A stretch of 64,000 bases of DNA from contig DYEX01000158.1 of the NCBI GenBank assembly GCA_020725525.1, positions 62,001 through 126,000 of the forward strand, given 5' to 3'. The stretch's first letter is position 1. Every line of letters starts with the position of its first letter. The notes under the pieces were generated by a model, which was not told the DNA's origin, made no database searches, and worked only from the letters and a program-made list of their open reading frames with translations. A program made the position numbers and the translations under genes. The stretch comes from Desulfovirgula sp. (GTDB lineage: Bacteria > Bacillota > Desulfotomaculia > Desulfotomaculales > Desulfovirgulaceae). Shown here piece by piece: positions 1-64,000 of this stretch.

Positions 1-19
1 CTTTTATGTTTTGTTTTGA

Positions 20-44
20 TGACCTCCTTTACTTTCTGAGGTCA
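20..44. promoter_or_regulatory. Inverted repeat ahead of etfB remnant (possible operator)
   Basis: Arms TGACCTC (20-26) and GAGGTCA (38-44) are perfect inverted repeats separated by 11 bases. They sit about 30 bases upstream of the ribosome site of the broken etfB gene at 77. The layout suits a dimeric repressor site for the old lactate/Etf operon, but it could also just form a hairpin. No protein is assigned. Confidence 0.35.
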
Positions 45-76
45 GACAACCTGGATATAAGATCAGGAGGTGTGCC

Positions 77-205
77 ATGAAGATTGTTGTTCTCATCAAA
101 CAGGTGCCGGGAACAGATAATGTAAAAATGGATCCGGGAACTGGAACCATGATCCGATCCGGCAAGGTAAATATCGGATTACCACCAGGGTTATCGATAA
201 ACTAA
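77..205 (+). pseudogene. Remnant: N-terminus of electron transfer flavoprotein beta subunit
   Basis: A good ribosome site (AGGAGGTG, 66-73) precedes ATG at 77, and the first 27 codons read MKIVVLIKQVPGTDNVKMDP then GTGTMIR, the typical start of EtfB, which carries electrons from acyl-CoA or lactate dehydrogenases. The similarity is lost after about residue 29 and a TAA follows at 203-205, so only 42 codons remain of a protein that is normally about 250-260 residues. The nucleotide and flavin binding parts are gone. Its position before a lactate permease and Lut genes suggests that a dehydrogenase/Etf lactate locus was partly deleted here. Expression of a useful product is unlikely. Confidence 0.65.
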
Positions 206-214
206 AGTCAAATC

Positions 215-487
215 ATGAAACTGACCAACAGGAAACTGGTGCCGGTTACTCCCCGGGGGCAGGAACCGGTCTGCCGGTGTTATGCCGAAGCCCTGCGCAT
301 GATCAGCCCGGTTTACTGTATGGAAGATATTGTCGTTCCGGTCAGTCAAATTCCCAGGGCACTGGAGGTCGCGATTTTTAAAAACAGGTTACGGGAGCAG
401 GAAATTTTGTTTATGGCGCGAAATATAGATTCTGGTGGTCAGGCCATCCATTCCCATACTGGCTTAGACTTCATATTACCAAAATAA
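215..487 (+). pseudogene. Remnant resembling the C-terminal part of a GlcD/D-lactate dehydrogenase FAD-oxidase
   Basis: This 90-codon frame has no recognisable ribosome site. It is in the same frame as the etfB remnant, separated from it by one TAA and three codons. A stretch reading MEDIVVPVSQIPRALE resembles the 'EDIxVPRSxIP' region of GlcD-type FAD-linked oxidases (glycolate/D-lactate dehydrogenases), and the following 'GGQAIHSH' could be a decayed form of the 'GHAGDGNLH' motif. The flanks do not match anything I recognise. GlcD genes commonly sit beside etfBA and lactate permease in Desulfotomaculum-type bacteria, so context supports the reading. It could instead be a chance frame; the call is tentative. 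Confidence 0.35.
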
Positions 488-597
488 GAGGGTGGTGAGA
501 GTTAAAAAGGACTGATAATTTACATGTATCACTTCAAGTCGAGTTTTCGGACTAATCACTTTCTTGTAAAACTTATTAATTAAGGAGGAATTATGCC

Positions 598-2358
598 ATG
601 ACGTGGACACAGGCAATCAACCCCCTGGGCAACCTGGGTCTTTCGGCTCTGGTAGACGCCCTGCCGATCATCTTCCTGTTCTGTGCCCTGGCCATATGGC
701 GGATGAAAGGTTACATTGCCGGTCTGGTTACCCTTGCTCTGGCCATTGTGATAGCCATCGGAGTTCACGGCATGCCCGTGAATATGACCTTGTTGTCTGC
801 CGTTTACGGTGTGATGATGGGGCTTTTCCCCATTGGCTGGATTGTGGTTACGGCAGTTTTCCTGTACAACCTGACGGTGAAAACAGGCCAGTTTGAAATC
901 ATCAAGGATTCTATTGCTTCCATTACTGAAGACCGCCGCCTGCAGGCCCTTTTAATTGCCTTTTCCTTCGGTGCTTTCCTGGAAGGGGCCGCCGGTTTCG
1001 GTGCCCCCGTGGCCATTACAGCGGCCATGCTGGCCGGTCTTGGTTTCAACCCCCTTTATGCCGCCGGTATTTGCCTGATTGCCAACACCGCCCCGGTAGC
1101 CTTCGGCGGTCTCGGTATTCCCATCATTACTGCCGGTGCGGTAACCGGTATCGATGCCATGACCATCAGCCAGATGGTTGGCCGCCAGGTGTCCTTCCTC
1201 TCGGTTTTTGTACCTTTCTGGCTGGTCTTCATTATGGCTGGGTGGAAGGGGGCCGTGGAGGTTCTCCCGGCAATCCTGGTCAGCGGCATATCCTGTGCCC
1301 TGGCCCAGTGGTTTTCTTCGAACTATATGACGCCCATGTTGCCGGGCATCCTGTCCTCCCTGGTTTCCATCGTTGCCCTGGTGTTCTTGCTCCGGGTGTG
1401 GAAGCCGAAAAAGATCTGGCGTTTTGCCGATGAATCTCAAGCCACCCTCAAGGTGAGAAGGCATTCCGCCGGAGCGGTGCTCAAGGCCTGGTCTCCCTTT
1501 ATCGTGTTGACGGTGCTGATCAGTGACTGGGGTCTGAAGCCGGTCAAGGCGGTCCTGGATACGGTATCCATTAAAATTGTATTCAGTGGCCTGGATCAGG
1601 CCATCATTGCTGGCGGTAAGCCCATGAGTGTGGTGTACAACTTCAACTGGCTCTCTGCCGGTGGAACGGCCATTTTGATTGCGGCTATCATCAGCGCCAT
1701 AATCATGCGGATCAGCCCCGGCCAGTTTCTGGAGGTTTTTGGTAAAACATTGAAAGACTTGCGCTTTGCTTTGCTGACTATCGTTTCCGTACTGGGCTTT
1801 GCCTTTGTGGCCAACTGGTCCGGCATGACCCCCACCCTGGGGAAAGCCTTCACCGTAACCGGCACCTTCTTCCCCTTCATGGCCCCCATCCTGGGCTGGC
1901 TGGGAGTGGTGATTACCGGTAGCGATACTTCCTCCAACGCCCTGTTCTGCAAGATGCAGCAGATTACCGCCGAACAAATCGGGGTAAACCCGGTACTTAC
2001 CGTGGCGGCCAACAGCAGCGGCGGGGTGGCCGGCAAGATGATTTCGCCCCAGACAATTGCCGTGGGAGCGGCCTCCACAGGCCTGGTGGGTAAAGAAGGC
2101 GACCTGTTCCGCTTTACCCTGGGGCACAGTATCTTCTTCGCTCTGATTATCTCGGTGATCACCTACCTGCAGGCTTACGTTTTCACCTGGATGATACCGC
2201 CACTGACCATGGCCGGCACGGCGGCGGCGACAGCCAAGGCGGTTAGCGGCGGGACAACCATCCTCGTGGCGACGGGAATATTCATACTAATTCTGGGATT
2301 GGTCGCTTCCCGGCAGAGGAGCTCTCTGGACGCCTTAAACGGTCGCCGGAGTGCATGA
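598..2358 (+). CDS. lctP: L-lactate permease (LctP/LldP family)
   Basis: Integral membrane transporter of 586 residues, the usual length of the lactate permease family (TC 2.A.14), which imports lactate or glycolate with protons. The protein is almost wholly hydrophobic, with about a dozen or more membrane spans. It carries the family's glycine/alanine-rich stretch GAFLEGAAGFGAPVAI near residue 125 and the late 'SSNALF' / 'NSSGGVAGKMISPQ' region near residue 445-480. The start is ATG 598 behind AAGGAGG (582-588); an ATG at 593 is out of frame. It is followed by lutC and lutBA in the same orientation, so uptake and oxidation of lactate are probably encoded together. The upstream Etf/GlcD remnants suggest the locus once had a different lactate dehydrogenase. 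Confidence 0.93.
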   Translation: MTWTQAINPLGNLGLSALVDALPIIFLFCALAIWRMKGYIAGLVTLALAIVIAIGVHGMPVNMTLLSAVYGVMMGLFPIGWIVVTAVFLYNLTVKTGQFEIIKDSIASITEDRRLQALLIAFSFGAFLEGAAGFGAPVAITAAMLAGLGFNPLYAAGICLIANTAPVAFGGLGIPIITAGAVTGIDAMTISQMVGRQVSFLSVFVPFWLVFIMAGWKGAVEVLPAILVSGISCALAQWFSSNYMTPMLPGILSSLVSIVALVFLLRVWKPKKIWRFADESQATLKVRRHSAGAVLKAWSPFIVLTVLISDWGLKPVKAVLDTVSIKIVFSGLDQAIIAGGKPMSVVYNFNWLSAGGTAILIAAIISAIIMRISPGQFLEVFGKTLKDLRFALLTIVSVLGFAFVANWSGMTPTLGKAFTVTGTFFPFMAPILGWLGVVITGSDTSSNALFCKMQQITAEQIGVNPVLTVAANSSGGVAGKMISPQTIAVGAASTGLVGKEGDLFRFTLGHSIFFALIISVITYLQAYVFTWMIPPLTMAGTAAATAKAVSGGTTILVATGIFILILGLVASRQRSSLDALNGRRSA

Positions 2359-2368
2359 AGGAACATCA

Positions 2369-2411
2369 AGGAGGTATTTATCCCGGCCGGATGGAATAAT
2401 CCAGCCGGGAT
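2369..2411 (+). other. Orphan ribosome site followed by intercistronic hairpin
   Basis: An AAGGAGG (2369-2375) has no usable start codon at proper spacing; the next ATG (2391) opens a two-codon frame. It is followed by an imperfect hairpin with arms ATCCCGGC (2380-2387) and GCCGGGAT (2404-2411) and an inner TGGA/TCCA pair. There is no T-run, so it is not a classical terminator. It may be an mRNA processing or stability element between lctP and lutC, or the trace of a lost small gene. Confidence 0.4.
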
Positions 2412-2436
2412 CTTCCAGGAAAGGGATGAGGAGCCC

Positions 2437-3036
2437 GTGGCTATAAACAAAGCGGTATTGCCGGATACTGACCGGAATCTGGAAAAACTATATGAGGAAT
2501 TCGTTACCAGGGCCCGGGCCCTGGGAGCTGAAGTCTACCGGGTGCCCAATTTGGCCCAGGCCAGGGAACTGGTGGGGCGGCTAATCCAGGAAATGGGGGT
2601 AAGAAAGGTCGCCCTGGCCGAATCACCTCTTGTAACCGCCCTTGATCTTGCTACAGCAGTGGCCGGGGCGGGAGCAGAAGTCACCGGCGGCAACCCCCGG
2701 GAGCGGGCCGAGGCGGCAGACCTGGGCATTTCGTCCTTTGAAATGGCCATTGCCGAGACTGGGACGCTGGTCCAGGATGCCACTGAGATTAACCGGCGGC
2801 TGGTATCCATGCTTCCCCCGGTGCACCTGGCCCTGGTACCCACCAACCGGCTGGTGGGTACTTTGCAGGAAGCAATCAATAGCCTGGCGGCCCGGGGTCA
2901 AATCCCCGGTTACCTGGCCTTTGTTTCCGGACCCAGCCGTACGGCGGATATCGAACGCGTGCTCACCATTGGCGTGCACGGGCCGGGCAAAGTAGTGATC
3001 ATCTTTGTTGACGGGGGAGGGAGTGCCGGTGAGTAA
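2437..3036 (+). CDS. lutC: LutC/YkgG-family lactate utilization protein (LUD domain)
   Basis: A 199-residue cytoplasmic LUD-domain protein of the LutC/LldG type, one of the three parts of the LutABC L-lactate oxidation complex. Family features visible are 'VALAESPLV' near residue 50-58, 'DLGISSFEMAIAETGTLV' (residues about 98-115) and 'PPVHLALVPTNRLV' (about 126-139). The GTG start at 2437 lies behind GATGAGGAG. The stop (3034-3036) overlaps the start of the lutBA fusion, which argues for translational coupling. The length is slightly short of the Bacillus LutC (about 240), as is common for stand-alone LutC in clostridial relatives. Confidence 0.88.
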   Translation: MAINKAVLPDTDRNLEKLYEEFVTRARALGAEVYRVPNLAQARELVGRLIQEMGVRKVALAESPLVTALDLATAVAGAGAEVTGGNPRERAEAADLGISSFEMAIAETGTLVQDATEINRRLVSMLPPVHLALVPTNRLVGTLQEAINSLAARGQIPGYLAFVSGPSRTADIERVLTIGVHGPGKVVIIFVDGGGSAGE

Positions 3037-5203
3037 AACAGCCTTGCGGCAGGCGACCCGGGAGGCTTTGGCCAATGCAAGTGTTTGTTCCGCCCTGGGA
3101 AGGTTTGCCGATAACTATGTCATTGCCCGGGAACAGGCTTACCGGCATAAGGATTTTGAGGGACTGCGCCGGGAAGTAGCCCGGATTAAGCGGGAAGCGG
3201 CGGAACGCATGGAAGAACTGGCCGACCAGTTTACCCGGGAGGCTACCCGTCGCGGCGCCACTGTTTTCCGGGCGGCTACTGCCCAGGATGCCCGCGAGTA
3301 CATTGCCCGGCTGGCCAGGTCCAGGGGCATCAAGACCATCGTCAAGTCCAAGTCCATGGCCAGCGAGGAGATCCATTTAAACGAATATTTAAAGGAACAG
3401 GGTTTGGATGCCGTGGAAACGGATCTGGGTGAGTGGATCATCCAGCTTTCCAGTCAGCGTCCTTCCCACATGGTCATGCCGGCCATTCACTTGAGCCGGA
3501 ACGAAGTGGCCGAAATTTTTAGCAAGGAAATTGGGGAACCGGTGGAACCGGACATCTCCTCCATGGTTAAGCTGGCCCGCAGGGAGCTGCGCAAAAAATT
3601 CCTCTCCGCCTGGATGGGTATTTCCGGTGGGAACATTGCCGTGGCCGAAACGGGTACGATCGTCATGGTCACCAATGAAGGCAACGGGCGGTTGACTACT
3701 ACCTTGCCCCCGGTGCACGTAATCATCGTCGGCCTGGAAAAACTGGTGCCCCGCTTTACGGATGTAGCACCCATTCTGGAGGTGCTGCCCCGCAGTGCCA
3801 CGGCCCAGCACATTACCACCTACGTGACCATGATTACCGGTGCTGTTCCGGCGGTGGACCCCGACGGCAATTACCACGAGAAAAAGGAACTGCATATCAT
3901 TCTTCTGGATAACGGCCGCACCCGGATGGCCGGTGATCCCGTCTTTAAAGAAGCCCTGCAGTGTGTGCGTTGTGCCGCCTGTTTAAACGTCTGCCCCATT
4001 TACCAGCTGGTCGGGGGGGTGTTTGGGGATGTTTATACCGGCGGCATTGGGACCGTGCTCACTGCCTTCTTCACCGATCCGCAAAAGGCGCAGCAGGTGC
4101 AGAACCTGTGCCTGGGTTGTGAGCGCTGCCGGGATTACTGTTCGGGCAACATTGACCTGCCCGGGCTCATTGGTGAACTCAGGCGGCGGACAGTGGAAAA
4201 GGAAGGCATGAGCTATGTCCAGAGAGTGATCTTTGAAAAAGTGCTGGTCAACCGGGGAGTCTTCCATAGACTGTTAAAGGCTGCCTCCCGGTTGCAAAAG
4301 CCCTTTACCCGGGAGGGAAAGATCCGTCACTTACCTCTCTTTTTAGCCGGTTTAACTGAAGGACGCTCTCTGCCCGCCATTGCGGAGATTCCTTTCCGGG
4401 AGCGGGTTGACAGGCTGCCCCGACCGGGCAGGGTAACTGACCGTGTAGCCTTCTTTTCTGGGTGTCTGGTAGATTTTGTCTACCCCGGTATTGGTGAGTC
4501 CGTGGCTAAAGTTTTGGCGTCTTTGGGATTTGAAATGCTCTGCCCGGAGGGACAAACGTGCTGTGGTTATCCGGCCAGGCAGGTGGGTTTGACTGACAGT
4601 TTTGCCGAACTGGCGCGACAAAATATCGCTGCCTTTGAGAATATAAATGCCGGGTATGTGCTTACCGCCTGTCCGACCTGTGCCGAAGCACTGAAGTTTC
4701 TCTACCCGCAGCTTCTGGCCGATGATCCGGTTTGGAGCAAACGGGCCAGGGCGCTGGCGGAAAAAGTAACGGATTTTTCCTCTTTTGTTTTTGCTCACAG
4801 GGAAAAGCTGGTTCCGTTTATGATACCCCTGAAGCAAAAGGTTACTTACCACGATTCCTGCCACTTGAAGCGCCGCCTGCGGGTAACCGGTGAACCGCGC
4901 CAGCTGCTGATTGACGCCGGGGCAGAACTGGTGGAAATGACTCCCGCTGATCTCTGTTGTGGTTTTGGGGGGTCCTATTCCATTAAGTTTCCGGAGCTTT
5001 CCAGATCTGTCCTGGACCGCAAGCTGCAGGCCGTACTGGGCAGTGGGGCAGAGGTGGTGGCCCTGGACTGCCCGGGTTGCCAGATGCAGATCAGTGGCGG
5101 GCTGGACCATGAAAGACGGCCCATGCGGGTGATGCATACGGCAGAGATCCTCGCGAGCTGTCTTGCCGGTACGGCACAGGCTCAGGATGGAAAAAACAAT
5201 TAA
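3029..5203 (+). CDS. Fused LutB-LutA lactate oxidation iron-sulfur protein
   Basis: A 724-residue fusion of the two iron-sulfur subunits of the lactate utilization complex. Residues about 1-300 are the LUD domain of LutB/LldF. Two [4Fe-4S] ferredoxin-type clusters follow: CVRCAACLNVC at about 312-322 and CLGCERCRDYC at about 361-371. From about 470 the protein is LutA/LldE-like with cysteine-rich CCG repeats ('CCGYPARQ', 'CPTCAEA', 'CCGFGGSYS', 'CPGCQMQ'). Such fusions are known in sulfate reducers. I chose GTG 3029, about six bases after GGGGGAGGGAG; the frame is open further upstream but lacks a ribosome site. It overlaps lutC by 8 bases. Electrons from lactate would go to menaquinone or another membrane carrier, which is inference. 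Confidence 0.9.
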   Translation: MSKTALRQATREALANASVCSALGRFADNYVIAREQAYRHKDFEGLRREVARIKREAAERMEELADQFTREATRRGATVFRAATAQDAREYIARLARSRGIKTIVKSKSMASEEIHLNEYLKEQGLDAVETDLGEWIIQLSSQRPSHMVMPAIHLSRNEVAEIFSKEIGEPVEPDISSMVKLARRELRKKFLSAWMGISGGNIAVAETGTIVMVTNEGNGRLTTTLPPVHVIIVGLEKLVPRFTDVAPILEVLPRSATAQHITTYVTMITGAVPAVDPDGNYHEKKELHIILLDNGRTRMAGDPVFKEALQCVRCAACLNVCPIYQLVGGVFGDVYTGGIGTVLTAFFTDPQKAQQVQNLCLGCERCRDYCSGNIDLPGLIGELRRRTVEKEGMSYVQRVIFEKVLVNRGVFHRLLKAASRLQKPFTREGKIRHLPLFLAGLTEGRSLPAIAEIPFRERVDRLPRPGRVTDRVAFFSGCLVDFVYPGIGESVAKVLASLGFEMLCPEGQTCCGYPARQVGLTDSFAELARQNIAAFENINAGYVLTACPTCAEALKFLYPQLLADDPVWSKRARALAEKVTDFSSFVFAHREKLVPFMIPLKQKVTYHDSCHLKRRLRVTGEPRQLLIDAGAELVEMTPADLCCGFGGSYSIKFPELSRSVLDRKLQAVLGSGAEVVALDCPGCQMQISGGLDHERRPMRVMHTAEILASCLAGTAQAQDGKNN

Positions 5204-5301
5204 TTCTGAGACGCTCATGCCGCTTTTACCGGCGCCAACAGGGGGTGCAAATGGCAAGCAGGTAACCATTTTTCAAGGTCGCACACAAATGTACTGTGAG
5301 T

Positions 5302-5326
5302 CCCCGGAAAAATCCGGGGGCTTTTT
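5302..5326 (+). terminator. Rho-independent terminator after lutBA
   Basis: Stem CCCCGG (5302-5307) / CCGGGG (5314-5319) with loop AAAAAT and a GCTTTTTG tail. It lies about 100 bases downstream of the lutBA stop and separates the lactate operon from the ftsK gene. Confidence 0.8.
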
Positions 5327-5454
5327 GCATTGCAGGGAAAAATAAGAACAGGACCTTTGGGGATAGGTTGTACCCGGGTAAGCTCAACGGTTTTCCCTGT
5401 TCTGATTTCTTTGTGGAAAAATATAGATATAGTGCAGCACTTTACCATCGGGTG

Positions 5455-5463
5455 TGGTATAAT
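5455..5463 (+). promoter_or_regulatory. Extended -10 promoter for spoIIIE/ftsK copy 1
   Basis: TGGTATAAT forms a perfect extended -10 element; no good -35 hexamer is seen 17 bases upstream. Transcription would start close to 5470, giving a very short leader that begins at or next to the GGAGG at 5470-5474. Two other genes in this window have the same TGnTATAAT without a clear -35. Confidence 0.55.
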
Positions 5464-5483
5464 TGGGATGGAGGCTGGTTTGG

Positions 5484-7688
5484 GTGAAGGTAAGAGCGGT
5501 AAAAGACCGGCAAAAGTATGAGCTGGCCGGCATTGGTTTGATTTGCGTGGCCCTACTGGCTCTGATCAGTCTGGTAAACCCCACCGTAGGGCTGGTCAGC
5601 CTGGGGGTGGAGCGGGTGCTGCGGGGGACAGCCGGAGAGGGAAGATATCTTTTTCCCCTCCTGCTCGCTTTTTGGGGCTTGAGATTGATCCGGGGAAAGG
5701 CGTACGGGCGGGCGGCCGGCCGGCGTTTTTATGGGGGTGCCCTGCTCTTTGTGGTGGCCCTCACCCTGTTACACATGCTGGTGCCACAGGATTACTCCCT
5801 TGAGGCCGGTCTGGCCGGGGAAGGGGGTGGCCTGGTGGGGGCGGTTTGCTTTTTCTTTCTGGAGCGTTCCTTCGGTTTTACGGGCACCTGCATTGTCCTG
5901 GCTACGTTGACCCTGATGGGAGTGCTTCTGAGCAGTAACGTTTCTTTAGGTACTTTAGTATCAAGACTAATGGCCGGTGTAAAGAACATGAACCAGCGGT
6001 TTAGTAGTTTGCTTTTCACTGAAGAGGAGGAAGTAATGGAAGAGCTACCTCCCCGACCGGTGATCATTGATCAAAGCGGATCGGCGGGAACAGGTGGGGA
6101 AGTAGTCTCCCCGGTAATGCCCGGTGAAAAGGGCAGCAATGACCATTCGGGTAACACCGGCGTAACCCGGGATTTGCGTATACTTCCTTCTCCCGTTTCC
6201 ACGGCCGGTGGAGCTACCGGCGAAGGAGAAAATGCGCCCGGCCCTTCACCCTACCAGTTTCCCCCCTTGAGCTTGCTTTCCAAACCTGTGCGGTCGAAAG
6301 GCATTAAGAATACCAGGGATATTACCGAAAACATACGTATACTGGAAGAAACTCTGGACAGCTTTGGTGTCAAAGCCAGGGTGGTGCAGGTTTCCCGTGG
6401 ACCGGCCATTACCCGGTATGAGATTCAGCCTCCGGCAGGTATCAAGGTCAGCCGTATTGTCGGCCTGGCCGATGATATTGCCCTGTCCATGGCTGCACCG
6501 GACGTGCGTATCGAGGCACCCATTCCCGGTAAGGCGGCAGTAGGCATCGAAGTTCCCAACCGGGAAGTTTCCATGGTCTACTTAAGGGAGTTGCTGGAAA
6601 CGCCGGATTTCCAGCAGGCTCCTTCCCGGATCACCGTAGCCCTGGGTAAAGATATTGCCGGTAACCCGGTAGTGGCCGATCTGGCCCGTATGCCTCACTT
6701 ACTTATTGCCGGTGCAACCGGTTCCGGGAAAAGTGTTTGTCTGAATACCATCATTGCCAGCATTCTTTTTAAGGCCACGCCCGACGAGGTAAAGTTTTTA
6801 ATTATCGACCCCAAGATGGTGGAACTGGCCACATACAACGGGATCCCCCACCTGGTATCGCCCGTGGTTACGGATCCCAAAAAGGCGGCTACCTCGCTGC
6901 GCTGGGCCGTTAAGGAAATGGAGCGCCGTTATGAGCTCTTTGCCGCTGCCGGGGTAAGAGATGTCACCCGTTACAATGAGCTTTGCAGCAGTCAGGGGAC
7001 GGTTACCAGGTCGCAGGCACCACTCCCGTTAATTGTTATCATCATTGATGAACTGGCCGATTTAATGATGGTGGCTCCGGCCGATGTGGAGGACGCGGTG
7101 TGCCGCCTGGCCCAGATGGCCCGGGCCGCAGGCATCCATCTGGTAGTGGCCACCCAGCGTCCTTCGGTGGATGTTATCACCGGGTTAATCAAGGCCAATA
7201 TCCCTTCACGGATCTCTTTTGCCGTTTCTTCTCAAATTGACTCCCGTACCATCCTGGACATGGCCGGAGCTGAAAAGCTCCTGGGCAAGGGGGACATGCT
7301 CTTTTTCCCGGTGGGGGCGCCGAAACCCATCCGGGTTCAGGGGGCCTATCTCTCAGACCAGGAAGTGGAGGCACTGGTTTCTTTCCTCAAAAAACAGGCC
7401 GCCCCCCGCTTTGAAAAACAGGTTGTCACGGAGGCAGAACGTGAGGAATTTGAAGAGGAGCTGGAAGACGAGCTACTCCCCCGGGCCGTGGAAATTTTTA
7501 TTGAAACGGGTCATGCCTCCATTTCCCTGTTGCAAAGGCGCCTCCGGGTGGGGTACGCCCGGGCCGCCCGGCTAATGGACATTATGGAAAGGAAGGGTAT
7601 AGTGGGAGGGTATGAGGGTAGTAAACCCCGGCCTGTACTCATTACTTTAGAACAATTTAAACAGACCTTCAAAAAAAGGTTAAATTAA
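5484..7688 (+). CDS. spoIIIE: DNA translocase FtsK/SpoIIIE (copy 1)
   Basis: A 734-residue septal DNA pump. About four membrane spans fill residues 10-170, followed by an acidic/flexible linker. The motor has the alpha/beta region ('[21 protein letters not shown]'-like, near 300) and Walker A GATGSGKS near 408, with Walker B '[12 protein letters not shown]' near 515. The C-terminal gamma winged helix ('[21 protein letters not shown]') reads polarity sequences. Start GTG 5484 is 9 bases after GGAGG; an upstream in-frame TTG (5463) lies inside the -10 box. The gene order spoIIIE-rodZ-pgsA-cinA-recA-rny-ymdB-spoVS matches Bacillus, so this copy is the syntenic SpoIIIE orthologue. A second copy is at 38.5-40.8 kb. 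Confidence 0.93.
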
Positions 7689-7916
7689 AAATGCGTTGTT
7701 TGAGAGGAAACCAGCGTTAAGTGTAGAAAAACACTTTGTGGATTTCAGCACAGGTAATTGTTCAATAAAACCGCTACTATCGGCACCATAGCGAGGTCAC
7801 TGAACATTTACCAGCATAGCAAACCGGGGTACTGTGGGCGAAGCACTGGAAAGAGCGGGAACCAGTGTACCGGCCGTTTTCACATGTGTTTGTGTTTTGT
7901 TTTTACCGGGGAAGTA

Positions 7917-7922
7917 TATAAT
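7917..7922 (+). promoter_or_regulatory. Possible -10 element upstream of mnmH
   Basis: A TATAAT lies 30 bases ahead of the mnmH start, without a convincing -35 at 16-18 bases. The gap between spoIIIE and mnmH (7689-7951) otherwise holds only a short AAGTGT/ACACTT hairpin (7719-7736) with no T-run. Confidence 0.35.
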
Positions 7923-7951
7923 AGTGGTCAGTGCAAAACGCAGGTGGCATT

Positions 7952-9082
7952 ATGGTTAAAGAAATTAACGTTGCAGAAGCTCTATCTTTACCGAATGTTC
8001 TGGTGGTGGATGTACGCTCGGAAGGGGAATTTGCCGAGGCAACCATCCCGGGTGCAGTGAATATTCCTCTGCTGGACAATGTGGAACGGGCGCTGGTGGG
8101 AACCGTGTATAAGGAAAAGGGACCGGCGCAGGCCCGCAAATTGGGTTTGGAGCTGGTTTCTCCCCGCCTTCCCCGGTGGGTCGAGACTGTTGAACGCCTG
8201 GCCCACGGCCGGCAGGTGGTCCTTTTTTGCTGGCGGGGGGGGCTGCGCAGCCATTTTGCAGCGGCCATCCTTGATGTAATGGGCTTTACCGTATATCGCA
8301 TCCTGGGTGGCTATAAGGCCTACCGCCGGTTTGTTAACTCTTACCTGGGGGTAGAGGAGCTGCCTTTAAAGGCAGTGGTTATTCACGGACTGACGGGGGT
8401 GGGCAAAACCATTTTGCTTGGCCGCCTGGCGGAACAGGGTCTGCCCGTTTTAGACCTGGAAGGCCTGGCCCGGCACCGGGGCTCGGTTTACGGCAAGATC
8501 GGCTTGCCCCCTTCTCCCAGCCAGAAAATGTTCGAGGGTCTTATTGTCCAGGCGTTGATGGCGGCAGAGGAAAAAGGGGTAATTATTGTTGAATGTGAAA
8601 GCCGCCGCCTGGGCAACCTGCTGGTCCCGGCGGTGGTGCTCAGGGCTATGGAGAAAGGGTACCGGGTATTGCTCTATGATTCCCTGGAAAATCGTGTGAG
8701 GCGCATTCGCCAGGAGTATACCAGTGGCCCGCAACAAAACATTCCCGCTTTACAGGAGGCCACCACTGCCCTGGCAAAATATCTGGGAGTACGCCGGGTG
8801 GCGGAGCTGAACCAGTTGCTGGCCAGGGGGGAATTTGACCAGGTTTTTTCCTATCTTTTGACCAGATATTATGATCCTCTCTACGGATATCCAGGTGAGC
8901 CCAGCCCGGATTATGACCTTTGTGTGAACACGGCTGATATGGATGAGGCAGTTAACCGGGTTAGGGAGTGGATTACAGGCCTGCCCGAATATGGACGGGT
9001 AAAGGGAGGTGAACCCGGTGGGTATAGGAAACATGCTGCGGGAAGCCCGCCAGGCCCGGGGGTTGTCCCTGGAGCAGGTTGA
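7952..9082 (+). CDS. mnmH: tRNA 2-selenouridine synthase
   Basis: A 376-residue enzyme that replaces sulfur by selenium in 2-thiouridine at the tRNA wobble position, using selenophosphate. The N-terminal rhodanese domain carries the catalytic cysteine in 'FCWRGGLRS' (Cys near 93). The C-terminal half is a P-loop domain with GLTGVGKT near 146-153. The ATG at 7952 follows CAGGTGG; an upstream in-frame GTG has no ribosome site. The length fits the family (about 360-370), and the last about 20 codons run on past the start of the next gene, a 65-base overlap in another frame. Its presence implies a selenophosphate synthase (SelD) elsewhere. mnmH is not normally part of this gene cluster. Confidence 0.9.
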   Translation: MVKEINVAEALSLPNVLVVDVRSEGEFAEATIPGAVNIPLLDNVERALVGTVYKEKGPAQARKLGLELVSPRLPRWVETVERLAHGRQVVLFCWRGGLRSHFAAAILDVMGFTVYRILGGYKAYRRFVNSYLGVEELPLKAVVIHGLTGVGKTILLGRLAEQGLPVLDLEGLARHRGSVYGKIGLPPSPSQKMFEGLIVQALMAAEEKGVIIVECESRRLGNLLVPAVVLRAMEKGYRVLLYDSLENRVRRIRQEYTSGPQQNIPALQEATTALAKYLGVRRVAELNQLLARGEFDQVFSYLLTRYYDPLYGYPGEPSPDYDLCVNTADMDEAVNRVREWITGLPEYGRVKGGEPGGYRKHAAGSPPGPGVVPGAG

Positions 9083-9815
9083 GGAAGAAACGAAGATTCG
9101 CCGCAAATACCTGGAGGCGCTGGAGGAGGAAGCCTTTGATGTGCTGCCCGGACGGGTTTATGTACGGGGTTTTCTCCGGAATTACGCCAGGTTTTTGGGG
9201 CTGGATGCCGGGGCCCTGGTGGCCCGGTTTGAGGAAATGTTGCCCTCCGAAGAGGTACCGCCTGTTCCACAGCCGTTTCCCGGTTCCGGGAAAAAGCTGC
9301 GGCTGAACTGGCCCTTAGGACGCATAGCCTATGCGGTAATGGGGTTGGTCCTGGCATTCTTGCTGGTATGGGGTGGTAGCTCGCTGTTTGGTCTTACCCG
9401 GGATGCCGCGTACTGGGATAAGGAAAAGAAACAACCAGGCGTGTCCCCTGGTACACCTGCCGGTACACCCGATCCACCGTCCGGAAAGAGTACCGTTCAT
9501 ACGGGCGACCCGGTTACCCCTTCCTCCACGCCAACTTCAACCGGGACCAATAACAGCACGCCGGAAGGAGTTCATCTGGTGCTTAACGTTACCGCTGAAA
9601 CCTGCTGGATGCGGGTAGTGGTGGATGGCAAGATCATGTTTACCGGTGAGGTGCCGGCCAATCAATCAAAGTCTTTTAAGGCAAAGGAACATATCTGGGT
9701 TAAGTTGGGTAATGCCGGTGTGGTCAATGTTCAGCTAAATGGTCAGGATCTGGGTGTGCTGGGTGATCGGGGACAGGTGGTAAGCCGGGAGTTTTCTGCC
9801 TCTACTCAGGGATAG
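9018..9815 (+). CDS. RodZ-like helix-turn-helix membrane protein
   Basis: A 265-residue protein with a RodZ-type HTH at residues 1-70 (MGIGNMLREARQARGLSLEQ at the start), one membrane span near 103-124, a Ser/Thr/Pro/Gly-rich linker (about 130-185) and a C-terminal beta-rich domain of the DUF4115 type (about 190-262). RodZ links MreB to the wall synthesis machinery. The GTG at 9018 is placed five bases after GGGAGGTGA; the in-frame GTG at 9009 lies within that ribosome site. The gene overlaps the end of mnmH. It occupies the place of ymfM, the RodZ homologue in the Bacillus spoIIIE-pgsA neighbourhood. Confidence 0.87.
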   Translation: MGIGNMLREARQARGLSLEQVEEETKIRRKYLEALEEEAFDVLPGRVYVRGFLRNYARFLGLDAGALVARFEEMLPSEEVPPVPQPFPGSGKKLRLNWPLGRIAYAVMGLVLAFLLVWGGSSLFGLTRDAAYWDKEKKQPGVSPGTPAGTPDPPSGKSTVHTGDPVTPSSTPTSTGTNNSTPEGVHLVLNVTAETCWMRVVVDGKIMFTGEVPANQSKSFKAKEHIWVKLGNAGVVNVQLNGQDLGVLGDRGQVVSREFSASTQG

Positions 9816-9826
9816 GAGGGCTGCAA

Positions 9827-10150
9827 ATGGGTTCCTTTATTTGTGACTCCTGCGGTCAGGAGGTCGGTCTATATGATGGCGTTCTTTCCTGGCACCGGGA
9901 AGGGCGGGAATTAAGCAACTTTAGCATTACCCATCGTCCTGGCCAGCACTGTCTCGGGCAGCCAAATAATAACGCTTACCGTGATCTATTTCGTGTGGCT
10001 TCAGTGAAAGGGTATCTGGCCTTTGTGCAGTACCTTTTTACCCGTTGGGGTGAAGGTTATATCCTCAAAGATTTCACCTCTTTGCAAAAAACTATAGCCC
10101 AGATCAATAACCATATCCACGAAGGAATGGCAAATCTGCTGGGCGAATAA
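9827..10150 (+). CDS. Conserved-looking small protein with one CxxC
   Basis: A 107-residue protein without a family I recognise. It starts MGSFICDSCGQEVGLYDGV, so a single CxxC (Cys 6 and 9) is followed by 'SWHRE' and later 'RPGQHCLGQ', which could together make a metal site. The rest looks globular and helical. The ribosome site GGAGGG is 8 bases before ATG. It lies 11 bases after the rodZ-like gene in the same orientation and is followed by a terminator, so it is likely the last gene of that unit. Confidence 0.75.
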   Translation: MGSFICDSCGQEVGLYDGVLSWHREGRELSNFSITHRPGQHCLGQPNNNAYRDLFRVASVKGYLAFVQYLFTRWGEGYILKDFTSLQKTIAQINNHIHEGMANLLGE

Positions 10151-10167
10151 ACCCGGTTTTTGTCCGG

Positions 10168-10195
10168 GCGGTCCTCGCGGGCCGCGCCTTTTTTT
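10168..10195 (+). terminator. Rho-independent terminator before rimO
   Basis: Stem GCGGTCC (10168-10174) / GGGCCGC (10179-10185), seven pairs with one T-G, tetraloop TCGC, then GCC and seven T residues. The T-run runs directly into the -35 box of the rimO promoter. Confidence 0.7.
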
Positions 10196-10222
10196 GACAG
10201 CACCGTTTTTTTAAGTTATACT
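10194..10222 (+). promoter_or_regulatory. Consensus housekeeping promoter for rimO
   Basis: TTGACA (10194-10199), 17-base spacer, TATACT (10217-10222). The rimO start codon is 28 bases downstream. The -35 overlaps the T-tract of the preceding terminator, a compact end-to-start arrangement. Confidence 0.85.
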
Positions 10223-10249
10223 GGACCTGGTTTAAGTGAGGTAGAGGAA

Positions 10250-11575
10250 ATGTCGTACCGCATTGGTATGGTCAGTCTCGGTTGTGCCAAAAATCTGGTG
10301 GATACGGAACTGATGTTGGGTCAGCTGGATCGGGCCGGTTTTATCATCACTCCCCGGCCGGAAGAGGCCGATGTCTTAATCGTAAACACCTGCGGTTTTA
10401 TTACCCCGGCCAAGGAAGAATCCATCGACCAGATCCTGGATCTGTCGCAGTATAAAAAAACCGGGCACTGCCGGGTCCTTCTGGTGACCGGTTGTTTGGC
10501 CCAGCGTTACGCCCGGGAATTGCTGGACGAAATGCCCGAAATCGACGGCGTATTGGGTACCGGGATGGTCAACCGGGTCGTGGATGTGGTCCGGCGGGCT
10601 CTGGATGGGGAGCGGGTTTTTGCCGTAGGGGAACCCGGTTTTGATTACAATGCCGACCTGCCCCGGATAAGGACCACCGGCGGCCATACGGCCTATGTAA
10701 AAATTGCCGAGGGGTGCAGCAACTGCTGTACTTACTGTGCCATTCCGCTTATCCGGGGGCCTTACCGCAGTCGCACCCTGGAATCCATCCAGCAGGAGGT
10801 AGCAGGACTGGCCTCTGATGGAGTGAAGGAGATTATCCTGGTGGCTCAGGATACCACCCGTTACGGTCTGGATATTTACGGGGAGCGGAAGCTGGCCCAA
10901 TTGTTACGTTCCCTGAACGGCATCGCCGGTATCCGCTGGATCCGCCTGCTTTACGGCCATCCCGACGGGTTTACCGATGAATTGATCGATGTTTTTTCAT
11001 CTTGCGATAAAATCTGCCGCTATATCGATTTGCCCCTTCAGCATGCCAGTCCGGCTGTGCTGGCCCGTATGGGGCGGGGTGGCAGTGCTTCAAGACTCCG
11101 CCAGCTTATTAATAAATTACGCCTGTCCATACCGGGATTGACTCTGCGCACTACTTTTATGGTTGGTTTTCCGGGGGAGAGGGAAGAAGACTTCCAGCAG
11201 TTGCTGGATTTTATGCGTGGGGTGCGTTTTGAACGGGCCGGAGTGTTTAAATACTGTGCCGAGGAAGGTACGCCGGCTGCCACCATGACCGGTCAGGTTC
11301 CGGAGGAAATTAAGGAAGAGCGCTACCATAGGGCCATGGCTTTACAACAGCAAATATCCCTGGAGCACAACCGGTCCCTCATCGGCAGCCAGCAGACCGT
11401 GCTGGTGGAAGGGAAAAAGGGTGGGTGCTATTTTGGCCGTACCCAGGCTGATGCTCCCGAAATAGATGGCCGGGTATACTTTACCGCCGGCAATGTAGCT
11501 CTCAGCCCGGGCGACTTTGTTGTGGTAAAAATTACCAGGATCGGTGAGTATGACTTGATGGGGGAGCTCGCATGA
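10250..11575 (+). CDS. rimO: Ribosomal protein uS12 methylthiotransferase RimO
   Basis: A 441-residue radical SAM enzyme that methylthiolates an aspartate of ribosomal protein S12. The N-terminal UPF0004 domain has its three cluster cysteines in 'SLGCAKN', 'VNTCGFI' and 'VTGCLAQ'. The radical SAM motif CX3CX2C is read from 'EGCSNCCTYCAIP' near residue 155, and a TRAM domain closes the protein. Length and the 'AKNLVDTE' signature separate it from MiaB. The ATG at 10250 follows AGAGGAA; the long upstream extension has no ribosome site and crosses the promoter. Its last bases overlap pgsA by ATGA. Confidence 0.95.
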   Translation: MSYRIGMVSLGCAKNLVDTELMLGQLDRAGFIITPRPEEADVLIVNTCGFITPAKEESIDQILDLSQYKKTGHCRVLLVTGCLAQRYARELLDEMPEIDGVLGTGMVNRVVDVVRRALDGERVFAVGEPGFDYNADLPRIRTTGGHTAYVKIAEGCSNCCTYCAIPLIRGPYRSRTLESIQQEVAGLASDGVKEIILVAQDTTRYGLDIYGERKLAQLLRSLNGIAGIRWIRLLYGHPDGFTDELIDVFSSCDKICRYIDLPLQHASPAVLARMGRGGSASRLRQLINKLRLSIPGLTLRTTFMVGFPGEREEDFQQLLDFMRGVRFERAGVFKYCAEEGTPAATMTGQVPEEIKEERYHRAMALQQQISLEHNRSLIGSQQTVLVEGKKGGCYFGRTQADAPEIDGRVYFTAGNVALSPGDFVVVKITRIGEYDLMGELA

Positions 11576-12117
11576 ATTTGCCCAACCGATTAACCCTGGC
11601 CAGGATCTTTTTAATTCCCATTTTTTTAACGGTGGTTTCCCTGCAGGTACCCTATGGGGATTATGTGGCTGCTGCCGTTTTTATTTTAGCCGCCAGCACC
11701 GATGGTTTGGACGGTTATATTGCCAGAAAACGCCAGCTGGTTACCCGGTTGGGCAAACTAATGGATCCACTGGCGGACAAGCTTTTGGTATCCAGTGCCC
11801 TGATCTCCCTGGTCGAACTGCACCGTGTGCCCGGGTGGGTGGCTATGATCATTATTGGGCGGGAATTTGCCATTACGGGACTGCGCTCTTTGATGGCCGC
11901 CGAGGGTGCTGTTCTGGGAGCCAGCATCCTGGGCAAGTTCAAGACCATTACCCAAATTGTAGCTATTGTAGCCCTCCTTTTACAGGACTCTCCTTTTAGC
12001 GTTATCCGTTTAACCCCCGGGAATCTGGCCATGTGGGTAGCCATTGGTTTTACCATCTGGTCGGGGCTGGACTACCTTAACCGGGGCTGGGCGGTGCTGA
12101 AAAAGGGCGGGTTTTAA
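11572..12117 (+). CDS. pgsA: CDP-diacylglycerol--glycerol-3-phosphate 3-phosphatidyltransferase
   Basis: A 181-residue membrane enzyme making phosphatidylglycerol phosphate. The CDP-alcohol phosphotransferase motif is clear at residues about 42-70: DGLDGYIARK, then G, then KLMDPLADK, giving the D-x2-DG-x2-AR-x8-G-x3-D-x3-D pattern. Several membrane spans surround it. The start overlaps the rimO stop in ATGA, so the two are translationally coupled. pgsA sits at this place in the Bacillus spoIIIE-recA cluster as well. Confidence 0.95.
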   Translation: MNLPNRLTLARIFLIPIFLTVVSLQVPYGDYVAAAVFILAASTDGLDGYIARKRQLVTRLGKLMDPLADKLLVSSALISLVELHRVPGWVAMIIIGREFAITGLRSLMAAEGAVLGASILGKFKTITQIVAIVALLLQDSPFSVIRLTPGNLAMWVAIGFTIWSGLDYLNRGWAVLKKGGF

Positions 12118-12200
12118 GCCGGATTTTTCCTGACATACGGGGCTTTTCGTACGTGTTATATTTTTAATGTGAAATTTAATTTATTGAAGGGATCAGGTAT

Positions 12201-12731
12201 ATGCAGTGGCATGGATGGCGCATTCCGGTTATTTTAGCAGCACTTTTGGTCGGCCTTTCCTTTTTCTTTGCCGTCCAGTGGCTGTATAACCGCTACAGCT
12301 ATCAGGAACCCCTGGCCAGGGTGCTTCAGGCCGATGAGGCGGTAGAATCCTTTACCATTGAAAAAAAGGATCGGATTTTTAAAATCGCCGTTAAGTTAAA
12401 GGACACGGTGGACCTGGGGGAAACCTACCGGAGGTTGAAAAAATCAATCCAGGGGGTGTTGGGTCGCCAGCCCTTTACCCTCGAATTACAGGATAACCGG
12501 GACCAGGAATTAAAGAAAGCCTATTATTACAGCCAGTTTGCACTTTATGAGGCCCAGGTACGGGGTAATTACCGGGAGATGGTGCGTTATATTGAAGACC
12601 GGGCGGCAGCAGCAGGGGTTGATGCCGTTATTTCCCTGGATGATGAAAATATCTACGTACACATGAAACACCTGGACCGCCACCTCTATGAAGTGATCCC
12701 TCGCAGGGCCGCATTAAACCCCGTCCCTTAA
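12201..12731 (+). CDS. Membrane-anchored protein of unknown function
   Basis: A 176-residue protein with one N-terminal membrane span (about residues 7-27, 'IPVILAALLVGLSFFFAVQW') and a charged, soluble remainder that probably lies outside the cell. The soluble part is rich in Lys/Arg/Asp/Glu with helix-prone stretches; no motif is recognised. ATG 12201 follows GAAGGGATCAGG. It stands between pgsA and the FtsH-like protease in the same orientation, but the protease has its own promoter. A role as a partner or substrate of that protease would be speculation. Confidence 0.75.
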   Translation: MQWHGWRIPVILAALLVGLSFFFAVQWLYNRYSYQEPLARVLQADEAVESFTIEKKDRIFKIAVKLKDTVDLGETYRRLKKSIQGVLGRQPFTLELQDNRDQELKKAYYYSQFALYEAQVRGNYREMVRYIEDRAAAAGVDAVISLDDENIYVHMKHLDRHLYEVIPRRAALNPVP

Positions 12732-12791
12732 AACGGTCTGGTTGCCTACTTATTATGGTAGAGATTCCCTGGGCAGTATTCCTGTGTACTG

Positions 12792-12800
12792 TGATATAAT
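12792..12800 (+). promoter_or_regulatory. Extended -10 promoter for the FtsH-like protease gene
   Basis: TGATATAAT gives a perfect extended -10; the -35 region (12772-12777, GGCAGT) is poor. The start codon of the FtsH-like gene is 60 bases downstream. Confidence 0.55.
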
Positions 12801-12860
12801 TAAATATGTTCTGACCAGATAACTTGCCGGATAGTCAGCCGATTGAAGGGAAGGTATTTC

Positions 12861-14339
12861 ATGCTGAAGGAAATTGGCTTGGGTTTTGTTCTGGCCGGTA
12901 TCCTTTTCCTGCTCGTCAACGGTCATGATGTAACTCCCCTGATTTTTGTGGGAGCAGCGGGGGCGGGTTTATACTATGTGGCCCGATCCCGCGGTTTGTT
13001 AGCCCGTAGTTTTGCGGATGAACAGGTGATTGCCCGGCAAGAAATTTCCTTTGCAGACATAGGCGGCCAGGCGGCGGCCATTCAGGAATTGCGCGAGGCG
13101 CTGGATTTTATTAAAAACTATCATCATATACAAAAGCTGGGTATCAGGCCTTTAAAGGGCATTTTGTTGACGGGGCCGCCTGGTACAGGGAAAACCCTGC
13201 TGGCCCGGGCGGCAGCCAGTTATACTGATGCCGCTTTTGTGGCCTGCAGCGGTTCGGAATTTATCGAAATGTATGCCGGTGTAGGTGCCCAGAGGGTGCG
13301 GCGCCTTTTCCAGACGGCACGGGAAAGTGCTTTGAAACAGGGCAAGAAGCATGCCTTGATTTTTATTGATGAGATCGATATTCTCGGTGCCAGGCGGGGC
13401 CAGACTACCAGCCATCACGAATATGATCAAACCCTCAACCAGCTGCTGGTGGAGATGGATGGGCTGAAGGTGGATGATAAGGTCCAGGTGCTGGTGGTGG
13501 CTGCCACCAACCGGGTGGATATGCTGGACCCCGCCCTGTTAAGGCCCGGTCGCTTTGACCGCCAGGTACGGGTGGATTTGCCGGACAAGCAGGGCCGGCT
13601 GGAAATCTTAAAGTTGCATACCAAAAACAAACCCCTGGCCGGTGATGTTTCCCTGGAGGCCCTGGCCAAAGAAACCTTCGGCTTTAGCGGTGCCCATTTG
13701 GAGAGCCTGGCCAACGAGGCAGCCATTCTGGCCATGCGTGAGGGTTGCGAGGTGATCCACCAGCGGCATTTTCATGAAGCGGTGGATAAGGTTATGATGG
13801 GTGACCGCCTGGATCGCCGCCCGGCCCCGGCCGAGTTAAGGCGGGTGGCCATCCACGAAACCGGCCATGCCCTCTTAAGTGAACTGGTGAGAAGTGGTTC
13901 CGTATCCACCTTAACCATTACCCCCCGGGGGCAGGCCCTGGGTTACATGCGCCAGATTCCCGAAGACGATACCTATTTGTACACCAGGGACTATCTGGAA
14001 AATCAGATTGCCGTTATGCTGGCGGGAGCGGTGGCTGAGGAATTAATCCTGGGCAATCGCAGCACCGGGGCGGGTAACGATTTCCGGGAGGCTACCCGCG
14101 TGGCAGAGCAGATTATCAGAAATGGCATGTCCCGTTTGGGTGTGGTGGATGTGGAAAGTCTTCCCGGCGGTTTACGTTACCGGGTGCTTACGGAAATTCT
14201 GCGGGCACAGGAGGAACGGGTGCGTTCCTACCTGACTGAAAAGCGGAATGTCCTGGAGCGAGTGGCCCAGTTACTGTTGGAGCAGGAAAGGATTTCCGGC
14301 GAAGAATTCCGCAGGTTGATCAACCCGCCGGCTGCATAA
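12861..14339 (+). CDS. Compact FtsH-like AAA+ zinc metalloprotease
   Basis: A 492-residue membrane ATPase-protease. Two close hydrophobic segments (about residues 5-20 and 28-43) form a hairpin with only a few residues between them; standard FtsH has a periplasmic domain of about 70 residues there. The AAA+ module has Walker A GPPGTGKT near 107, Walker B 'ALIFIDEIDIL' near 165 and a second region of homology with 'RPGRFDRQV'. The protease domain has HETGH (HExxH) near 332 and the third zinc ligand in 'GAGNDFREAT'. ATG 12861 is 7 bases after GAAGGGAAGG. It is about 110-150 residues shorter than typical FtsH, so it is a paralogue rather than the housekeeping FtsH. Targets are unknown. Confidence 0.88.
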   Translation: MLKEIGLGFVLAGILFLLVNGHDVTPLIFVGAAGAGLYYVARSRGLLARSFADEQVIARQEISFADIGGQAAAIQELREALDFIKNYHHIQKLGIRPLKGILLTGPPGTGKTLLARAAASYTDAAFVACSGSEFIEMYAGVGAQRVRRLFQTARESALKQGKKHALIFIDEIDILGARRGQTTSHHEYDQTLNQLLVEMDGLKVDDKVQVLVVAATNRVDMLDPALLRPGRFDRQVRVDLPDKQGRLEILKLHTKNKPLAGDVSLEALAKETFGFSGAHLESLANEAAILAMREGCEVIHQRHFHEAVDKVMMGDRLDRRPAPAELRRVAIHETGHALLSELVRSGSVSTLTITPRGQALGYMRQIPEDDTYLYTRDYLENQIAVMLAGAVAEELILGNRSTGAGNDFREATRVAEQIIRNGMSRLGVVDVESLPGGLRYRVLTEILRAQEERVRSYLTEKRNVLERVAQLLLEQERISGEEFRRLINPPAA

Positions 14340-14368
14340 CAGGAGAGACAAAGGGGCAGGATTTACTG

Positions 14369-14402
14369 GGGGAGGTCGTTTTCCGGCCTCCCCGCGTTAT
14401 AT
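14369..14402 (+). terminator. Possible terminator after the FtsH-like gene
   Basis: Stem GGGGAGG (14369-14375) / CCTCCCC (14387-14393), loop of 11 bases, followed by GCGTTATATTTTT. The T-tract is interrupted, so termination would be partial. It lies 30 bases after the protease stop and before cinA. Confidence 0.4.
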
Positions 14403-14497
14403 TTTTCCTCTGGCGGCAGGGTTTCAAGGATGTCTGGGCGAAAAGAAAATTATAGGGAGAGGAAAGTAAAGAGAGGAAAGGGCAAGGAAGTGAGTAC

Positions 14498-15790
14498 ATG
14501 CAGGCCGAATTAATATTCACCGGTACTGAGCTGCTTTTAGGAGAGGTACTGAATACCCATGCCCAATATCTGAGCCAGCAAATGGCGGCCCATGGGATTG
14601 AGGTTATCCTGCATACCACCGTGGGTGATAACTGGGACCGTTTGGCCGAGGTTCTAAGGTTTGCCCTGGAAAGGGCGGATCTGATCATTACCACCGGTGG
14701 TCTCGGTCCCACCACCGATGATTTAACCAAAGATACGGTAGCCAGGGTACTGGGAGTACCCATGGTACTCGACGATCCGACGCTGCAGCGGCTCAGGGAG
14801 TTCATGGTCCGGCAAGGGATGCCCATGCCCGAGAGTATGGTCAGACAGGCTTATTTCCCTGCCGGTGCCATAATTTTACCCAACCCTGTGGGCACTGCCC
14901 CTGGTGCCCTGCTGGAACACCGGGGCAAGGTACTCATCCTTCTTCCTGGACCACCGCGGGAACTAAAGGCCATGTTTGAGGAATCGGTGGCTCCCTACCT
15001 GGCCTCCCTGGGTAACCGGGGGATGGTCACCCGCATCAGGTTACTTAAGGTAACCGGCATTTCAGAAACGGCAGTGCAGGAACTTATTGGGGATCTGGGG
15101 AGGCAGGGTAACCCCGGCATAGCCTATCTGGCCAAGCCCGGGGAAGTGCACGTGCGCATTAGTGCCCGGGCCGACGATGGTGTTGCCGCCGAGCGGATGG
15201 TGAACGGGTTACTGGAGAAGGTGCGGGAACGGTTGGCCGGCTACATATTTGGTACGGATGACGATGTTCTGGAAGAGGTGGTGGGACAGCTGCTGGTTCG
15301 AAAAGGCGTGACCTGCGCCCTGGCTGAATCCTGTACCGGTGGATTGACTGCCGCCCGGTTGACCTCCATACCCGGCAGTTCCCAGTATTTTTTAGGCAGT
15401 ATTGTGGCTTATGATAACCGGGTTAAGGAAAAGGTCCTGGGTGTCCCGGCGGCCACTCTGCAGGCCTACGGTGCGGTAAGCCAGCAGACTGCCGTGGCTA
15501 TGGCTGAAGGAGTGAGAACCCTTACCGGAGCCCATTTGGGGGTGTCCATTACGGGTATTGCCGGGCCGGGCGGGGGCACCCCGGTCAAACCGGTTGGGTT
15601 GACTTATATTGCCCTGGCTGCCCCCGATGGTACTTGCTGCCGGGAATTTCACTTTCCCGGCCATCGTCAGGCGGTGAGGCAGGGGGCCGCCAACGCCGCC
15701 CTGAACATGATCCGCCTTTATTTGCTCGCTCAGTTGCTTAGCCCAGGGCATTTAGAAGGGCCATGGAGGCCACGCCTGCCAGCAGGGTGA
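14498..15790 (+). CDS. cinA: CinA-like protein (nicotinamide-nucleotide amidase / pyrophosphatase)
   Basis: A 430-residue cytoplasmic protein. The N-terminal COG1058/MoCF-like domain (about 1-170) begins 'AELIFTGTELLLGEV' with 'TTGGLGPTTDD' near 67-77. The C-terminal PncC/CinA domain has 'ALAESCTGGLTAARLTSIPG' near residues 275-294, including the active-site serine of the nicotinamide mononucleotide deamidase. ATG 14498 stands behind GGCAAGGAAG. It directly precedes recA in the Bacillus cluster; here the divergent-facing azlCD pair has been set in between. Its last 53 bases overlap the 3' end of azlD on the other strand. Confidence 0.93.
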   Translation: MQAELIFTGTELLLGEVLNTHAQYLSQQMAAHGIEVILHTTVGDNWDRLAEVLRFALERADLIITTGGLGPTTDDLTKDTVARVLGVPMVLDDPTLQRLREFMVRQGMPMPESMVRQAYFPAGAIILPNPVGTAPGALLEHRGKVLILLPGPPRELKAMFEESVAPYLASLGNRGMVTRIRLLKVTGISETAVQELIGDLGRQGNPGIAYLAKPGEVHVRISARADDGVAAERMVNGLLEKVRERLAGYIFGTDDDVLEEVVGQLLVRKGVTCALAESCTGGLTAARLTSIPGSSQYFLGSIVAYDNRVKEKVLGVPAATLQAYGAVSQQTAVAMAEGVRTLTGAHLGVSITGIAGPGGGTPVKPVGLTYIALAAPDGTCCREFHFPGHRQAVRQGAANAALNMIRLYLLAQLLSPGHLEGPWRPRLPAG

Positions 15791-16058
15791 AAAGCAGGCT
15801 TCTGGTTTTGACGGCCACCAGAAAGGTGGGAATGGCGGCCAGAAGGTTTTTATTATCCAGCGTTAATGCCGGTTCCCCCCCAACCAGAAAAACCTCCGGC
15901 GTAATCAGGGCCGCCATTACTGCTACCGGTACGTAACCAAGCCATCTGGCCCCAACTGCTGGTATCTTGATCCGGCTTAAAAGTAACAGCGGGGTCACCC
16001 GGAACAGATAATTTAACGCTGCGATACCCAGAATTATAATCAAGATTGTTTTTTCCAT
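15738..16058 (-). CDS. azlD: AzlD-family branched-chain amino acid exporter small subunit
   Basis: A 106-residue hydrophobic protein with about four spans, of the size and pattern of AzlD ('RVTPLLLLSRIKIP', 'PVAVMAALITPEVF'). With AzlC it exports branched-chain amino acids or analogues. The start ATG (16058) lies inside the end of azlC, a 19-base overlap, so translation is coupled. Its 3' end overlaps the end of cinA on the opposite strand by 53 bases; no terminator is seen between the two convergent genes. A longer upstream frame lacks a ribosome site and runs within azlC. Confidence 0.9.
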   Translation of the reverse strand: MEKTILIIILGIAALNYLFRVTPLLLLSRIKIPAVGARWLGYVPVAVMAALITPEVFLVGGEPALTLDNKNLLAAIPTFLVAVKTRSLLFTLLAGVASMALLNALG

Positions 16059-16726
16059 TTTTCCACTAACACTCCCACAGTAGCGGCCAGGACAGTGGCC
16101 ACAATTATGTTCCACCCGCTGCCGATCATGCAGGTCACCACCACCGATAGCAGTCCAGCCAGACAGGCTACCACTATAGTGATGTTGTTTTTCAACTGTA
16201 AGATTAACAGGCTGATAAACATGGCCGTCAGGGCAAAGTTAAGCCCCCAGCGCTGGGTATCCCCCAGCAGTGTACCCAGCATCCCTCCTGCTACACTGCC
16301 TCCCACCCACGCCAGGTGGGCGGTGAGGAACAACCCGCTGAGGTACCACTGATTGACGGGCTTTTCACGCATACGGTTTATACCCACGGCATAGGTCTCA
16401 TCAGTGAGACCATGGGCCAGGAAAGAGAGCAGTGTGGCGTTAAAACGGGAAAGATGGGGTGCCAGGGAAGCACTTAAGAGTATTAAGCGGGAATTGACCA
16501 GCATAATGGCGGCAATGATGCTGGCCGGGGCCGCCCCTGCTCCCAGCATGCCCACGGCAATAAATTGAGCGGAGCCGGAATAGATGAGCAAAGACATGGC
16601 CAGCACCTGCCATAAGGAAAGATGACTTGCGCGGGCCAGTACACCGAAGGCCATGGCCAGAGGGAAATACCCCAGCACAATGGGCAGTGCTTCTTTCACT
16701 CCCAGTTGAAACTCTTTTCTGTTCAT
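16040..16726 (-). CDS. azlC: AzlC-family branched-chain amino acid exporter large subunit
   Basis: A 228-residue polytopic membrane protein of the AzlC family. Motifs '[18 protein letters not shown]' near the N-terminus, 'SGSAQFIA' near 55 and '[10 protein letters not shown]' near 110 are typical. I placed the start at ATG 16726 (MNRKEF), with AAAGGAGA about 11 bases upstream on the minus strand. It is divergent from recA, with 121 bases between the start codons. AzlCD is not part of the usual cinA-recA neighbourhood and appears inserted there. Confidence 0.92.
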
Positions 16727-16847
16727 ACCTGACTGTTCTCTCCTTTGCGCGCGATCAATCATAATCATACTCCATCAGGTCTCCTGTGACCAGGTCTTTT
16801 TTACGGGGTCTTGTGGGGGCACTTCTTTTAAAGGTGGTGTTTTTGTA

Positions 16848-17879
16848 ATGTCCAATGAAAGACTAAAGGTACTGGAGTCAACTTTGAGCCGTATTGAGCA
16901 GCAGTTCGGTAAAGGGGCCATCATGAGACTGGGCGAGACCGCCAGGCTTAATGTGGAGGTAATTCCCACCGGTGCCCTGTCACTGGATATTGCCCTGGGT
17001 GTGGGGGGTGTCCCCCGGGGCCGGGTGGTAGAAATATTTGGTCCGGAGTCGTCGGGCAAGACCACGGTTGCCCTCCACATCATTGCCGAAGCCCAAAAAG
17101 CGGGCGGAATTGCTGCTTTCATTGATGCCGAACATGCTCTGGATCCGGTCTACGCCAAAAACCTGGGGGTAGATATTGAAAATCTCCTGGTATCCCAGCC
17201 CGATACCGGCGAGCAGGCCCTGGAGATCTGTGAAGCGCTGGTACGGAGCGGGGCCATAGACGTGGTGGTGATCGACTCGGTGGCAGCCCTGGTGCCAAAG
17301 GCGGAAATTGAAGGGGAAATGGGGGAACTTCAGGTGGGTTTGCAGGCCCGCCTGATGTCCCAGGCCCTGCGCAAGCTGACCGGTGCCATCAGTAAATCCC
17401 GCACCACGGCCATTTTTATTAACCAGTTGCGGGAAAAGGTGGGCGTGATGTTTGGCAACCCGGAAACCACGCCCGGCGGCAGGGCACTCAAGTTTTACGC
17501 CTCGGTGCGCCTGGAAGTGCGTAAAATGGAAGCATTGAAGCAGGGGGCGGACATCATTGGCTGCCGTACCCGGGTGAAAGTGGTCAAAAACAAACTGGCT
17601 CCGCCTTTCAGACAGGCAGATTTTGACATTATGTACGGTACAGGTATTTCCAGGGAAGGGACTCTACTGGATCTGGCCACAGAAATGAAAATTGTCACCA
17701 AAAGTGGTACCTGGTATTCTTACGGAGAGGAACGGCTGGGACAGGGTCGGGAGAATGTGAAGGAATATTTACGGGAACATCCTGAGGTGGCCCGGGAAAT
17801 TGAACAAAAAATTCGCCAGCAACTGAATATGGGGGGCATCAAAATACCTTCATCAATCGATGAAAGCACAACTGAATAA
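16848..17879 (+). CDS. recA: Recombinase RecA
   Basis: A 343-residue DNA strand-exchange ATPase. Walker A is GPESSGKT near residue 65-72; Walker B is '[11 protein letters not shown]' near 140; the DNA-binding loops fall around '[20 protein letters not shown]' and '[20 protein letters not shown]'. The C-terminus is short and only weakly acidic. ATG 16848 follows AAAGGTGG at a slightly long spacing. No LexA/DinR-type box (CGAAC-N4-GTTCG) is visible in the 120 bases upstream, so SOS control is not evident. No recX follows. Confidence 0.98.
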
Positions 17880-17943
17880 ATTTTGCGCGGGAGTTGTCGG
17901 CAGTATAAACCGCTATGTTGCCCGTGGCCAGTTGGAATCAACC

Positions 17944-17972
17944 TTGACATTCTTTAATAAAATATATAGAAT
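17944..17972 (+). promoter_or_regulatory. Near-perfect housekeeping promoter of the recA-rny intergenic RNA
   Basis: TTGACA (17944-17949), 17-base spacer, TAGAAT (17967-17972). It lies 65 bases after the recA stop and 282 bases before rny. The first long frame is only at 18254 and a terminator stands at 18142-18167, so this promoter most likely serves the short structured RNA that follows. Confidence 0.85.
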
Positions 17973-17979
17973 TATCGTT

Positions 17980-18167
17980 GGGAGAAAATAGAATTGGTTA
18001 CTACTGGTACGGGTTTAAAATAGATACAACCTTCCCCGTGGGGAAGGATAATATCTGGAAATCAACCGCTTAAAAAAAGGGGTTTTAGAACCCTTTTCTG
18101 CCCGTGTCCGCAAATCAAAAGGTAGTACCGATTCTTTTTCTACCGAGTGTAACTCGGTCTTTTTTTT
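17980..18167 (+). ncRNA. Candidate structured small RNA between recA and rny (6S-like layout)
   Basis: A predicted transcript of about 188 bases runs from the promoter at 17944 to the terminator at 18142. Its two ends pair in a long interrupted helix: AGAAAA (17983-17988) with TTTTCT (18136-18141); GAATTGGT (17991-17998) with ACCGATTC (18127-18134); ACTACT (18000-18005) with GGTAGT (18121-18126); and GG-ACGGG (18006-18013) with CCCGT-CC (18101-18109). That is about 27 pairs with few mismatches and an 11-base bulge at 18110-18120. Inside are a hairpin at 18022-18056 (core CCTTCCCC/GGGGAAGG) and another at 18077-18097 (GGGTT/AACCC flanked by A and T runs). Length, own promoter and near full-length rod recall 6S RNA, but I see no decisive 6S signature. 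A nine-codon TTG frame at its start is probably meaningless. Confidence 0.7.
18142..18167 (+). terminator. Rho-independent terminator of the intergenic RNA
   Basis: Stem ACCGAGT (18142-18148) / ACTCGGT (18152-18158), three-base loop, then C and eight T residues. The stem starts at the base after the closing helix of the RNA ends, so the two helices could stack. Confidence 0.85.
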
Positions 18168-18173
18168 GTATAA

Positions 18174-18225
18174 CCCTGGAGAATCCCAACCGGCCCACCC
18201 CGCCTCAGACTGGGAATATCCAGGG
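18174..18225 (+). other. Leader hairpin ahead of rny
   Basis: CCCTGGA (18174-18180) pairs with TCCAGGG (18219-18225), and inside it TCCCA (18184-18188) pairs with TGGGA (18211-18215), around a C-rich loop. There is no T-run. It ends 13 bases before the rny ribosome site, so it could affect mRNA stability or translation of rny. Confidence 0.45.
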
Positions 18226-18253
18226 AGATAAGCCATTAAGGAGGTGAGATAAT

Positions 18254-19792
18254 TTGCAGGCCATGACCGTAGCCATAGCAGTAATCGCAGCAGTGGTTGC
18301 ATTTGCCATTGGGTATCTGGTTCGCAAATACCTGGTAGAGGCCAAAATTGCTTCGGCAGAAGCTGAAGCCAGGAAGATCATAGAAGAGGCCGAGAAGGCT
18401 GCAGAAGCCAAAAAAAGGGAAGCTATCCTTGAGGCTAAAGAGGAAGTCTTGCGGTTACGTAATGAGATGGAGAGGGAGAACAAGGAGCGCCGTACCGAAC
18501 TGCAGCGTTTGGAACGGCGGTTGATGCAAAAGGAAGAGACCCTCGACCGCAAAATCGAGTCCATTGAACGCAAAGAGGAAGCCCTTAACCGCAAGGAGGC
18601 TGAGATTGAAAATCTAAAAGCGCGCTTGGACGAGATTTATCAACAACAGGTTAGCGAACTGGAACGGATCTCGGGGCTGACTTCAGAAGAAGCACGCCAG
18701 CAGCTACTTGCCGACATTGAAAAGGAAGTGCAACATGAGGCAGCCCTGATGATCAAGGATGTGGAAAATAAGGCCCGGGAAGAGGCGGAGAGGCGTGCCC
18801 GGGAGATTATTTCCCTGGCCATCCAGCGGTGTGCCGCAGATCACGTCACCGAAACCACGGTGGCGGTTATTCCCCTGCCCAGCGATGAAATGAAGGGGAG
18901 AATCATTGGCCGGGAAGGGCGCAATATTCGCGCTTTTGAAACTCTAACCGGGATCGACTTAATTATTGACGACACCCCGGAGGCGGTGATCTTATCCGGG
19001 TTTGATCCCATCCGGCGCGAAATTGCTCGTATTGCCCTGGAAAAGCTCATTGTTGACGGACGCATTCACCCCGCCCGGATTGAAGAAATGGTGGAGAAGG
19101 CCCGCAAGGAAGTGGAAGCACAAATTCGTGAGGCCGGGGAACAGGCCACCTTCGAAACCGGAGTGCACGGTTTGCATCCCGAGCTGGTTACCCTTTTGGG
19201 CCGTTTAAAGTTCCGCACCAGTTACGGGCAAAACGTTCTCAAGCACTCCATTGAAGTGGCTCATCTGGCCGGACTGATGGCCGCTGAGCTGGGTGTGGAT
19301 GTGCAGACGGCCAAGCGGGCCGGTTTGCTGCACGACATTGGCAAGGCAGTGGATCATGAGGTGGAGGGCCCCCACGTATCCATTGGCGTGGAATTGGCCA
19401 AAAAGTATCGCGAACATCCCGAGGTGATCAATGCCATTGCCGCCCACCACGGGGATCAGGAAGCTCAGACCATTACGGCGGTACTGGTACAGGCGGCCGA
19501 TGCCATATCAGCGGCCCGGCCGGGAGCGCGGCGGGAAACCTTAGAAGCCTATATCAAGCGGTTACAAAAACTGGAAGAGATCGCCAGTTCCTTTGACGGT
19601 GTAGAAAAATCCTATGCCATCCAGGCCGGACGGGAGATCAGGATTATGGTTAAGCCGGATAAGGTTGACGACCTGGGAGCTGTCCGCCTGGGGCGGGAAA
19701 TTGCCAAGAAAATCGAAAAAGAACTGGATTACCCGGGCCAGATTAAGGTGACTATTATACGGGAAACCCGGGTGGTGGATTACGCAAAATGA
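18254..19792 (+). CDS. rny: Ribonuclease Y
   Basis: A 512-residue membrane-anchored endoribonuclease that starts mRNA decay. One N-terminal span (residues about 3-24) is followed by a long charged coiled coil (about 30-190), a KH domain with '[15 protein letters not shown]' near 216-230, and an HD domain with '[13 protein letters not shown]' and '[13 protein letters not shown]' near 335-375. The start is TTG 18254, placed about seven bases after AAGGAGGTGA; an in-frame ATG three codons later is an alternative. It is followed by a small gene, ymdB and spoVS as in Bacillus (rny-ymdB-spoVS). Confidence 0.96.
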
Positions 19793-19811
19793 CCCCGTAC
19801 AGGGGTCATTT
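19790..19811 (+). terminator. Weak terminator overlapping the rny stop codon
   Basis: TGACCCC (19790-19796, which includes the TGA stop) pairs with GGGGTCA (19802-19808), loop GTACA, followed by TTTCCCTTTC. The T-tract is short, so read-through into the next gene is likely. Confidence 0.5.
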
Positions 19812-19925
19812 CCCTTTCATGGAATAAAATTTTTTTGGACTACCTCCGGAAGGAGGCAGGAACTCGCCCGATAAAACCGAATTTAAACGTATTGCTGGTA
19901 TGAGGACAGGAGGAAGGTGACTTTT

Positions 19926-20435
19926 TTGGTTACGGGTAGGGAAGATGTTACGGGTAGCGTGGGACTGTTGATTTCCATCCTGGTGCGTTATCCGGAGGTG
20001 GCCACCATAAACTTCGATCCCGACAGGCAGGTTTTAAAGTTTACGTTTATCGCTTCCCGGATGCTTGCGCGTCGGGAAATAGCAGCCGTAAAGGAGAGGT
20101 TGCTTGATAGTATAGAGGTTTTCAGCATGCTGGAAGGTAAACAAACCCGGGTCAGTCTCATTGACCATCAAATTTGTGGTCACCTGACCATGATTGAGGT
20201 CCAGCGAGATGTGGAAACCCTGGTTCAGGAAGAAATTGCCCTTATTGTTCAGCTATTACGCCAGCTTTTGGAAGATAACCTGGTTACCGAAGCCAATGAT
20301 TCCCTTTTCGAAGAGGATCTGCTGATTCAAGAAGAAATTATCGAGCACATGCTGGACAGCATACGCAGTACTGCTCAAGATAAACATCTTTTTGCTTTTC
20401 GGGAAGATGATCGCGTACTGGTTTTTAACAAGTAA
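19926..20435 (+). CDS. Conserved-looking protein between rny and ymdB, function unknown
   Basis: A 169-residue soluble, acidic protein. The first half is mixed alpha/beta ('GSVGLLISILVRYPEVATIN'), the second half is helical and rich in Glu/Leu, with no motif I can assign. The start is uncertain: TTG 19926 lies five bases after AAGGTGA, whereas the in-frame GTG 19917 is inside that ribosome site. It stands 17 bases before ymdB and the ribosome site of ymdB begins at its stop, so the two are likely cotranscribed. It has no counterpart at this position in Bacillus that I recall. Confidence 0.75.
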   Translation: MVTGREDVTGSVGLLISILVRYPEVATINFDPDRQVLKFTFIASRMLARREIAAVKERLLDSIEVFSMLEGKQTRVSLIDHQICGHLTMIEVQRDVETLVQEEIALIVQLLRQLLEDNLVTEANDSLFEEDLLIQEEIIEHMLDSIRSTAQDKHLFAFREDDRVLVFNK

Positions 20436-20452
20436 GCAGGAGGAATCCTGCC

Positions 20453-21232
20453 GTGCGTTTGCTTTTCATCGGTGATATCGTGGGCCGTCCCGGCAGGCGG
20501 GCTTTAAAAGAGAACCTGCACAACCTGCAGCGGGAACTGGACATAGATTTTGTCGTGGCCAACGGTGAAAATGCCGCCGGGGGCAACGGCATTACCAGGG
20601 AAGTGGCCAGGGAACTTCTGGCCGGCGGCATTGACGTGATTACCATGGGCAATCATGTTTGGGATCATAAAGAAATCTTTGACCTTATCGAACAGGAAAG
20701 AAGGATCTTGCGCCCGGCCAATTATCCTCCCGGGGTGCCGGGGGAAGGTTTTAATGTGTATGAGGCCGGGCGTAAGGGAAGGGTAGCTGTCCTCAACCTG
20801 GCCGGACGCGTTTTTATGCCGGAACTGGATTGTCCCTTTCGCAGGGCAGACCAGTTACTTGCCGAGCTGGGGGGATTGACCAGGGTGGTTCTCGTGGACT
20901 TTCATGCCGAGGCCACTTCGGAAAAGATGGCTATGGGCTGGTACCTGGCCGGACGGGTGTCGGCAGTTTGCGGTACCCATACCCACGTCCAGACTGCCGA
21001 TGAAAGGATTCTACCCGGTGGGACGGCTTACATTACCGATGTGGGAATGACCGGCCCCCGGGATTCGGTAATTGGGGTAAAAAAGGAACTGGTGCTGAGC
21101 AAGTTTCTGACCCAGTTGCCTCGCCGCTTTGAGGTGGCATCCGGCCCATATCAGTTCAATGCGGTGGTCATCGACATCGACGATGAAACCGGGGAGGCGC
21201 GGGAAATCCGGAGGATACAGAATTTTGAATAG
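20453..21232 (+). CDS. ymdB: YmdB-family metallophosphoesterase
   Basis: A 259-residue member of the TIGR00282/YmdB family, cyclic-nucleotide phosphodiesterases that affect developmental choices in Bacillus. Metal-binding motifs seen are 'GDIVGRPGR' (6-14), 'ANGENAAGG' (about 36-44), 'GNHVWDHKE' (about 66-74), 'DFHAEATSEK' and 'GTHTHVQTAD'. GTG 20453 follows CAGGAGGAATCC. Its neighbours rny and spoVS match the Bacillus order, which supports orthology. Confidence 0.95.
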   Translation: MRLLFIGDIVGRPGRRALKENLHNLQRELDIDFVVANGENAAGGNGITREVARELLAGGIDVITMGNHVWDHKEIFDLIEQERRILRPANYPPGVPGEGFNVYEAGRKGRVAVLNLAGRVFMPELDCPFRRADQLLAELGGLTRVVLVDFHAEATSEKMAMGWYLAGRVSAVCGTHTHVQTADERILPGGTAYITDVGMTGPRDSVIGVKKELVLSKFLTQLPRRFEVASGPYQFNAVVIDIDDETGEAREIRRIQNFE

Positions 21233-21274
21233 TCAGAAGTTAGAAAAAAGATTATGAAAGTTGTGTGTCATAAA

Positions 21275-21301
21275 AAAGGAATTTTTTTGAGCTTAGCGAA
21301 T
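21275..21301 (+). promoter_or_regulatory. SigH-type promoter for spoVS
   Basis: AAAGGAATT (21275-21283) fits the Bacillus sigma-H -35 pattern RnAGGAwWW; after 11 bases follows AGCGAAT (21295-21301), fitting RnnGAAT. In Bacillus spoVS is a sigma-H gene, so both pattern and position support early-sporulation control. The leader to the spoVS start is about 60 bases. Confidence 0.7.
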
Positions 21302-21367
21302 ATATATTTTACGAACTGCAGCAGGTGCCGGAAAAATTTTTCCACAGAAGGAGGAGGTCTTTGGCGC

Positions 21368-21628
21368 ATGGAAGTATTAAAAGTTTCAGCAAAATCCAAC
21401 CCAAATTCTGTCGCTGGTGCCCTGGCCGGGGTTCTCCGTGAACGTGGCTGTGCGGAAATACAGGCCATCGGTGCCGGTGCCCTGAACCAGGCCGTTAAAG
21501 CGGTAGCCATTGCCCGAGGATTCGTAGCGCCCCATGGAATGGACCTGATCTGCATACCTGCCTTCACTGATATTATCATTGACGGGGAAGAAAGAACAGC
21601 CATTAAATTAATAGTAGAGCCAAGATAA
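21368..21628 (+). CDS. spoVS: Stage V sporulation protein S
   Basis: An 86-residue small nucleic-acid-binding (Alba-like) protein needed for late sporulation and septum formation. The sequence MEVLKVSAKSNPNSVAGALA at the start and 'VAIARGFVAPHG' in the middle are hallmarks, and the length is exact for the family. ATG 21368 follows AAGGAGGAGG; a longer upstream frame covers the SigH promoter and has no ribosome site. A strong terminator closes the unit. Confidence 0.97.
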   Translation: MEVLKVSAKSNPNSVAGALAGVLRERGCAEIQAIGAGALNQAVKAVAIARGFVAPHGMDLICIPAFTDIIIDGEERTAIKLIVEPR

Positions 21629-21656
21629 AGTAAAAATGCAACTGTTTTGCAGGCGG

Positions 21657-21694
21657 CCTGTTTATTCTATATAGACGAATAAACAGGTTTTTTA
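21657..21694 (+). terminator. Strong terminator after spoVS
   Basis: A perfect 11-pair stem CCTGTTTATTC (21657-21667) / GAATAAACAGG (21677-21687) with a nine-base loop and six T residues. It ends the rny-ymdB-spoVS cluster. Confidence 0.9.
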
Positions 21695-21721
21695 GTTTAA
21701 CCAAGGGAGTGGTTTGAACCA

Positions 21722-22717
21722 GTGGAATGGCAATCCCTGCACCACCATTGCCTGGTGGTAGATGCCCATTGTGACGTGCTCACGGCTCTGGAGGCGCAGA
21801 ACCGCCGCCTTGCGGAGGAGGGGAAGGGTGGGCATGTGGATTTGGACCGTTTACGCCGGGGCGGAGTGGATCTTTTGTTTTTTGCCGCCTTTATTGCCCC
21901 GGCCTGCCGGGAGCGGGCCGTGGCCAGGGCCATGGAACTTCTGGACCGGTTTTATACTGAACTGGATGCCAACCGGGAAAAATTAATGTTAATTACGTCT
22001 TTTAACGATATTGCATCAGCTCGGGCCGCGGGTAAAATTGGTGCCCTGCTGGCCATTGAGGGTGGTGAGGCCCTGGGCGGTCGTCTTGAAGTGTTGCGCA
22101 TGTTTTACCGCCTTGGGGTGAGGAGTCTCACCCTGACCTGGAACGGCCGTAACGAACTGGCCGACGGAGTGGCCGAGGAGGGAACCCGGGGCGGCTTAAC
22201 CCGTTTCGGCCGGGAGGTGGTGCGGGAAATGAACCGGCTGGGGATGCTGGTGGATGTTTCCCATTTGTCCGAGGCCGGTTTCTGGGATGTGCTGGAGGTA
22301 TCCCATCAGCCCGTAATTGCTTCCCATGCCAACAGCCGGCATGTTTGCAATCACCGCCGCAACTTGAGCGACGACCAGATCCGTGCCCTGGCCGCCCGCG
22401 GTGGAGTAATAGGGCTGTGCTTTTGTCCCGAATTCGTCCATCCCTCGGAGCCTTCACTGGACAAACTGCTGGATCACCTGGATCACATGGTCGCCCTGGG
22501 CGGGGTGGGCTGTGTGGGAATAGGTTCCGACTTTGACGGTATTAAAAATGTCACCCCGGGACTGGAAGACGTCTCCTACCTGCCCTCCTTTACCCGGGCC
22601 CTGTGGCAAAGGGGATACCGGGAAAAAGAGATCTCTGCCATCCTGGGGGGCAATTTTTTACGGGTTTTGCAACAGGTTTTGCCCGGGCAGGAACAACCAC
22701 CCATCGTGTCGAATTGA
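21722..22717 (+). CDS. Membrane dipeptidase (renal dipeptidase family, M19)
   Basis: A 331-residue zinc peptidase of the M19 family, which cleaves dipeptides, often with a D-residue. Metal-binding motifs are 'VVDAHCDVL' (about 12-20), the bridging glutamate in 'LLAIEGGEAL' (about 109-118), 'LVDVSHLSEAGFWDV' (about 176-190) and 'VIASHANSRHVCNHRRN' (about 198-214). 'GIGSDFDG' near 263 completes the active site. The start is GTG 21722 behind AAGGGAG at long spacing, so it is less certain. No signal peptide is present. The PHP protein gene follows 10 bases after its stop. Confidence 0.92.
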   Translation: MEWQSLHHHCLVVDAHCDVLTALEAQNRRLAEEGKGGHVDLDRLRRGGVDLLFFAAFIAPACRERAVARAMELLDRFYTELDANREKLMLITSFNDIASARAAGKIGALLAIEGGEALGGRLEVLRMFYRLGVRSLTLTWNGRNELADGVAEEGTRGGLTRFGREVVREMNRLGMLVDVSHLSEAGFWDVLEVSHQPVIASHANSRHVCNHRRNLSDDQIRALAARGGVIGLCFCPEFVHPSEPSLDKLLDHLDHMVALGGVGCVGIGSDFDGIKNVTPGLEDVSYLPSFTRALWQRGYREKEISAILGGNFLRVLQQVLPGQEQPPIVSN

Positions 22718-22727
22718 GGTGAAGTAA

Positions 22728-23561
22728 TTGCCCTGTGACCTGCATGTACATACCACTGCTTCCGATGGTACCGATACTCCCGAAAAGGTGGTGGCCGAGG
22801 CCCAAAAATTGGGTCTTTCTGCCCTGGCCATTACGGATCACGATACTGTCAATGGCATTCTCCCTGCACTGGCTGCGGGCAGGCGGTTGTCCTTTCCGGT
22901 TTTACCGGGAGTGGAGCTCGGTACCGAGGAAGGGGGCCGGGAAGTACACATCCTGGGTTATCTTTTCGATATTCACGATTCTAAACTGCTGGAGCGGCTT
23001 GCCCTTCTTCGCCGGTCACGGGTGGAACGGGTGGTTAAAATGGTGGAACGACTCCGTTCTCTGGGGATACCGGTGGAAGTGGAACAGGTGCTGGAGCTGG
23101 CCGGGGGTGGAGCGGTGGGGCGTCCCCATGTGGGCCGGGCCCTGGTTCAGGTGGGGGCCGTAGGTACGGTTGCCGAAGCCTTTGAAAAATACATTGGTAA
23201 GGACCGGGTGGCCTATGTACCCAGGTATAAATATGCTCCCCGGGAGGCGGTGCACCTGATTCGCCAGGCGGGCGGGGTGGCGGTTCTGGCCCATCCTGGC
23301 CTGGTCCGGTGTGATCACCTCATCCCCGGGCTGGTTGCGGAGGGACTGCAGGGTCTGGAAGTGTATTATCCGGGCCATTCTGAAGAGATGGTCTGGCATT
23401 ACCAGAGGCTCTGTCGACGTTACCACCTGGTGGCCACCGGAGGTTCTGACTATCACGGGCCGTATCACCGGGAATATAATCGCCTGGGGGCGGCCACGGC
23501 GCCGGACGAATTGATACCTATCTTAAAGGAACTGGCCCGGCATGGCCAGGGAGGAACTTAA
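22728..23561 (+). CDS. PHP-domain phosphoesterase (TrpH/YciV-like)
   Basis: A 277-residue metal-dependent phosphoesterase of the PHP superfamily. The N-terminal metal motif 'CDLHVHTTASDGTDTPE' (3-19) and 'LAITDHDTVNG' (about 36-46) are clear, with 'VAVLAHPGL' near 183-191 and 'GGSDYHGP' near 240-247. This set is typical of the TrpH/YciV group, which includes RNase AM and 3',5'-nucleoside bisphosphate phosphatases; the substrate here is not settled. Start TTG 22728 follows GAGGTGAAG. It is closely spaced with the dipeptidase upstream. Confidence 0.9.
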   Translation: MPCDLHVHTTASDGTDTPEKVVAEAQKLGLSALAITDHDTVNGILPALAAGRRLSFPVLPGVELGTEEGGREVHILGYLFDIHDSKLLERLALLRRSRVERVVKMVERLRSLGIPVEVEQVLELAGGGAVGRPHVGRALVQVGAVGTVAEAFEKYIGKDRVAYVPRYKYAPREAVHLIRQAGGVAVLAHPGLVRCDHLIPGLVAEGLQGLEVYYPGHSEEMVWHYQRLCRRYHLVATGGSDYHGPYHREYNRLGAATAPDELIPILKELARHGQGGT

Positions 23562-23593
23562 ATTTAATTTATGGTACTGGATGAGGTGTGGAC

Positions 23594-24760
23594 ATGGAAG
23601 TAGCAGAGCGCATGAAAGGGTTGGAGTCGGCCATTTTTAACGAGATGGAACAGTATAGGAAACAGGTGGAGGCCCGGGGACAAAAGGTTATAAATTTGGG
23701 GGTGGGCAGCCCGGATCGCCCTCCGGCACCTCATATCATTGCAGCTCTGCACAGGGCAATTGATAATCCAGCTAACTATCGTTATCCCCTGGAGGGCCTG
23801 CCTGCCCTGCACCGGGCGGTGGCCGGCTGGTACCGGCGCCGCTTTGGGGTGGAACTCGATCCGGACCATGAAGTACTGGTATTAATGGGTTCCCAGGACG
23901 GTCTGGCCCACATCGCCCTGGCGTATATTAACCCGGGAGATATTGCCCTGGTGCCCGATCCCGGCTATCCCATTTATGCCTGCAGTATTCGGCTGGCCGG
24001 CGGGGAAATTTACCCCATGCCCCTTCTGGCCGAGAATAATTTTTTACCTGATTTGTCCGTTATACCCGGGGAGGTGGCCCGAAAGGCCAGGTTAATGTGG
24101 CTCAACTACCCCAACAACCCGGTGGCCGTTTCGGCCAACCGTGAGTTTTTTGAACGGGTGGTTGAATTTGCGCGCCATTACGATATTCTGGTTTGCCATG
24201 ACGTGGCCTATGCGGAGCTGGCTTACGATGGTTTCAAGCCCATGAGTTTTCTGGAGGTTGCCGGAGCAAAGGAGGTCGGTATTGAGTTTTATTCCCTGTC
24301 CAAGACCTATAATATGGCCGGCTGCCGGATTGGCTTTGCCCTGGGGAACCGGGATGTGCTGGCTGCCCTCGGCCGGATCAAGTCTAATATAGACTATGGT
24401 GTATTCCGGGCGGTTCAGGAAGCGGGTATTGCCGCCCTGGAAGGTCCCCAGGATTGTGTGGAGGACACGGCCCGCATTTACCAGCGCCGGCGGGATGTGC
24501 TGGTAGACGGCCTGGCCCGTTATGGCTGGTACATGCCCAAACCCAGCGCTTCTATGTTTGTTTGGGCTCCCCTTCCGGCCGGATATACCTCCTCCCGGCA
24601 GTTTGCTCTTGACTTGCTGGAGCGGGCAGGAGTGCTGGTCATTCCCGGACTGGCCTTTGGAGCCATGGGGGAGGGGTATGTGCGCATGGCTTTGGTTCAG
24701 GAAGAAGAATTGCTGGCTGAGGCCGTAGAACGCATTGGCAGGGCATTTTCCTTCCGTTAG
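23594..24760 (+). CDS. Class I/II aminotransferase, LL-diaminopimelate aminotransferase-like
   Basis: A 388-residue PLP enzyme of fold type I. The PLP lysine is in 'YSLSKTYNMAGCRIG' near residue 235; 'LNYPNNPVAV' near 165 and 'DPGYPIYACS' near 125 are typical. The overall pattern is close to DapL and related aminotransferases, but the exact substrate cannot be read from sequence alone. ATG 23594 is placed six bases after GATGAGGTG; the in-frame GTG two codons earlier overlaps that site. It has no obvious lysine-pathway neighbours here. Confidence 0.88.
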   Translation: MEVAERMKGLESAIFNEMEQYRKQVEARGQKVINLGVGSPDRPPAPHIIAALHRAIDNPANYRYPLEGLPALHRAVAGWYRRRFGVELDPDHEVLVLMGSQDGLAHIALAYINPGDIALVPDPGYPIYACSIRLAGGEIYPMPLLAENNFLPDLSVIPGEVARKARLMWLNYPNNPVAVSANREFFERVVEFARHYDILVCHDVAYAELAYDGFKPMSFLEVAGAKEVGIEFYSLSKTYNMAGCRIGFALGNRDVLAALGRIKSNIDYGVFRAVQEAGIAALEGPQDCVEDTARIYQRRRDVLVDGLARYGWYMPKPSASMFVWAPLPAGYTSSRQFALDLLERAGVLVIPGLAFGAMGEGYVRMALVQEEELLAEAVERIGRAFSFR

Positions 24761-24828
24761 CCGTTCGTCTATTGCCACCGGGGGCGGCATATACTAAAAA
24801 CAGATCTGCTGCCTGGGGTGGTGGTGCA

Positions 24829-25092
24829 ATGAATGTGCTTGAACTGCAACGGCGGATTCAGGAGCTGGAAGAGAAGGTGGAGCAGCTGCGCCTGAGTCGC
24901 CGGGTGCTGATGAATTTAATTGAACAGATGGAAAAGGAAAAGTCTGCCTTTCTGGCCCAGCTGGAAAGGGAAAATAAAAGGTTGCACCGGGCTAACTACC
25001 GTTACGCCCGGTCCCTTTTGCGGAAGAATTTGCAAATCCTTGAACTGGAATCAAGACTAAGGGATTACCAGTCCCGGGATTCTGTAAATTAA
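24829..25092 (+). CDS. Small coiled-coil protein
   Basis: An 87-residue protein, almost entirely one charged coiled coil ('LQRRIQELEEKVEQLRLSRR' onward, heptad Leu pattern). No family function is known to me. ATG 24829 follows GGGGTGGTGG. It probably oligomerises or bridges other proteins; no partner is indicated by context. Confidence 0.75.
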   Translation: MNVLELQRRIQELEEKVEQLRLSRRVLMNLIEQMEKEKSAFLAQLERENKRLHRANYRYARSLLRKNLQILELESRLRDYQSRDSVN

Positions 25093-25145
25093 CGGATTAA
25101 GCACTCTACCCCGGTGTTACATTTAATTATGAAGCGCGTTGTGGG

Positions 25146-25180
25146 GCCGGTGCGCTTGTTTCCAGGCGCACCGGCTGTTG
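25146..25180 (+). terminator. Hairpin after the coiled-coil gene (likely terminator)
   Basis: A perfect ten-pair stem GCCGGTGCGC (25146-25155) / GCGCACCGGC (25166-25175), followed by TGTTG. The stem is strong but the T-tract poor. Confidence 0.5.
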
Positions 25181-25223
25181 TGATGTAGGTTGTGTTTAAA
25201 ATTTAGACTTAGGAGCGAATATT

Positions 25224-25640
25224 ATGCGTATAGCTGTAGTGGACGGGCAGGGCGGCGGCATTGGCAAACATATCATGGAAAGGTTGCGCCGGGAATTACC
25301 CGAGGAGGTGGAAATTTTAGCCCTCGGGACCAATGCCCTGGCTACCTCGGTGATGCTCCGGGCCGGCGCCAACGAGGGGGCCACGGGCGAAAATGCGGTA
25401 ATCTACAATGCACCACGGGTAGACCTGATCGTGGGGCCGGTAACCATTCTCTTTCCCAATGCCATGATGGGGGAATTAACACCGGCCATGGCTGCGGCCC
25501 TTGCCGCCAGCCCGGCAAGGAAAATATTGTTGCCTCTGGTTCGAGGGCCCGTGGAACTGGTGGGATTGCGGGCTGAACCCCTGCCCCATCTTATAGAAGA
25601 ACTGATCCAGAGGGTAAAGGAATATGTGCAAAAATTTTAA
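25224..25640 (+). CDS. DUF3842 family protein
   Basis: A 138-residue protein with a glycine-rich nucleotide-binding-like start 'MRIAVVDGQGGGIGKHIME' and 'LGTNALATSVMLRAGANEGATGENA'-type core, which I recognise as DUF3842. The fold is probably Rossmann-like. No function is established. ATG 25224 follows TTAGGAGCG. It stands alone between a terminator and the cobalamin riboswitch. Confidence 0.82.
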   Translation: MRIAVVDGQGGGIGKHIMERLRRELPEEVEILALGTNALATSVMLRAGANEGATGENAVIYNAPRVDLIVGPVTILFPNAMMGELTPAMAAALAASPARKILLPLVRGPVELVGLRAEPLPHLIEELIQRVKEYVQKF

Positions 25641-25700
25641 CTTCTAAAAGGAGGATTTTATTCTCAAGTAGCGAAATAACCCAGAAAAGTGATTTTTCTT

Positions 25701-25857
25701 AGCCTGCAGGTGCCCCAAGGGGGAGAATAGGGAATCAGGTGAAACTCCTGAGCGGTCTCCGCCACTGTAACCGGGAAGCAGCCTTACAAAGCCACCGCCA
25801 GGGAAGGCGTAGGGCAAGCGATGATCCGGGAGCCAGGATACCTGCCTGCGGGTTGCC
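25701..25857 (+). promoter_or_regulatory. Cobalamin (B12) riboswitch
   Basis: The conserved core is plainly present: GGGAATCAGGTGAAACTCCT from 25730, AGCGGTC, the B12 box GCCACTG (25761-25767), TAACCGGGAAGC, GGGAAGGC and GATGATCCGGGAGCCAGGAT. The outer helix is GCAGGT (25706-25711) with ACCTGC (25840-25845). A CCCCTT/AAGGGG hairpin (25864-25883) follows and may be part of the expression platform. It heads the cobalamin operon beginning at 25973 and would turn it down when adenosylcobalamin is plentiful. Confidence 0.95.
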
Positions 25858-25972
25858 TTTTGACCCCTTCGTGAGTAAAGGGGCATGGCTTCTTTTCGGG
25901 GCTAGGGATTGGCCTGGCACAAGTTTCCCCGGTCTATCGAAGGCTGGGGTTTTTGTTTTAAGGGGTGTTGTT

Positions 25973-26548
25973 ATGGCTCTGGTGCTTGTTCTAGGTGGTG
26001 CCAGAAGTGGTAAGAGCAGTTTCGCCGAGGAACTGGCCGCATCTTCTGGCTCAAGGGTTGTGTATGTAGCTACGGCAGCAGTTGGTGATGATGAAATGGC
26101 CCGCCGGATTGCCAATCACCGCCTGCGCCGTCCCGCCGGCTGGCTTACGGTGGAGGAAACCCACGCACTGGAAAGGGTTATCGTGGAATACGAAAGCCGG
26201 GCAGATGTACTTTTAATTGATTGTTTGACCATGTGGGTGACCAATCTCTTACTGGACGAAAGTTTACCTGTGCCTGGCAGTACAGCGGAGGAAAAAGAAA
26301 GCTTTATTTTGGAACAGGCCCGGCAATTAGGAGAAACTGCCGCATCTTCACCGGCGCAGGTAATCATGGTAGCCAATGAAGTGGGGATGGGGCTGGTGCC
26401 CGCAAATGCCCTGGGACGTTCCTATCGGGATGTGGCGGGGCGGGTAAACCAGCTCCTGGCACAGAAGGCAGGTCAGGTTTACCTGGTGGTGGCCGGTTTG
26501 CCTGTGGAAATAAAATCCCTGGCGGCAAAAACCCGCGCAGCCCGCTAG
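25973..26548 (+). CDS. cobU: Adenosylcobinamide kinase / adenosylcobinamide-phosphate guanylyltransferase
   Basis: A 191-residue bifunctional enzyme that phosphorylates adenosylcobinamide and attaches GMP. The P-loop GGARSGKS (8-15) and the 'VVYVATAA' / 'IANHRLRRP' region match CobU. The guanylylation histidine region is present in 'RIANHRLRR'. 'DCLTMWVTNLLL' and 'VANEVGMGLVP' are further family motifs. ATG 25973 follows AAGGGGTG; the frame is open upstream through the riboswitch but lacks a ribosome site. It is the first gene after the riboswitch. Confidence 0.94.
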   Translation: MALVLVLGGARSGKSSFAEELAASSGSRVVYVATAAVGDDEMARRIANHRLRRPAGWLTVEETHALERVIVEYESRADVLLIDCLTMWVTNLLLDESLPVPGSTAEEKESFILEQARQLGETAASSPAQVIMVANEVGMGLVPANALGRSYRDVAGRVNQLLAQKAGQVYLVVAGLPVEIKSLAAKTRAAR

Positions 26549-26708
26549 AGCTGCCAGGAGGAAATGGGTACAGGACGCGATTCGCAGCACGCGGTTCGCC
26601 GGCCCCGGATGCACCGTGTTTCGTGCCCAACCTTGTGCCGAGTTGCTCCTCCGGACGACCGCCGCGCTACTAATTGTTTGCGACACTATCTTAAGGAGGT
26701 TTTTCTAT

Positions 26709-28265
26709 ATGCTGGCCAGGACCATCATGGTACAGGGAACTGCTTCCCATGTGGGCAAAAGTGTCCTGGTGGCTGCCCTTTGCCGCATTTTTTACCAGGA
26801 CGGTTATCGTGTGGCTCCGTTTAAGTCTCAAAATATGGCCCTGAACTCTTTTGTAACCCGGGATGGGGGTGAAATGGGCCGGGCTCAGGTGGTGCAGGCC
26901 GAGGCCGCCGGGGTAGAGCCGCATGTGGACATGAACCCCATTTTGCTCAAACCCACGGGACAGGCTTCCTCCCAGGTAATTGTGCTGGGCCGGCCGGTGG
27001 GAAACCTTTCGGCCCGGGAATATCATAACGGCTATGCGCAACAGGCATGGGATATTATTTGCCAGGCCCTGGAACGCCTGCGCCGCCGTTATGAGATCGT
27101 AGCTATTGAGGGCGCCGGTAGCCCGGCAGAGGTCAATCTCCAGGCTACGGAAATTGTGAACATGAGGGTGGCCCGGCTGGCCGGGGCACCGGTACTGCTT
27201 ACGGCTGATATAGACAAGGGGGGCGCCCTGGCGGCAGTGGTTGGCACCCTGGAGTTGCTTCCGGAAGAGGACCGGCGGCGGGTAGCGGGGATTATTATCA
27301 ATAAATTTCGCGGTGATTTAAAGCTCTTCCAGCCGGCGGTGGACTTCCTGGAAGCAAAAACAGGCATACCGGTGGTAGGGGTGGTTCCCTATTTCGAAGG
27401 TTTCCGGGTGCAGGAAGAGGATACGGTTTCCGAGGAAAGCCTGCGTAGAAGCCGGGCGCCTTCCAGGCGGGAAGTGGAAATTGCCGTCATACACCTGCCC
27501 CACATTTCCAACTTTACTGATTTTGATCCCCTGGAGGATGAGCCCGATGTAAATTTGCGTTATATTGGTAAAGGAACTCCTTTAGGACGGCCGGATCTGA
27601 TCATCCTCCCCGGAAGCAAAAACACCATTGAGGATCTGGTTTCTTTGAAGCGATCGGGACTTGCCGGCGAAATATGCCGGTTGGCCCGGGAAGGAGTACC
27701 AGTAATCGGTATTTGCGGTGGCTTCCAGATGCTGGGCAAAGAGCTGGCCGATCCCTATCATACCGAATCCAGGATTCCCAGAGTAGAAGGGCTGGGATTG
27801 CTGGATATCAGCACCACCTTTGAGCCGGAAAAGGTGACCACTCAGGTGGAGGCTACAGTGACCGGTTCAGGCCCCCTTTTATCCCACGCCCGGGGACAAA
27901 AGGTGGTGGGTTACGAGATTCACATGGGGCGTACCCGGCTGGGACCGGGGGCCGTACCGGCCTTTCACATCCACCGGCGTTCCGGGGAAGCAGTGGATTG
28001 CCCGGATGGGGCGCAGGACGAGAGGGGGCTGGTTTGGGGCACCTATATCCATGGGCTATTTGACGGCGATAGCTTCCGGCGGCAGCTGATCAATGGTTTG
28101 AGAATGAGAAAAGGGCTACCTCCCCTGGAGCAGGAGGGCATTAACCACCTGGAACAGCGGCAACGGGACTATGACCGGCTGGCTGCTGTGGTACGGGGGA
28201 GCCTGGATATGGCCAGGATTTACCAGCTTCTCGGTTTGCCGGGACCCAAGGCTAAGGAAAGGTAA
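26709..28265 (+). CDS. cobQ: Cobyric acid synthase
   Basis: A 518-residue amidotransferase (CobQ/CbiP) that amidates the b, d, e and g side chains of adenosylcobyrinic acid a,c-diamide. The N-terminal ATPase has 'VQGTASHVGKSVL' and 'PFKSQNMALNSFVT'. The glutamine amidotransferase domain has its nucleophile in 'VIGICGGFQMLG' near 335 and the catalytic His in 'VWGTYIHGLFD' near 445. ATG 26709 follows TTAAGGAGG; an upstream frame extension has no ribosome site. The 160 bases before it (26549-26708) hold no gene I can support. Confidence 0.95.
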   Translation: MLARTIMVQGTASHVGKSVLVAALCRIFYQDGYRVAPFKSQNMALNSFVTRDGGEMGRAQVVQAEAAGVEPHVDMNPILLKPTGQASSQVIVLGRPVGNLSAREYHNGYAQQAWDIICQALERLRRRYEIVAIEGAGSPAEVNLQATEIVNMRVARLAGAPVLLTADIDKGGALAAVVGTLELLPEEDRRRVAGIIINKFRGDLKLFQPAVDFLEAKTGIPVVGVVPYFEGFRVQEEDTVSEESLRRSRAPSRREVEIAVIHLPHISNFTDFDPLEDEPDVNLRYIGKGTPLGRPDLIILPGSKNTIEDLVSLKRSGLAGEICRLAREGVPVIGICGGFQMLGKELADPYHTESRIPRVEGLGLLDISTTFEPEKVTTQVEATVTGSGPLLSHARGQKVVGYEIHMGRTRLGPGAVPAFHIHRRSGEAVDCPDGAQDERGLVWGTYIHGLFDGDSFRRQLINGLRMRKGLPPLEQEGINHLEQRQRDYDRLAAVVRGSLDMARIYQLLGLPGPKAKER

Positions 28266-28271
28266 CGGGAA

Positions 28272-29225
28272 ATGCTCCAGGTAATGGCTGCTTACCTTCT
28301 GGATCTACTGGTGGGGGACCCCCGCTGGCTTCCCCACCCGGTAATAATTATTGGGAAATTCATTGCCGGGCTAGAAAAAATGCTTCGCCAGGTAGCCAAA
28401 AATCCCCCTGCCCTGCGGGTTGCCGGAGCGGTCCTGGCGGTTGTGGTGGTGGGAAGCAGTTACCTGGCCACCTATCTTTTGGTCAGGATGGCTGCTGTTG
28501 TGCATCCCTGGCTGGCCCTGGTACTGGAAGCCTGGATGATTTCCACCACCCTGGCTGCCCGGGGGCTGGCCGGGGCGGCACGGGAGGTACTGCACCCTCT
28601 GTCCCGGGGTGATCTGAACCTGGCCCGCCGGCGGGTAGCCATGATCGTGGGCCGGGATACGGACCGCATGGATGCACAAGAAGTGATCCGGGCCACGGTG
28701 GAAACGGTGGCCGAAAACATTGTGGATGGATTTGTATCACCCCTCTTTTACGCCCTGATTGGCGGAGCCCCCCTGGCTATGGCCTACCGGGCGGTGAATA
28801 CCCTTGATTCCATGGTGGGTTACCGGAATGACCTCTACCGGGATCTGGGCTGGGCTTCGGCCCGGCTGGATGATGTGGCCAATTTTTTCCCGGCCCGCTG
28901 GGCGGGGCTGTTGCTGGTGGCGGCAGCCTGGCTTTCCGGGCGCAGGGCCAGGGAGGCCTGGCTGACCATAAAAAAGGATGCCCGGCAGCATCCCAGCCCC
29001 AATAGTGGTATTCCCGAGGCGGCCATGGCCGGTGCCCTGGGGATACGTCTCGGAGGGTTGAATTACTATGGCGGGAGGATTTCTTTTCGGGCTTATCTAA
29101 ACCAGTCCGGCCAACCACCGCAGATAGATCACATCCGTCAGGCTGTGGATATGCTCTACCTTACTGCTGCCCTGGCGGTAATAAGCGGCCTGGCGGTGAA
29201 GTTAGTCTTTTGCTCACTTTTATGA
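28272..29225 (+). CDS. cbiB: Adenosylcobinamide-phosphate synthase
   Basis: A 317-residue integral membrane enzyme (CbiB/CobD of Pseudomonas naming) that joins the aminopropanol arm to cobyric acid. The start 'AAYLLDLLVGDPRWLPHPV' and 'TVETVAENIVDGFVSPLFY' (about 138-156), 'NTLDSMVGYRND' (about 176-187) and 'HPSPNSGIPEAAMAGALG' (about 240-257) are family signatures. ATG 28272 is six bases after the cobQ stop. Confidence 0.95.
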   Translation: MLQVMAAYLLDLLVGDPRWLPHPVIIIGKFIAGLEKMLRQVAKNPPALRVAGAVLAVVVVGSSYLATYLLVRMAAVVHPWLALVLEAWMISTTLAARGLAGAAREVLHPLSRGDLNLARRRVAMIVGRDTDRMDAQEVIRATVETVAENIVDGFVSPLFYALIGGAPLAMAYRAVNTLDSMVGYRNDLYRDLGWASARLDDVANFFPARWAGLLLVAAAWLSGRRAREAWLTIKKDARQHPSPNSGIPEAAMAGALGIRLGGLNYYGGRISFRAYLNQSGQPPQIDHIRQAVDMLYLTAALAVISGLAVKLVFCSLL

Positions 29226-29239
29226 GGAGGTATACTGTT

Positions 29240-30640
29240 TTGAGCATACCGCGCCTTTTAATTGCCGCCACCCACAGCGGTGCCGGTAAGACCACCCTGG
29301 CCACTGCCCTGATGGCTGCCTTTACCCGGGCGGGTTTTGTTGTCCAGCCTTTCAAGGTGGGCCCTGATTATATTGATCCGGGCTACCACACCGCAGCTAC
29401 CGGCCGGATTTCCCGCAATCTGGATACCTATTTTCTGGGGGCGGGAGGAGTACGGGAGGTGTTTGCCCGTGCCGCTTCCGGGGCAGACCTTTGTTTAATT
29501 GAAGGAGTAATGGGACTTTACGACGGCAAGGGAGCGACAGAGCGGGGTAGCTCGGCAGAAGTGGCGAAGATCCTTGATGCCCCGGTTTTGCTGGTGGTGG
29601 ATGCCCGGTCCATGTCCCGCAGTGCAGCCGCCCTGGTGTTGGGATACCGCCTTTTTGATCCCCAGGTAAATTTAGCTGGCGTGCTGCTCAACCGGGTGGG
29701 TAGCCACCGGCATTACGCCACCCTTCGGGAGTCTATCGAAGGGCGCGCTGGTGTTCCGGTGCTGGGCTGGGTTGGTCGCCGGGAAGAAATATCCCTCCCC
29801 CACCGGCACCTGGGCCTGGTGCCGGCACTGGAGAAAAACGCCCTGGCCGAACATTTGGAGCAGCTGGTGGCGGCCCTGGAAGAAGGGGTAGATCTCTTCC
29901 GTTTGCTGGAGGTGGCCCGGCAGGCGCCACCGCTGCCCAAAGCTCCAGGGGAGATTTTCCCTCCCACACCCCTGTCCCCCCGGGTGCGCCTGGGGGTGGT
30001 GAAAGACGCTGCCTTTAATTTTTACTATCAGGACGGGCTGGAGCTGCTGGCAGCTTTGGGAGCAGAAATCGTTTTTGTCAGTGCTCTTTCCGATTCCGGT
30101 CTACCCCCGGAACTGGACGGCCTGTACATTGGCGGTGGCTTTCCGGAAATGTTTTTAGAACAGCTGGCGGCCAATACAGGATTCATGGAGAGTTTATGCC
30201 GGGCCTTTAACCAGGGCATGCCCGTGTATGCGGAGTGCGGGGGGTTGATGTATCTATGCCGGGCCATTTATGATTTTGAGGGCAGGGAATATCCCATGGC
30301 CGGTTTGTTGCCGGGAATTTGCCGCATGCACTCCCGGCGGGTGGCCCTGGGCTATTGTGAAGCCCGGGTATTGACCGATAATATTCTGGCCCCGGCCAGG
30401 GCAAAGCTGGTGGGTCACGAATTCCATTATTCTTTTATCGAGGGCATGCCCGAGGGTTTCCCCCGGGCCTACATGCTGTACCGGGAAGGAGAAATAGAGG
30501 GACAGCTGGACGGTTACGTGCAGGGCAACCTGCTGGCCTCCTACCTTCACCTCCATTTTGCCGCCTGCCCGGAGGTGGCCCGGCGATTTATTGACCGTTG
30601 TGAGCAGTATAAAAAACAAAGAAGGTCGATGGGATGCTGA
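29240..30640 (+). CDS. cbiA: Cobyrinic acid a,c-diamide synthase
   Basis: A 466-residue ATP-dependent amidotransferase (CbiA/CobB) acting on the a and c carboxylates of cobyrinic acid. The P-loop is in 'ATHSGAGKTTLATAL' (10-24) and 'PFKVGPDYIDPGYHT' follows. The glutamine amidotransferase domain has 'YAECGGLMYL' near 335 as nucleophile region and 'GHEFHYS' near 397. Start TTG 29240 lies nine bases after GAGGAGG; an in-frame TTG 30 bases upstream is within cbiB. It overlaps cobS by seven bases. Confidence 0.94.
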   Translation: MSIPRLLIAATHSGAGKTTLATALMAAFTRAGFVVQPFKVGPDYIDPGYHTAATGRISRNLDTYFLGAGGVREVFARAASGADLCLIEGVMGLYDGKGATERGSSAEVAKILDAPVLLVVDARSMSRSAAALVLGYRLFDPQVNLAGVLLNRVGSHRHYATLRESIEGRAGVPVLGWVGRREEISLPHRHLGLVPALEKNALAEHLEQLVAALEEGVDLFRLLEVARQAPPLPKAPGEIFPPTPLSPRVRLGVVKDAAFNFYYQDGLELLAALGAEIVFVSALSDSGLPPELDGLYIGGGFPEMFLEQLAANTGFMESLCRAFNQGMPVYAECGGLMYLCRAIYDFEGREYPMAGLLPGICRMHSRRVALGYCEARVLTDNILAPARAKLVGHEFHYSFIEGMPEGFPRAYMLYREGEIEGQLDGYVQGNLLASYLHLHFAACPEVARRFIDRCEQYKKQRRSMGC

Positions 30641-31389
30641 AAACCCTGGCTATGGCCCTGCAATTTTTAACCCGGTTTTACGTTTACCACGGGGAATTTG
30701 ATGAGCAGGCCTACGGGCGGGCCCCCGTGTTTTTCCCACTGGTCGGTTTTTTCCTGGGCGCAGCCTGGATGGCCCTTTATTTCGGTCTTTCCCCCTTCTT
30801 CCCGCCGGCAGTAACCGCTGCCCTTCTGGTCCTGGGCATGGTGGTTTTTAGTGGTGGGTTGCACCTGGACGGTTTTATGGATACCATGGACGGTATTCTC
30901 AGCGGGCGGTCCAGGGAGAAGATGCTGGAAATCATGCGGGATAGCCGGGTGGGAGCCTTTGGCGTGCTCAGCCTGGTGTGTTTATTGTTACTCAAGTTTG
31001 CGCTGCTTTTCAGCCTGCCCCGGGAAGTTTTGCCCCGTTTGCTTTTAATTGTCCCGGCCATCAGCCGCTGGGGGATGGTTTATGCCATTGCCCGCTTTCC
31101 CTATGCCCGGCCGCAGGGCCTGGGGCTTTTGCAGGTCCGCTATACCCGGGGACGGGAGCTGGGCCTGGCCTCCCTTTTTACACTCGGAGTATCCGGTCTG
31201 GGCGGACCGGCAGGTCTGGTTTTGCTGTTCCTTTCCCTGGTACTGGTTCACCGGCTCGGTCAATACCTGACCGGACGATTGGGCGGTCTTACCGGGGACA
31301 CCTACGGGGCCATCAATGAAATCTTAGAAGTGTTTTTGCTGCTGCTGGCATACCCCTTGTTCGGGTTTTTGCCAGTAACTTTTTGGTAA
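30634..31389 (+). CDS. cobS: Adenosylcobinamide-GDP ribazoletransferase (cobalamin synthase)
   Basis: A 251-residue membrane enzyme that transfers alpha-ribazole onto adenosylcobinamide-GDP. The family motifs 'ALQFLTRF' at the start, 'GGLHLDGFMDTMDGILSGR' (about 74-92) and 'MRDSRVGAFGV' (about 102-112) are clear, with 'RLGGLTGDTYGAINEI' near the end. ATG 30634 overlaps the cbiA stop; the ribosome site is AGAAGG. Confidence 0.96.
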   Translation: MLKTLAMALQFLTRFYVYHGEFDEQAYGRAPVFFPLVGFFLGAAWMALYFGLSPFFPPAVTAALLVLGMVVFSGGLHLDGFMDTMDGILSGRSREKMLEIMRDSRVGAFGVLSLVCLLLLKFALLFSLPREVLPRLLLIVPAISRWGMVYAIARFPYARPQGLGLLQVRYTRGRELGLASLFTLGVSGLGGPAGLVLLFLSLVLVHRLGQYLTGRLGGLTGDTYGAINEILEVFLLLLAYPLFGFLPVTFW

Positions 31390-31404
31390 AGGGGAGTGCA
31401 AATA

Positions 31405-32520
31405 ATGAGCGTTGATGATAAAATAGAAGGGGATTACCGGTCCGTTCCTCCCCATGGCGGCAACCTGGTGCGGGCAGCCATGGACTATGGTTTTTCACCC
31501 CGGGATTTTTTAGATTTCAGTGCCAATATCAATCCCCTTGGTCCCTGCCCGTCAGTCCTGGAAGCCATTAAAGCCAACCTGTGGCAGATCTGCCATTACC
31601 CGGATCCTGATTGCCGGGAGTTAAAAAGTGCCCTGGCGGGGCACCTTGGTGTGGATACCCGGTGCCTGCTGGTGGGGAACGGTGCCAGCGAGTTAATTTA
31701 TCTGCTGGCCCGGGTTCTTTCTTTCCGCCGGGTGCTCATTCCCGCTCCCACCTTTAGCGAATATGCCCTGGCCGTAAAGATTGCCGGGGGGGAAGTCAGT
31801 TATGTTTTCATGGATCCATTTTGGGGTTTTGCTTTCCCCCTGCAGGAGGTTTTGAGACGACTGCCGGGGGTGGATGCTCTTTTTTTATGCAATCCCAACA
31901 ATCCTACCGGGGGGCTTATCTCCCGGCGGGAACTGGAGGTTTTGTTAGAAGCAGCCGCCGGGCAGAAGACCATGGTGATTGTGGATGAAGCCTTTATGGA
32001 TTTCGTGACCGAACCCCAGAATTATACTTTACTTTCCCTGGCCGGCAGGCATCCTCATTTAATCCTGCTTTATTCCTTAACCAAGATTCTGGCCATTCCC
32101 GGTTTGCGTTTGGGGGTGCTGGTGGCACAGCCTTCCCTGGTTCAGGTCCTGTCCCGGTCAAGGGACCCCTGGAGCGTCAATGCCCTGGCCCAGGTGGCCG
32201 GAGTGGCCGGACTGCAGGAAAAAGAATATATTGAAGCTACGCGGGAAATGGTCGCCCGGGAGCGGGAATTCCTGTTCCGGGAGCTTTCCTCTCTGCCCGG
32301 CCTGCGTCCTTTCCCCGGGGCGGCCAATTTCTTGCTGGTGGATATAACTGGTACTAAATATGCGGCGGGGGAACTGGTCTGCCAGCTGGGACGCCGGGGT
32401 ATCCTGGTGCGTAACTGTGCCAACTTCCCCGGCCTGTCGGAGGGATACATTCGCCTCGCCGTGAAGAGACGGGAGGAAAATTTACGCCTCCTGGAAGCTT
32501 TGCGTGAGATTCTTGGGTAG
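31405..32520 (+). CDS. cobD: L-threonine-O-3-phosphate decarboxylase
   Basis: A 371-residue PLP enzyme of the histidinol-phosphate aminotransferase fold. In this operon it is best read as CobD, which makes aminopropanol phosphate for the nucleotide loop. 'DFSANINPLGP' (about 34-44), 'CNPNNPTGGL' (about 155-164), 'VDEAFMDF' (about 193-200) and the PLP lysine in 'YSLTKILAIPGLRLG' near 225 are seen. ATG 31405 is chosen over a TTG/ATG nearer the ribosome site GGGGAG. Histidinol-phosphate aminotransferase is the alternative by sequence; context decides. Confidence 0.9.
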   Translation: MSVDDKIEGDYRSVPPHGGNLVRAAMDYGFSPRDFLDFSANINPLGPCPSVLEAIKANLWQICHYPDPDCRELKSALAGHLGVDTRCLLVGNGASELIYLLARVLSFRRVLIPAPTFSEYALAVKIAGGEVSYVFMDPFWGFAFPLQEVLRRLPGVDALFLCNPNNPTGGLISRRELEVLLEAAAGQKTMVIVDEAFMDFVTEPQNYTLLSLAGRHPHLILLYSLTKILAIPGLRLGVLVAQPSLVQVLSRSRDPWSVNALAQVAGVAGLQEKEYIEATREMVAREREFLFRELSSLPGLRPFPGAANFLLVDITGTKYAAGELVCQLGRRGILVRNCANFPGLSEGYIRLAVKRREENLRLLEALREILG

Positions 32521-32589
32521 AAACAACTTTGAAGTGGAGTTGTATTAATAAGCTATGGCTTTAGAAGAGGTTTGGGGAGAGAAAGCATC

Positions 32590-33213
32590 ATGAGCTGTCG
32601 CATTTATCTGGTCAGGCACGGCGAAACCGTCTGGAATGCCCGGTTAAAATTTCAGGGTCACAGTGACATTGCCCTTTCCCAGCGCGGCCTGGAACAGGCC
32701 CGGGCGCTGGCCAGGCGCTTGAGCGGGGAAAATTTCAGTGCCTTCTACACCAGCGACCTGCAACGGGCGATGACAACGGCCCGCATCCTGGCGGAACCCC
32801 ATGGACTCCCCGTCGTACCGCTGGCGGATTTGCGGGAAATTAACTTTGGGGCCTGGGAAGGCCTGACGGTGGCGGAAATTAAGGCCCGCTACGCGCGGGA
32901 GCTACAGCAGTGGTGGGACGGGCCTCTGCATACACGCATTCCCGGGGGGGAAACCCTGGGTGAGGTAGCGGAGAGGGTGACCCGGGCAGTGCGGGAAATA
33001 GTGGAAAAGCATCCTGCCGAACAGGTAGTAGTTGTTTGCCATGGTGGTTGTATTCGCACGCTGGTGGGCACAGTTTTAGGCATGGATTTGAATCAGTACT
33101 GGCGCCTGGGGGTGGATAATGCCTGCCTTTCCATCCTGGAATTTCCCTCCTGGGAGAAGGGAATCTTAACCCTTTTTAATGATTGCAGTCACCTGGTGAA
33201 GGAGGCATTTTAA
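32590..33213 (+). CDS. cobC: Alpha-ribazole phosphatase
   Basis: A 207-residue histidine phosphatase. The catalytic 'YLVRHGETVWN' is at residues 6-16 and the second His in 'VVVCHGGCIRTL' near 150. In the cobalamin operon this type usually removes the phosphate from alpha-ribazole phosphate or adenosylcobalamin phosphate; phosphoglycerate-mutase-like proteins look alike, so context carries weight. ATG 32590 follows GGGGAGAG. The stop lies one base before the next gene's start, with that gene's ribosome site inside cobC. Confidence 0.88.
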   Translation: MSCRIYLVRHGETVWNARLKFQGHSDIALSQRGLEQARALARRLSGENFSAFYTSDLQRAMTTARILAEPHGLPVVPLADLREINFGAWEGLTVAEIKARYARELQQWWDGPLHTRIPGGETLGEVAERVTRAVREIVEKHPAEQVVVVCHGGCIRTLVGTVLGMDLNQYWRLGVDNACLSILEFPSWEKGILTLFNDCSHLVKEAF

Positions 33214-33214
33214 A

Positions 33215-35305
33215 TTGACTTTTCCCAATGCTTCCTTTTCCCGGCGCCTGGGTATTCTCCTCCTGGCCGTTCTTGTTGCTTTTAGCTTGCTTATTGTACG
33301 TTTATTCTGGGTGCAGGTGGTATGGGGAGGGCAATTGCGTCAGGAAGCAACAAAGATTCGTACCAGGGATATTATCCTGCAACCAAACCGGGGTAATATC
33401 TATGACCGCCATCACAACCCCCTGGTTACAAGCGTTCCTGTTTATTCTATTTATGCCTACCCGGAGCAGGTAAAGGATCCGGAAAGTACAGCAGATAAGG
33501 TTGCCGCCATTCTAGGTGTCCGGCGGGATGAAATTTATAAAAAACTGGCCGGCCAGGGGCCTTTTGTCTGGCTGCAACACGGGGTGGAATTCGACCGGGC
33601 CCAGGAGCTGCAGGGCATCAGTGGCCTCGGTTTTATCGAGTCCAGCACCCGTTTTTATAAACAGGGGACTCTCGCTGCTGCCTTGCTGGGCTTTGTGGGA
33701 GATGATAATCAGGGCCTCAATGGCGTGGAGAAAAATTATGACCGGGAACTGCAGGGAACTCCGGGAAAAATGGTACTGGAAATTGATGCCCAGGGACGGC
33801 AGATTCCCCAGAGCGGGGTAGTGGTTCAGCCTTCCGAAGCAGGAAATCATCTGGTACTTACCCTGGATCAGACCATCCAGTACTATGTAGAACGGGAACT
33901 GGACAGGATTGTTTCTGCTTACCAGCCCAGGTGGGCGGCTATTCTGGTTATGGAACCCAAAACGGGAGAGATTCTGGCCATGGGCAGCCGGCCCACCTTT
34001 GACCCCTCCCGGTGGAAAAAGTTCCCCCAGGAGGTATGGGAGAAAAATCCAGCCACCCTTTATACCTACGAACCTGGTTCCACTTTTAAGATGATTACCG
34101 CTGCTGCAGCCCTGGAGGAGGGCGTGGTACGGCCCACGGACTGGTTTAACGATTCCGGTTATGCCGTAGTTAAGGGCCGGCGGATTTACTGCTGGGATCG
34201 CAGGGGGCACGGTGCGCAATCTTTTGCCCAGGCCGTGGAGAACTCCTGTAACCCGGTTTTTGTTCAGGTAGGGTTAAAACTGGGCAAGGAGAGGGTTTAT
34301 AAATATATACGGGGTTTTGGTTTTGGAAACCCCACGGGCATTGATTTGCCCGGAGAGGAATCGGGAGTGGTAGTCCCGGAACAAAGGGCTTCGGACCTGG
34401 ATGTGGCCACCATGGCCATCGGGCAATCCATTGCCGTTACCCCCATCCAGCTTTTAACTGCTGTTTCCGCTATAGCTAACGGTGGCTATCTCATGCAACC
34501 CCATGTGGTCAAGGCAGTGGAGGATGCCGCGGGCAAAACTATCCGGGAGATATCGCCCCAAGTGATCCGGCAGGTTATTTCTGCAGATACCGCCCGGCAG
34601 CTGGCCGGGTTGTTGGAAAAGGTGGTTCTTGAGGGGACCGGGCGGCGGGCTTTAGTGGAGGGGTACCGGGTAGCGGGTAAAACAGGCACCGCTCAGGTAC
34701 CAGGCCCGGGTGGATACGTGCAGGGGAAGTATGTGGCTTCCTTTGCCGGCTTTGCCCCTGCCGATAATCCCCGGATTTCAGTCCTGGTGGTGGTTGGTGA
34801 ACCCCGCGGGGAGGAGTACCATGGGGGAGAGGTGGCTGCCCCGGCCTTTGGCGCCGTGGTTCGGGATACCCTGCGCTATCTCGGTGTCCCCGAAGACCCC
34901 GGCCGGCAGAGCCAGCATGCTACTCCAGAGCAGGATGACCTGGTTGTTGTACCTGATCTGGTTGGCTTTCCGGTGGCCGACGCCCGCTGGCTGCTGCAGG
35001 AGCGGGGATTGCGGTCCTGGTCTCCCGGAAAAACCGGCCTGGTGACCGGCCAGGAGCCGTCAGCGGGCAAGCGCGTTCCCCCGGGCACTACGGTGAGTTT
35101 GAAAATTGCTACCGGCCAGCCTCCGGAACAGCTGGTTGTTCCCGACCTGTCCGGGCTTACGGTAAAAAAGGCGGGCTCAATCCTGGAGGAGTTGGGCTTA
35201 AGATTCAAAGCCTCGGGCAGCGGTGTGGCCGTCAGGCAACGTCCGGAACCGGGTAGCCGCGTGGCGGCGGGAACCACGGTTTTCGTGGAATTCAGTCCTC
35301 CTTAA
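33215..35305 (+). CDS. Class B penicillin-binding protein with two PASTA domains (SpoVD/PBP2B-like)
   Basis: A 696-residue peptidoglycan transpeptidase. One N-terminal membrane anchor (about 10-30), a PBP dimerisation domain ('RGNIYDRHHNPL' near 57-68), then the transpeptidase with SxxK in 'PGSTFKMITAAAA' near 290, SxN as 'ENSCNPVF' near 345 and KTG in 'AGKTGTAQVPG' near 488. Two PASTA domains end the protein (about 570-630 and 637-695). Start TTG 33215 is nine bases after AAGGAGG. The architecture fits SpoVD, which makes spore cortex, or divisional PBP2B. It follows cobC by one base with no terminator, so it may be read from the cobalamin operon. Confidence 0.92.
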   Translation: MTFPNASFSRRLGILLLAVLVAFSLLIVRLFWVQVVWGGQLRQEATKIRTRDIILQPNRGNIYDRHHNPLVTSVPVYSIYAYPEQVKDPESTADKVAAILGVRRDEIYKKLAGQGPFVWLQHGVEFDRAQELQGISGLGFIESSTRFYKQGTLAAALLGFVGDDNQGLNGVEKNYDRELQGTPGKMVLEIDAQGRQIPQSGVVVQPSEAGNHLVLTLDQTIQYYVERELDRIVSAYQPRWAAILVMEPKTGEILAMGSRPTFDPSRWKKFPQEVWEKNPATLYTYEPGSTFKMITAAAALEEGVVRPTDWFNDSGYAVVKGRRIYCWDRRGHGAQSFAQAVENSCNPVFVQVGLKLGKERVYKYIRGFGFGNPTGIDLPGEESGVVVPEQRASDLDVATMAIGQSIAVTPIQLLTAVSAIANGGYLMQPHVVKAVEDAAGKTIREISPQVIRQVISADTARQLAGLLEKVVLEGTGRRALVEGYRVAGKTGTAQVPGPGGYVQGKYVASFAGFAPADNPRISVLVVVGEPRGEEYHGGEVAAPAFGAVVRDTLRYLGVPEDPGRQSQHATPEQDDLVVVPDLVGFPVADARWLLQERGLRSWSPGKTGLVTGQEPSAGKRVPPGTTVSLKIATGQPPEQLVVPDLSGLTVKKAGSILEELGLRFKASGSGVAVRQRPEPGSRVAAGTTVFVEFSPP

Positions 35306-35490
35306 GATAGTGCGACAAACCGGTTTCTGGCGGGCAGCCGCTCCCGGCCATCTGGTAACGACTGCTGTTATTGCTTAATCATTGTCGTATAAAAGACACA
35401 AATATAGTCGCGCTGACGACAGAAAAAAAAGTCTGTTTATGTCACAATATACTAGCACGCATGAAAAACCATATACCTCCTTCTTCCCGT

Positions 35491-35521
35491 TTCCCACTTC
35501 TATTCAGTGGGAACTTTTTTT
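35491..35521 (+). terminator. Terminator after the PBP gene
   Basis: Stem TTCCCACT (35491-35498) / AGTGGGAA (35506-35513), seven-base loop, C and seven T residues. It lies 186 bases past the PBP stop; its T-run touches the stop codon of the convergent gene at 35520. The stretch 35306-35490 holds no gene. Confidence 0.85.
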
Positions 35522-36578
35522 ATCCTGTTTTGGGAATGGTTCGCTGATATACCCGGTAACGTTTTACCGGTGGATCCTGGGTTGCTTTTTTGACCATTTT
35601 CAGTACCACCGCGTTTTGCTCATGGATCTGGGAGATTTCTACCAGGCTGTGGGGTGGAAGAACGGCATGACAGCTTTCCATGAGCAGGGCATCAATTCCC
35701 CGCAGGCGAAATTCGGGGACCACAGCTAAAAGGGCCAGTCTAAAGGATGGGTTTGTTTCGAACCTTTCCGGTTGTGGTACGCAGAAGCAAATTCCCGCCG
35801 GACGGTGGTTTACCTCGGCCACCAGCAGCAAGCGGGGATCGGCCACCTTTTGATAGTAAGTTAAGGTGGCCAGGACTTCGGTACGGGTTAAGGGAATATA
35901 ACCCCAGTTTTGTTCCAGGGAGCGGTTTAGTACATACCGTACCATGTCTGCATCCCGGTAAAATTGCCAACCAGGATTTAAAGGGCGAACTACCGTTCCC
36001 GCGTAACGCCTGGCTCGACGGGCAGCTCTTTTTATTTCCTGGGGTAACCCTTCTTTAACCGACCATTGAAAGGCCAGCAAATCAGTTAGCTTGTGGCAGC
36101 CGCACTTTTCCAGAAGTTCCTGGTAATAGGGTGGATTATAAGGAAGGAGGAATGCCGGCGGAGTTGAAAAGCCTTCGATTAAAAGGCCTACCCGCTGGTT
36201 GGTGTTTACCGTTGCGGGACCAATCATTCTCCTGCACTTTTGCTTACTGAGCCAGTTCCCTGCTGTTTCCAGCAGGATCCGGGCTATTTGTTCATCCTGT
36301 ATCGTTTCAAAAGCACCAAAAAACCCCGTGTTCTGGTCCCGGCAGTATTCATCAACCACACAGGCTACCCGTCCCACGGGACTACCGTTTTTTAGGGCCA
36401 AAAAAAGAGCCAGTTGAACATGCTGCAGCACCGGGTTGGTCCGGGGATCAAAGAGAAGAAGTGTTTCCCGCTGGTTTGCCAGGGCCGCCCGACTTTCCCG
36501 GTCGTAAATTAACCCGGCCAACCCGATGAAGGAAGAAAATTGCGCCCTGTTTTGCACACGCATGACAGTCAATGTCAC
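35520..36578 (-). CDS. GNAT-like acyltransferase of unknown substrate
   Basis: A 352-residue cytoplasmic protein. The first third contains a GNAT-like fold ('LALFLALKNGSPVGRVACVVDEYC' region, around residues 60-85), and the last third has 'LLLVAEVNHRPAGICFCVPQ' followed by 'FRLRGIDALLMESC', resembling the acetyl-CoA binding part of N-acetyltransferases. This two-lobed layout occurs in uncharacterised GNAT relatives. I chose GTG 36578, seven bases after GGGAG on the minus strand; the frame is open 16 codons further. Orientation is convergent to the PBP gene. Confidence 0.7.
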   Translation of the reverse strand: MTLTVMRVQNRAQFSSFIGLAGLIYDRESRAALANQRETLLLFDPRTNPVLQHVQLALFLALKNGSPVGRVACVVDEYCRDQNTGFFGAFETIQDEQIARILLETAGNWLSKQKCRRMIGPATVNTNQRVGLLIEGFSTPPAFLLPYNPPYYQELLEKCGCHKLTDLLAFQWSVKEGLPQEIKRAARRARRYAGTVVRPLNPGWQFYRDADMVRYVLNRSLEQNWGYIPLTRTEVLATLTYYQKVADPRLLLVAEVNHRPAGICFCVPQPERFETNPSFRLALLAVVPEFRLRGIDALLMESCHAVLPPHSLVEISQIHEQNAVVLKMVKKATQDPPVKRYRVYQRTIPKTG

Positions 36579-36693
36579 CGGAAGACTCCCGCCCCTCTTT
36601 TTTTCAGGATATGCCGGGGCGGGCAAAAAGGAGAAGGAAATTCCGGGGAAACAGGGAATTAGGGAATTATATGTGGAAAAAGAGGTGGAGCCA

Positions 36694-36948
36694 GTGAACT
36701 TCCGGAATCTACCCGGTCCTGCAAAGCTCGCCCTGGCTATTCTCGCCTGGGCGGTAATCCTCTGGGTGTTTACCCTTGGTTATCCTGGATTTGCCCCTGT
36801 AGCCCGGTTTATTTTCTGGGCCCTGGTGGTACCCTGCGCCTTAGCGGAATGGCTGAGGATAAAAGGCATCGTGGCCGGCAGAACAGTAGGTATCTTGCGT
36901 CTGGTGCTTATAGCTTTTGCCGTTCTTCTCTGGTTGTTCAATATTTAG
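36694..36948 (+). CDS. Small membrane protein
   Basis: An 84-residue hydrophobic protein with about three spans ('LALAILAWAVILWVFTLGY', 'FIFWALVVPCALAEWL', 'LRLVLIAFAVLLWLF'). No family is recognised. GTG 36694 follows GAGGTGG. The frame is open upstream but that part overlaps the divergent gene. Its stop overlaps the stop of the next, convergent gene by four bases. Confidence 0.65.
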   Translation: MNFRNLPGPAKLALAILAWAVILWVFTLGYPGFAPVARFIFWALVVPCALAEWLRIKGIVAGRTVGILRLVLIAFAVLLWLFNI

Positions 36949-37106
36949 AACTTGATGAAATTCCCTGCCAGAAGGCCCAGGCCAAAGGCAACGACACTGC
37001 TGGCTAAAACCCAGAGCAGTTCCCTTTTTACACGTTTGATGAGATGTTCTATTGTTTCTCCCTGGGCTGTTTCAACGGTACCGGGTTTGTTTTTTTCTGT
37101 GGTCAT
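36945..37106 (-). CDS. Very small single-span membrane protein
   Basis: A 53-residue protein: a charged N-terminal half (MTTEKNKPGTVETAQGETIE) and one membrane span at about 33-50 ('LLWVLASSVVAFGLGLLAG'). ATG 37106 follows GAGGT at good spacing. It lies downstream of the GerM-like gene on the same strand, 71 bases after its stop, and may be cotranscribed with it. Confidence 0.6.
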   Translation of the reverse strand: MTTEKNKPGTVETAQGETIEHLIKRVKRELLWVLASSVVAFGLGLLAGNFIKF

Positions 37107-37176
37107 GTTGCTACCTCGCTTTCTCATTAACTCTCATTACTGCATTGGGGCTTTAGGGCAATATCTTTTACGGCCT

Positions 37177-38040
37177 TTACGGCCAGCGCACGGGTATGGT
37201 TACCTTGTTTTCGACGCTGCCGTCCCTGGCGCTGATCGAGTACACTTCCAGGATGCCTTTCCCGTCCTGCGGGGGTTTAAAATTGAGCCGCATTTCAAAG
37301 TCTCCCCGTCCGGGAGCACCGCTGGTGGCGGTGGTATGTGCGCTGACCAAAACGTTGCCCTGGCTGTCCAGCAGCCTGGCGTTGACAGTTCCTTCGAAAA
37401 CTCTGGCGCTGCCTTTAACCAGCAGTGGTACACCAGCTACCTGGTCCGGTGTGGGGTGGGTGACCCAGATAGCCGGCTCGTAAACCCGGGACAGATCCCG
37501 GCGGAAGGGTTGATCATATAAACCCACATGACCCCACCAGTCCCGGGTACGCTCATCAACCTTTCCTTCCACCTGGAATGATACCTGGCGGATATCCGGA
37601 AATTCAGTTAAAGTGTTGACCACGCTTTGAATGCCCAGGGCTTCTCCTTCAGCACCTGTACTGGGGTGTTCCAAAACCTCCCGGGAAAAGTTTACTGTAG
37701 CCAGGCCGTCTTTTACCGTTACATCCAGCACCCGGGTGCCGGGGGGTAAAATACGCATGGCTCCCGGGGTAGTAGGTTGACCGGAAATTAGTTCCTGTAC
37801 GGCGGCCAGGGCCGGGTCTTTTGTAGGAGCTACCTGGTGTACTTCCCGCACCAGATAACTTTCCTGTCCTGTAGATTTAACGTAATAAACGGCCAGGAAG
37901 AGGGATTGGGGTGGGGTGGGGGATGGCGAATCATTTGCCTGGCGCCTGGACCACGTGCAACTGGACGCTAACAGCAACAAAATGAAAAGGCCGAAAAACA
38001 GGACCGGGACTTTGTGTATGGGTTTGCGGGCTAATTGCAC
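37177..38040 (-). CDS. GerMN-domain spore germination/sporulation lipoprotein
   Basis: A 287-residue exported lipoprotein. A signal peptide (about 10-27) ends in 'LLLLASSC', so Cys 28 is the likely lipidated residue, although Ala at -3 is less usual. A GerMN domain (about 60-165; 'DPALAAVQELISGQPTTPG', 'DVTVKDGLATVNFSREV') is followed by a Gmad2-type immunoglobulin-like domain (about 185-285; 'WVTHPTPDQVAGVPLLVKG'). Similar proteins act in spore formation or germination. Start is GTG 38040. A promoter with extended -10 stands upstream. Lgt, which lipidates such proteins, is encoded 3 kb away. Confidence 0.88.
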   Translation of the reverse strand: MQLARKPIHKVPVLFFGLFILLLLASSCTWSRRQANDSPSPTPPQSLFLAVYYVKSTGQESYLVREVHQVAPTKDPALAAVQELISGQPTTPGAMRILPPGTRVLDVTVKDGLATVNFSREVLEHPSTGAEGEALGIQSVVNTLTEFPDIRQVSFQVEGKVDERTRDWWGHVGLYDQPFRRDLSRVYEPAIWVTHPTPDQVAGVPLLVKGSARVFEGTVNARLLDSQGNVLVSAHTTATSGAPGRGDFEMRLNFKPPQDGKGILEVYSISARDGSVENKVTIPVRWP

Positions 38041-38084
38041 TTGTCATACCCCACTTCCTGTCAAACTGCTACCCTTTAAAACTA

Positions 38085-38114
38085 AGTATACCACTAAAGC
38101 GTACGTTTTGTCAC
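38085..38114 (-). promoter_or_regulatory. Promoter for the GerMN lipoprotein gene
   Basis: On the minus strand GTGACA (38114-38109), 18-base spacer, TATACT (38090-38085), with TG one base before the -10. The start codon is 45 bases downstream. Confidence 0.6.
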
Positions 38115-38210
38115 CCGCAATCCCCGCCGGAGTGCTAAAAACAAAAAAATCCCTTTCCCGGGGGACTTAAACTTCATAATCTGATTTCACCCGTACCCAA
38201 AAAATATTTA

Positions 38211-38264
38211 GCGGCCGGCGTCCCCCTGGCGGAAAAAGGATCCGCGGGGACGGGCCGCCTTTTT
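38211..38264. terminator. Large three-part hairpin terminator
   Basis: Nested arms GCGGCC/GGCCGC, GTCCCC/GGGGAC and GCGGA/TCCGC form one long hairpin. On the plus strand it is followed by CTTTTTAT; on the minus strand by TAAATATTTTTT. It lies just after the 45-residue gene on the minus strand and likely works for that gene, separating it from the gerM promoter. Confidence 0.7.
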
Positions 38265-38276
38265 ATACTCAATATT

Positions 38277-38414
38277 TTAATGGCTGTGATGCCCGCTGGC
38301 CTTTTCTTCCACCTTTTCCATCACCCGATTGATTGGTCCGGCAAATATAGCCGCCAGAACGCCTATGGCACCAATTATGGCCATCCCTGCATAAAATGCC
38401 GTCCAATCGCCCAT
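38277..38414 (-). CDS. 45-residue membrane protein
   Basis: MGDWTAFYAGMAIIGAIGVL starts a protein with one span (about 6-27) and a charged tail ending in HHSH. ATG 38414 follows GGGGGCGAG on the minus strand. It stands between the second ftsK/spoIIIE gene and a terminator. No family is recognised; coding is supported by the start region and the terminator rather than by length. Confidence 0.5.
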   Translation of the reverse strand: MGDWTAFYAGMAIIGAIGVLAAIFAGPINRVMEKVEEKASGHHSH

Positions 38415-38526
38415 AATTCTCGCCCCCTTATGATTTCTTGCCCATTCCACCGGGCGTATTGCCACCGCTATCTTAGCGGCCCTGGTTGTATCGTTATTAA
38501 AAATGTATCACCGGTGGGATGAGAAG

Positions 38527-40800
38527 TCAACCTGTGCGTCCGAACATCTGTTGATATTGCTCCATGGTCATTAAAATGGCCCGGGGTTTGCTACCTTCGA
38601 ATTTGCCCACGATGCCCCGCCGCTCCATGATGTCGATCAACCGCGCTGCCCGGGCATAACCAATATGCAGCCTTCTTTGCAGCATGGAAATGGAGGCGTT
38701 GCCGTTTTCAATCAGTATTTTTACTGCCTGGGGAAGCAGCTCATCTTCTTCTTCCGCCCTGGCCGCTTCCTCTTCCACCGGCGGTTCTTCCATTACCCGC
38801 TGGTCGTATACCGGTTGCGCCTGTTCTCTCAAGAAAGACGTGAGGTTTTCGACCTCCTGATCCGAGAGGTAAGCTCCCTGCACGCGCAGGGGTTTGGCTG
38901 CGCCCACCGGGAAAAAGAGCATATCTCCTTTGCCCAGCAGTTTTTCTGCTCCTCCCATATCCAGGATGGTCCGGGAATCCATCTGGGAAGATACGGCAAA
39001 GGAAATGCGGGAGGGTATATTGGCCTTGATTAATCCGGTGATCACGTCCACCGAAGGACGCTGGGTGGCTACCACCAGATGGATCCCCGCAGCCCGGGCC
39101 ATTTGGGCCAGCCGGCAGATGGAATCTTCCACATCTGATGGGGCGACCATCATTAGATCGGCCAGTTCATCAATGATGATCACCACGAAAGGCAGGGGAG
39201 CTTCCGGTTGTGCTGTTGTCGCCGCTGCTGCAACCTCTTCCTGTGGTGTTCCGGCGGCCGGTGCCGGATTTTTCCCGGCCGGCCGGTACAGTTCATTGTA
39301 ACGTTTGATGTCCCTTACCCCTGTGCGGGCAAAAAGCTCATAACGGCGTTCCATTTCCTTTACTGCCCACCGCAAGACTCCGGCTGCCTTTTTGGCGTCG
39401 GTAACCACCGGAGACACCAGGTGGGGAATGCCATTGTAGGTGGTTAGTTCCACCATTTTGGGGTCGATCATTAAAAATTTAACCTCATCGGGTGTGGCCT
39501 TGAAGAGAATGCTGGCAATCAGGGTGTTAATGCACACACTCTTGCCCGAACCAGTAGCGCCTGCTACCAGCAGGTGGGGCATTTTCCCCAGATCCGCTAT
39601 AACAGGCGCCCCGGCAATGTCACAGCCCAGAACAACAGTGAGGCGGGAGGGACTGTCCACAAATTCCCTGCTTTCCAGCAGTTCCCGCAGCTGGACGGTG
39701 GCTATTTCCCGGTTGGGCACTTCGATACCCACGGCTGCCTTACCCGGGATGGGTGCTTCAATGCGCACACCGGGAGCGGCCATGGCCAGGGCAATATCAT
39801 CGGCCAGACCCACAATGCGGCTGACCTTGATGCCGGCCGGAGGCTGAATTTCATAGCGGGTTATGGCCGGTCCTATAGATACTTGCGTGACCCGGGCCTG
39901 AATGTTAAAACTGGCCAGGGTTTCTTCGAGAATCTGCTTTTTTTCGGCAATTTCCCGTTCTAAATGTGAATTATCCCTGGGCTTTGGTTTAGATAGAAGA
40001 CTGGTGGACGGCAGCCGGTAGGGGCGGCCGTCGGCCAGGGCGCAGGGTATCTCTTCTGTCTCCAGTGGTTCCTTTACATCCTGCGCCCGGGCGTTTTGCT
40101 TTTGCCGTTCTTTTTGTTGCCGGCGGATTCTGGTGCCGCTGTTCTGTGGTTCAGTTTCCCCAGCCGGGGCACCTGCAGCCGGAAGGGAAAGGTTGTCCTC
40201 TTTATTGGGAAGGGCAGGGGGAGTGTTTTTTTTGCGGTTATCTTCCTCTTCGACCTCTTCAAAGAGAAAGTCCGACAGCCGCTTCCCTATGCGCTGTGCT
40301 GTGTTTCGCGTGGCCTGCACTAAAATGCCCAGAAATCTGGCCAGGGATAGACCGGTCAGTAACAGAACACTGGTGATGGTGAGAAAGGCAAGCAGGATAT
40401 AGCTTCCCGCAACACCAAAACAAAATTGCAGCAAATAACTTAAGGCGGCTCCCACCAATCCGCCTCCCTGACCCTGCCAGGCAGCACGAAAGATTTGATC
40501 TGGCGGAATAAACAAATGTAAAAAGGTTAAAGTGCTGAGCAGCAATATCACTAAACCCCAGGTGCGGGGAGTCAACCCGTTAACCCTGCGTTCACGTATG
40601 ACCTTGATTCCGAATAAAAACAGGACCACGGGCAACAGGTAACGACCATTCCCGGCGGTAACCGTCAAACCCCGGGCCAGAAAGTGCCCCACCGTTCCTG
40701 CCGCCGGGGTAAATAAGCTGGCCAGGCCGAACAGGGCCAGGGTAATGATGGCCAGTCCATAGAGCTCATATTTTAGGTCTTCTAACCAGGGTTTGGCCAC
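38527..40800 (-). CDS. ftsK: DNA translocase FtsK/SpoIIIE (copy 2)
   Basis: A 757-residue paralogue of the gene at 5484. About four membrane spans fill residues 12-175, then a longer charged linker (about 180-290). The motor matches copy 1 nearly residue for residue in '[18 protein letters not shown]', Walker A GATGSGKS and '[16 protein letters not shown]'. An Ala/Pro-rich insertion of about 20 residues ('[16 protein letters not shown]') lies before Walker B. The gamma domain is kept. GTG 40800 is seven bases after AAGGAGGG. It has no conserved synteny I recognise; one copy may serve vegetative division, the other sporulation. Confidence 0.93.
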
Positions 40801-40911
40801 ATGTTTCCCTCCTTGCAATTAAAGCGACCGGGCACGACAAAAGGTGTCCATTCTCATCATATCTTGAGCTTACCATAAAGTGGACAAAGAGGCAAGTTTG
40901 CTAAAATTGTG

Positions 40912-41685
40912 TTAAAAACCCGTGGCTTTTCCCCGCTGGCGCCCGTACCATATCCCCGCCACTGCCAGGCCGATCAGGAGCAGGCTGACCAGCTGGGCTA
41001 CCCGGATGGGTCCCAGCATCAGGCTGTCGGTGCGCAAACCCTCAATGAAGAACCGTCCTGCCGAGTAAAGGCCTAAATACAGAAGCGCCACCTCACCGGT
41101 GAAGCGCCTCCTGGGCCAATACCACATCAGGAAGGTAAAGACAACCAGATTCCACAGGGACTCATAAAGGAAGGTGGGGTGGTAATATTGACCGCCGATG
41201 AGCATCTGCCGGCGAATAAATTCCGGAAAGTGGGACATAAACTCCGGGGATACCGGCCCTCCGTGTGCTTCCTGGTTGATAAAGTTGCCCCAGCGACCGA
41301 TGGCCTGACCCAGGATCACGCTGGGGGCCATGATGTCGGCTATCAACGGAACGGACAGTTTATGCCGGCGGGCATACCATGCCCCCGCCAGGGTGCCGCC
41401 AATCAGGCCCCCGTGGATAGCCAGGCCGCCGTGCCAGATGGCCAGGGCTTCCAGAGGGTTGTACTGGTAACTGGACCATTCAAAGATCACGTAGTAAAGG
41501 CGGGCACCAATAATGGCTGCCGGGATAATCAATGTGACCATATTTAAAATGTGATTGGGATCCACCCGGTTTTGCCGTGCCCGGTGGAGAGCCAGAAAAA
41601 TACCTGCCAGGAAGGCCGTGGCCATGATGATGCCGTACCAGCGGACTTGCAACGGGCCGATCTGGATGGCTACGGGATCGATCAT
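40912..41685 (-). CDS. lgt: Prolipoprotein diacylglyceryl transferase
   Basis: A 257-residue membrane enzyme that moves a diacylglyceryl group from phosphatidylglycerol to the lipobox cysteine of lipoproteins. The signature 'GRWGNFINQEAHGGP' (about 136-150) is plain, as are 'RWYGIIMA' and 'IWHGGLAIHGGLIGG' (about 85-99). ATG 41685 follows GAGGTGATTC. A promoter is at 41731-41760. It precedes ftsK copy 2 by 111 bases on the same strand. Confidence 0.97.
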   Translation of the reverse strand: MIDPVAIQIGPLQVRWYGIIMATAFLAGIFLALHRARQNRVDPNHILNMVTLIIPAAIIGARLYYVIFEWSSYQYNPLEALAIWHGGLAIHGGLIGGTLAGAWYARRHKLSVPLIADIMAPSVILGQAIGRWGNFINQEAHGGPVSPEFMSHFPEFIRRQMLIGGQYYHPTFLYESLWNLVVFTFLMWYWPRRRFTGEVALLYLGLYSAGRFFIEGLRTDSLMLGPIRVAQLVSLLLIGLAVAGIWYGRQRGKATGF

Positions 41686-41730
41686 TGAATCACCTCGTTA
41701 ACATATTTTATCTCTCCCAACTCTCCATTC

Positions 41731-41760
41731 ATTATACTGCAGCTAATACTAAAATACCAA
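41731..41760 (-). promoter_or_regulatory. Promoter for lgt
   Basis: On the minus strand TTGGTA (41760-41755), 18-base spacer, TATAAT (41736-41731). The lgt start is 46 bases downstream. Confidence 0.6.
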
Positions 41761-41923
41761 CTCGGCACCAGGTACGCCGGTATTGGGGGGAGAGTTACGA
41801 CCCAGCATGTTCTGCTCATTCTGGGCCAAAACGAACTGCGGTAAACTAAATCGCTGCAATTGTTTAGGATGGCTTTAATTTGCCGCAGATTGGTTTCCAG
41901 GTACGGGGTCAAACCCGGTCGTT

Positions 41924-41959
41924 TTAAAAAATAAACCCCACCTGCGGCTGCAGGTAGGG
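41924..41959 (-). terminator. Terminator after the zinc-ribbon gene
   Basis: On the minus strand CCCTACCTGC pairs with GCAGGTGGGG (ten pairs with one T-G), loop AGCC, followed by TTTATTTTTT. It lies 26 bases past the stop at 41985. Confidence 0.85.
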
Positions 41960-41984
41960 TAATGGCCTATTATGCGTCGAAAAA

Positions 41985-42287
41985 CTAGCGGAAACTCGCA
42001 CGCCGGTTAATGGCCATGCATTCCCGGCAGTAAATAGGCTTGCGTCCGGTAGGCTTAAAGGGCACCTGGGTGGGTGCACCGCACGTAGAGCAAAAGGCGT
42101 CATACATCTGACGCTCCATACCCACCATGTTGCCGTTGCTGCGCTGTTTGCGCTTGCGCCGGCAGTCCCGGCACCGGGTGGGATCATTGGTCAGGCCTTT
42201 CTCGGCGTAAAAAGCCTGCTCCCCGGCAGTGAAAATGAAGTCGGCGCCACAGTCACGGCAGGTAAGCACTCTGTCCTCGTAAGACAC
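41985..42287 (-). CDS. Double zinc-ribbon protein
   Basis: A 100-residue basic protein with two pairs of zinc ligands: CRDCGADF (about 10-17) with CRDCRRKRK (about 39-47), and CSTCGAP (about 66-72) with YCRECMA (about 86-92). This is the bacterial 'probable zinc-ribbon' type, often of about 100 residues, possibly nucleic-acid binding. GTG 42287 follows AAAGGAGAGGAG. It has its own strong promoter and terminator, thus is a single-gene unit, likely well expressed. Confidence 0.88.
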   Translation of the reverse strand: MSYEDRVLTCRDCGADFIFTAGEQAFYAEKGLTNDPTRCRDCRRKRKQRSNGNMVGMERQMYDAFCSTCGAPTQVPFKPTGRKPIYCRECMAINRRASFR

Positions 42288-42404
42288 AAATACTCCTCTC
42301 CTTTCAGGGACTTACTGGTTCAGGGGCCCAAACAAAAACTACCCGCTCCCTAATCCAGGAGAAGAGTATTTGCCGGTAACCACCTACCAGTTTGATTCCA
42401 TAAA

Positions 42405-42433
42405 ATTATATCATAACGATTCTTTGCTGTCCA
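42405..42433 (-). promoter_or_regulatory. Strong promoter for the zinc-ribbon gene
   Basis: On the minus strand TGGACA (42433-42428), 17-base spacer, TATAAT (42410-42405), with TGA directly before the -10 (extended). The leader is about 110 bases. Confidence 0.75.
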
Positions 42434-42482
42434 TAGGGGGACAGTCCTAAATAGTCCGGCGAGCATGTTAACTTTCACGTTT

Positions 42483-44312
42483 TCATTGCCCCTTATGACG
42501 CAGTTCTTCCCGCTGCCGGACGGTGGCCGCATAATCTACCTCAAGATCCGCGGTGAATATCACCCCATAGACTTCTTTTGCCATCTGGCGGCTGACCAGC
42601 CCTTCCAGCACATCCTGCCGCACCAGCTCCGGGCTCCGTTCCAGGGGGTGACCGTAACCACCTCCGCCGGCAGTTTGCAATATAATGGTGGTTCCCGCCG
42701 GTACCCGGCAGGTAAATTTTCCCCCTTTGGATTCCTGTATCCCGTTCCTTTCTGTTCTCACCGCCGGTGCTGCCGGTAGCCGTCCGGTAGAGCCCCCGTC
42801 CAAACCGTAGTTTGCAAAGGTGGGGTTTGCCTGCCAGACCACCCTGGCCATCGCCCTCTGTCCCGGCAAACCGCCCGCCAGACCCCAGGGTGGCCGTTTT
42901 GTCCGTTCAGTGCTTACCGCTACCGTAGCTTCCCCTCTTAAGACGGTGATCTCCCGTACCATTCCCAGGCCGCCCCGCTGTTTTCCGGCCCCGCCCGAAT
43001 CGGGAACCAGGGCGTAGCGTTCCACCCGTAGCGGGTAAGATAGCTCGATGACCTCCACGGGCGTGTTGCGGGTGTTGGTCATGTGCACATGCACCCCATC
43101 CATGCCGTCCTGGTTGTATTTTGCTCCCTGGCCCCCGCCGTATGTTTCCACGTAGGAATAGTAGATGCCGGTGGCGGGATCCACGCCGCCCACGGTGAAA
43201 TTGCTCATGCTGCCCGTTCCTGCTGCCGTTACCCGTTCCGGTACTGCCCGGGCTAAAGCACCCAGGAGTACATCGGCGATACGCTGCGCAGTATTGATAT
43301 TGGCGTGGGCCACAGGAGCAGGGAAGATGGGATTGACCAGACTGCCTTCGGGTGTAATTACCTCCAAAGCCCGGGTGAGCCCATCGCTGGAAGGCAAATC
43401 CGGGTCCACCACTGCCTTTACTACATAGTAGACACAGGCCTGGGTTACCCCCCGGGTCGCATTGACCGGCCCTTTTACCTGGGGGTGGGTACCGCTGAAG
43501 TCTACCGTAAGTCCTTTGTCGTGCCGGGTAATGGCTACCCGGATATTGATCGGTTTTTCTTCCAGGCCGTCCCCTTCCAGGAAGTCTTCAAACTCATAGG
43601 TCCCCGGGGGTATTATTTCCAAGGCAGCGAGGAGCCGCCGGTGGGTGTAGCTGATAATTTGTTCCATATGCTGTTTCAATGCATTTGCCCCGTAGTGCTC
43701 CGCCAGTTCCACAAGCCTTTTTATCCCCCGGTCGTTGGCCGTAAGCTGGGCCTGGACATCCCCATGAAACTCCCTGGTGGTCCGCAGGTTGTGGGACACC
43801 AGTTTCAAAAGCTCCTGGTTGATCTTGCCCCGCCTGCGGATTTTAACCGGCGGTATGCGGATGCCTTCCTGGAAAATTTCCGTGGCTGTGGTGGACATGC
43901 TGCCCGGAACTACACCGCCCACATCCACGTGGTGGGCGAGATTGGCCACCAGGGCCAGGGGCCTGTTCCGGTAAAAGACCGGGCTGATCACGCAGATGTC
44001 GGGCAGGTGGGAGCCGCTGATGTAAGGGTCGTTGATGATGACCGCATCGCCCTCCTCAAGTTTTGCCAGGGGGTATTCCCGCAATACGGCCTGCACCACC
44101 GCGGGCATGAGGCCCAGATGCAGGGGAATGTGTTCCGCCTGGGCCACCAGCCGGCCGTCGGTGGTATAGATGGCGGTGGAGCAGTCGCGGCGGTCTTTGA
44201 TGTTGGGGGAAAGGGCCGTTCTGGTCAAAGTGGCGCCCATTTCCTCGGCCACCGACTGCAGGGCGTGGCGGGTTACTTCCAGTTGTACGGGGTCGACAGC
44301 CCACTGAGACAT
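42483..44312 (-). CDS. Hydantoinase B / oxoprolinase-type subunit (HyuB)
   Basis: A 609-residue soluble protein of the HyuB family, which with HyuA forms ATP-dependent enzymes such as N-methylhydantoinase, 5-oxoprolinase, or acetone/acetophenone carboxylase. Family stretches seen: 'ALSPNIKDRRDCSTAIYTTDG' near 33-53, 'DVGGVVPGSMSTTATEIFQEG' near 130-150 and 'CVYYVVKAVVDPDLPSSDG' near 290-310. ATG 44312 directly abuts the hyuA stop, so the two are coupled. The real substrate is not readable; the neighbours (acyl-CoA synthetase, CoA transferase) favour a carboxylase or acid-activation role over hydantoin use, which is inference. Confidence 0.9.
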   Translation of the reverse strand: MSQWAVDPVQLEVTRHALQSVAEEMGATLTRTALSPNIKDRRDCSTAIYTTDGRLVAQAEHIPLHLGLMPAVVQAVLREYPLAKLEEGDAVIINDPYISGSHLPDICVISPVFYRNRPLALVANLAHHVDVGGVVPGSMSTTATEIFQEGIRIPPVKIRRRGKINQELLKLVSHNLRTTREFHGDVQAQLTANDRGIKRLVELAEHYGANALKQHMEQIISYTHRRLLAALEIIPPGTYEFEDFLEGDGLEEKPINIRVAITRHDKGLTVDFSGTHPQVKGPVNATRGVTQACVYYVVKAVVDPDLPSSDGLTRALEVITPEGSLVNPIFPAPVAHANINTAQRIADVLLGALARAVPERVTAAGTGSMSNFTVGGVDPATGIYYSYVETYGGGQGAKYNQDGMDGVHVHMTNTRNTPVEVIELSYPLRVERYALVPDSGGAGKQRGGLGMVREITVLRGEATVAVSTERTKRPPWGLAGGLPGQRAMARVVWQANPTFANYGLDGGSTGRLPAAPAVRTERNGIQESKGGKFTCRVPAGTTIILQTAGGGGYGHPLERSPELVRQDVLEGLVSRQMAKEVYGVIFTADLEVDYAATVRQREELRHKGQ

Positions 44313-46463
44313 TTAACTTCCCCCCACATGTAAAATTAAATTGCCCCACTGGTCTACCCGTACGGACGTTCCGGGCCACACCAGGGTGGTGGTGTCGGAT
44401 TGCTCAATTACCGCCGGCCCCTTCAGGCTCATGTCCGGGTTCAGGTCCCGGCGGCGATAAACCGGTGTGGATAAAAAGCGATCATCAAAGTACACCGGGC
44501 GCTCTTCCAGCGGTTCGGGCGCTGCCCTTGAACCCTTCTTTTTTCCGGGGGTGGAAACGGGGGGGCGGGGCAGACTTCCCAGAGCCACCACCCGCAGGTT
44601 GACCACTTCTAAAGGGGCTTCCTCCCGGCAAAAACCGTATTCCTGCCGGTGAAGCAGGTGAAAGCTGCGCCGTAAAATGGCCAGGTCCTCCGCAGCCAGC
44701 TGACCGGCCGGCACTGGCAGGGTCAGGGTATAGGACTGGCCCCTGTAGCGCAAATCGGCCTGGCGGGAAATAATGATTCCGGATGGGGAAAATCCTTCCT
44801 GTTCCAGCTCCCGGCGACCCTTTTCCTCGAGGGGTGCGTAAAAGCCCATCAAATTTTCCGGCCCGGCGTCGCTTAAAGGCAGCAGTACCGTACGTACGTA
44901 ATCACGCCGCACATCGGCATGCAGCATGCCCAGGGCTGAGGTGACGCCGGGATAGCGGGGGATAAGCACATAGGGAATGTTTAACTCCCGGGCCAGCTCC
45001 ACAGCATGCAGGGGACCGGCCCCGCCGAAGGCCACCAGGGTAAAATCCCGGGGGTCGTGGCCCCGTTGTACCGAAACAACCCGCATGGCCCGGGCCATGG
45101 CTGCATTGACCACCCGGATCATACCTGCTGCCGCTTCTTCAATGGAAAGTCTTAAGGGGCGGGCAATCTTTTCCTCCAGGTATTGCCTGGCCAGCTGAGG
45201 CTGCAAAGAAAGTCCGGGATTCAAGCTCCGGCTGGGATTAATGCGGCCCAGCACCAGGTTGGCATCAGTGACGGTCGGTTCGGTTCCTCCCAGGCCGTAG
45301 CAGGCCGGGCCGGGATCGGCCCCGGCGCTGGCGGGTCCCACCCGCAGGGCTCCACCGCCGTCCACCCAGCCAATGCTGCCCCCGCCCGCCCCGATGGTGT
45401 GGATGTCCAGCATGGGCAGGCTCAACGGGTAGCCGCCAATTGTGCCTTCTGTGGTATGGCGAAGTTGTTCCCCTTTAATTAGACAAATGTCCATGCTGGT
45501 GCCACCCATATCGGCGGTGATCACATTGGGCCGGCCGGTCTGGCGGGCCAGGAGCAGGCCGGCTAAAACCCCGCCGGCGGGACCGGAAAGAACGGTGCGG
45601 GCACTCTCACGTATGGCCTGGTCGGCCGTGAGCATACCGCCGCTGGACTGCATGATGAACAATCCGGGTTGCCTTTTGCTTTGCCCCTCCGGGCCGGTGA
45701 TGTCCTTTAAACCTTCTTTCAGCCGGGCCACATATCCCGCTATCCGGGGTTGAACCAGGGCGTTGATGACGGTAGTACTGGTGCGTTCGTATTCCCGGAA
45801 TTCGGGCAGGATATCCGAAGAAATGGTTACCCGCGCATGGGGGTAAACACGGGCAATAATTTCCCGCACCCGTTCTTCGTGCCGGGGGTTGGCGTAGGAG
45901 TGCAGAAAGCTTACGGCAATGGAAAATACCCCGGCCCGGCGGATTTCTTCCACAATGGCCTCCACTTCCCCTTCATCCAGCGGTATGTAAACCTGACCGC
46001 TGGCCAGGATTCGTTCGGTGACCTCAAAGGTCAAACGGCGGGGGACAAGGGGGCGGGGTTTTACCGCCCAGAAATCGTAAAGGGCCGGCCGGTTTTGCCG
46101 CCCGATGAGCAAAATGTCCTTAAAGCCCCGGGTAACCAGAAGGGCCACCGGTGCACCCTTGCCTTCCAGGAGGGCGTTGGTGGCCACGGTGGTGCCGTGC
46201 AGGAGCATTCTTAATCCGGCAGGTTCCAGCCCGGCTGCGGCTGTTGCTCTGGCCAGACCATCCAGTACGGCCCGGGCCGGATCAGAGGGGGTGGAGGGTA
46301 CCTTGGAGATAAATATTTCTCCGGTGTCTTCCCGCAACAGGCAGATATCGGTAAATGTGCCCCCCGTATCCACGGCGGCCCGGTAGGGGGGAATGTTCTT
46401 ATCTCCGGATAGTACTTCCGGGGAGGGGCTTTGCTCTTTGGTAAACAATTTGTGACGTAACAT
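44313..46463 (-). CDS. Hydantoinase A / oxoprolinase-type ATPase subunit (HyuA)
   Basis: A 716-residue partner of HyuB with an ASKHA-type ATP-binding fold. 'RAAVDTGGTFTDICLL' (about 29-44), 'LHGTTVATNALLEGKGAP' (about 85-102), 'ITADMGGTSMDICLI' (about 297-311) and 'FGGAGPLHAVELA' (about 480-492) are family motifs. ATG 46463 is seven bases after AAGGAGT; a longer frame starts seven codons earlier without a ribosome site. It follows the alpha/beta hydrolase gene by 17 bases and precedes hyuB with no gap. Confidence 0.92.
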   Translation of the reverse strand: MLRHKLFTKEQSPSPEVLSGDKNIPPYRAAVDTGGTFTDICLLREDTGEIFISKVPSTPSDPARAVLDGLARATAAAGLEPAGLRMLLHGTTVATNALLEGKGAPVALLVTRGFKDILLIGRQNRPALYDFWAVKPRPLVPRRLTFEVTERILASGQVYIPLDEGEVEAIVEEIRRAGVFSIAVSFLHSYANPRHEERVREIIARVYPHARVTISSDILPEFREYERTSTTVINALVQPRIAGYVARLKEGLKDITGPEGQSKRQPGLFIMQSSGGMLTADQAIRESARTVLSGPAGGVLAGLLLARQTGRPNVITADMGGTSMDICLIKGEQLRHTTEGTIGGYPLSLPMLDIHTIGAGGGSIGWVDGGGALRVGPASAGADPGPACYGLGGTEPTVTDANLVLGRINPSRSLNPGLSLQPQLARQYLEEKIARPLRLSIEEAAAGMIRVVNAAMARAMRVVSVQRGHDPRDFTLVAFGGAGPLHAVELARELNIPYVLIPRYPGVTSALGMLHADVRRDYVRTVLLPLSDAGPENLMGFYAPLEEKGRRELEQEGFSPSGIIISRQADLRYRGQSYTLTLPVPAGQLAAEDLAILRRSFHLLHRQEYGFCREEAPLEVVNLRVVALGSLPRPPVSTPGKKKGSRAAPEPLEERPVYFDDRFLSTPVYRRRDLNPDMSLKGPAVIEQSDTTTLVWPGTSVRVDQWGNLILHVGGS

Positions 46464-46480
46464 GTGGACACTCCTTGCCA

Positions 46481-47260
46481 TCAAGGGGTCGGTTGTTTAA
46501 AATGCCTGTCCAGCCAGTCAAAAAGGGCCTTCCAGACCTGTGCATAATGTTTAGTAAACTGGTGATCCCCTTCTTCAATCCAGACCAGTTTCCGGGGTTC
46601 CCCGGCTGCGTCAAAGATGAGCCGGGCGTCATCGGGCGGAACGACGCTGTCCCGGGTGCCGTGAATGATTAAAAGGGGCCGGGGAGCCAGGCGGGCCGCA
46701 TCTCCTGGAACATCATAGAGCGCCAGGTCCTGAAAAAAAACTTTCTTCAAGAAAATGATGCCGCCTTCTCCGGCAATGGCCACCATTTCTTCCGGGCCGT
46801 CAATGGGCTCGTCGGTAAATGAGGCAAAAAGATCCAGTAATCTGGCCGGTGCAGCCCAGGTGCACACCCCGGCCACTCTGGGATCCCGGGCTCCCTGGCA
46901 GATGACCGTGGAACCGCCGAAACTGCGCCCTACGGTGACCACCCGCTTATACCCCTGTTTGAGCACCCAGTCCACGGCGCAGGTAAGGTCGTCGATCTGT
47001 CCCGAGAGGGTAATGTCTGCGAAATCCCCCTCGCTTTCACCATTTCCGGAAAAATCAAAGACCAGGGTGGACCAGCCCCGCCGGCCCAGTTCGGCACCCA
47101 GCTCCAGGGCCCGCCCACCTCCTTCTTTACTGCCCGTGAAGCCGTGACAGTTAATGATGATGTCTTCAGTTTCCTGGGGAGTGCCGTATAACAGGCCGGC
47201 CAGGGTTAACCCCCGGGAGTTACTAAAAGTAACCTTTTGCCAGGTATACTTGTCGGCCAT
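46481..47260 (-). CDS. Alpha/beta hydrolase (prolyl-oligopeptidase/esterase type)
   Basis: A 259-residue hydrolase. The triad can be placed: Ser in 'VGRSFGGST' near 105, Asp in 'IIHGTRDSVVP' near 205, His in 'EEGDHQFTKHY' near 238. The oxyanion region 'INCHGFTGSKEGG' is near 35-47. ATG 47260 follows CAGGTGATT; a further upstream frame overlaps the neighbouring gene region. It could hydrolyse an ester or acyl-CoA intermediate of the pathway coded by the surrounding operon; the substrate is unknown. Confidence 0.88.
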   Translation of the reverse strand: MADKYTWQKVTFSNSRGLTLAGLLYGTPQETEDIIINCHGFTGSKEGGGRALELGAELGRRGWSTLVFDFSGNGESEGDFADITLSGQIDDLTCAVDWVLKQGYKRVVTVGRSFGGSTVICQGARDPRVAGVCTWAAPARLLDLFASFTDEPIDGPEEMVAIAGEGGIIFLKKVFFQDLALYDVPGDAARLAPRPLLIIHGTRDSVVPPDDARLIFDAAGEPRKLVWIEEGDHQFTKHYAQVWKALFDWLDRHFKQPTP

Positions 47261-47354
47261 AATCACCTGTCCTTTCTTGAAGCAAGCCGTAGTGCTGTCC
47301 GGCGCGGAGCAGTGGAGTGAGCGGGGACCTGTGCACCGGCCATTTTGTTGCATC

Positions 47355-49460
47355 TCACTCGATGGTGATACGTGCATCTACCGCCACCGCTCCTTGCGGA
47401 CCAGCTAAAAGGGGGTTGATGTCCATTTCCATAATTTCGGGCCATTGGGTGACCAGCTGGCCCAGGCGCAAAAGGCATTCCACCAGGGCTTCCATGTCTG
47501 CCGGCAGCTGTCCCCGATAGCCCTGGAGCAAGCGGTAGGACCTGGTTTCCCTGATCATGGCTAAAGCCTGGTCCCGGTCGACGGGGGCGATGGCAAAGGA
47601 GACATCCCGGAAGAGTTCCGTATAGATGCCTCCCAGGCCAAAGACCAGTACCGGTCCAAAGGAGGGATCCCGCTTGCTGCCCAGAATTACCTCCACACCA
47701 CCGGGTCTATAGGGCTGGATGAGCACGCCTTTAATGGCCGCGTGGGGTGCCCGGGCGGAAACGGTATCTACGATTTGAGCATAAGCCTCTGCTACCGCCT
47801 GGGCGCCTGTCAAATTTACCTTTACTCCACCCACGTCTGATTTATGGGAGATCTGCGGGCTGACAATTTTCATTACTACCGGGTAGCCCAGGGCTCCGGC
47901 TATTTTTACGGCTTCCTCAGCGCTTTGCGCCACCCGGGAGGGCAGCACCGGAATGCCGCACGCCCGTATAATTTCCAGGGCCTCCTCGTTTATAGTCTTA
48001 TGTCCTGCCTGCCTGGCTTTATCCAGTATGGCACCGATTTGATCCATTTGCATGTCAGAAAAGAGCGGTGGGGAAGGAGAAGTCTGGTTTTTAATTGCGT
48101 GCAGGTAACGGTATAAAGCCGCTAAAGAGGCCATGGCCCGCTCTGGCGATGGGTAGACCACCACCCGGTTTTCTTTCTCCAGCCTGGCAGCCAGTTCCCG
48201 GCGGTACCCGCCAAAAATCCACAGGGCCAGGGGCTTGTCCGGGTACCGGGCAGCTATCCCGTTAATGATTGGGGAAATGTCCAGCCGCGGGTCTTCTTCC
48301 GGGTCCAGATAAGCCGGACTGATAACCAGGACGGCATCCACCCCCGGGTCGTCCAGTACCGCATCCAGGGTCAGTTCCAGGACTTCCAGGTACCCTCTGG
48401 CCATCCCTGCCGGCCAGATATCCGCCGGGTTATTTACTTCCATCCAGCCGGGGAAAACTGCGGCCAGTTTTTGCCGGGTTTTTTCGCTGAACTGTGCCAC
48501 TTCCAGTTTGCAGTTACTGCAGGCATCCACGGCCATAATGCCCGCCCCTCCGCTGATGGTCACCACGGCCACCCGCCGCCCGGGCATGGAGGAATAGGTC
48601 AGGAAGGTTTTGTTCAAATAGCGCATTTCCTCCACATCCCGTACTCTGATTATGCCACATTGTTTAAAGGCGGCGCTGAAGACGTTATCATCTCCGGCTA
48701 AAGAACCGCTGTGAGAACTGGCAGCCCGGGCACCCGATTCGCTGCAACCGGTTTTCAGGCAAAGCACGGGTTTAACCCTGCTTACCCGGCGGGCCACTTC
48801 CATGAACCGGCGGCCGTTTTTAAGCCCTTCCATGTGTAGATTAATTACCTTCACCTGGGGTTGTTGTCCCAGGTAGGCCAGGGTTTCGGTAAAATCCACA
48901 TCGGCTGCGTTACCGATATCTACCCCTAAACCAATGCCGCCGGTGAAGTCTGCCGCACCCACTAAAAAAATACCCGACTGGCAGATCATGGCCGTATCGG
49001 CCTTTTGCCGCAGGAAACCAATGAAAGAAGTATTCAAGTTTTCATAAAGGTTTACGACACCGATGGTATTGGGTCCGACAATGCGTGTTCTATTATCACG
49101 TACTGTTTCCAGCAATTCCTGTTGCATTTGTTTTCCCCATTCGTCGGCGTCGGCAAAACCCTGGGTAATTATGATTATGGCTTTAATGCCTTTGGCCGTA
49201 CATTCCCTGACCACATCCGGTACAGCCGTGCGGGGGGTGGAGATTACGGCCAGGTCGGGTGTTTCGGGGATTTCGCTGACCGTGCGGTAAACCGGTAGGC
49301 CTAATATGGTCCCTCCCCTGGGGTTAACGGGATAAATGCGCCCCCGGTAGCCGCCGGCCAGGACCTGCTCCAGTATGTTATAGGCCTGCAGGCCCGTTTT
49401 GGTAGAAACGCCGATGAGAGCTACAGATCGGGGGTGAAAGAAGGGGATGAGGCTTTCCAT
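47355..49460 (-). CDS. ADP-forming acyl-CoA synthetase (acetate--CoA ligase family), alpha-beta fusion
   Basis: A 701-residue fusion. Residues about 1-130 are a CoA-binding Rossmann domain ('FFHPRSVALIGVSTKTG'), about 140-450 the succinyl-CoA-ligase-like part with the phosphorylated His region 'ASSHSGSLAGDD' near 255, and about 480-700 an ATP-grasp domain ('VVMKIVSPQISHKSDVGGV' near 545). Such enzymes interconvert acyl-CoA plus ADP plus phosphate with acid, CoA and ATP, saving or spending energy in anaerobes. ATG 49460 follows AAAGGAGGAATTT. It is the first gene of the minus-strand operon leading to hyuAB. Confidence 0.93.
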   Translation of the reverse strand: MESLIPFFHPRSVALIGVSTKTGLQAYNILEQVLAGGYRGRIYPVNPRGGTILGLPVYRTVSEIPETPDLAVISTPRTAVPDVVRECTAKGIKAIIIITQGFADADEWGKQMQQELLETVRDNRTRIVGPNTIGVVNLYENLNTSFIGFLRQKADTAMICQSGIFLVGAADFTGGIGLGVDIGNAADVDFTETLAYLGQQPQVKVINLHMEGLKNGRRFMEVARRVSRVKPVLCLKTGCSESGARAASSHSGSLAGDDNVFSAAFKQCGIIRVRDVEEMRYLNKTFLTYSSMPGRRVAVVTISGGAGIMAVDACSNCKLEVAQFSEKTRQKLAAVFPGWMEVNNPADIWPAGMARGYLEVLELTLDAVLDDPGVDAVLVISPAYLDPEEDPRLDISPIINGIAARYPDKPLALWIFGGYRRELAARLEKENRVVVYPSPERAMASLAALYRYLHAIKNQTSPSPPLFSDMQMDQIGAILDKARQAGHKTINEEALEIIRACGIPVLPSRVAQSAEEAVKIAGALGYPVVMKIVSPQISHKSDVGGVKVNLTGAQAVAEAYAQIVDTVSARAPHAAIKGVLIQPYRPGGVEVILGSKRDPSFGPVLVFGLGGIYTELFRDVSFAIAPVDRDQALAMIRETRSYRLLQGYRGQLPADMEALVECLLRLGQLVTQWPEIMEMDINPLLAGPQGAVAVDARITIE

Positions 49461-49536
49461 AATTTATAAAATTCCTCCTTTGTCCGGGCTGCGGCTATTT
49501 CAACTAATCTAAATCTTACCACAATAATCACTGTCC

Positions 49537-49545
49537 TGGTATAAT
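49537..49545 (+). promoter_or_regulatory. Extended -10 promoter for the CoA transferase gene
   Basis: TGGTATAAT, identical to the element ahead of spoIIIE copy 1. The -35 region at 17 bases (TACCAC) is poor. The start codon is 33 bases downstream. It lies in the 117-base divergent gap with the acyl-CoA synthetase gene. Confidence 0.6.
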
Positions 49546-49577
49546 TTTTGTAAAACAATGCCGGGAGGCGAGAACTG

Positions 49578-50744
49578 TTGTACCGGACTCTGGAAACTAT
49601 GAAGGTTCTGGATTTAACGCGGCTGTTGCCCGGTCCCTATGCCACCATGATCCTGGCTGACCTGGGTGCCGAGGTGCTGAAGATCGAGGATCCGGGTGCG
49701 GGAGACTACATGCGGGAAATGGGGCCCCGGTTGGGGCAGGAGAGCGTCTGGTTTCACGCCGTCAACCGCAATAAGAAGTCCATGCGCTTAAACCTTAAAG
49801 CACCACAGGGGCGGGAAATATTCCTGCGTTTGGTACGGGAATTTAACGTGTTGATCGAGAGCTTTAGACCGGGGGTAATGGAGCGCCTGGGCTTGGGTTA
49901 CGAAATTTTATCTTCCGAGAACCCCCGGCTGGTTTACTGCGCCTTAAGCGGTTACGGTCAGGATGGTCCTTACAGCCGGCGCCCGGGCCATGACATCAAC
50001 TATATGGCCGTTGCCGGTGCCCTCGGTTTAACCGGCCACCGGGATGGCCCGCCCGTCCTGCCTGGCGTGCAGGTGGCCGACCTGAGCGGTGGGCTGATGG
50101 CGGTGGTGGGCATCCTGGCGGCCTACGTAAAAAGCCTTATGACCGGCCGTGGCGTTTACGTAGATGTATCTTTAACGGACACGGTGGTATCGTGGATGAC
50201 CCTGTACCTCACCCAGTACCTGGCGGGGGCCGGTGAGCCCCACCGCGGCACGGAAGAACTGAACGGGGGCCGGGCCTGTTACAACATCTACGCCACCAGG
50301 GACGGTTGCTATGTCAGTGTGGGCAATCTTGAAGCCAGGTTCTGGGAGACTTTTTGTAGCGTTGCCGGGCGGCCGGACCTGCTGCCCCTGCAGCACAGGG
50401 AGGACGACGAGGCACGGCAGGCGGTGCAGGAGTTTTTTAGCAGTAAAACCCGCGCTGAAATCATGGAACTATTTGGTACAGTTGACACCTGTATCGAGCC
50501 CGTTCTGGATGTTAGCGAGGTGCCGGAGCATCCCCAGATTAAGGCCAGGAATTTATTTATGGAGCTTCCCACCAGGGAAGGGAGCATAACCACGGTTGCC
50601 CAGCCCCTCAAGTTGCGGGGCGTGGAGGTAAAAGCCGATTTTCCTGCCCCGGGGGCGGGGGAGCATACTGCCGAAGTCATGCGCCGTCTGGGTTACCGGG
50701 ATGCGGAGATTGAGGCTTTGATGGCCGCAGGGGTAGTGGGGTAG
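49578..50744 (+). CDS. CaiB/BaiF family CoA transferase
   Basis: A 388-residue type III CoA transferase, which moves CoA between carboxylic acids. Motifs: 'VLDLTRLLPGPYATMILADLGAEVLKIE' region (10-37), 'NRNKKSMRLNLK' near 64-75, and 'RPGHDINYMAVAGALGLTG' near 138-156, where the Asp of 'HDINY' is the usual catalytic residue. TTG 49578 follows GGGAGGCGAG. It is divergent from the ADP-forming acyl-CoA synthetase and HyuAB, and is likely part of the same metabolic theme. Confidence 0.93.
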   Translation: MYRTLETMKVLDLTRLLPGPYATMILADLGAEVLKIEDPGAGDYMREMGPRLGQESVWFHAVNRNKKSMRLNLKAPQGREIFLRLVREFNVLIESFRPGVMERLGLGYEILSSENPRLVYCALSGYGQDGPYSRRPGHDINYMAVAGALGLTGHRDGPPVLPGVQVADLSGGLMAVVGILAAYVKSLMTGRGVYVDVSLTDTVVSWMTLYLTQYLAGAGEPHRGTEELNGGRACYNIYATRDGCYVSVGNLEARFWETFCSVAGRPDLLPLQHREDDEARQAVQEFFSSKTRAEIMELFGTVDTCIEPVLDVSEVPEHPQIKARNLFMELPTREGSITTVAQPLKLRGVEVKADFPAPGAGEHTAEVMRRLGYRDAEIEALMAAGVVG

Positions 50745-50774
50745 AAAATGGCACTGCTTTGCGAGGGGTGACCT

Positions 50775-52022
50775 TTGGAAAAAGGTGGTGAAAATGTGGT
50801 CCATACCATGCTGAGGTTCGGTAAAGGATGGCATGAGTTGGGGCCCATAAGGCCTCCCAGTGAAGGAAAGGATCGCTCACTGCTCATTCGCGTCACCAGA
50901 AACTGTCCCTGGAACCGCTGTGAGTTCTGCCGCACCTACAAGAACAAAACCTATAGCCTGCGGAACGTTGAAGAGATTAAAGCCGACATTGATACGGTTA
51001 AAGCGCTGGCGGGGGAAATCAAGGCTACTTCCTGGCGGCTTGGTTTCCGGGGCGCCCTCAGGCAGGAAGTGGTCACCACCTTCATCAACGAAAACCCCGC
51101 ACTCTACAGCAGGGCTTACAACGATCCCGGAACTGTGGAGCGGCGGTTGGAGAGCCTGGCCAATGTTGTCCACTGGCTTTCCTCCGGGGCCAGGACCGTG
51201 TTTCTTCAGGATGCCAATGCACCGCAGATCAGGACAGATGACCTGGTGGAAATTTTACATTATTTAAAGGAAAATTTTTCTACCATTGAACGCATAACCT
51301 CTTACGCCAGATCAAAGACCATTGCCCGAAAGTCGCTGGGAGATTTGCAGCGGCTGCATGAAGCCGGTCTTTCCCGGTTGCACATTGGACTTGAATCGGG
51401 CTGCGACGAGGTGCTGGCCTATATTAAAAAAGGCACGACGGCGGCCGAACATATTATTGCCGGTAAAAAAACCAGGGAAGCCGGGATAACCTTAAGCGAG
51501 TATTATATGCCCGGCCTGGGTGGAAAGAAGTGGTCAAAGAAACATGCCCTTGAATCCGCCCGGGTTTTAAATGAAATTGACCCGGATTTCATCCGCCTGA
51601 GAACCCTCGTTCCCCGCCGGGGCACCCCCCTTTATGACAGGATACAGGCCGGGGAATTTGAACCGCTCACGGAAGATGAAGTGGTGGAAGAAATTGCCCT
51701 GTTTGTGGAGCATCTGGACTGCTCCGCCTACCTGACCAGCGATCAAATGTGCAACCTCTTGTGGGAAGTAGAAGGACAGCTACCCCAGGACAAACCGGCG
51801 ATTTTAAAAACCATTAATGACTACCTGCGAAAACCCCTGCATGAAAGGCTGAAGTTGCAGCTGGAACGCCGCCTGTCGTCTTATTTGTTCATCGCCGGCC
51901 ATTTAAACCAGGGCCTGGCTGCCGGTGTGGAGGCGGCATGGGACGCCGTTAATAGGGGTAGTTCCGACGCACCGGCAAAGGTGCAAAAGGTACTGGATAC
52001 CATTAAGCCGGCTTTTATTTAA
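50775..52022 (+). CDS. Radical SAM protein with CX4CX2C cluster motif
   Basis: A 415-residue radical SAM enzyme. The cluster motif is in 'RNCPWNRCEFCRTYKNKTY' (about 42-60): the cysteines are spaced CX4CX2C, whereas the common motif is CX3CX2C. 'LHIGLESGCDEVLAYIKKG' near 196-214 and 'EYYMPGLGG' near 237-245 are typical of the SAM-binding barrel. Start is TTG 50775 behind GAGGGGTGA, or GTG 50796 behind AAGGTGGTG. Substrate unknown. It follows the CoA transferase by 30 bases. B12 binding is not evident. Confidence 0.87.
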   Translation: MEKGGENVVHTMLRFGKGWHELGPIRPPSEGKDRSLLIRVTRNCPWNRCEFCRTYKNKTYSLRNVEEIKADIDTVKALAGEIKATSWRLGFRGALRQEVVTTFINENPALYSRAYNDPGTVERRLESLANVVHWLSSGARTVFLQDANAPQIRTDDLVEILHYLKENFSTIERITSYARSKTIARKSLGDLQRLHEAGLSRLHIGLESGCDEVLAYIKKGTTAAEHIIAGKKTREAGITLSEYYMPGLGGKKWSKKHALESARVLNEIDPDFIRLRTLVPRRGTPLYDRIQAGEFEPLTEDEVVEEIALFVEHLDCSAYLTSDQMCNLLWEVEGQLPQDKPAILKTINDYLRKPLHERLKLQLERRLSSYLFIAGHLNQGLAAGVEAAWDAVNRGSSDAPAKVQKVLDTIKPAFI

Positions 52023-52047
52023 ACCTCAAAAAAGACAGCCAGACCCC

Positions 52048-52076
52048 TTGCATTTCCGGATTTTTTCTTTTATAAT
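52048..52076 (+). promoter_or_regulatory. Promoter of the T-box leader
   Basis: TTGCAT (52048-52053), 17-base spacer, TATAAT (52071-52076), directly before the T-box leader of the aroF-pheA unit. Confidence 0.75.
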
Positions 52077-52082
52077 AGGGCT

Positions 52083-52392
52083 TAAATTTAACATCCCTAA
52101 AGTCGATGAAGGGGAAAAGTAGGCCGGACACAGTTCTCCCAGGGAGAAGGCGCCGGCGACTGGAAGCGCCTTTAGAACATGACCGGTTGAAGTTCTCCCC
52201 GGAGATGCAGGCTGAAACCCGCTGAAGCGGGCAAGTAGGCTGGGCCGTGGTCTTCCCACGTTACCGGGAAGGGGGTATCGGAAGAATATTCCCGTACCCT
52301 GTTGAGGTGGGCCGTTTTTACGGTCAAGTAGGGTGGTAACGCGGAAAGCAGTATGCTTCTCGTCCCTAAAGGTGCGAGAAGCTTTTATTTTT
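52083..52392 (+). promoter_or_regulatory. T-box riboswitch, complete (probably Phe)
   Basis: Stem I runs from about 52104 to 52205: GGGGA (52111-52115) pairs with TCCCC, and the specifier loop has AGTA (52118-52121) opposite GAA (52189-52191), as in T-box loop E motifs. The triplet after GAA-G is TTC (52193-52195), a phenylalanine codon. The T-box sequence AGGGTGGTAACGCGG (52330-52344) has A where GGTACCGCG is usual. A terminator follows: GCTTCTCG (52355-52362) / CGAGAAGC (52375-52382) then TTTTATTTTT. Uncharged tRNA-Phe would favour read-through into the second module. Confidence 0.85.
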
Positions 52393-52399
52393 CCCGTTG

Positions 52400-52522
52400 C
52401 TGCAGGGGGTGTTTTTCCCGTACCCTGATCGAGGGGGCCGGGTTTTTCCGGCCAATTGGGGTGGTACCGCGGAAGCCCGCCGCTTTCGTCCCCAGGGATG
52501 AAAGCGGCGGGCTTTTATTTTT
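52400..52522 (+). promoter_or_regulatory. Second T-box antiterminator/terminator module without Stem I
   Basis: The stretch from TTCCCGTACCCTG (52414) to the terminator repeats the downstream half of the first T-box. The T-box sequence is TGGGGTGGTACCGCGG (52457-52472), closer to consensus than the first. The terminator has a 13-pair stem GCCCGCCGCTTTC (52475-52487) / GAAAGCGGCGGGC (52500-52512) followed by TTTTATTTTT. There is no room for a second Stem I, so both platforms must answer to one specifier, or this one acts on its own. Confidence 0.85.
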
Positions 52523-52548
52523 AAAATCATGAATGGAGGGATTAATAA

Positions 52549-53562
52549 ATGGTAGTGGTCATGGATGGGCAGGCTCCTGCCGAACAGGTGGAGGCGGTGA
52601 TCAAGAGGCTCCAGGAAAATGGTTTTACCGCCCACCCCATTTACGGGGTCAGACGGATCGTCATCGGCGCCGTGGGCGACCGGCAGGTGGTCAATTCCCT
52701 GGGGCTGGAAACCATGCCCGGGGTGGAGAGGGTGGTACCCATTATGAAACCCTACAAACTGGTCAGCCGGGAGGCCAGGGAAGAAAACACCGTGGTGCGG
52801 GTGGGTCATGTGACGGTAGGAGGCAACCATCTGGTGGTCATGGCCGGGCCCTGTGCCGTGGAAAGCCGGGAACAGTTGCTTGCGGCGGCTCACACGGTGA
52901 AGCGGGCTGGTGCCGCTATTTTGCGCGGCGGGGCCTTTAAACCCCGTACTTCACCCTATAGCTTTCAAGGTTTGGAGGAAAAGGGGTTAAAATTACTGGC
53001 GGAAGCGGCCCGCCAGACCGGCCTGGCCACGGTTACCGAAGTGGTGGATGAGTACAGCCTGGAGCTGGCCGTGCAGTATGTGGATATGCTCCAGGTGGGG
53101 GCGAGGAACATGCAGAATTTCCGCCTTCTGCAGATGGTCGGCCGCTCAGGCAAGCCGGTACTGCTCAAACGCGGCCTGTCGGCTACGGTGGAAGAGTGGC
53201 TGATGGCGGCGGAGTACATCATGTCCGAAGGTAACGGGCAGATAGTCCTTTGCGAGCGGGGTATCCGCACTTTTGAGCATTCCACCCGCAACACCCTGGA
53301 CTTGAGTGCCGTACCGCTGGTGAAGTCTTTAAGCCACCTGCCGGTGATTGTGGATCCGAGCCATGCCACGGGGGACCGCCGGCTGGTGGGCCCCATGGCC
53401 AGAGCAGCGGTGGCTGCCGGAGCCGATGGTTTGCTGATTGAAGTGCACCCTGAGCCCACGCAGGCCCTTTGTGACGGTCCCCAGTCCCTGACTCCGGCGC
53501 AGTTTGCTTCCCTGATGGAGGAATTGCGGGCGGTAGCTGCTGCCGTGGGGCGGGCGGCTTGA
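52549..53562 (+). CDS. aroF: 3-deoxy-7-phosphoheptulonate synthase (DAHP synthase)
   Basis: A 337-residue enzyme of the AroF/type I-beta group, condensing phosphoenolpyruvate and erythrose 4-phosphate at the start of aromatic amino acid synthesis. The N-terminal 70 residues form the ferredoxin-like regulatory domain ('MVVVMDGQAPAEQVEAVIKR'). The barrel has 'VMAGPCAVES' (about 100-109), 'RGGAFKPRTSPYSFQG' (about 126-141), 'KRGLSATVEEW' and 'VIVDPSHATGDRRLV' (about 265-279). ATG 52549 follows TGGAGGG. It is controlled by the T-box leader and is cotranscribed with pheA 18 bases downstream. Confidence 0.95.
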   Translation: MVVVMDGQAPAEQVEAVIKRLQENGFTAHPIYGVRRIVIGAVGDRQVVNSLGLETMPGVERVVPIMKPYKLVSREAREENTVVRVGHVTVGGNHLVVMAGPCAVESREQLLAAAHTVKRAGAAILRGGAFKPRTSPYSFQGLEEKGLKLLAEAARQTGLATVTEVVDEYSLELAVQYVDMLQVGARNMQNFRLLQMVGRSGKPVLLKRGLSATVEEWLMAAEYIMSEGNGQIVLCERGIRTFEHSTRNTLDLSAVPLVKSLSHLPVIVDPSHATGDRRLVGPMARAAVAAGADGLLIEVHPEPTQALCDGPQSLTPAQFASLMEELRAVAAAVGRAA

Positions 53563-53580
53563 AAGAAAGGAGCAAGAGCC

Positions 53581-54846
53581 ATGGATAAAAAAATTGGTTA
53601 CCTTGGCCCTTGTGGTACCTTTTCGGAACTGGCGGTGCAGCAATACCTGGCCCGGCAGCCGGCAGGGGATGTCCAAATGGTAGCCCTGCCGTCCATATAC
53701 GAGGTGCTTGCGGCGGTGGTGCGGGGAGAAGTGACCGAAGCGGTGGTGCCGCTGGAGAACTCCAGTGAAGGGGCGGTTAACCAGACTCAGGACCTGCTGG
53801 CCCATACTTTCCCGGAGTTACGCATTAAAGGGGAGATCATCCTGCCGGTGGTCCACTGCCTTATGGCTCCGCCCGGAGTACCGCTAAAGACGATTGAAAG
53901 GGTGCTTTCACATCCCCATGCCCTGGCCCAGTGCCGGGAGTTCATCTCCAGACACCTGCCCGGAGCTCAGGTGGTGGAAACCGCCAGCACAGCCGCTGCC
54001 GTGCACCTGGTGGCTTCCACCGGTGCTCCCTGGGCAGCCATTGGCCCCGTAACGGCTGCCCGGGAGTACGGGCTGGAAGTGCTGGTGGAAAAAGTCAATG
54101 ATTGCCCCGGCAACGCCACCCGGTTTATTGTGGTCGGGTGGGAGGACGGCGAGTGCGGGCCGGCCTGTAAAACATCTCTGATTATTTCCGTGGCCCACCG
54201 CCCGGGAGCCCTGTATGAGGTGCTGGGGGAGTTTGCCGCAAGGGGGATCAACCTGACGCGTATAGAGTCCCGCCCCTCCAGACGCCGTTTGGGGGAGTAC
54301 CTGTTTTTCATTGATCTGGTGGGCCACCGGCATGATAAACAGGTACAGGAAGCATTAGAAGCGGTGGCTTCCCGGGCAGAGCTGAGGGTGCTCGGTTCCT
54401 ATCCCGCGGACTTGAGCGGGCCTGAGTACACTGCCGACCCGGTCGATAAAGTAAAGCGGCCTGCTGGCGGCATCCCCAGCAGCTCAACGGTGGAGGCCGG
54501 GTTCACCGGGCAGGCGGTATCCCCATCCCCGGTACAATGGGAGGAAATTGAAGGGCTGCGGGAGGCCATCGATGAGGTGGATGAACAAGTGGTGGAAATG
54601 CTGGCCCGGCGTAACGCCCTGGCGGTCCGGATAGGGAAATTAAAGGCAGGCGTTTGCCCGGTGCGCGATCCCCACCGGGAATCCCGGGTGCTGGCCCGGG
54701 TGCGCCGCCTGGCCCAGCTAAAAGGGGTGGATCCGGCGATGGTGGAAAAAGTATATCGTTTGATCATCCAGCATGCCGTACGCCTGCAAAGGGAACAGCA
54801 GGGAGGCGCCCGGGCCGCCTGCACCCCGCCTGCCGGTGACTTTTAA
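53581..54846 (+). CDS. pheA: Prephenate dehydratase with ACT and C-terminal chorismate mutase domain
   Basis: A 421-residue protein. Residues 1-190 are prephenate dehydratase ('GYLGPCGTFSELAVQQYL', 'VPLENSSEGAVNQTQDLL' near 57-74, and the 'NATRFIVVG' motif near 178-186). Residues about 198-278 are an ACT domain with 'RPGALYEVLGEFAARGINLT', the phenylalanine-sensing part. After a linker, residues about 321-410 are an AroQ-type chorismate mutase ('LREAIDEVDEQVVEMLARRN', then 'GKLKAG' and 'RDPHRESRV'). E. coli PheA has the order CM-PDT-ACT; here the mutase is last. ATG 53581 follows AAAGGAGC. Together with aroF it would run chorismate to phenylpyruvate. Confidence 0.94.
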   Translation: MDKKIGYLGPCGTFSELAVQQYLARQPAGDVQMVALPSIYEVLAAVVRGEVTEAVVPLENSSEGAVNQTQDLLAHTFPELRIKGEIILPVVHCLMAPPGVPLKTIERVLSHPHALAQCREFISRHLPGAQVVETASTAAAVHLVASTGAPWAAIGPVTAAREYGLEVLVEKVNDCPGNATRFIVVGWEDGECGPACKTSLIISVAHRPGALYEVLGEFAARGINLTRIESRPSRRRLGEYLFFIDLVGHRHDKQVQEALEAVASRAELRVLGSYPADLSGPEYTADPVDKVKRPAGGIPSSSTVEAGFTGQAVSPSPVQWEEIEGLREAIDEVDEQVVEMLARRNALAVRIGKLKAGVCPVRDPHRESRVLARVRRLAQLKGVDPAMVEKVYRLIIQHAVRLQREQQGGARAACTPPAGDF

Positions 54847-54886
54847 GGCCGGGTTCCCCCCGGCCGCTTGAAAAAGGAAGATAGTG

Positions 54887-55099
54887 CTACTTGACTTCCG
54901 GGTTCCTTTCCCTCCGCCCTGTTTTATAGGACATCTGCCATTTTACCGCCTTGCTGGTACCGTGGCGGTGGACGCTTTCCAGCTGGGCCTTTTGGGATTT
55001 GATTTCCCGCGGTCGGGGAGCTCCCGGGGGGCGGTGGAGGTCCGCAATGGTTTCCGGTCTCGGGTAACCCTTATCTCCAGGAATATAGGGTTTGGTCAT
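54887..55099 (-). CDS. Small basic protein, function unknown
   Basis: A 70-residue basic, proline-containing, probably disordered protein (MTKPYIPGDKGYPRPETIAD at the start). Coding is supported by a very good ribosome site, AAGGAGGTG six bases before ATG 55099 on the minus strand. No family or motif is recognised. A plus-strand frame covering the same bases is less likely. Confidence 0.6.
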   Translation of the reverse strand: MTKPYIPGDKGYPRPETIADLHRPPGAPRPREIKSQKAQLESVHRHGTSKAVKWQMSYKTGRRERNPEVK

Positions 55100-55193
55100 A
55101 GGGCACCTCCTTTTTTGACTGTTTCATGCCTGATTTTTATTTTGCCCTGTCCTATAATCCCTAATCTCCCGCCGCATGGGTAAAAGAAAGTAA

Positions 55194-55223
55194 AAAACCC
55201 TTCTTGCGCTGCAGAAGGGTTTT
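55194..55223 (-). terminator. Terminator after the bifunctional nuclease gene
   Basis: AAAACCCTTCT (55194-55204) pairs with AGAAGGGTTTT (55213-55223), loop of eight. On the minus strand the hairpin ends in TTTTTT. It lies 32 bases past the stop at 55256. Confidence 0.85.
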
Positions 55224-55255
55224 ACTGGTTTTTCTTTAAGTTATGGATTCATGCG

Positions 55256-55729
55256 TTAATGAAGGGACTTTTTATATTCTTTAGTAAGTTCAAAGATCTT
55301 TTCCAGTTCGGCTCTGGTTTCCTCATCAAAAAGGTCCTTAATAAAGAGCATATGTTCGGTGAGTTTGTCGGAAAGATATACCGGTGCCGCCGCCCGCAAA
55401 GCCAGGGCCACGGCGTCGCTGGGGCGGGCGTCTAACACCAGACCCTGTTCGGGTAGTGCCAGGTGAACCTCCGCGTAAAAGGTGTTGTCTTTGAGATCGG
55501 TGATTACCACCTGGGAAATCCGGGCACCCATAGCTTCACAGGCGTTTTTAAACAGGTCGTGGGTCAGGGGGCGGGGTGGAGGTACCTGCCCTAAAGCTAC
55601 GGCAATGGAGTGGGCTTCCAGCAATCCCACCCAGATGGGTAACACCCTTTCTTCTTCCTGATCGGTTAGCAGTATGATTGGATTGCCCGACATGTCATAG
55701 GCAATTCCCTTCACATTGACACGGATCAC
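55256..55729 (-). CDS. Bifunctional nuclease family protein (BFN/DUF151)
   Basis: A 157-residue soluble protein of the BFN domain family ('DQEEERVLPIWVGLLEAHSIA', 'LDARPSDAVALALRAAAPVYLS'), related to plant bifunctional nucleases. Its role in bacteria is not settled. I chose GTG 55729, eight bases after GGAGG; the in-frame GTG three codons upstream overlaps that site. A UVR-like tail is absent, but the C-terminal helix is charged. It is a single-gene unit with its own terminator. Confidence 0.88.
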   Translation of the reverse strand: MIRVNVKGIAYDMSGNPIILLTDQEEERVLPIWVGLLEAHSIAVALGQVPPPRPLTHDLFKNACEAMGARISQVVITDLKDNTFYAEVHLALPEQGLVLDARPSDAVALALRAAAPVYLSDKLTEHMLFIKDLFDEETRAELEKIFELTKEYKKSLH

Positions 55730-55810
55730 CGCTCCCACCTCCGTAAAACTTGCCCGGGCTGAACCTGCCCGTGACCTGCCCGATCTTATTGCTATTTTAT
55801 CACTAAATTA

Positions 55811-56149
55811 TCAATTTTTAAATAAAATATTGATTACCCAGCCCGCCAGACTGAGCAGGAGGGCGCCCCAGAAGGCACCGCCAAAGCTGTAGACGTGAAA
55901 GCCGGGTACCAGCCAGGCAGTTATGGTGAAGGTTATGGCATTGATTACAAAGATAAACAGGCCCAGAGTAATCACCGTTAACGGTAGAGTGAAGAGTAAC
56001 AGTACGGGCCGCACAAAAGTATTGACCAGGCCCAGGACAAAGGCTGCCAGTACGGCAGGTCCAATGCCCACGATACGAAACCCGGGTATGATTAAATCAA
56101 TTAACAGCAGAGCCAGCCCGTTAAGACAGATGGCCGCAAGCCAGCGCAT
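55811..56149 (-). CDS. Phage holin family / YvlD-like membrane protein
   Basis: A 112-residue membrane protein with four spans, matching the superfamily IV 'phage_holin_4_2' / YvlD pattern ('WLAAICLNGLALLLIDLIIPG', 'FVLGLVNTFVRPVLLLFTLPL'). Despite the name, such chromosomal genes are not phage lysis genes. ATG 56149 follows AAGGAG at usual spacing. No phage genes are nearby. Confidence 0.88.
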   Translation of the reverse strand: MRWLAAICLNGLALLLIDLIIPGFRIVGIGPAVLAAFVLGLVNTFVRPVLLLFTLPLTVITLGLFIFVINAITFTITAWLVPGFHVYSFGGAFWGALLLSLAGWVINILFKN

Positions 56150-56321
56150 GAGAAAACTCCTTTTACTGAATATTTACTTAAATCTTTCGCCGTCTCTGGC
56201 CCGGTTCCTGCTGGCAGGTTTAAAAGTTCCGCCCCAGTGCTGGCAGTGATGGCGCCCGCCTTGCCAGAGCAGGAATTGAAACCCACCTGTCGAATAGCAT
56301 ATGACTGTGGAGGTGCGGGGT

Positions 56322-57488
56322 GTGTCTATCCGAAAAGAAGTTTCCCGCCGGCCCGGTGGGGCCGGTTTGCCTGCCGCGGCTCTTCTGGAAGGGGCGGCCG
56401 TAGCCGTCCCGGCGGTGTTGACCGGGCAGAGTTTTTATCACCCGCTGGTATTCCTGCTCCTGGGGTTCTATACCTCCTGGCGGGTGGGACGCGTCCGGCA
56501 GGCTTACTTTTTTTCAGGCTTTTGCCTGGGGGCCGTGGCCACTGCTGCGGCAATCTTCGGGGTAAGCGGTAAAGTCTTGTCGGCAAAAGCACTGGCGGTT
56601 ATAATGCTGGTCGCTGCCGTTTTTGCTGCTTACCGCCTTTTTTCCGGGGCACATTTCTTTGCCACTTATTACCATTCCCCCCTGGCCTGGGTCACTACTT
56701 TGTGGTGGGCCCTTGTTACCGGTCTTTTTGTGCGGGGTGCCGGGGTGGGTGATGTGGGGGTGATGATCACCCCCATGCTCTGGCTTTGCCTTGTGCCCCT
56801 CTGGGCGTCTTCCTGGCGCCTGCTGCACAGCCTGGTCTTTGCTGTAATCTACCTGGCTGCACTTTACCTGCCGTTGTTAGTGTCTGGCGGCAATCACTTT
56901 CTCAGCTCGCAGTGGCCGGTATGGGTTGCTACACTGGGCCTGGCTCTGGTACCTGAACTGTTGGGCTACCTTTATCCCGGGCGAAAACATCCCCTGGATT
57001 CCATGCCGGTGATTACTCCCACCCTGAACTGGTGGCAGAAATTAAAAGCCTGGCGGGAGGTATTTTTTCTGCTTGGTGATTTCTATGCCCTGAAGATGGA
57101 AAAGTATACCTGGTTCGTGCGGTTGGCTCATTACGGGCGGTACCTTATTTTCCTGGGGGGGATGGGGGAATTTTTGGTCCCGCTTTTGGATTTATTACCC
57201 TGGCTTGCCTGGCTGGCCGGGCTTTTAGCCCTTGCCGGCATGCTGATGGAGATGGGCGCCGGCAACTACGGGGTGATGATCCCCGGGCTGGGTTTCTACG
57301 GTGCGGCTATGGCTGCCGGCCGGGGTTTCCTGGCCGGCCCGGTCCAGTATTTTCCCCTGGTCTGTGGTACCCTTCTGGTTCTGCTGTCCTTTGCCCTCTG
57401 GCAGGGCCGGCCCCGGGAAACCACGCAGGAGCTGCAAAGGTGGAAAGAATTGAACTTTCCGGCTACTTTACCTTCCGACGGGCAATGA
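56322..57488 (+). CDS. Multi-span membrane protein, function unknown
   Basis: A 388-residue hydrophobic protein with roughly ten spans, many Trp/Tyr/Gly, and a cytoplasmic-looking stretch near 215-255 ('YPGRKHPLDSMPVITPTLNW', 'REVFFLLGDFYALKMEKY'). No family is recognised. GTG 56322 is eight bases after GGAGG; an in-frame ATG seven codons earlier has no ribosome site. Its end overlaps the convergent 81-residue gene by 26 bases. Confidence 0.75.
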   Translation: MSIRKEVSRRPGGAGLPAAALLEGAAVAVPAVLTGQSFYHPLVFLLLGFYTSWRVGRVRQAYFFSGFCLGAVATAAAIFGVSGKVLSAKALAVIMLVAAVFAAYRLFSGAHFFATYYHSPLAWVTTLWWALVTGLFVRGAGVGDVGVMITPMLWLCLVPLWASSWRLLHSLVFAVIYLAALYLPLLVSGGNHFLSSQWPVWVATLGLALVPELLGYLYPGRKHPLDSMPVITPTLNWWQKLKAWREVFFLLGDFYALKMEKYTWFVRLAHYGRYLIFLGGMGEFLVPLLDLLPWLAWLAGLLALAGMLMEMGAGNYGVMIPGLGFYGAAMAAGRGFLAGPVQYFPLVCGTLLVLLSFALWQGRPRETTQELQRWKELNFPATLPSDGQ

Positions 57489-57708
57489 TATGATAGAGCC
57501 TGCCGTCATGGCTTCCCCGGGGCTGGTAGTCAAAACCGGCATCCTTCAGGATGTTCGTGATCTGGTCTGCCTGGTGGGCATCGGCAGCTTCCATAACAAT
57601 GTTGATTTGATCGTCTTCGCCCAGGTTGTGCAGAGTGGATTGCAGCTGTGCTCTTCCCCGTTCGCTGATAACCGGTTCCATGTGAATGGTGATATCTGCC
57701 ATCTCCAT
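57463..57708 (-). CDS. 81-residue conserved-looking protein
   Basis: A small alpha/beta protein: 'ADITIHMEPVISERGRAQLQ', then 'INIVMEAADAHQADQITNILKDAGF' and a basic end 'YHIIARRKVK'. The pattern of strand-helix-strand resembles small ferredoxin-like folds, but no family is assigned. ATG 57708 lies six bases after GGAGG on the minus strand. Its 3' end overlaps the preceding plus-strand gene. Confidence 0.7.
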   Translation of the reverse strand: MEMADITIHMEPVISERGRAQLQSTLHNLGEDDQINIVMEAADAHQADQITNILKDAGFDYQPRGSHDGRLYHIIARRKVK

Positions 57709-57764
57709 TCATCACCTCCGCATATTAGCTTTTCCACTATGGCCTTTACTATGTATGGTGCAGA

Positions 57765-57781
57765 TGTCAATTTGATTGACA
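57765..57781. promoter_or_regulatory. Palindrome at the island edge (possible operator)
   Basis: TGTCAAT-TTG-ATTGACA, a perfect palindrome with seven-base arms and a three-base centre. It stands 54 bases before the small ORF at 57835 and about 200 before the WYL regulator. Each arm contains TTGACA, so it also looks like divergent -35 boxes, but no -10 box is found at proper spacing either way. An operator for the WYL regulator is possible. Confidence 0.4.
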
Positions 57782-57834
57782 GAGATGTGTCACGACCACC
57801 CGGTACAGGGCTCGACTGTAGAGGGGGGTCAAAA

Positions 57835-57939
57835 TGGCTGAACTGCTGGACGGAAAAGAAAGAATCCTGGGCGGACTAAATGAAATTTTCCGGCAGGAAA
57901 ATTGTAGCATTCCAACGAAATTACGTAAAAAGAAATGAA
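57835..57939 (+). CDS. 34-residue ORF, possibly a truncated gene start
   Basis: ATG 57835 follows GAGGGGGGTC at seven bases. The product starts MAELLDGKERILGGLNEIFR and ends in a basic tail (KLRKKK). The regular amphipathic N-terminus looks like the start of a longer protein whose rest was lost at the island junction; or it is a true small protein. No family is recognised. Confidence 0.4.
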
Positions 57940-57978
57940 CCAGCCAACCTTCTTTTGCTTACGGGATTTTTGCAGCAG

Positions 57979-59019
57979 ATGAAAAAATATCCGCCGGGAG
58001 TGTCCGTCGTGCCGGGTAGAGCAAAAAAAGACGCCACACGGGGCCTGCGGCTGAACATGATCATCGACTGGCTCAACAAAAAGACCCCTTACGGCGGCGT
58101 TACCGTCAAGGAACTGGCCGAAAAGTTTGAAGTGAGCGAGCGCCAGATCTACCGGGACTTAAACGCCATCGAAAACTACCTGCGCGTCCCGCTGGTCCGC
58201 CAGGAGACCGGCAAAACCGTGCGCGTGGGCATAAAGGCCGGCTACCTGCCCGGTTTAAGCCCCCAGACCGCGACGGTCGTTTTTTTGAGCCTGCTCCAGC
58301 AGAAAGGCTCCGCCCTCTCCGGCCACCTCAACGAAATCAAAGACGCCCTCGTTTCCACCCTCTTCAAGTACCACTACGACCCCAAAGAACTGGCGGTAGA
58401 AAAGCTCCAGAAACGCATCCACATCGTGGAAGAGGCCCTGGCCGAACCGGAGAAGGTGGGCGGCCTCTTTAACGCGCTCGTGCAGGCCATCAAGGACTCC
58501 CACCGGGTCAAAATCTGGTACTACACCACCCACAGCGGGGAAGAGACCGAACGGGTGGTGGAGCCCTACGGCCTGATCTGCAAGCACCAGAACTGGTACC
58601 TGGTCGGCCGCTGCCTGAAAAGAAACGACATCCGGGTCTTCAGGATTGACCAGATCAAAGACATTTTTCCCTATACCACCGAACGCTTTGAATACCCCGG
58701 GGATTTCTCCCTCTCCGGCTACATGGCCTCGAGCTGGGGCGTGATCAGCGACGGAAAAGTCTGCCGGGTTTTGCTCAAATTTAACAAACGGGTCGCCCAC
58801 CGGGTGAAAAATGTACTCTATCACCCTTCCCAGAAAATCGAAGAAGAATTGCCCGACGGTTCCGCCCTGGTTTCCTTCGCGGTCTGCGGCATCGCCGAGA
58901 TGGTGGGCTGGCTCTTCCAGTGGGGGGATATGGTAGAAGTGCTGGAGCCCCGGTGGCTGCGGGAGGAGATGCGCGCGATGGCAGAGAGGATCGCCCGGGT
59001 TTACCAAAGCAATACGTAA
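57979..59019 (+). CDS. WYL-domain transcriptional regulator
   Basis: A protein of about 346 residues with an N-terminal helix-turn-helix (about 25-80; 'VTVKELAEKFEVSERQIYRD') and a WYL domain (about 170-235; 'VKIWYYTTHSGEE', 'NWYLVGRCLKRNDIRVFRID'), plus a WCX-type C-terminal part. WYL proteins bind nucleic-acid-like ligands and often regulate defence systems. The start is uncertain: ATG 57979, GTG 58000 or GTG 58009, none with a strong ribosome site. Codon use is markedly C-ending, unlike its neighbours, which suggests transfer. It is the first gene of the accessory stretch. Confidence 0.87.
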   Translation: MKKYPPGVSVVPGRAKKDATRGLRLNMIIDWLNKKTPYGGVTVKELAEKFEVSERQIYRDLNAIENYLRVPLVRQETGKTVRVGIKAGYLPGLSPQTATVVFLSLLQQKGSALSGHLNEIKDALVSTLFKYHYDPKELAVEKLQKRIHIVEEALAEPEKVGGLFNALVQAIKDSHRVKIWYYTTHSGEETERVVEPYGLICKHQNWYLVGRCLKRNDIRVFRIDQIKDIFPYTTERFEYPGDFSLSGYMASSWGVISDGKVCRVLLKFNKRVAHRVKNVLYHPSQKIEEELPDGSALVSFAVCGIAEMVGWLFQWGDMVEVLEPRWLREEMRAMAERIARVYQSNT

Positions 59020-59383
59020 CGGCAATGTTTAGTTAACTTGTGAGGTGAGATGCAGCACCAACTGCGGCTTCTATTTTGGGTCGGCAATAACACAGGCCCG
59101 TTCTTAATTCCCTCCTTGATGGGTGGTTTTGGCGGAGGCAGGGGTTACAGTTTGATCACGGTGCGACGAGCCGGTCGGTTACCCAAACACGCCTGTACCG
59201 CCTTTAAACCTCTTTAACCTGAAGTGCGGTGTACGCGAGAACGAAAGTTTTTTGACTTTGTGACGGCCTGCTGTCAGTGAGGATAGTGTAAAATAAAATC
59301 AAGGTTTCCAGTGAAAAGGAAAACGGGAAGGAAAAGGGGCTCTAAAGTTTAAGGACGACGGCGAGGCCGAAGTACGGGCCAGG
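59020..59383 (+). other. Gene-free stretch between WYL gene and nuclease remnant
   Basis: No frame with a credible start and ribosome site is seen in these 364 bases. The right part, from about 59342, is in frame with the nuclease remnant and may be its decayed upstream section. No tRNA, terminator or clear repeat was found. Confidence 0.5.
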
Positions 59384-59740
59384 ATGTTCAACGCCGAAAT
59401 GCTCCTTCAAGGTTGCGCCCAGGTGATGACCGTCCCGCCCAAGGTGAAGTATGCAGATCTTTTCGCGAAGCTCCAGCGGGAGGCGCGGGAAGAGCAAAAG
59501 GGTCTGTGGGGGGCGGCGGCTGCCGCGGGCGGGGCGGTAAGTTCGACGGCGGCAGCTAAAGAGGTAGAGTCGAAGCCTAACAACGAAGCAAACTACATCG
59601 GCAACGCCCGGTCAAAGAAATTCCGCCGGCCGGATTGTGAATGGGCAGCCAAAATAGCGCCGGAGAACAGGGTGGAGTTCAGAACGCGAGCAGCAGCAAT
59701 GAGCGAAGGGTATGAGCCGTGTAAAGTATGTAGACCTTGA
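59384..59740 (+). pseudogene. Truncated thermonuclease-like protein (C-terminal part with Zn-binding tail)
   Basis: The 118-codon frame begins inside a staphylococcal-nuclease-type domain: 'MFNAEMLLQGCAQVMTVPPKVKYADLF' corresponds to the 'NAELVRQGYA.V.TYPPNVKY' end of the family. After an Ala-rich linker comes 'YIGNARSKKFRRPDCEWAAK' and 'EPCKVCRP', the Ada-like cysteine tail (HRPDCxW...CxxC) often found on these proteins; the usual His is Arg here. The catalytic Arg/Glu/Arg part and signal peptide are missing, and there is no ribosome site. So it is a 5'-deleted gene. Confidence 0.75.
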
Positions 59741-59770
59741 AACTGTTTATCATGAGAGGAGGATTCCCTA

Positions 59771-61465
59771 ATGAGCAAAATAGAAGCAAGAGAAATATTT
59801 GTTAAGGATTTATTCAGTGACAAGTTTCTGTTTCAAATACCGGTGTATCAGAGGCCGTTTAGCTGGGATAAAGATGATTTTGATAACTTGTTCGAAGATA
59901 TAAGACAAAGTATGGAAAATGGCGAACAAAATTACTTTCTAGGAAGCATTATTTTGCGAACTGTTGAGAAAGAGGCTGATGGTAGCGGGTTATATGATCT
60001 TGTGGATGGTCAGCAGAGAATTACTTCTTTAATTATTCTTTTAGCTGTTATGAGAGACCTCTTAAATAATTTTGACCGTAATGATGCCGAACAAATTCAA
60101 AGTTTATTGTACCAAAAAGCAGCCCCACTACTTGGGAAAAAAGAATCATTTCGTCTCTTAGTCTGGGAGCGGGAACAGGATTTCTTTAAAGAGAATATCC
60201 TTCAGGAAGGCAAAACTCTTCATGACTTTAACCTTAAAACCTTAAAAGATGCAAAATATAAAATGGTTCTAGCTATTACAATATTTAAGCAGAAATTTAT
60301 TAATGATAATGGGGAAATTAATAAAGACCTATTATTTAAAATGAGCTATTATGTTCTAAATAATTGCTTATTTGCGTACGTAAAAACAGGAGAGCTTACT
60401 TTGGCCTTCAGGCTTTTTACCGTTTTGAACACTCGGGGTCTTCCTTTGACTGCATCTGATTTATTAAAAAGTTATAACCTGGCAGCTGTTCCCGATGATA
60501 ATCGTAAAAAATATGCTCAGATATGGGAGAACATAGAAGACGAGTTAGGCAAAGAAGAGTTAGAACGGTTAATAAGCTTCCTTCGTGATATTTTTATTAG
60601 AGAAAAAGCTAAAAGAACCATGTTCGAGGAGTTTGAGGAGAGGGTTTTCGCCAGCGGTGTTATTTCTAAAGGTGAAGCTTTTATTAAATATTTAAAAAAT
60701 ATGGCGGACATTTATAGAGAACGAGTTCAAAACGCTCAGATAAGCTCGACTTCTAATGTTTACGTAAGGTATTACAACTTGATGTCGTTAATGAGGGATT
60801 TTATTCCATCTAAAGACTGGATGTCAGCTTTTCTTAGGTTCTGTGAAAAGTTTAATAATGAAAACAAAATAATGGAATTCCTTCAAAAGATTGAAAAGCG
60901 ATATATTGTTGATTGGGTGTTAGGCTTTACGCCAACTCAACGCTTAACTATTATCTATAACATTATAAGGCTTATTAATGAATCTACTTGTGAAGATGAA
61001 GTTATTAATAATTCACTATTTGACACAAGCGCAAGGGAAAAAGAATTTCTATCCGCTATTGATTCAGTCGACTTCTATGATAAAAACTATTCAAAATATG
61101 TCTTGCTTAGAATAGATCTCGATCTTTCGGAAAACCAGAATATAACAAAAGCATATAAGGGAACTATTACAATTGAACATATATTACCTAGAAATCCAAG
61201 TCATAATGAATGGTTAGATTTATTTGATAAGCAAGCACGCTCAGAATGGACTAATAAAATAGGAAATTTAGTCTTATTAAGCCGTAGAAAAAACTCTTCA
61301 GCCAACAATCGTCCTTTTCTTGAAAAAAAGAAAAGTTACTTTGGGGGAAGTATGACTGATTTCGAGTTGACTAAAGAAATTGATAAATATAATAAGTGGG
61401 ATATACAGAGCATTCAAGATAGGCAAAGGGAAATGCTAAGAAGAGCTAAAAAGTTGTGGCTATAA
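59771..61465 (+). CDS. DUF262/DUF1524 protein (GmrSD-like nuclease)
   Basis: A 564-residue cytoplasmic protein. The N-terminal DUF262 (GmrS-like, ParB-fold NTPase) has 'IPVYQRPFSWDKDDFDNLFEDI' near 23-44 and 'LVDGQQRITSLIIL' near 77-90. The C-terminal DUF1524 (GmrD-like, HNH/His-Me nuclease) has 'IEHILPRNPSHNEWLD' near 468-483 and 'IGNLVLLSRRKNSSANNRPF' near 497-516. GmrSD enzymes cut DNA with glucosylated hydroxymethylcytosine in phages; whether this one does is unknown. ATG 59771 follows GAGGAGGATT. The gene is strikingly AT-rich compared with both sides, a sign of recent transfer. Confidence 0.9.
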   Translation: MSKIEAREIFVKDLFSDKFLFQIPVYQRPFSWDKDDFDNLFEDIRQSMENGEQNYFLGSIILRTVEKEADGSGLYDLVDGQQRITSLIILLAVMRDLLNNFDRNDAEQIQSLLYQKAAPLLGKKESFRLLVWEREQDFFKENILQEGKTLHDFNLKTLKDAKYKMVLAITIFKQKFINDNGEINKDLLFKMSYYVLNNCLFAYVKTGELTLAFRLFTVLNTRGLPLTASDLLKSYNLAAVPDDNRKKYAQIWENIEDELGKEELERLISFLRDIFIREKAKRTMFEEFEERVFASGVISKGEAFIKYLKNMADIYRERVQNAQISSTSNVYVRYYNLMSLMRDFIPSKDWMSAFLRFCEKFNNENKIMEFLQKIEKRYIVDWVLGFTPTQRLTIIYNIIRLINESTCEDEVINNSLFDTSAREKEFLSAIDSVDFYDKNYSKYVLLRIDLDLSENQNITKAYKGTITIEHILPRNPSHNEWLDLFDKQARSEWTNKIGNLVLLSRRKNSSANNRPFLEKKKSYFGGSMTDFELTKEIDKYNKWDIQSIQDRQREMLRRAKKLWL

Positions 61466-61497
61466 TTACCGATGAAATTCGCAAAGGAGCTCAAACC

Positions 61498-61893
61498 ATG
61501 ATCAAAGTTACCGCAGCCGTATTAATTAAAGATGGGCGGGTTCTGATTGCTAAACGCAGGGCAAATGATAAACTGGCAAATAAATGGGAGTTCCCGGGTG
61601 GCAAAATTGAGGCCGGTGAAAGCCCGGAAGAATGTTTGCGCCGGGAAATGCGGGAAGAATTCCAGATTGAGATAACGGTGAAGGAGTTCTTTGGGGAGAG
61701 CATATACCGTTATGATCATACTACCGTTCACCTGCTTGCTTACCTGGCCCATTTGGAAAAAGGGGAGTTAAAACCTACAAGCCACGCTGAATATCGCTGG
61801 GTAAGTGCAGACGAGCTGGACAAATATGATTTTGCTCCTGCTGATAAACCGTTCGTAGAAAAAATACAAAGCAGTAGGGTGATAGAGTCTTAA
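61498..61893 (+). CDS. NUDIX hydrolase (MutT-like)
   Basis: A 131-residue NUDIX protein. The Nudix box reads GGKIEAGESPEECLRREMRE then EFQI, so it matches GX5EX7REUXEE, with F in place of the usual G after EE. 'LIAKRRANDKLANKWEFPGG' is typical of 8-oxo-dGTP diphosphatase-like proteins ((d)CTP hydrolases are similar). ATG 61498 follows AAAGGAG. It lies 32 bases after the DUF262 gene; a link to it as a nucleotide-clearing partner is possible but unproven. GC returns to near-host values. Confidence 0.92.
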   Translation: MIKVTAAVLIKDGRVLIAKRRANDKLANKWEFPGGKIEAGESPEECLRREMREEFQIEITVKEFFGESIYRYDHTTVHLLAYLAHLEKGELKPTSHAEYRWVSADELDKYDFAPADKPFVEKIQSSRVIES

Positions 61894-61983
61894 AACGAAA
61901 ACAAAAGGAGTAGTTTTCACGACCGACTTTCTCGCATTGAAAAAAAGCCAATAATGGGGAAAGAGCTTGGGAGGGCTTAAGCG

Positions 61984-64000
61984 ATGAGTGTATTCCAGTA
62001 TGCTGCTACCATCATTGATGATTACAAAAACTATGTGTGCAGCTTTTTTAATATTGCCGATGAGCGTATCCGGGAGCGAGTGGAAGAAGAGCTCTTTGAA
62101 AAGGATTTATTATGGCCGGAGGCACTGATTCAGCTTAACCCGGGGTATGAGACGGCAGCTACGGTGAAGGAGCTTTGTGCACAAGGTAGCCTGCATCCTT
62201 TGTGCGGGGAGATTTTTTGCCATGATGATGGCCGGTCTTTAACCCTTTATCACCATCAACAGGCGGCTATTGAGTGCGCTTTGCGCGGCGAGCATTTCGT
62301 GGTGACTAGCGGCACCGGTTCAGGCAAAACCCTGACCTACCTCATCCCCATTTTCAATGCTGTCCTGCGGGACGATCCCGGACAAGCCAAAGTGCGGGCA
62401 ATTATTGTTTATCCCATGAATGCTTTAGTAAATTCACAGTACGAAGCATTAGAAAGACTCGCAAAAGATTATCGTCAGCGGACCGGCCAAACCCTACCGG
62501 TTCGTTTTGCAAAATATACTGGCCAGGAAGAGCGCGAGGAAAGAGAGCGCATTCTGAAGACACCGCCTCATATTTTGCTCACCAACTATGTAATGCTCGA
62601 ATTAATGCTGGTGCGCCCTCACGAGCGCCCCTTTGTGGATAAAACGGTGGCCGGTATAGAATTTCTTGTTTTTGACGAACTGCATACTTACCGTGGACGG
62701 CAGGGTGCAGATGTGGCCCTTCTCATTAGGCGCCTGCGTGAGCGTTGCGGTAATCCGGAGGTTATTTGTATTGGGACCAGTGCCACAATGGTAAGCGGTA
62801 AAGAGGTAAGCATAGTCGAGCGGCGCCAGGTAGTGGCATCTTTTGCCAGTAAAATATTCGGCGTCCCGGTAAGTCCTGAAAACATTATTGAAGAGCGTTT
62901 CCGTCTTCTCGCGCATCCAGACTGCGAGGTCACCCCCGAAGTTCTCCGTGCCTGCTTTGATGCTCCTTTGCCGGAAACGGTGGAGGAAATATTGAAGCAT
63001 CCCCTTACGTGGTGGATTGAGCAAAACTTTGGGGTAAGCCGGCAGCCGGATGGGTCTCTGTGGCGTTGTAAGCCCATCACGCTTACCGAAGGGGCGCAAC
63101 GGTTAGCTCTAGCTACGGGGCTGGAAGAGACGGCCTGCCTTGAGCGCTTGCGGGAAATGTTGATCCGGGGAAGCCGCCTAAGAAATCCAGATAACAGTCC
63201 GGTGTTTGCCCTCAAACTGCATCAATTTGTGAGCCAGGGAAGTTCGGTATACGCCACCTTAGAGCCTCCCGCCAGCCGGTACATAACGCTGGAGGGCCGC
63301 TATTATGCTCCCCATACCAGCTCCGGGGGAGAGCGCCTGCTTTATCCCGTGGAGTTTTGCCGCGTTTGTGGCCAGGCATACTATGACGTGTGGAAAAACG
63401 GTGGAGAAAAACGTTTTCTGCCACGGGAACCGGAAAACGAATTTTTAGATACTTCTAATGAGCTTATTGCCGGCTACCTGGTGCTTGGAGAAGAAGTTGC
63501 AGACTGGACACCAGATGCCGAGCATTTGCCACCAGAGTGGTTGGACGACCGGGGGCGTATTAAGAGCCAATATCGTAAAGTTGTGCCGCAGGAAGTATGG
63601 GTGCGTCCTGACGGCACCTTTACGGAAGAGCCTGCACCGGGAGCAATAAAGGCATTGTTTCAACCCAAACCATTTATGCTTTGTGTTGCCTGCGGAGAGT
63701 TTTATACGGGGCGCGACAAGTACGAGTTTCGCAAGCTGGCCCGGCTCTCCAGCGAAGGACGCAGCAGCGCGACCACCGTCATGGTCTTGGCAGCATTGCT
63801 TCACGCAGAGCGGGAAGGTATCGCCGAAGATATCCAGCGCAAGGTGCTGAGTTTTACTGATAACCGGCAGGATGCTTCTTTGCAGGCCGGGCATTTCAAC
63901 GATTTCGTGCGTTTTTCGCTCCTGCGGGCAGCTCTCTACCAGGCGCTTGAAACCTACCAGGAGCTTTACTACGATAACATTGCCGATAAAGTACTTGCGT
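61984..64000 (+). CDS. Large DEAD/DEAH-box helicase with CxxC pairs, cut by window end
   Basis: Open from ATG 61984 to the right edge (672 codons seen). Walker A 'SGTGSGKTLTYLIP' is at residues 109-122, the DExH box 'FLVFDELHTYRGRQGADVAL' near 229-248, and motif III 'GTSATM' near 263-268. Two zinc-type pairs follow: 'FCRVCGQAYYD' near 459 and 'LCVACGEFYTG' near 567. The last part has 'LSFTDNRQDASLQAGHFNDF' near 620-640, at the start of the second helicase lobe. Large helicases with this type of cysteine-bearing lobe (DUF1998 relatives) occur in DISARM, Druantia, Dpd and in the MrfA/YprA repair group. Which one this is needs the missing 3' part. The ribosome site is weak (GGGAGGGC at long spacing). 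Confidence 0.88.
   Translation, partial: MSVFQYAATIIDDYKNYVCSFFNIADERIRERVEEELFEKDLLWPEALIQLNPGYETAATVKELCAQGSLHPLCGEIFCHDDGRSLTLYHHQQAAIECALRGEHFVVTSGTGSGKTLTYLIPIFNAVLRDDPGQAKVRAIIVYPMNALVNSQYEALERLAKDYRQRTGQTLPVRFAKYTGQEEREERERILKTPPHILLTNYVMLELMLVRPHERPFVDKTVAGIEFLVFDELHTYRGRQGADVALLIRRLRERCGNPEVICIGTSATMVSGKEVSIVERRQVVASFASKIFGVPVSPENIIEERFRLLAHPDCEVTPEVLRACFDAPLPETVEEILKHPLTWWIEQNFGVSRQPDGSLWRCKPITLTEGAQRLALATGLEETACLERLREMLIRGSRLRNPDNSPVFALKLHQFVSQGSSVYATLEPPASRYITLEGRYYAPHTSSGGERLLYPVEFCRVCGQAYYDVWKNGGEKRFLPREPENEFLDTSNELIAGYLVLGEEVADWTPDAEHLPPEWLDDRGRIKSQYRKVVPQEVWVRPDGTFTEEPAPGAIKALFQPKPFMLCVACGEFYTGRDKYEFRKLARLSSEGRSSATTVMVLAALLHAEREGIAEDIQRKVLSFTDNRQDASLQAGHFNDFVRFSLLRAALYQALETYQELYYDNIADKVLA

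Follow-up and report, generated by a model that had tools for sequence, protein, structure and literature searches.

RNase Y initiates much of the mRNA decay in many Bacillota. The B. subtilis pbuE element is a terminator-type riboswitch whose closing helix overlaps its terminator; the E. coli rne leader, to our knowledge, has no terminator. The control of RNase Y level that we found in the literature is that of B. subtilis and works by mRNA cleavage, with RNase Y autoregulating through a 164-nt rny leader and lowering its own mRNA by cuts in the early coding region and in that leader, there chiefly within the first 50 nt (PMC10303841). Our literature search, conducted largely outside subscription journals, found no paper on the rny-leader element described here, which lies between recA and rny in Desulfovirgula. 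It shares with the B. subtilis rny 5′ UTR, a precedent for RNase Y self-control, a sigma-A promoter and a structured rny leader, whereas the published model for that leader, which we compared by description, is one of cleavage and decay with no intrinsic terminator (PMC10303841). Like the E. coli rne 5′ UTR, it is a conserved structured leader before the gene of a major mRNA-decay endonuclease, there serving feedback (PMC10303841 and general knowledge), although the sequences are unrelated and the enzyme, RNase E, is a different one. As in terminator-type attenuators and riboswitches, the closing helix has a 3′ strand that lies against the 5′ arm of a terminator right before the regulated gene and can share bases with it; unlike them, the element has no large conserved ligand-binding core, its apical part being variable or missing, and the bases at the very start of the transcript take part in the overlap. 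We propose that the element is the 5′ leader of the rny messenger, acting as a transcription attenuator (probability roughly 0.68). Attenuation as the function is what we infer, at about that same strength, and the element probably sets the amount of RNase Y, the cell's main RNA-degrading enzyme.

In the window (the whole 64,000-nucleotide stretch of DNA analysed), the locus is laid out as follows:

16848..17879, + strand: recA, the upstream neighbour and not an obligate partner (TIGR02012, 571.9 bits)
17944..17972, + strand: promoter of sigma-A type, TTGACA-N17-TAGAAT, with TTGACA at 17944-17949 and TAGAAT at 17967-17972 (sequence)
17980..18167, + strand: leader RNA in its terminated form, ~188 nt (fold z −4.03, homologues, covariation)
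17980..17995, + strand: near-invariant 5′ end, GGGAGAAAAUAGAAUU (homologue comparison; pairing prediction for the first two G)
17983..18014, + strand: 5′ strand of the closing helix P1 (17983-17988, 17990-17998, 18000-18004) and its inward extension (fold, pair counts)
18015..18098, + strand: variable apical part, with two hairpins in this species (fold, comparison with relatives)
18099..18141, + strand: 3′ strand of the closing helix, with an asymmetric bulge at ~18108-18120 and P1 proper at 18122-18141 (fold, covariation)
18142..18167, + strand: intrinsic terminator, stem ACCGAG/CUCGGU plus U8, its 5′ arm overlapping the predicted P1 extension (fold, invariant stem core)
18168..18248, + strand: spacer and rny ribosome-binding site AAGGAGGTGAG (18238-18248) (spacer lengths in relatives, promoter scan)
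18254..19792, + strand: rny, for RNase Y, with a TTG start, the proposed regulated gene (TIGR03319, 804.8 bits against a cut-off of 454)

The promoter that a sequence-only reading of this DNA had placed between recA and rny is present, with a 17-base spacer between its two hexamers. The invariant portion of the leader begins at GGGAG (17980), which is probably +1 or +2 of the transcript. The terminator hairpin ACCGAG-UGUAA-CUCGGU occupies 18142-18158 and is followed by a C and then by the U8 run (18160-18167), and the functional unit reaches as far as the rny ribosome-binding site (18238-18248). That reading had also seen no protein frame here, and we agree: no + strand ORF of at least 60 aa fits the leader. 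A shorter ORF within it was dropped by eye because its start codon is not kept among families, the TTG of some being TTA or TTT elsewhere. Between cinA and recA, on the − strand, lie two azlC/azlD-like ORFs (branched-chain amino acid export; window 15738-16768).

Positions 17970-18175 fold at −64.6 kcal/mol, compared with −47.3 ± 4.3 for dinucleotide shuffles (z −4.03), and an equally good fold arose in 1 of 200 such shuffles. The predicted layout consists of a long closing helix, two internal hairpins and a separate terminator hairpin, bearing out the earlier description of a strongly structured RNA of ~188 nt with paired ends and a terminator. The two apical hairpins of that description are predicted in this species, yet they fall in the least conserved part of the RNA.

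Sequence comparison indicates that the structure is under selection. The closing helix can be followed in raw sequence from GGUUACUAC/GUAGUACC in the Desulfovirgula window to AGAUACUAC/GUAGUAUC in Pelotomaculum-type genomes, UUGAUAUCUGG/CCAGAUAUC in Desulforamulus and GGCAUCA/UGAUGCC in L084. Across 72 distinct sequences, standard pairs fill 88.6% of the proposed-pair cells, against at most 57.7% when the partners are slid, and both-sided changes occur in 7 of the 8 pairs of the inner P1 helix. The covariation score over the same sequences is 0.215, against 0.125 ± 0.005 after shuffling and at most 0.055 after sliding, in an alignment that was fitted to the structure and so favours such scores; the helix changes are nonetheless visible in raw sequence. 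The long closing helix thus covaries among relatives with the same gene order, an outcome that the sequence-only reading had named as support. RNAalifold on a plain MAFFT alignment recovered the terminator stem alone, because the helix register differs between families, a problem solved by a structure-guided covariance model.

All 70 of the aligned sequences share the stem core CCGAG/CUCGG of the terminator, save for an A-U to G-U change at one pair in seven, an invariance that is unusual for a terminator; the hairpin with this stem occurs once in this genome. The sole clear compensated change of the terminator hairpin that we saw within the order is in L221 and L223, where another stem with both arms altered, ACCGUUGCU UAAG AGCACGGU, stands just 5′ of rny. 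Three loci of one family (L140, L142 and L144) carry an extra hairpin at the 5′ end, GUGGAA...UUCCAC, which seems to compete with P1 and is a possible alternative switch.

A blastn search recovered the element from 84 of 113 genomes of the order, with most matches falling at either end of the RNA. Based on 39 sequences, a covariance model with rough E-values matches 96 of the 113 genomes of the class as well as genomes in other families of the phylum, with Moorella and Thermincola among the holders. Outside the order, where sampling covered groups other than Clostridia and Bacilli (in the GTDB sense), 17 of the 18 matches that we fetched sit between recA and rny and repeat the arrangement promoter, leader, terminator, ribosome-binding site; the covariance-model match L143 was set aside as chance. 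Scanning named genomes for the promoter followed by GGGAGAAANTAG returned 68 stretches, 64 of which are this locus, in holders including Desulfofundulus, Desulforamulus, Pelotomaculum, Desulfoscipio, Moorella and Thermincola; the pattern matches L187, L192, L215 and L216 were discarded as chance. These comparisons indicate that the element is conserved over a broad bacterial group, and the earlier suggestion of a lineage-specific small RNA does not hold for something that spans the order and extends to other families of the phylum. Of 30 checked genomes seemingly without the element, six (G001, G022, G068, G072, G074 and G110) have no rny in the assembly and are therefore no counter-examples; at 18 of the remaining 24 rny loci, all unmatched by the model, a terminator stands just 5′ of rny, mostly of the CCGAG/CUCGG type by eye. 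At most of these unmatched loci the leader has diverged but includes a terminator.

Within the genus, identity is 94% for the promoter, 99% for the 5′ strand, 87% for the 3′ strand and 90% for the terminator, compared with 59-62% for flanking intergenic DNA and 65% for the apical part. The apical part differs strongly in length among relatives and is almost missing in the shortest forms. Five loci (L134, L135 and L137, listed as the 97-nt form, and L226 and L231) have little between promoter and rny except a hairpin and the CCGAG/CUCGG terminator, and five others (L022, L030, L044, L065 and L070) have leaders of ~340-400 nt through apical insertions, both conserved ends being intact.

The element is tied to rny throughout. 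In all 83 loci examined, rny lies directly 3′ of it, and recA or recX is upstream in most genomes; in L199, L217 and L219, where no recA is found within more than 4 kb upstream, the RNA still stands before rny. In relatives, 3-186 nt (median 33) separate the end of the terminator from the rny ribosome-binding site, with at most 45 nt in 74 of 82, and gaps of that size are too short for a promoter and a leader. Promoter-like pairs in this gap score no better than in shuffled sequence, whereas 5′ of the terminator a pair matching 11 of 12 positions is found in 72 of 73 distinct regions, and one matching 10 of 12 in the last. Given a gap that is short and shows no promoter signal, rny should be reached by read-through of the terminator and in no other way, although read-through from recA might also feed it. 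The locus therefore has, by sequence, the arrangement of an attenuator, with promoter, leader and terminator right before a gene and no promoter between, and its linkage to the gene is conserved (83 of 83 loci, 17 of 18 outside the order, and the loci lacking recA). Of the free-standing small RNA that the sequence-only reading described, a structured, unannotated RNA with its own promoter survives; its independence does not, since in most genomes there is neither room nor a promoter 3′ of the terminator, and the element stays with rny even where recA is gone.

Folding alone suggests how such an attenuator might switch. Transcription would begin at the strong sigma-A promoter, near GGGAG (17980), and most polymerases would probably halt at the terminator (18142-18167), setting the ~188-nt RNA free, and the rest would continue into rny and yield its mRNA. 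While the leader is being made, P1 would form and zip toward the 5′ end, and until the 3′ arm of the terminator has been made, the transcript's two leading G would hold the CC of the terminator's 5′ arm (18143-18144). P1 and the 5′ end would thus compete with the terminator hairpin, and a factor that stabilised P1, or that freed or removed the 5′ end, would shift read-through. When leaders were folded as far as the terminator loop with GGGAG as the start, the arm CC paired with the first nucleotides at P > 0.5 in 59 of 68. With six upstream bases added, which may not be transcribed, the rest of the arm paired 1.88 bases, against 1.24 for random 6-mers. The leader's own sequence reaches −64.6 kcal/mol with the terminator and −59.1 for the form folded before the 3′ arm, so that the finished leader favours the terminator and the competition can only be kinetic. 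Such competition would account for the lack of variation at the 5′ end and in the terminator stem, but bases that never change are no proof of pairing, and the two G:C pairs of the 5′ end, being invariant, lend it no covariation support. In Thermincola-type leaders the pairing of 5′ end and arm is weaker (P 0.0-0.4), and therefore the switch may not be general; the shortest leaders have little beyond a helix and the terminator, and therefore a sensor domain is not universal. A slippage switch of the pyrG type, driven by poly-G, was considered because transcripts may start with GGG, and was rejected because the terminator arm CCGAG has no pyrimidine run of the kind required.

Were the leader to attenuate, the most likely sensor would be RNase Y itself in feedback on its own synthesis, a speculative guess that we hold as possible, with the odds somewhat against it. 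The RNA favoured by RNase Y is AU-rich and has little structure, with G/A spanning the cleavage site and U at −2/−3 (PMC11780869), and by sequence the invariant AAAAUAGAAUU resembles such a site. Speculatively, a cut there would take away the terminator's competitor, the 5′ end. Another, improbable, alternative is direct contact between the rny leader and RNA polymerase, as with antitermination RNAs like phage HK022 put RNA; the leader's near-invariant 5′ end and its terminator stem would be the sites of contact, and terminator read-through would report polymerase supply. The alternative was raised because in B. subtilis rny mRNA is ~64-fold enriched on RNA polymerase (PMC11077062) and loss of rny selects duplications of, and mutations in, RNA polymerase genes (PMC8266666); if true, it would couple mRNA synthesis to mRNA decay. 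Attenuation itself, if confirmed, would make the promoter, leader and terminator before rny a second layer of control, at the level of transcription, for an enzyme that sets mRNA lifetimes. Conservation of the element extends over a large anaerobic branch; Rfam 15 has no entry for it, and it is present in the culturable Moorella, Desulforamulus and Desulfofundulus.

Several other explanations share part of this evidence. The hairpin and U-run could work post-transcriptionally, on a leader cleaved by RNase Y that blocks or admits RNase J, with little termination; B. subtilis RNase Y does cut its own leader (PMC10303841) and the UAG/AAUU of the invariant 5′ end resembles the RNase Y preference (PMC11780869), but a stem followed by U6-U8 has the textbook form of an intrinsic terminator, one that a cleavage site alone has no need of and that nearly all loci keep, and across most of the order base pairing is predicted for the 5′ segment. 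We regard this as unlikely. It is rather unlikely, too, that the locus holds the gene of a trans-acting small RNA beside rny, with the ~188-nt RNA as the product and rny fed by leaky read-through. A strong promoter and a strong terminator would suit such a gene, and the near-invariant 5′ segment could be its seed; yet in the loci examined, those without recA included, the RNA is never away from rny, which would otherwise be left with no promoter, and the apical part is unconstrained. That the element lies downstream of recA or recX in most genomes would also fit a mere terminator of the recA unit, preceded by a chance promoter-like site and fold, but promoter and 5′ RNA segment are conserved across the order, the structure covaries and the element persists where recA is absent, which makes this very improbable.

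We consider it most improbable that the RNA is of the 6S type, imitating an open promoter and sequestering RNA polymerase, as the sequence-only reading had raised as one possibility from its length, rod-like fold and own promoter. RF00013 gave no match at the locus at E ≤ 10 and none in 20 homologues at E ≤ 2, and the genome has a bona fide 6S gene on another contig (RF00013, 111.7 bits; G000:C56:24875-25058). The likeness in length and rod shape is further set against strict linkage to rny and against homologues as short as ~97 nt. Nor did another known family account for the region: cmscan of the window against Rfam 15 placed no family above its gathering threshold at the recA-rny gap, and relaxed thresholds gave nothing credible either there (the best sub-threshold match being rimP, 23.4 bits against 47) or in 20 homologues. 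The same scan of the window matched one cobalamin riboswitch and one T-box, both elsewhere. The cobalamin riboswitch (RF00174, 117 bits; 25691-25863, + strand) is followed by cobU-/cobQ-like genes in an ordinary arrangement. The T-box (RF00230, 97.9 bits; 52097-52370, + strand) precedes a DAHP synthase-like ORF (52549-53562) and, further downstream, a prephenate dehydratase/chorismate mutase-like ORF (53581-54846), and given these aromatic-pathway-like ORFs it probably senses an aromatic aminoacyl-tRNA.
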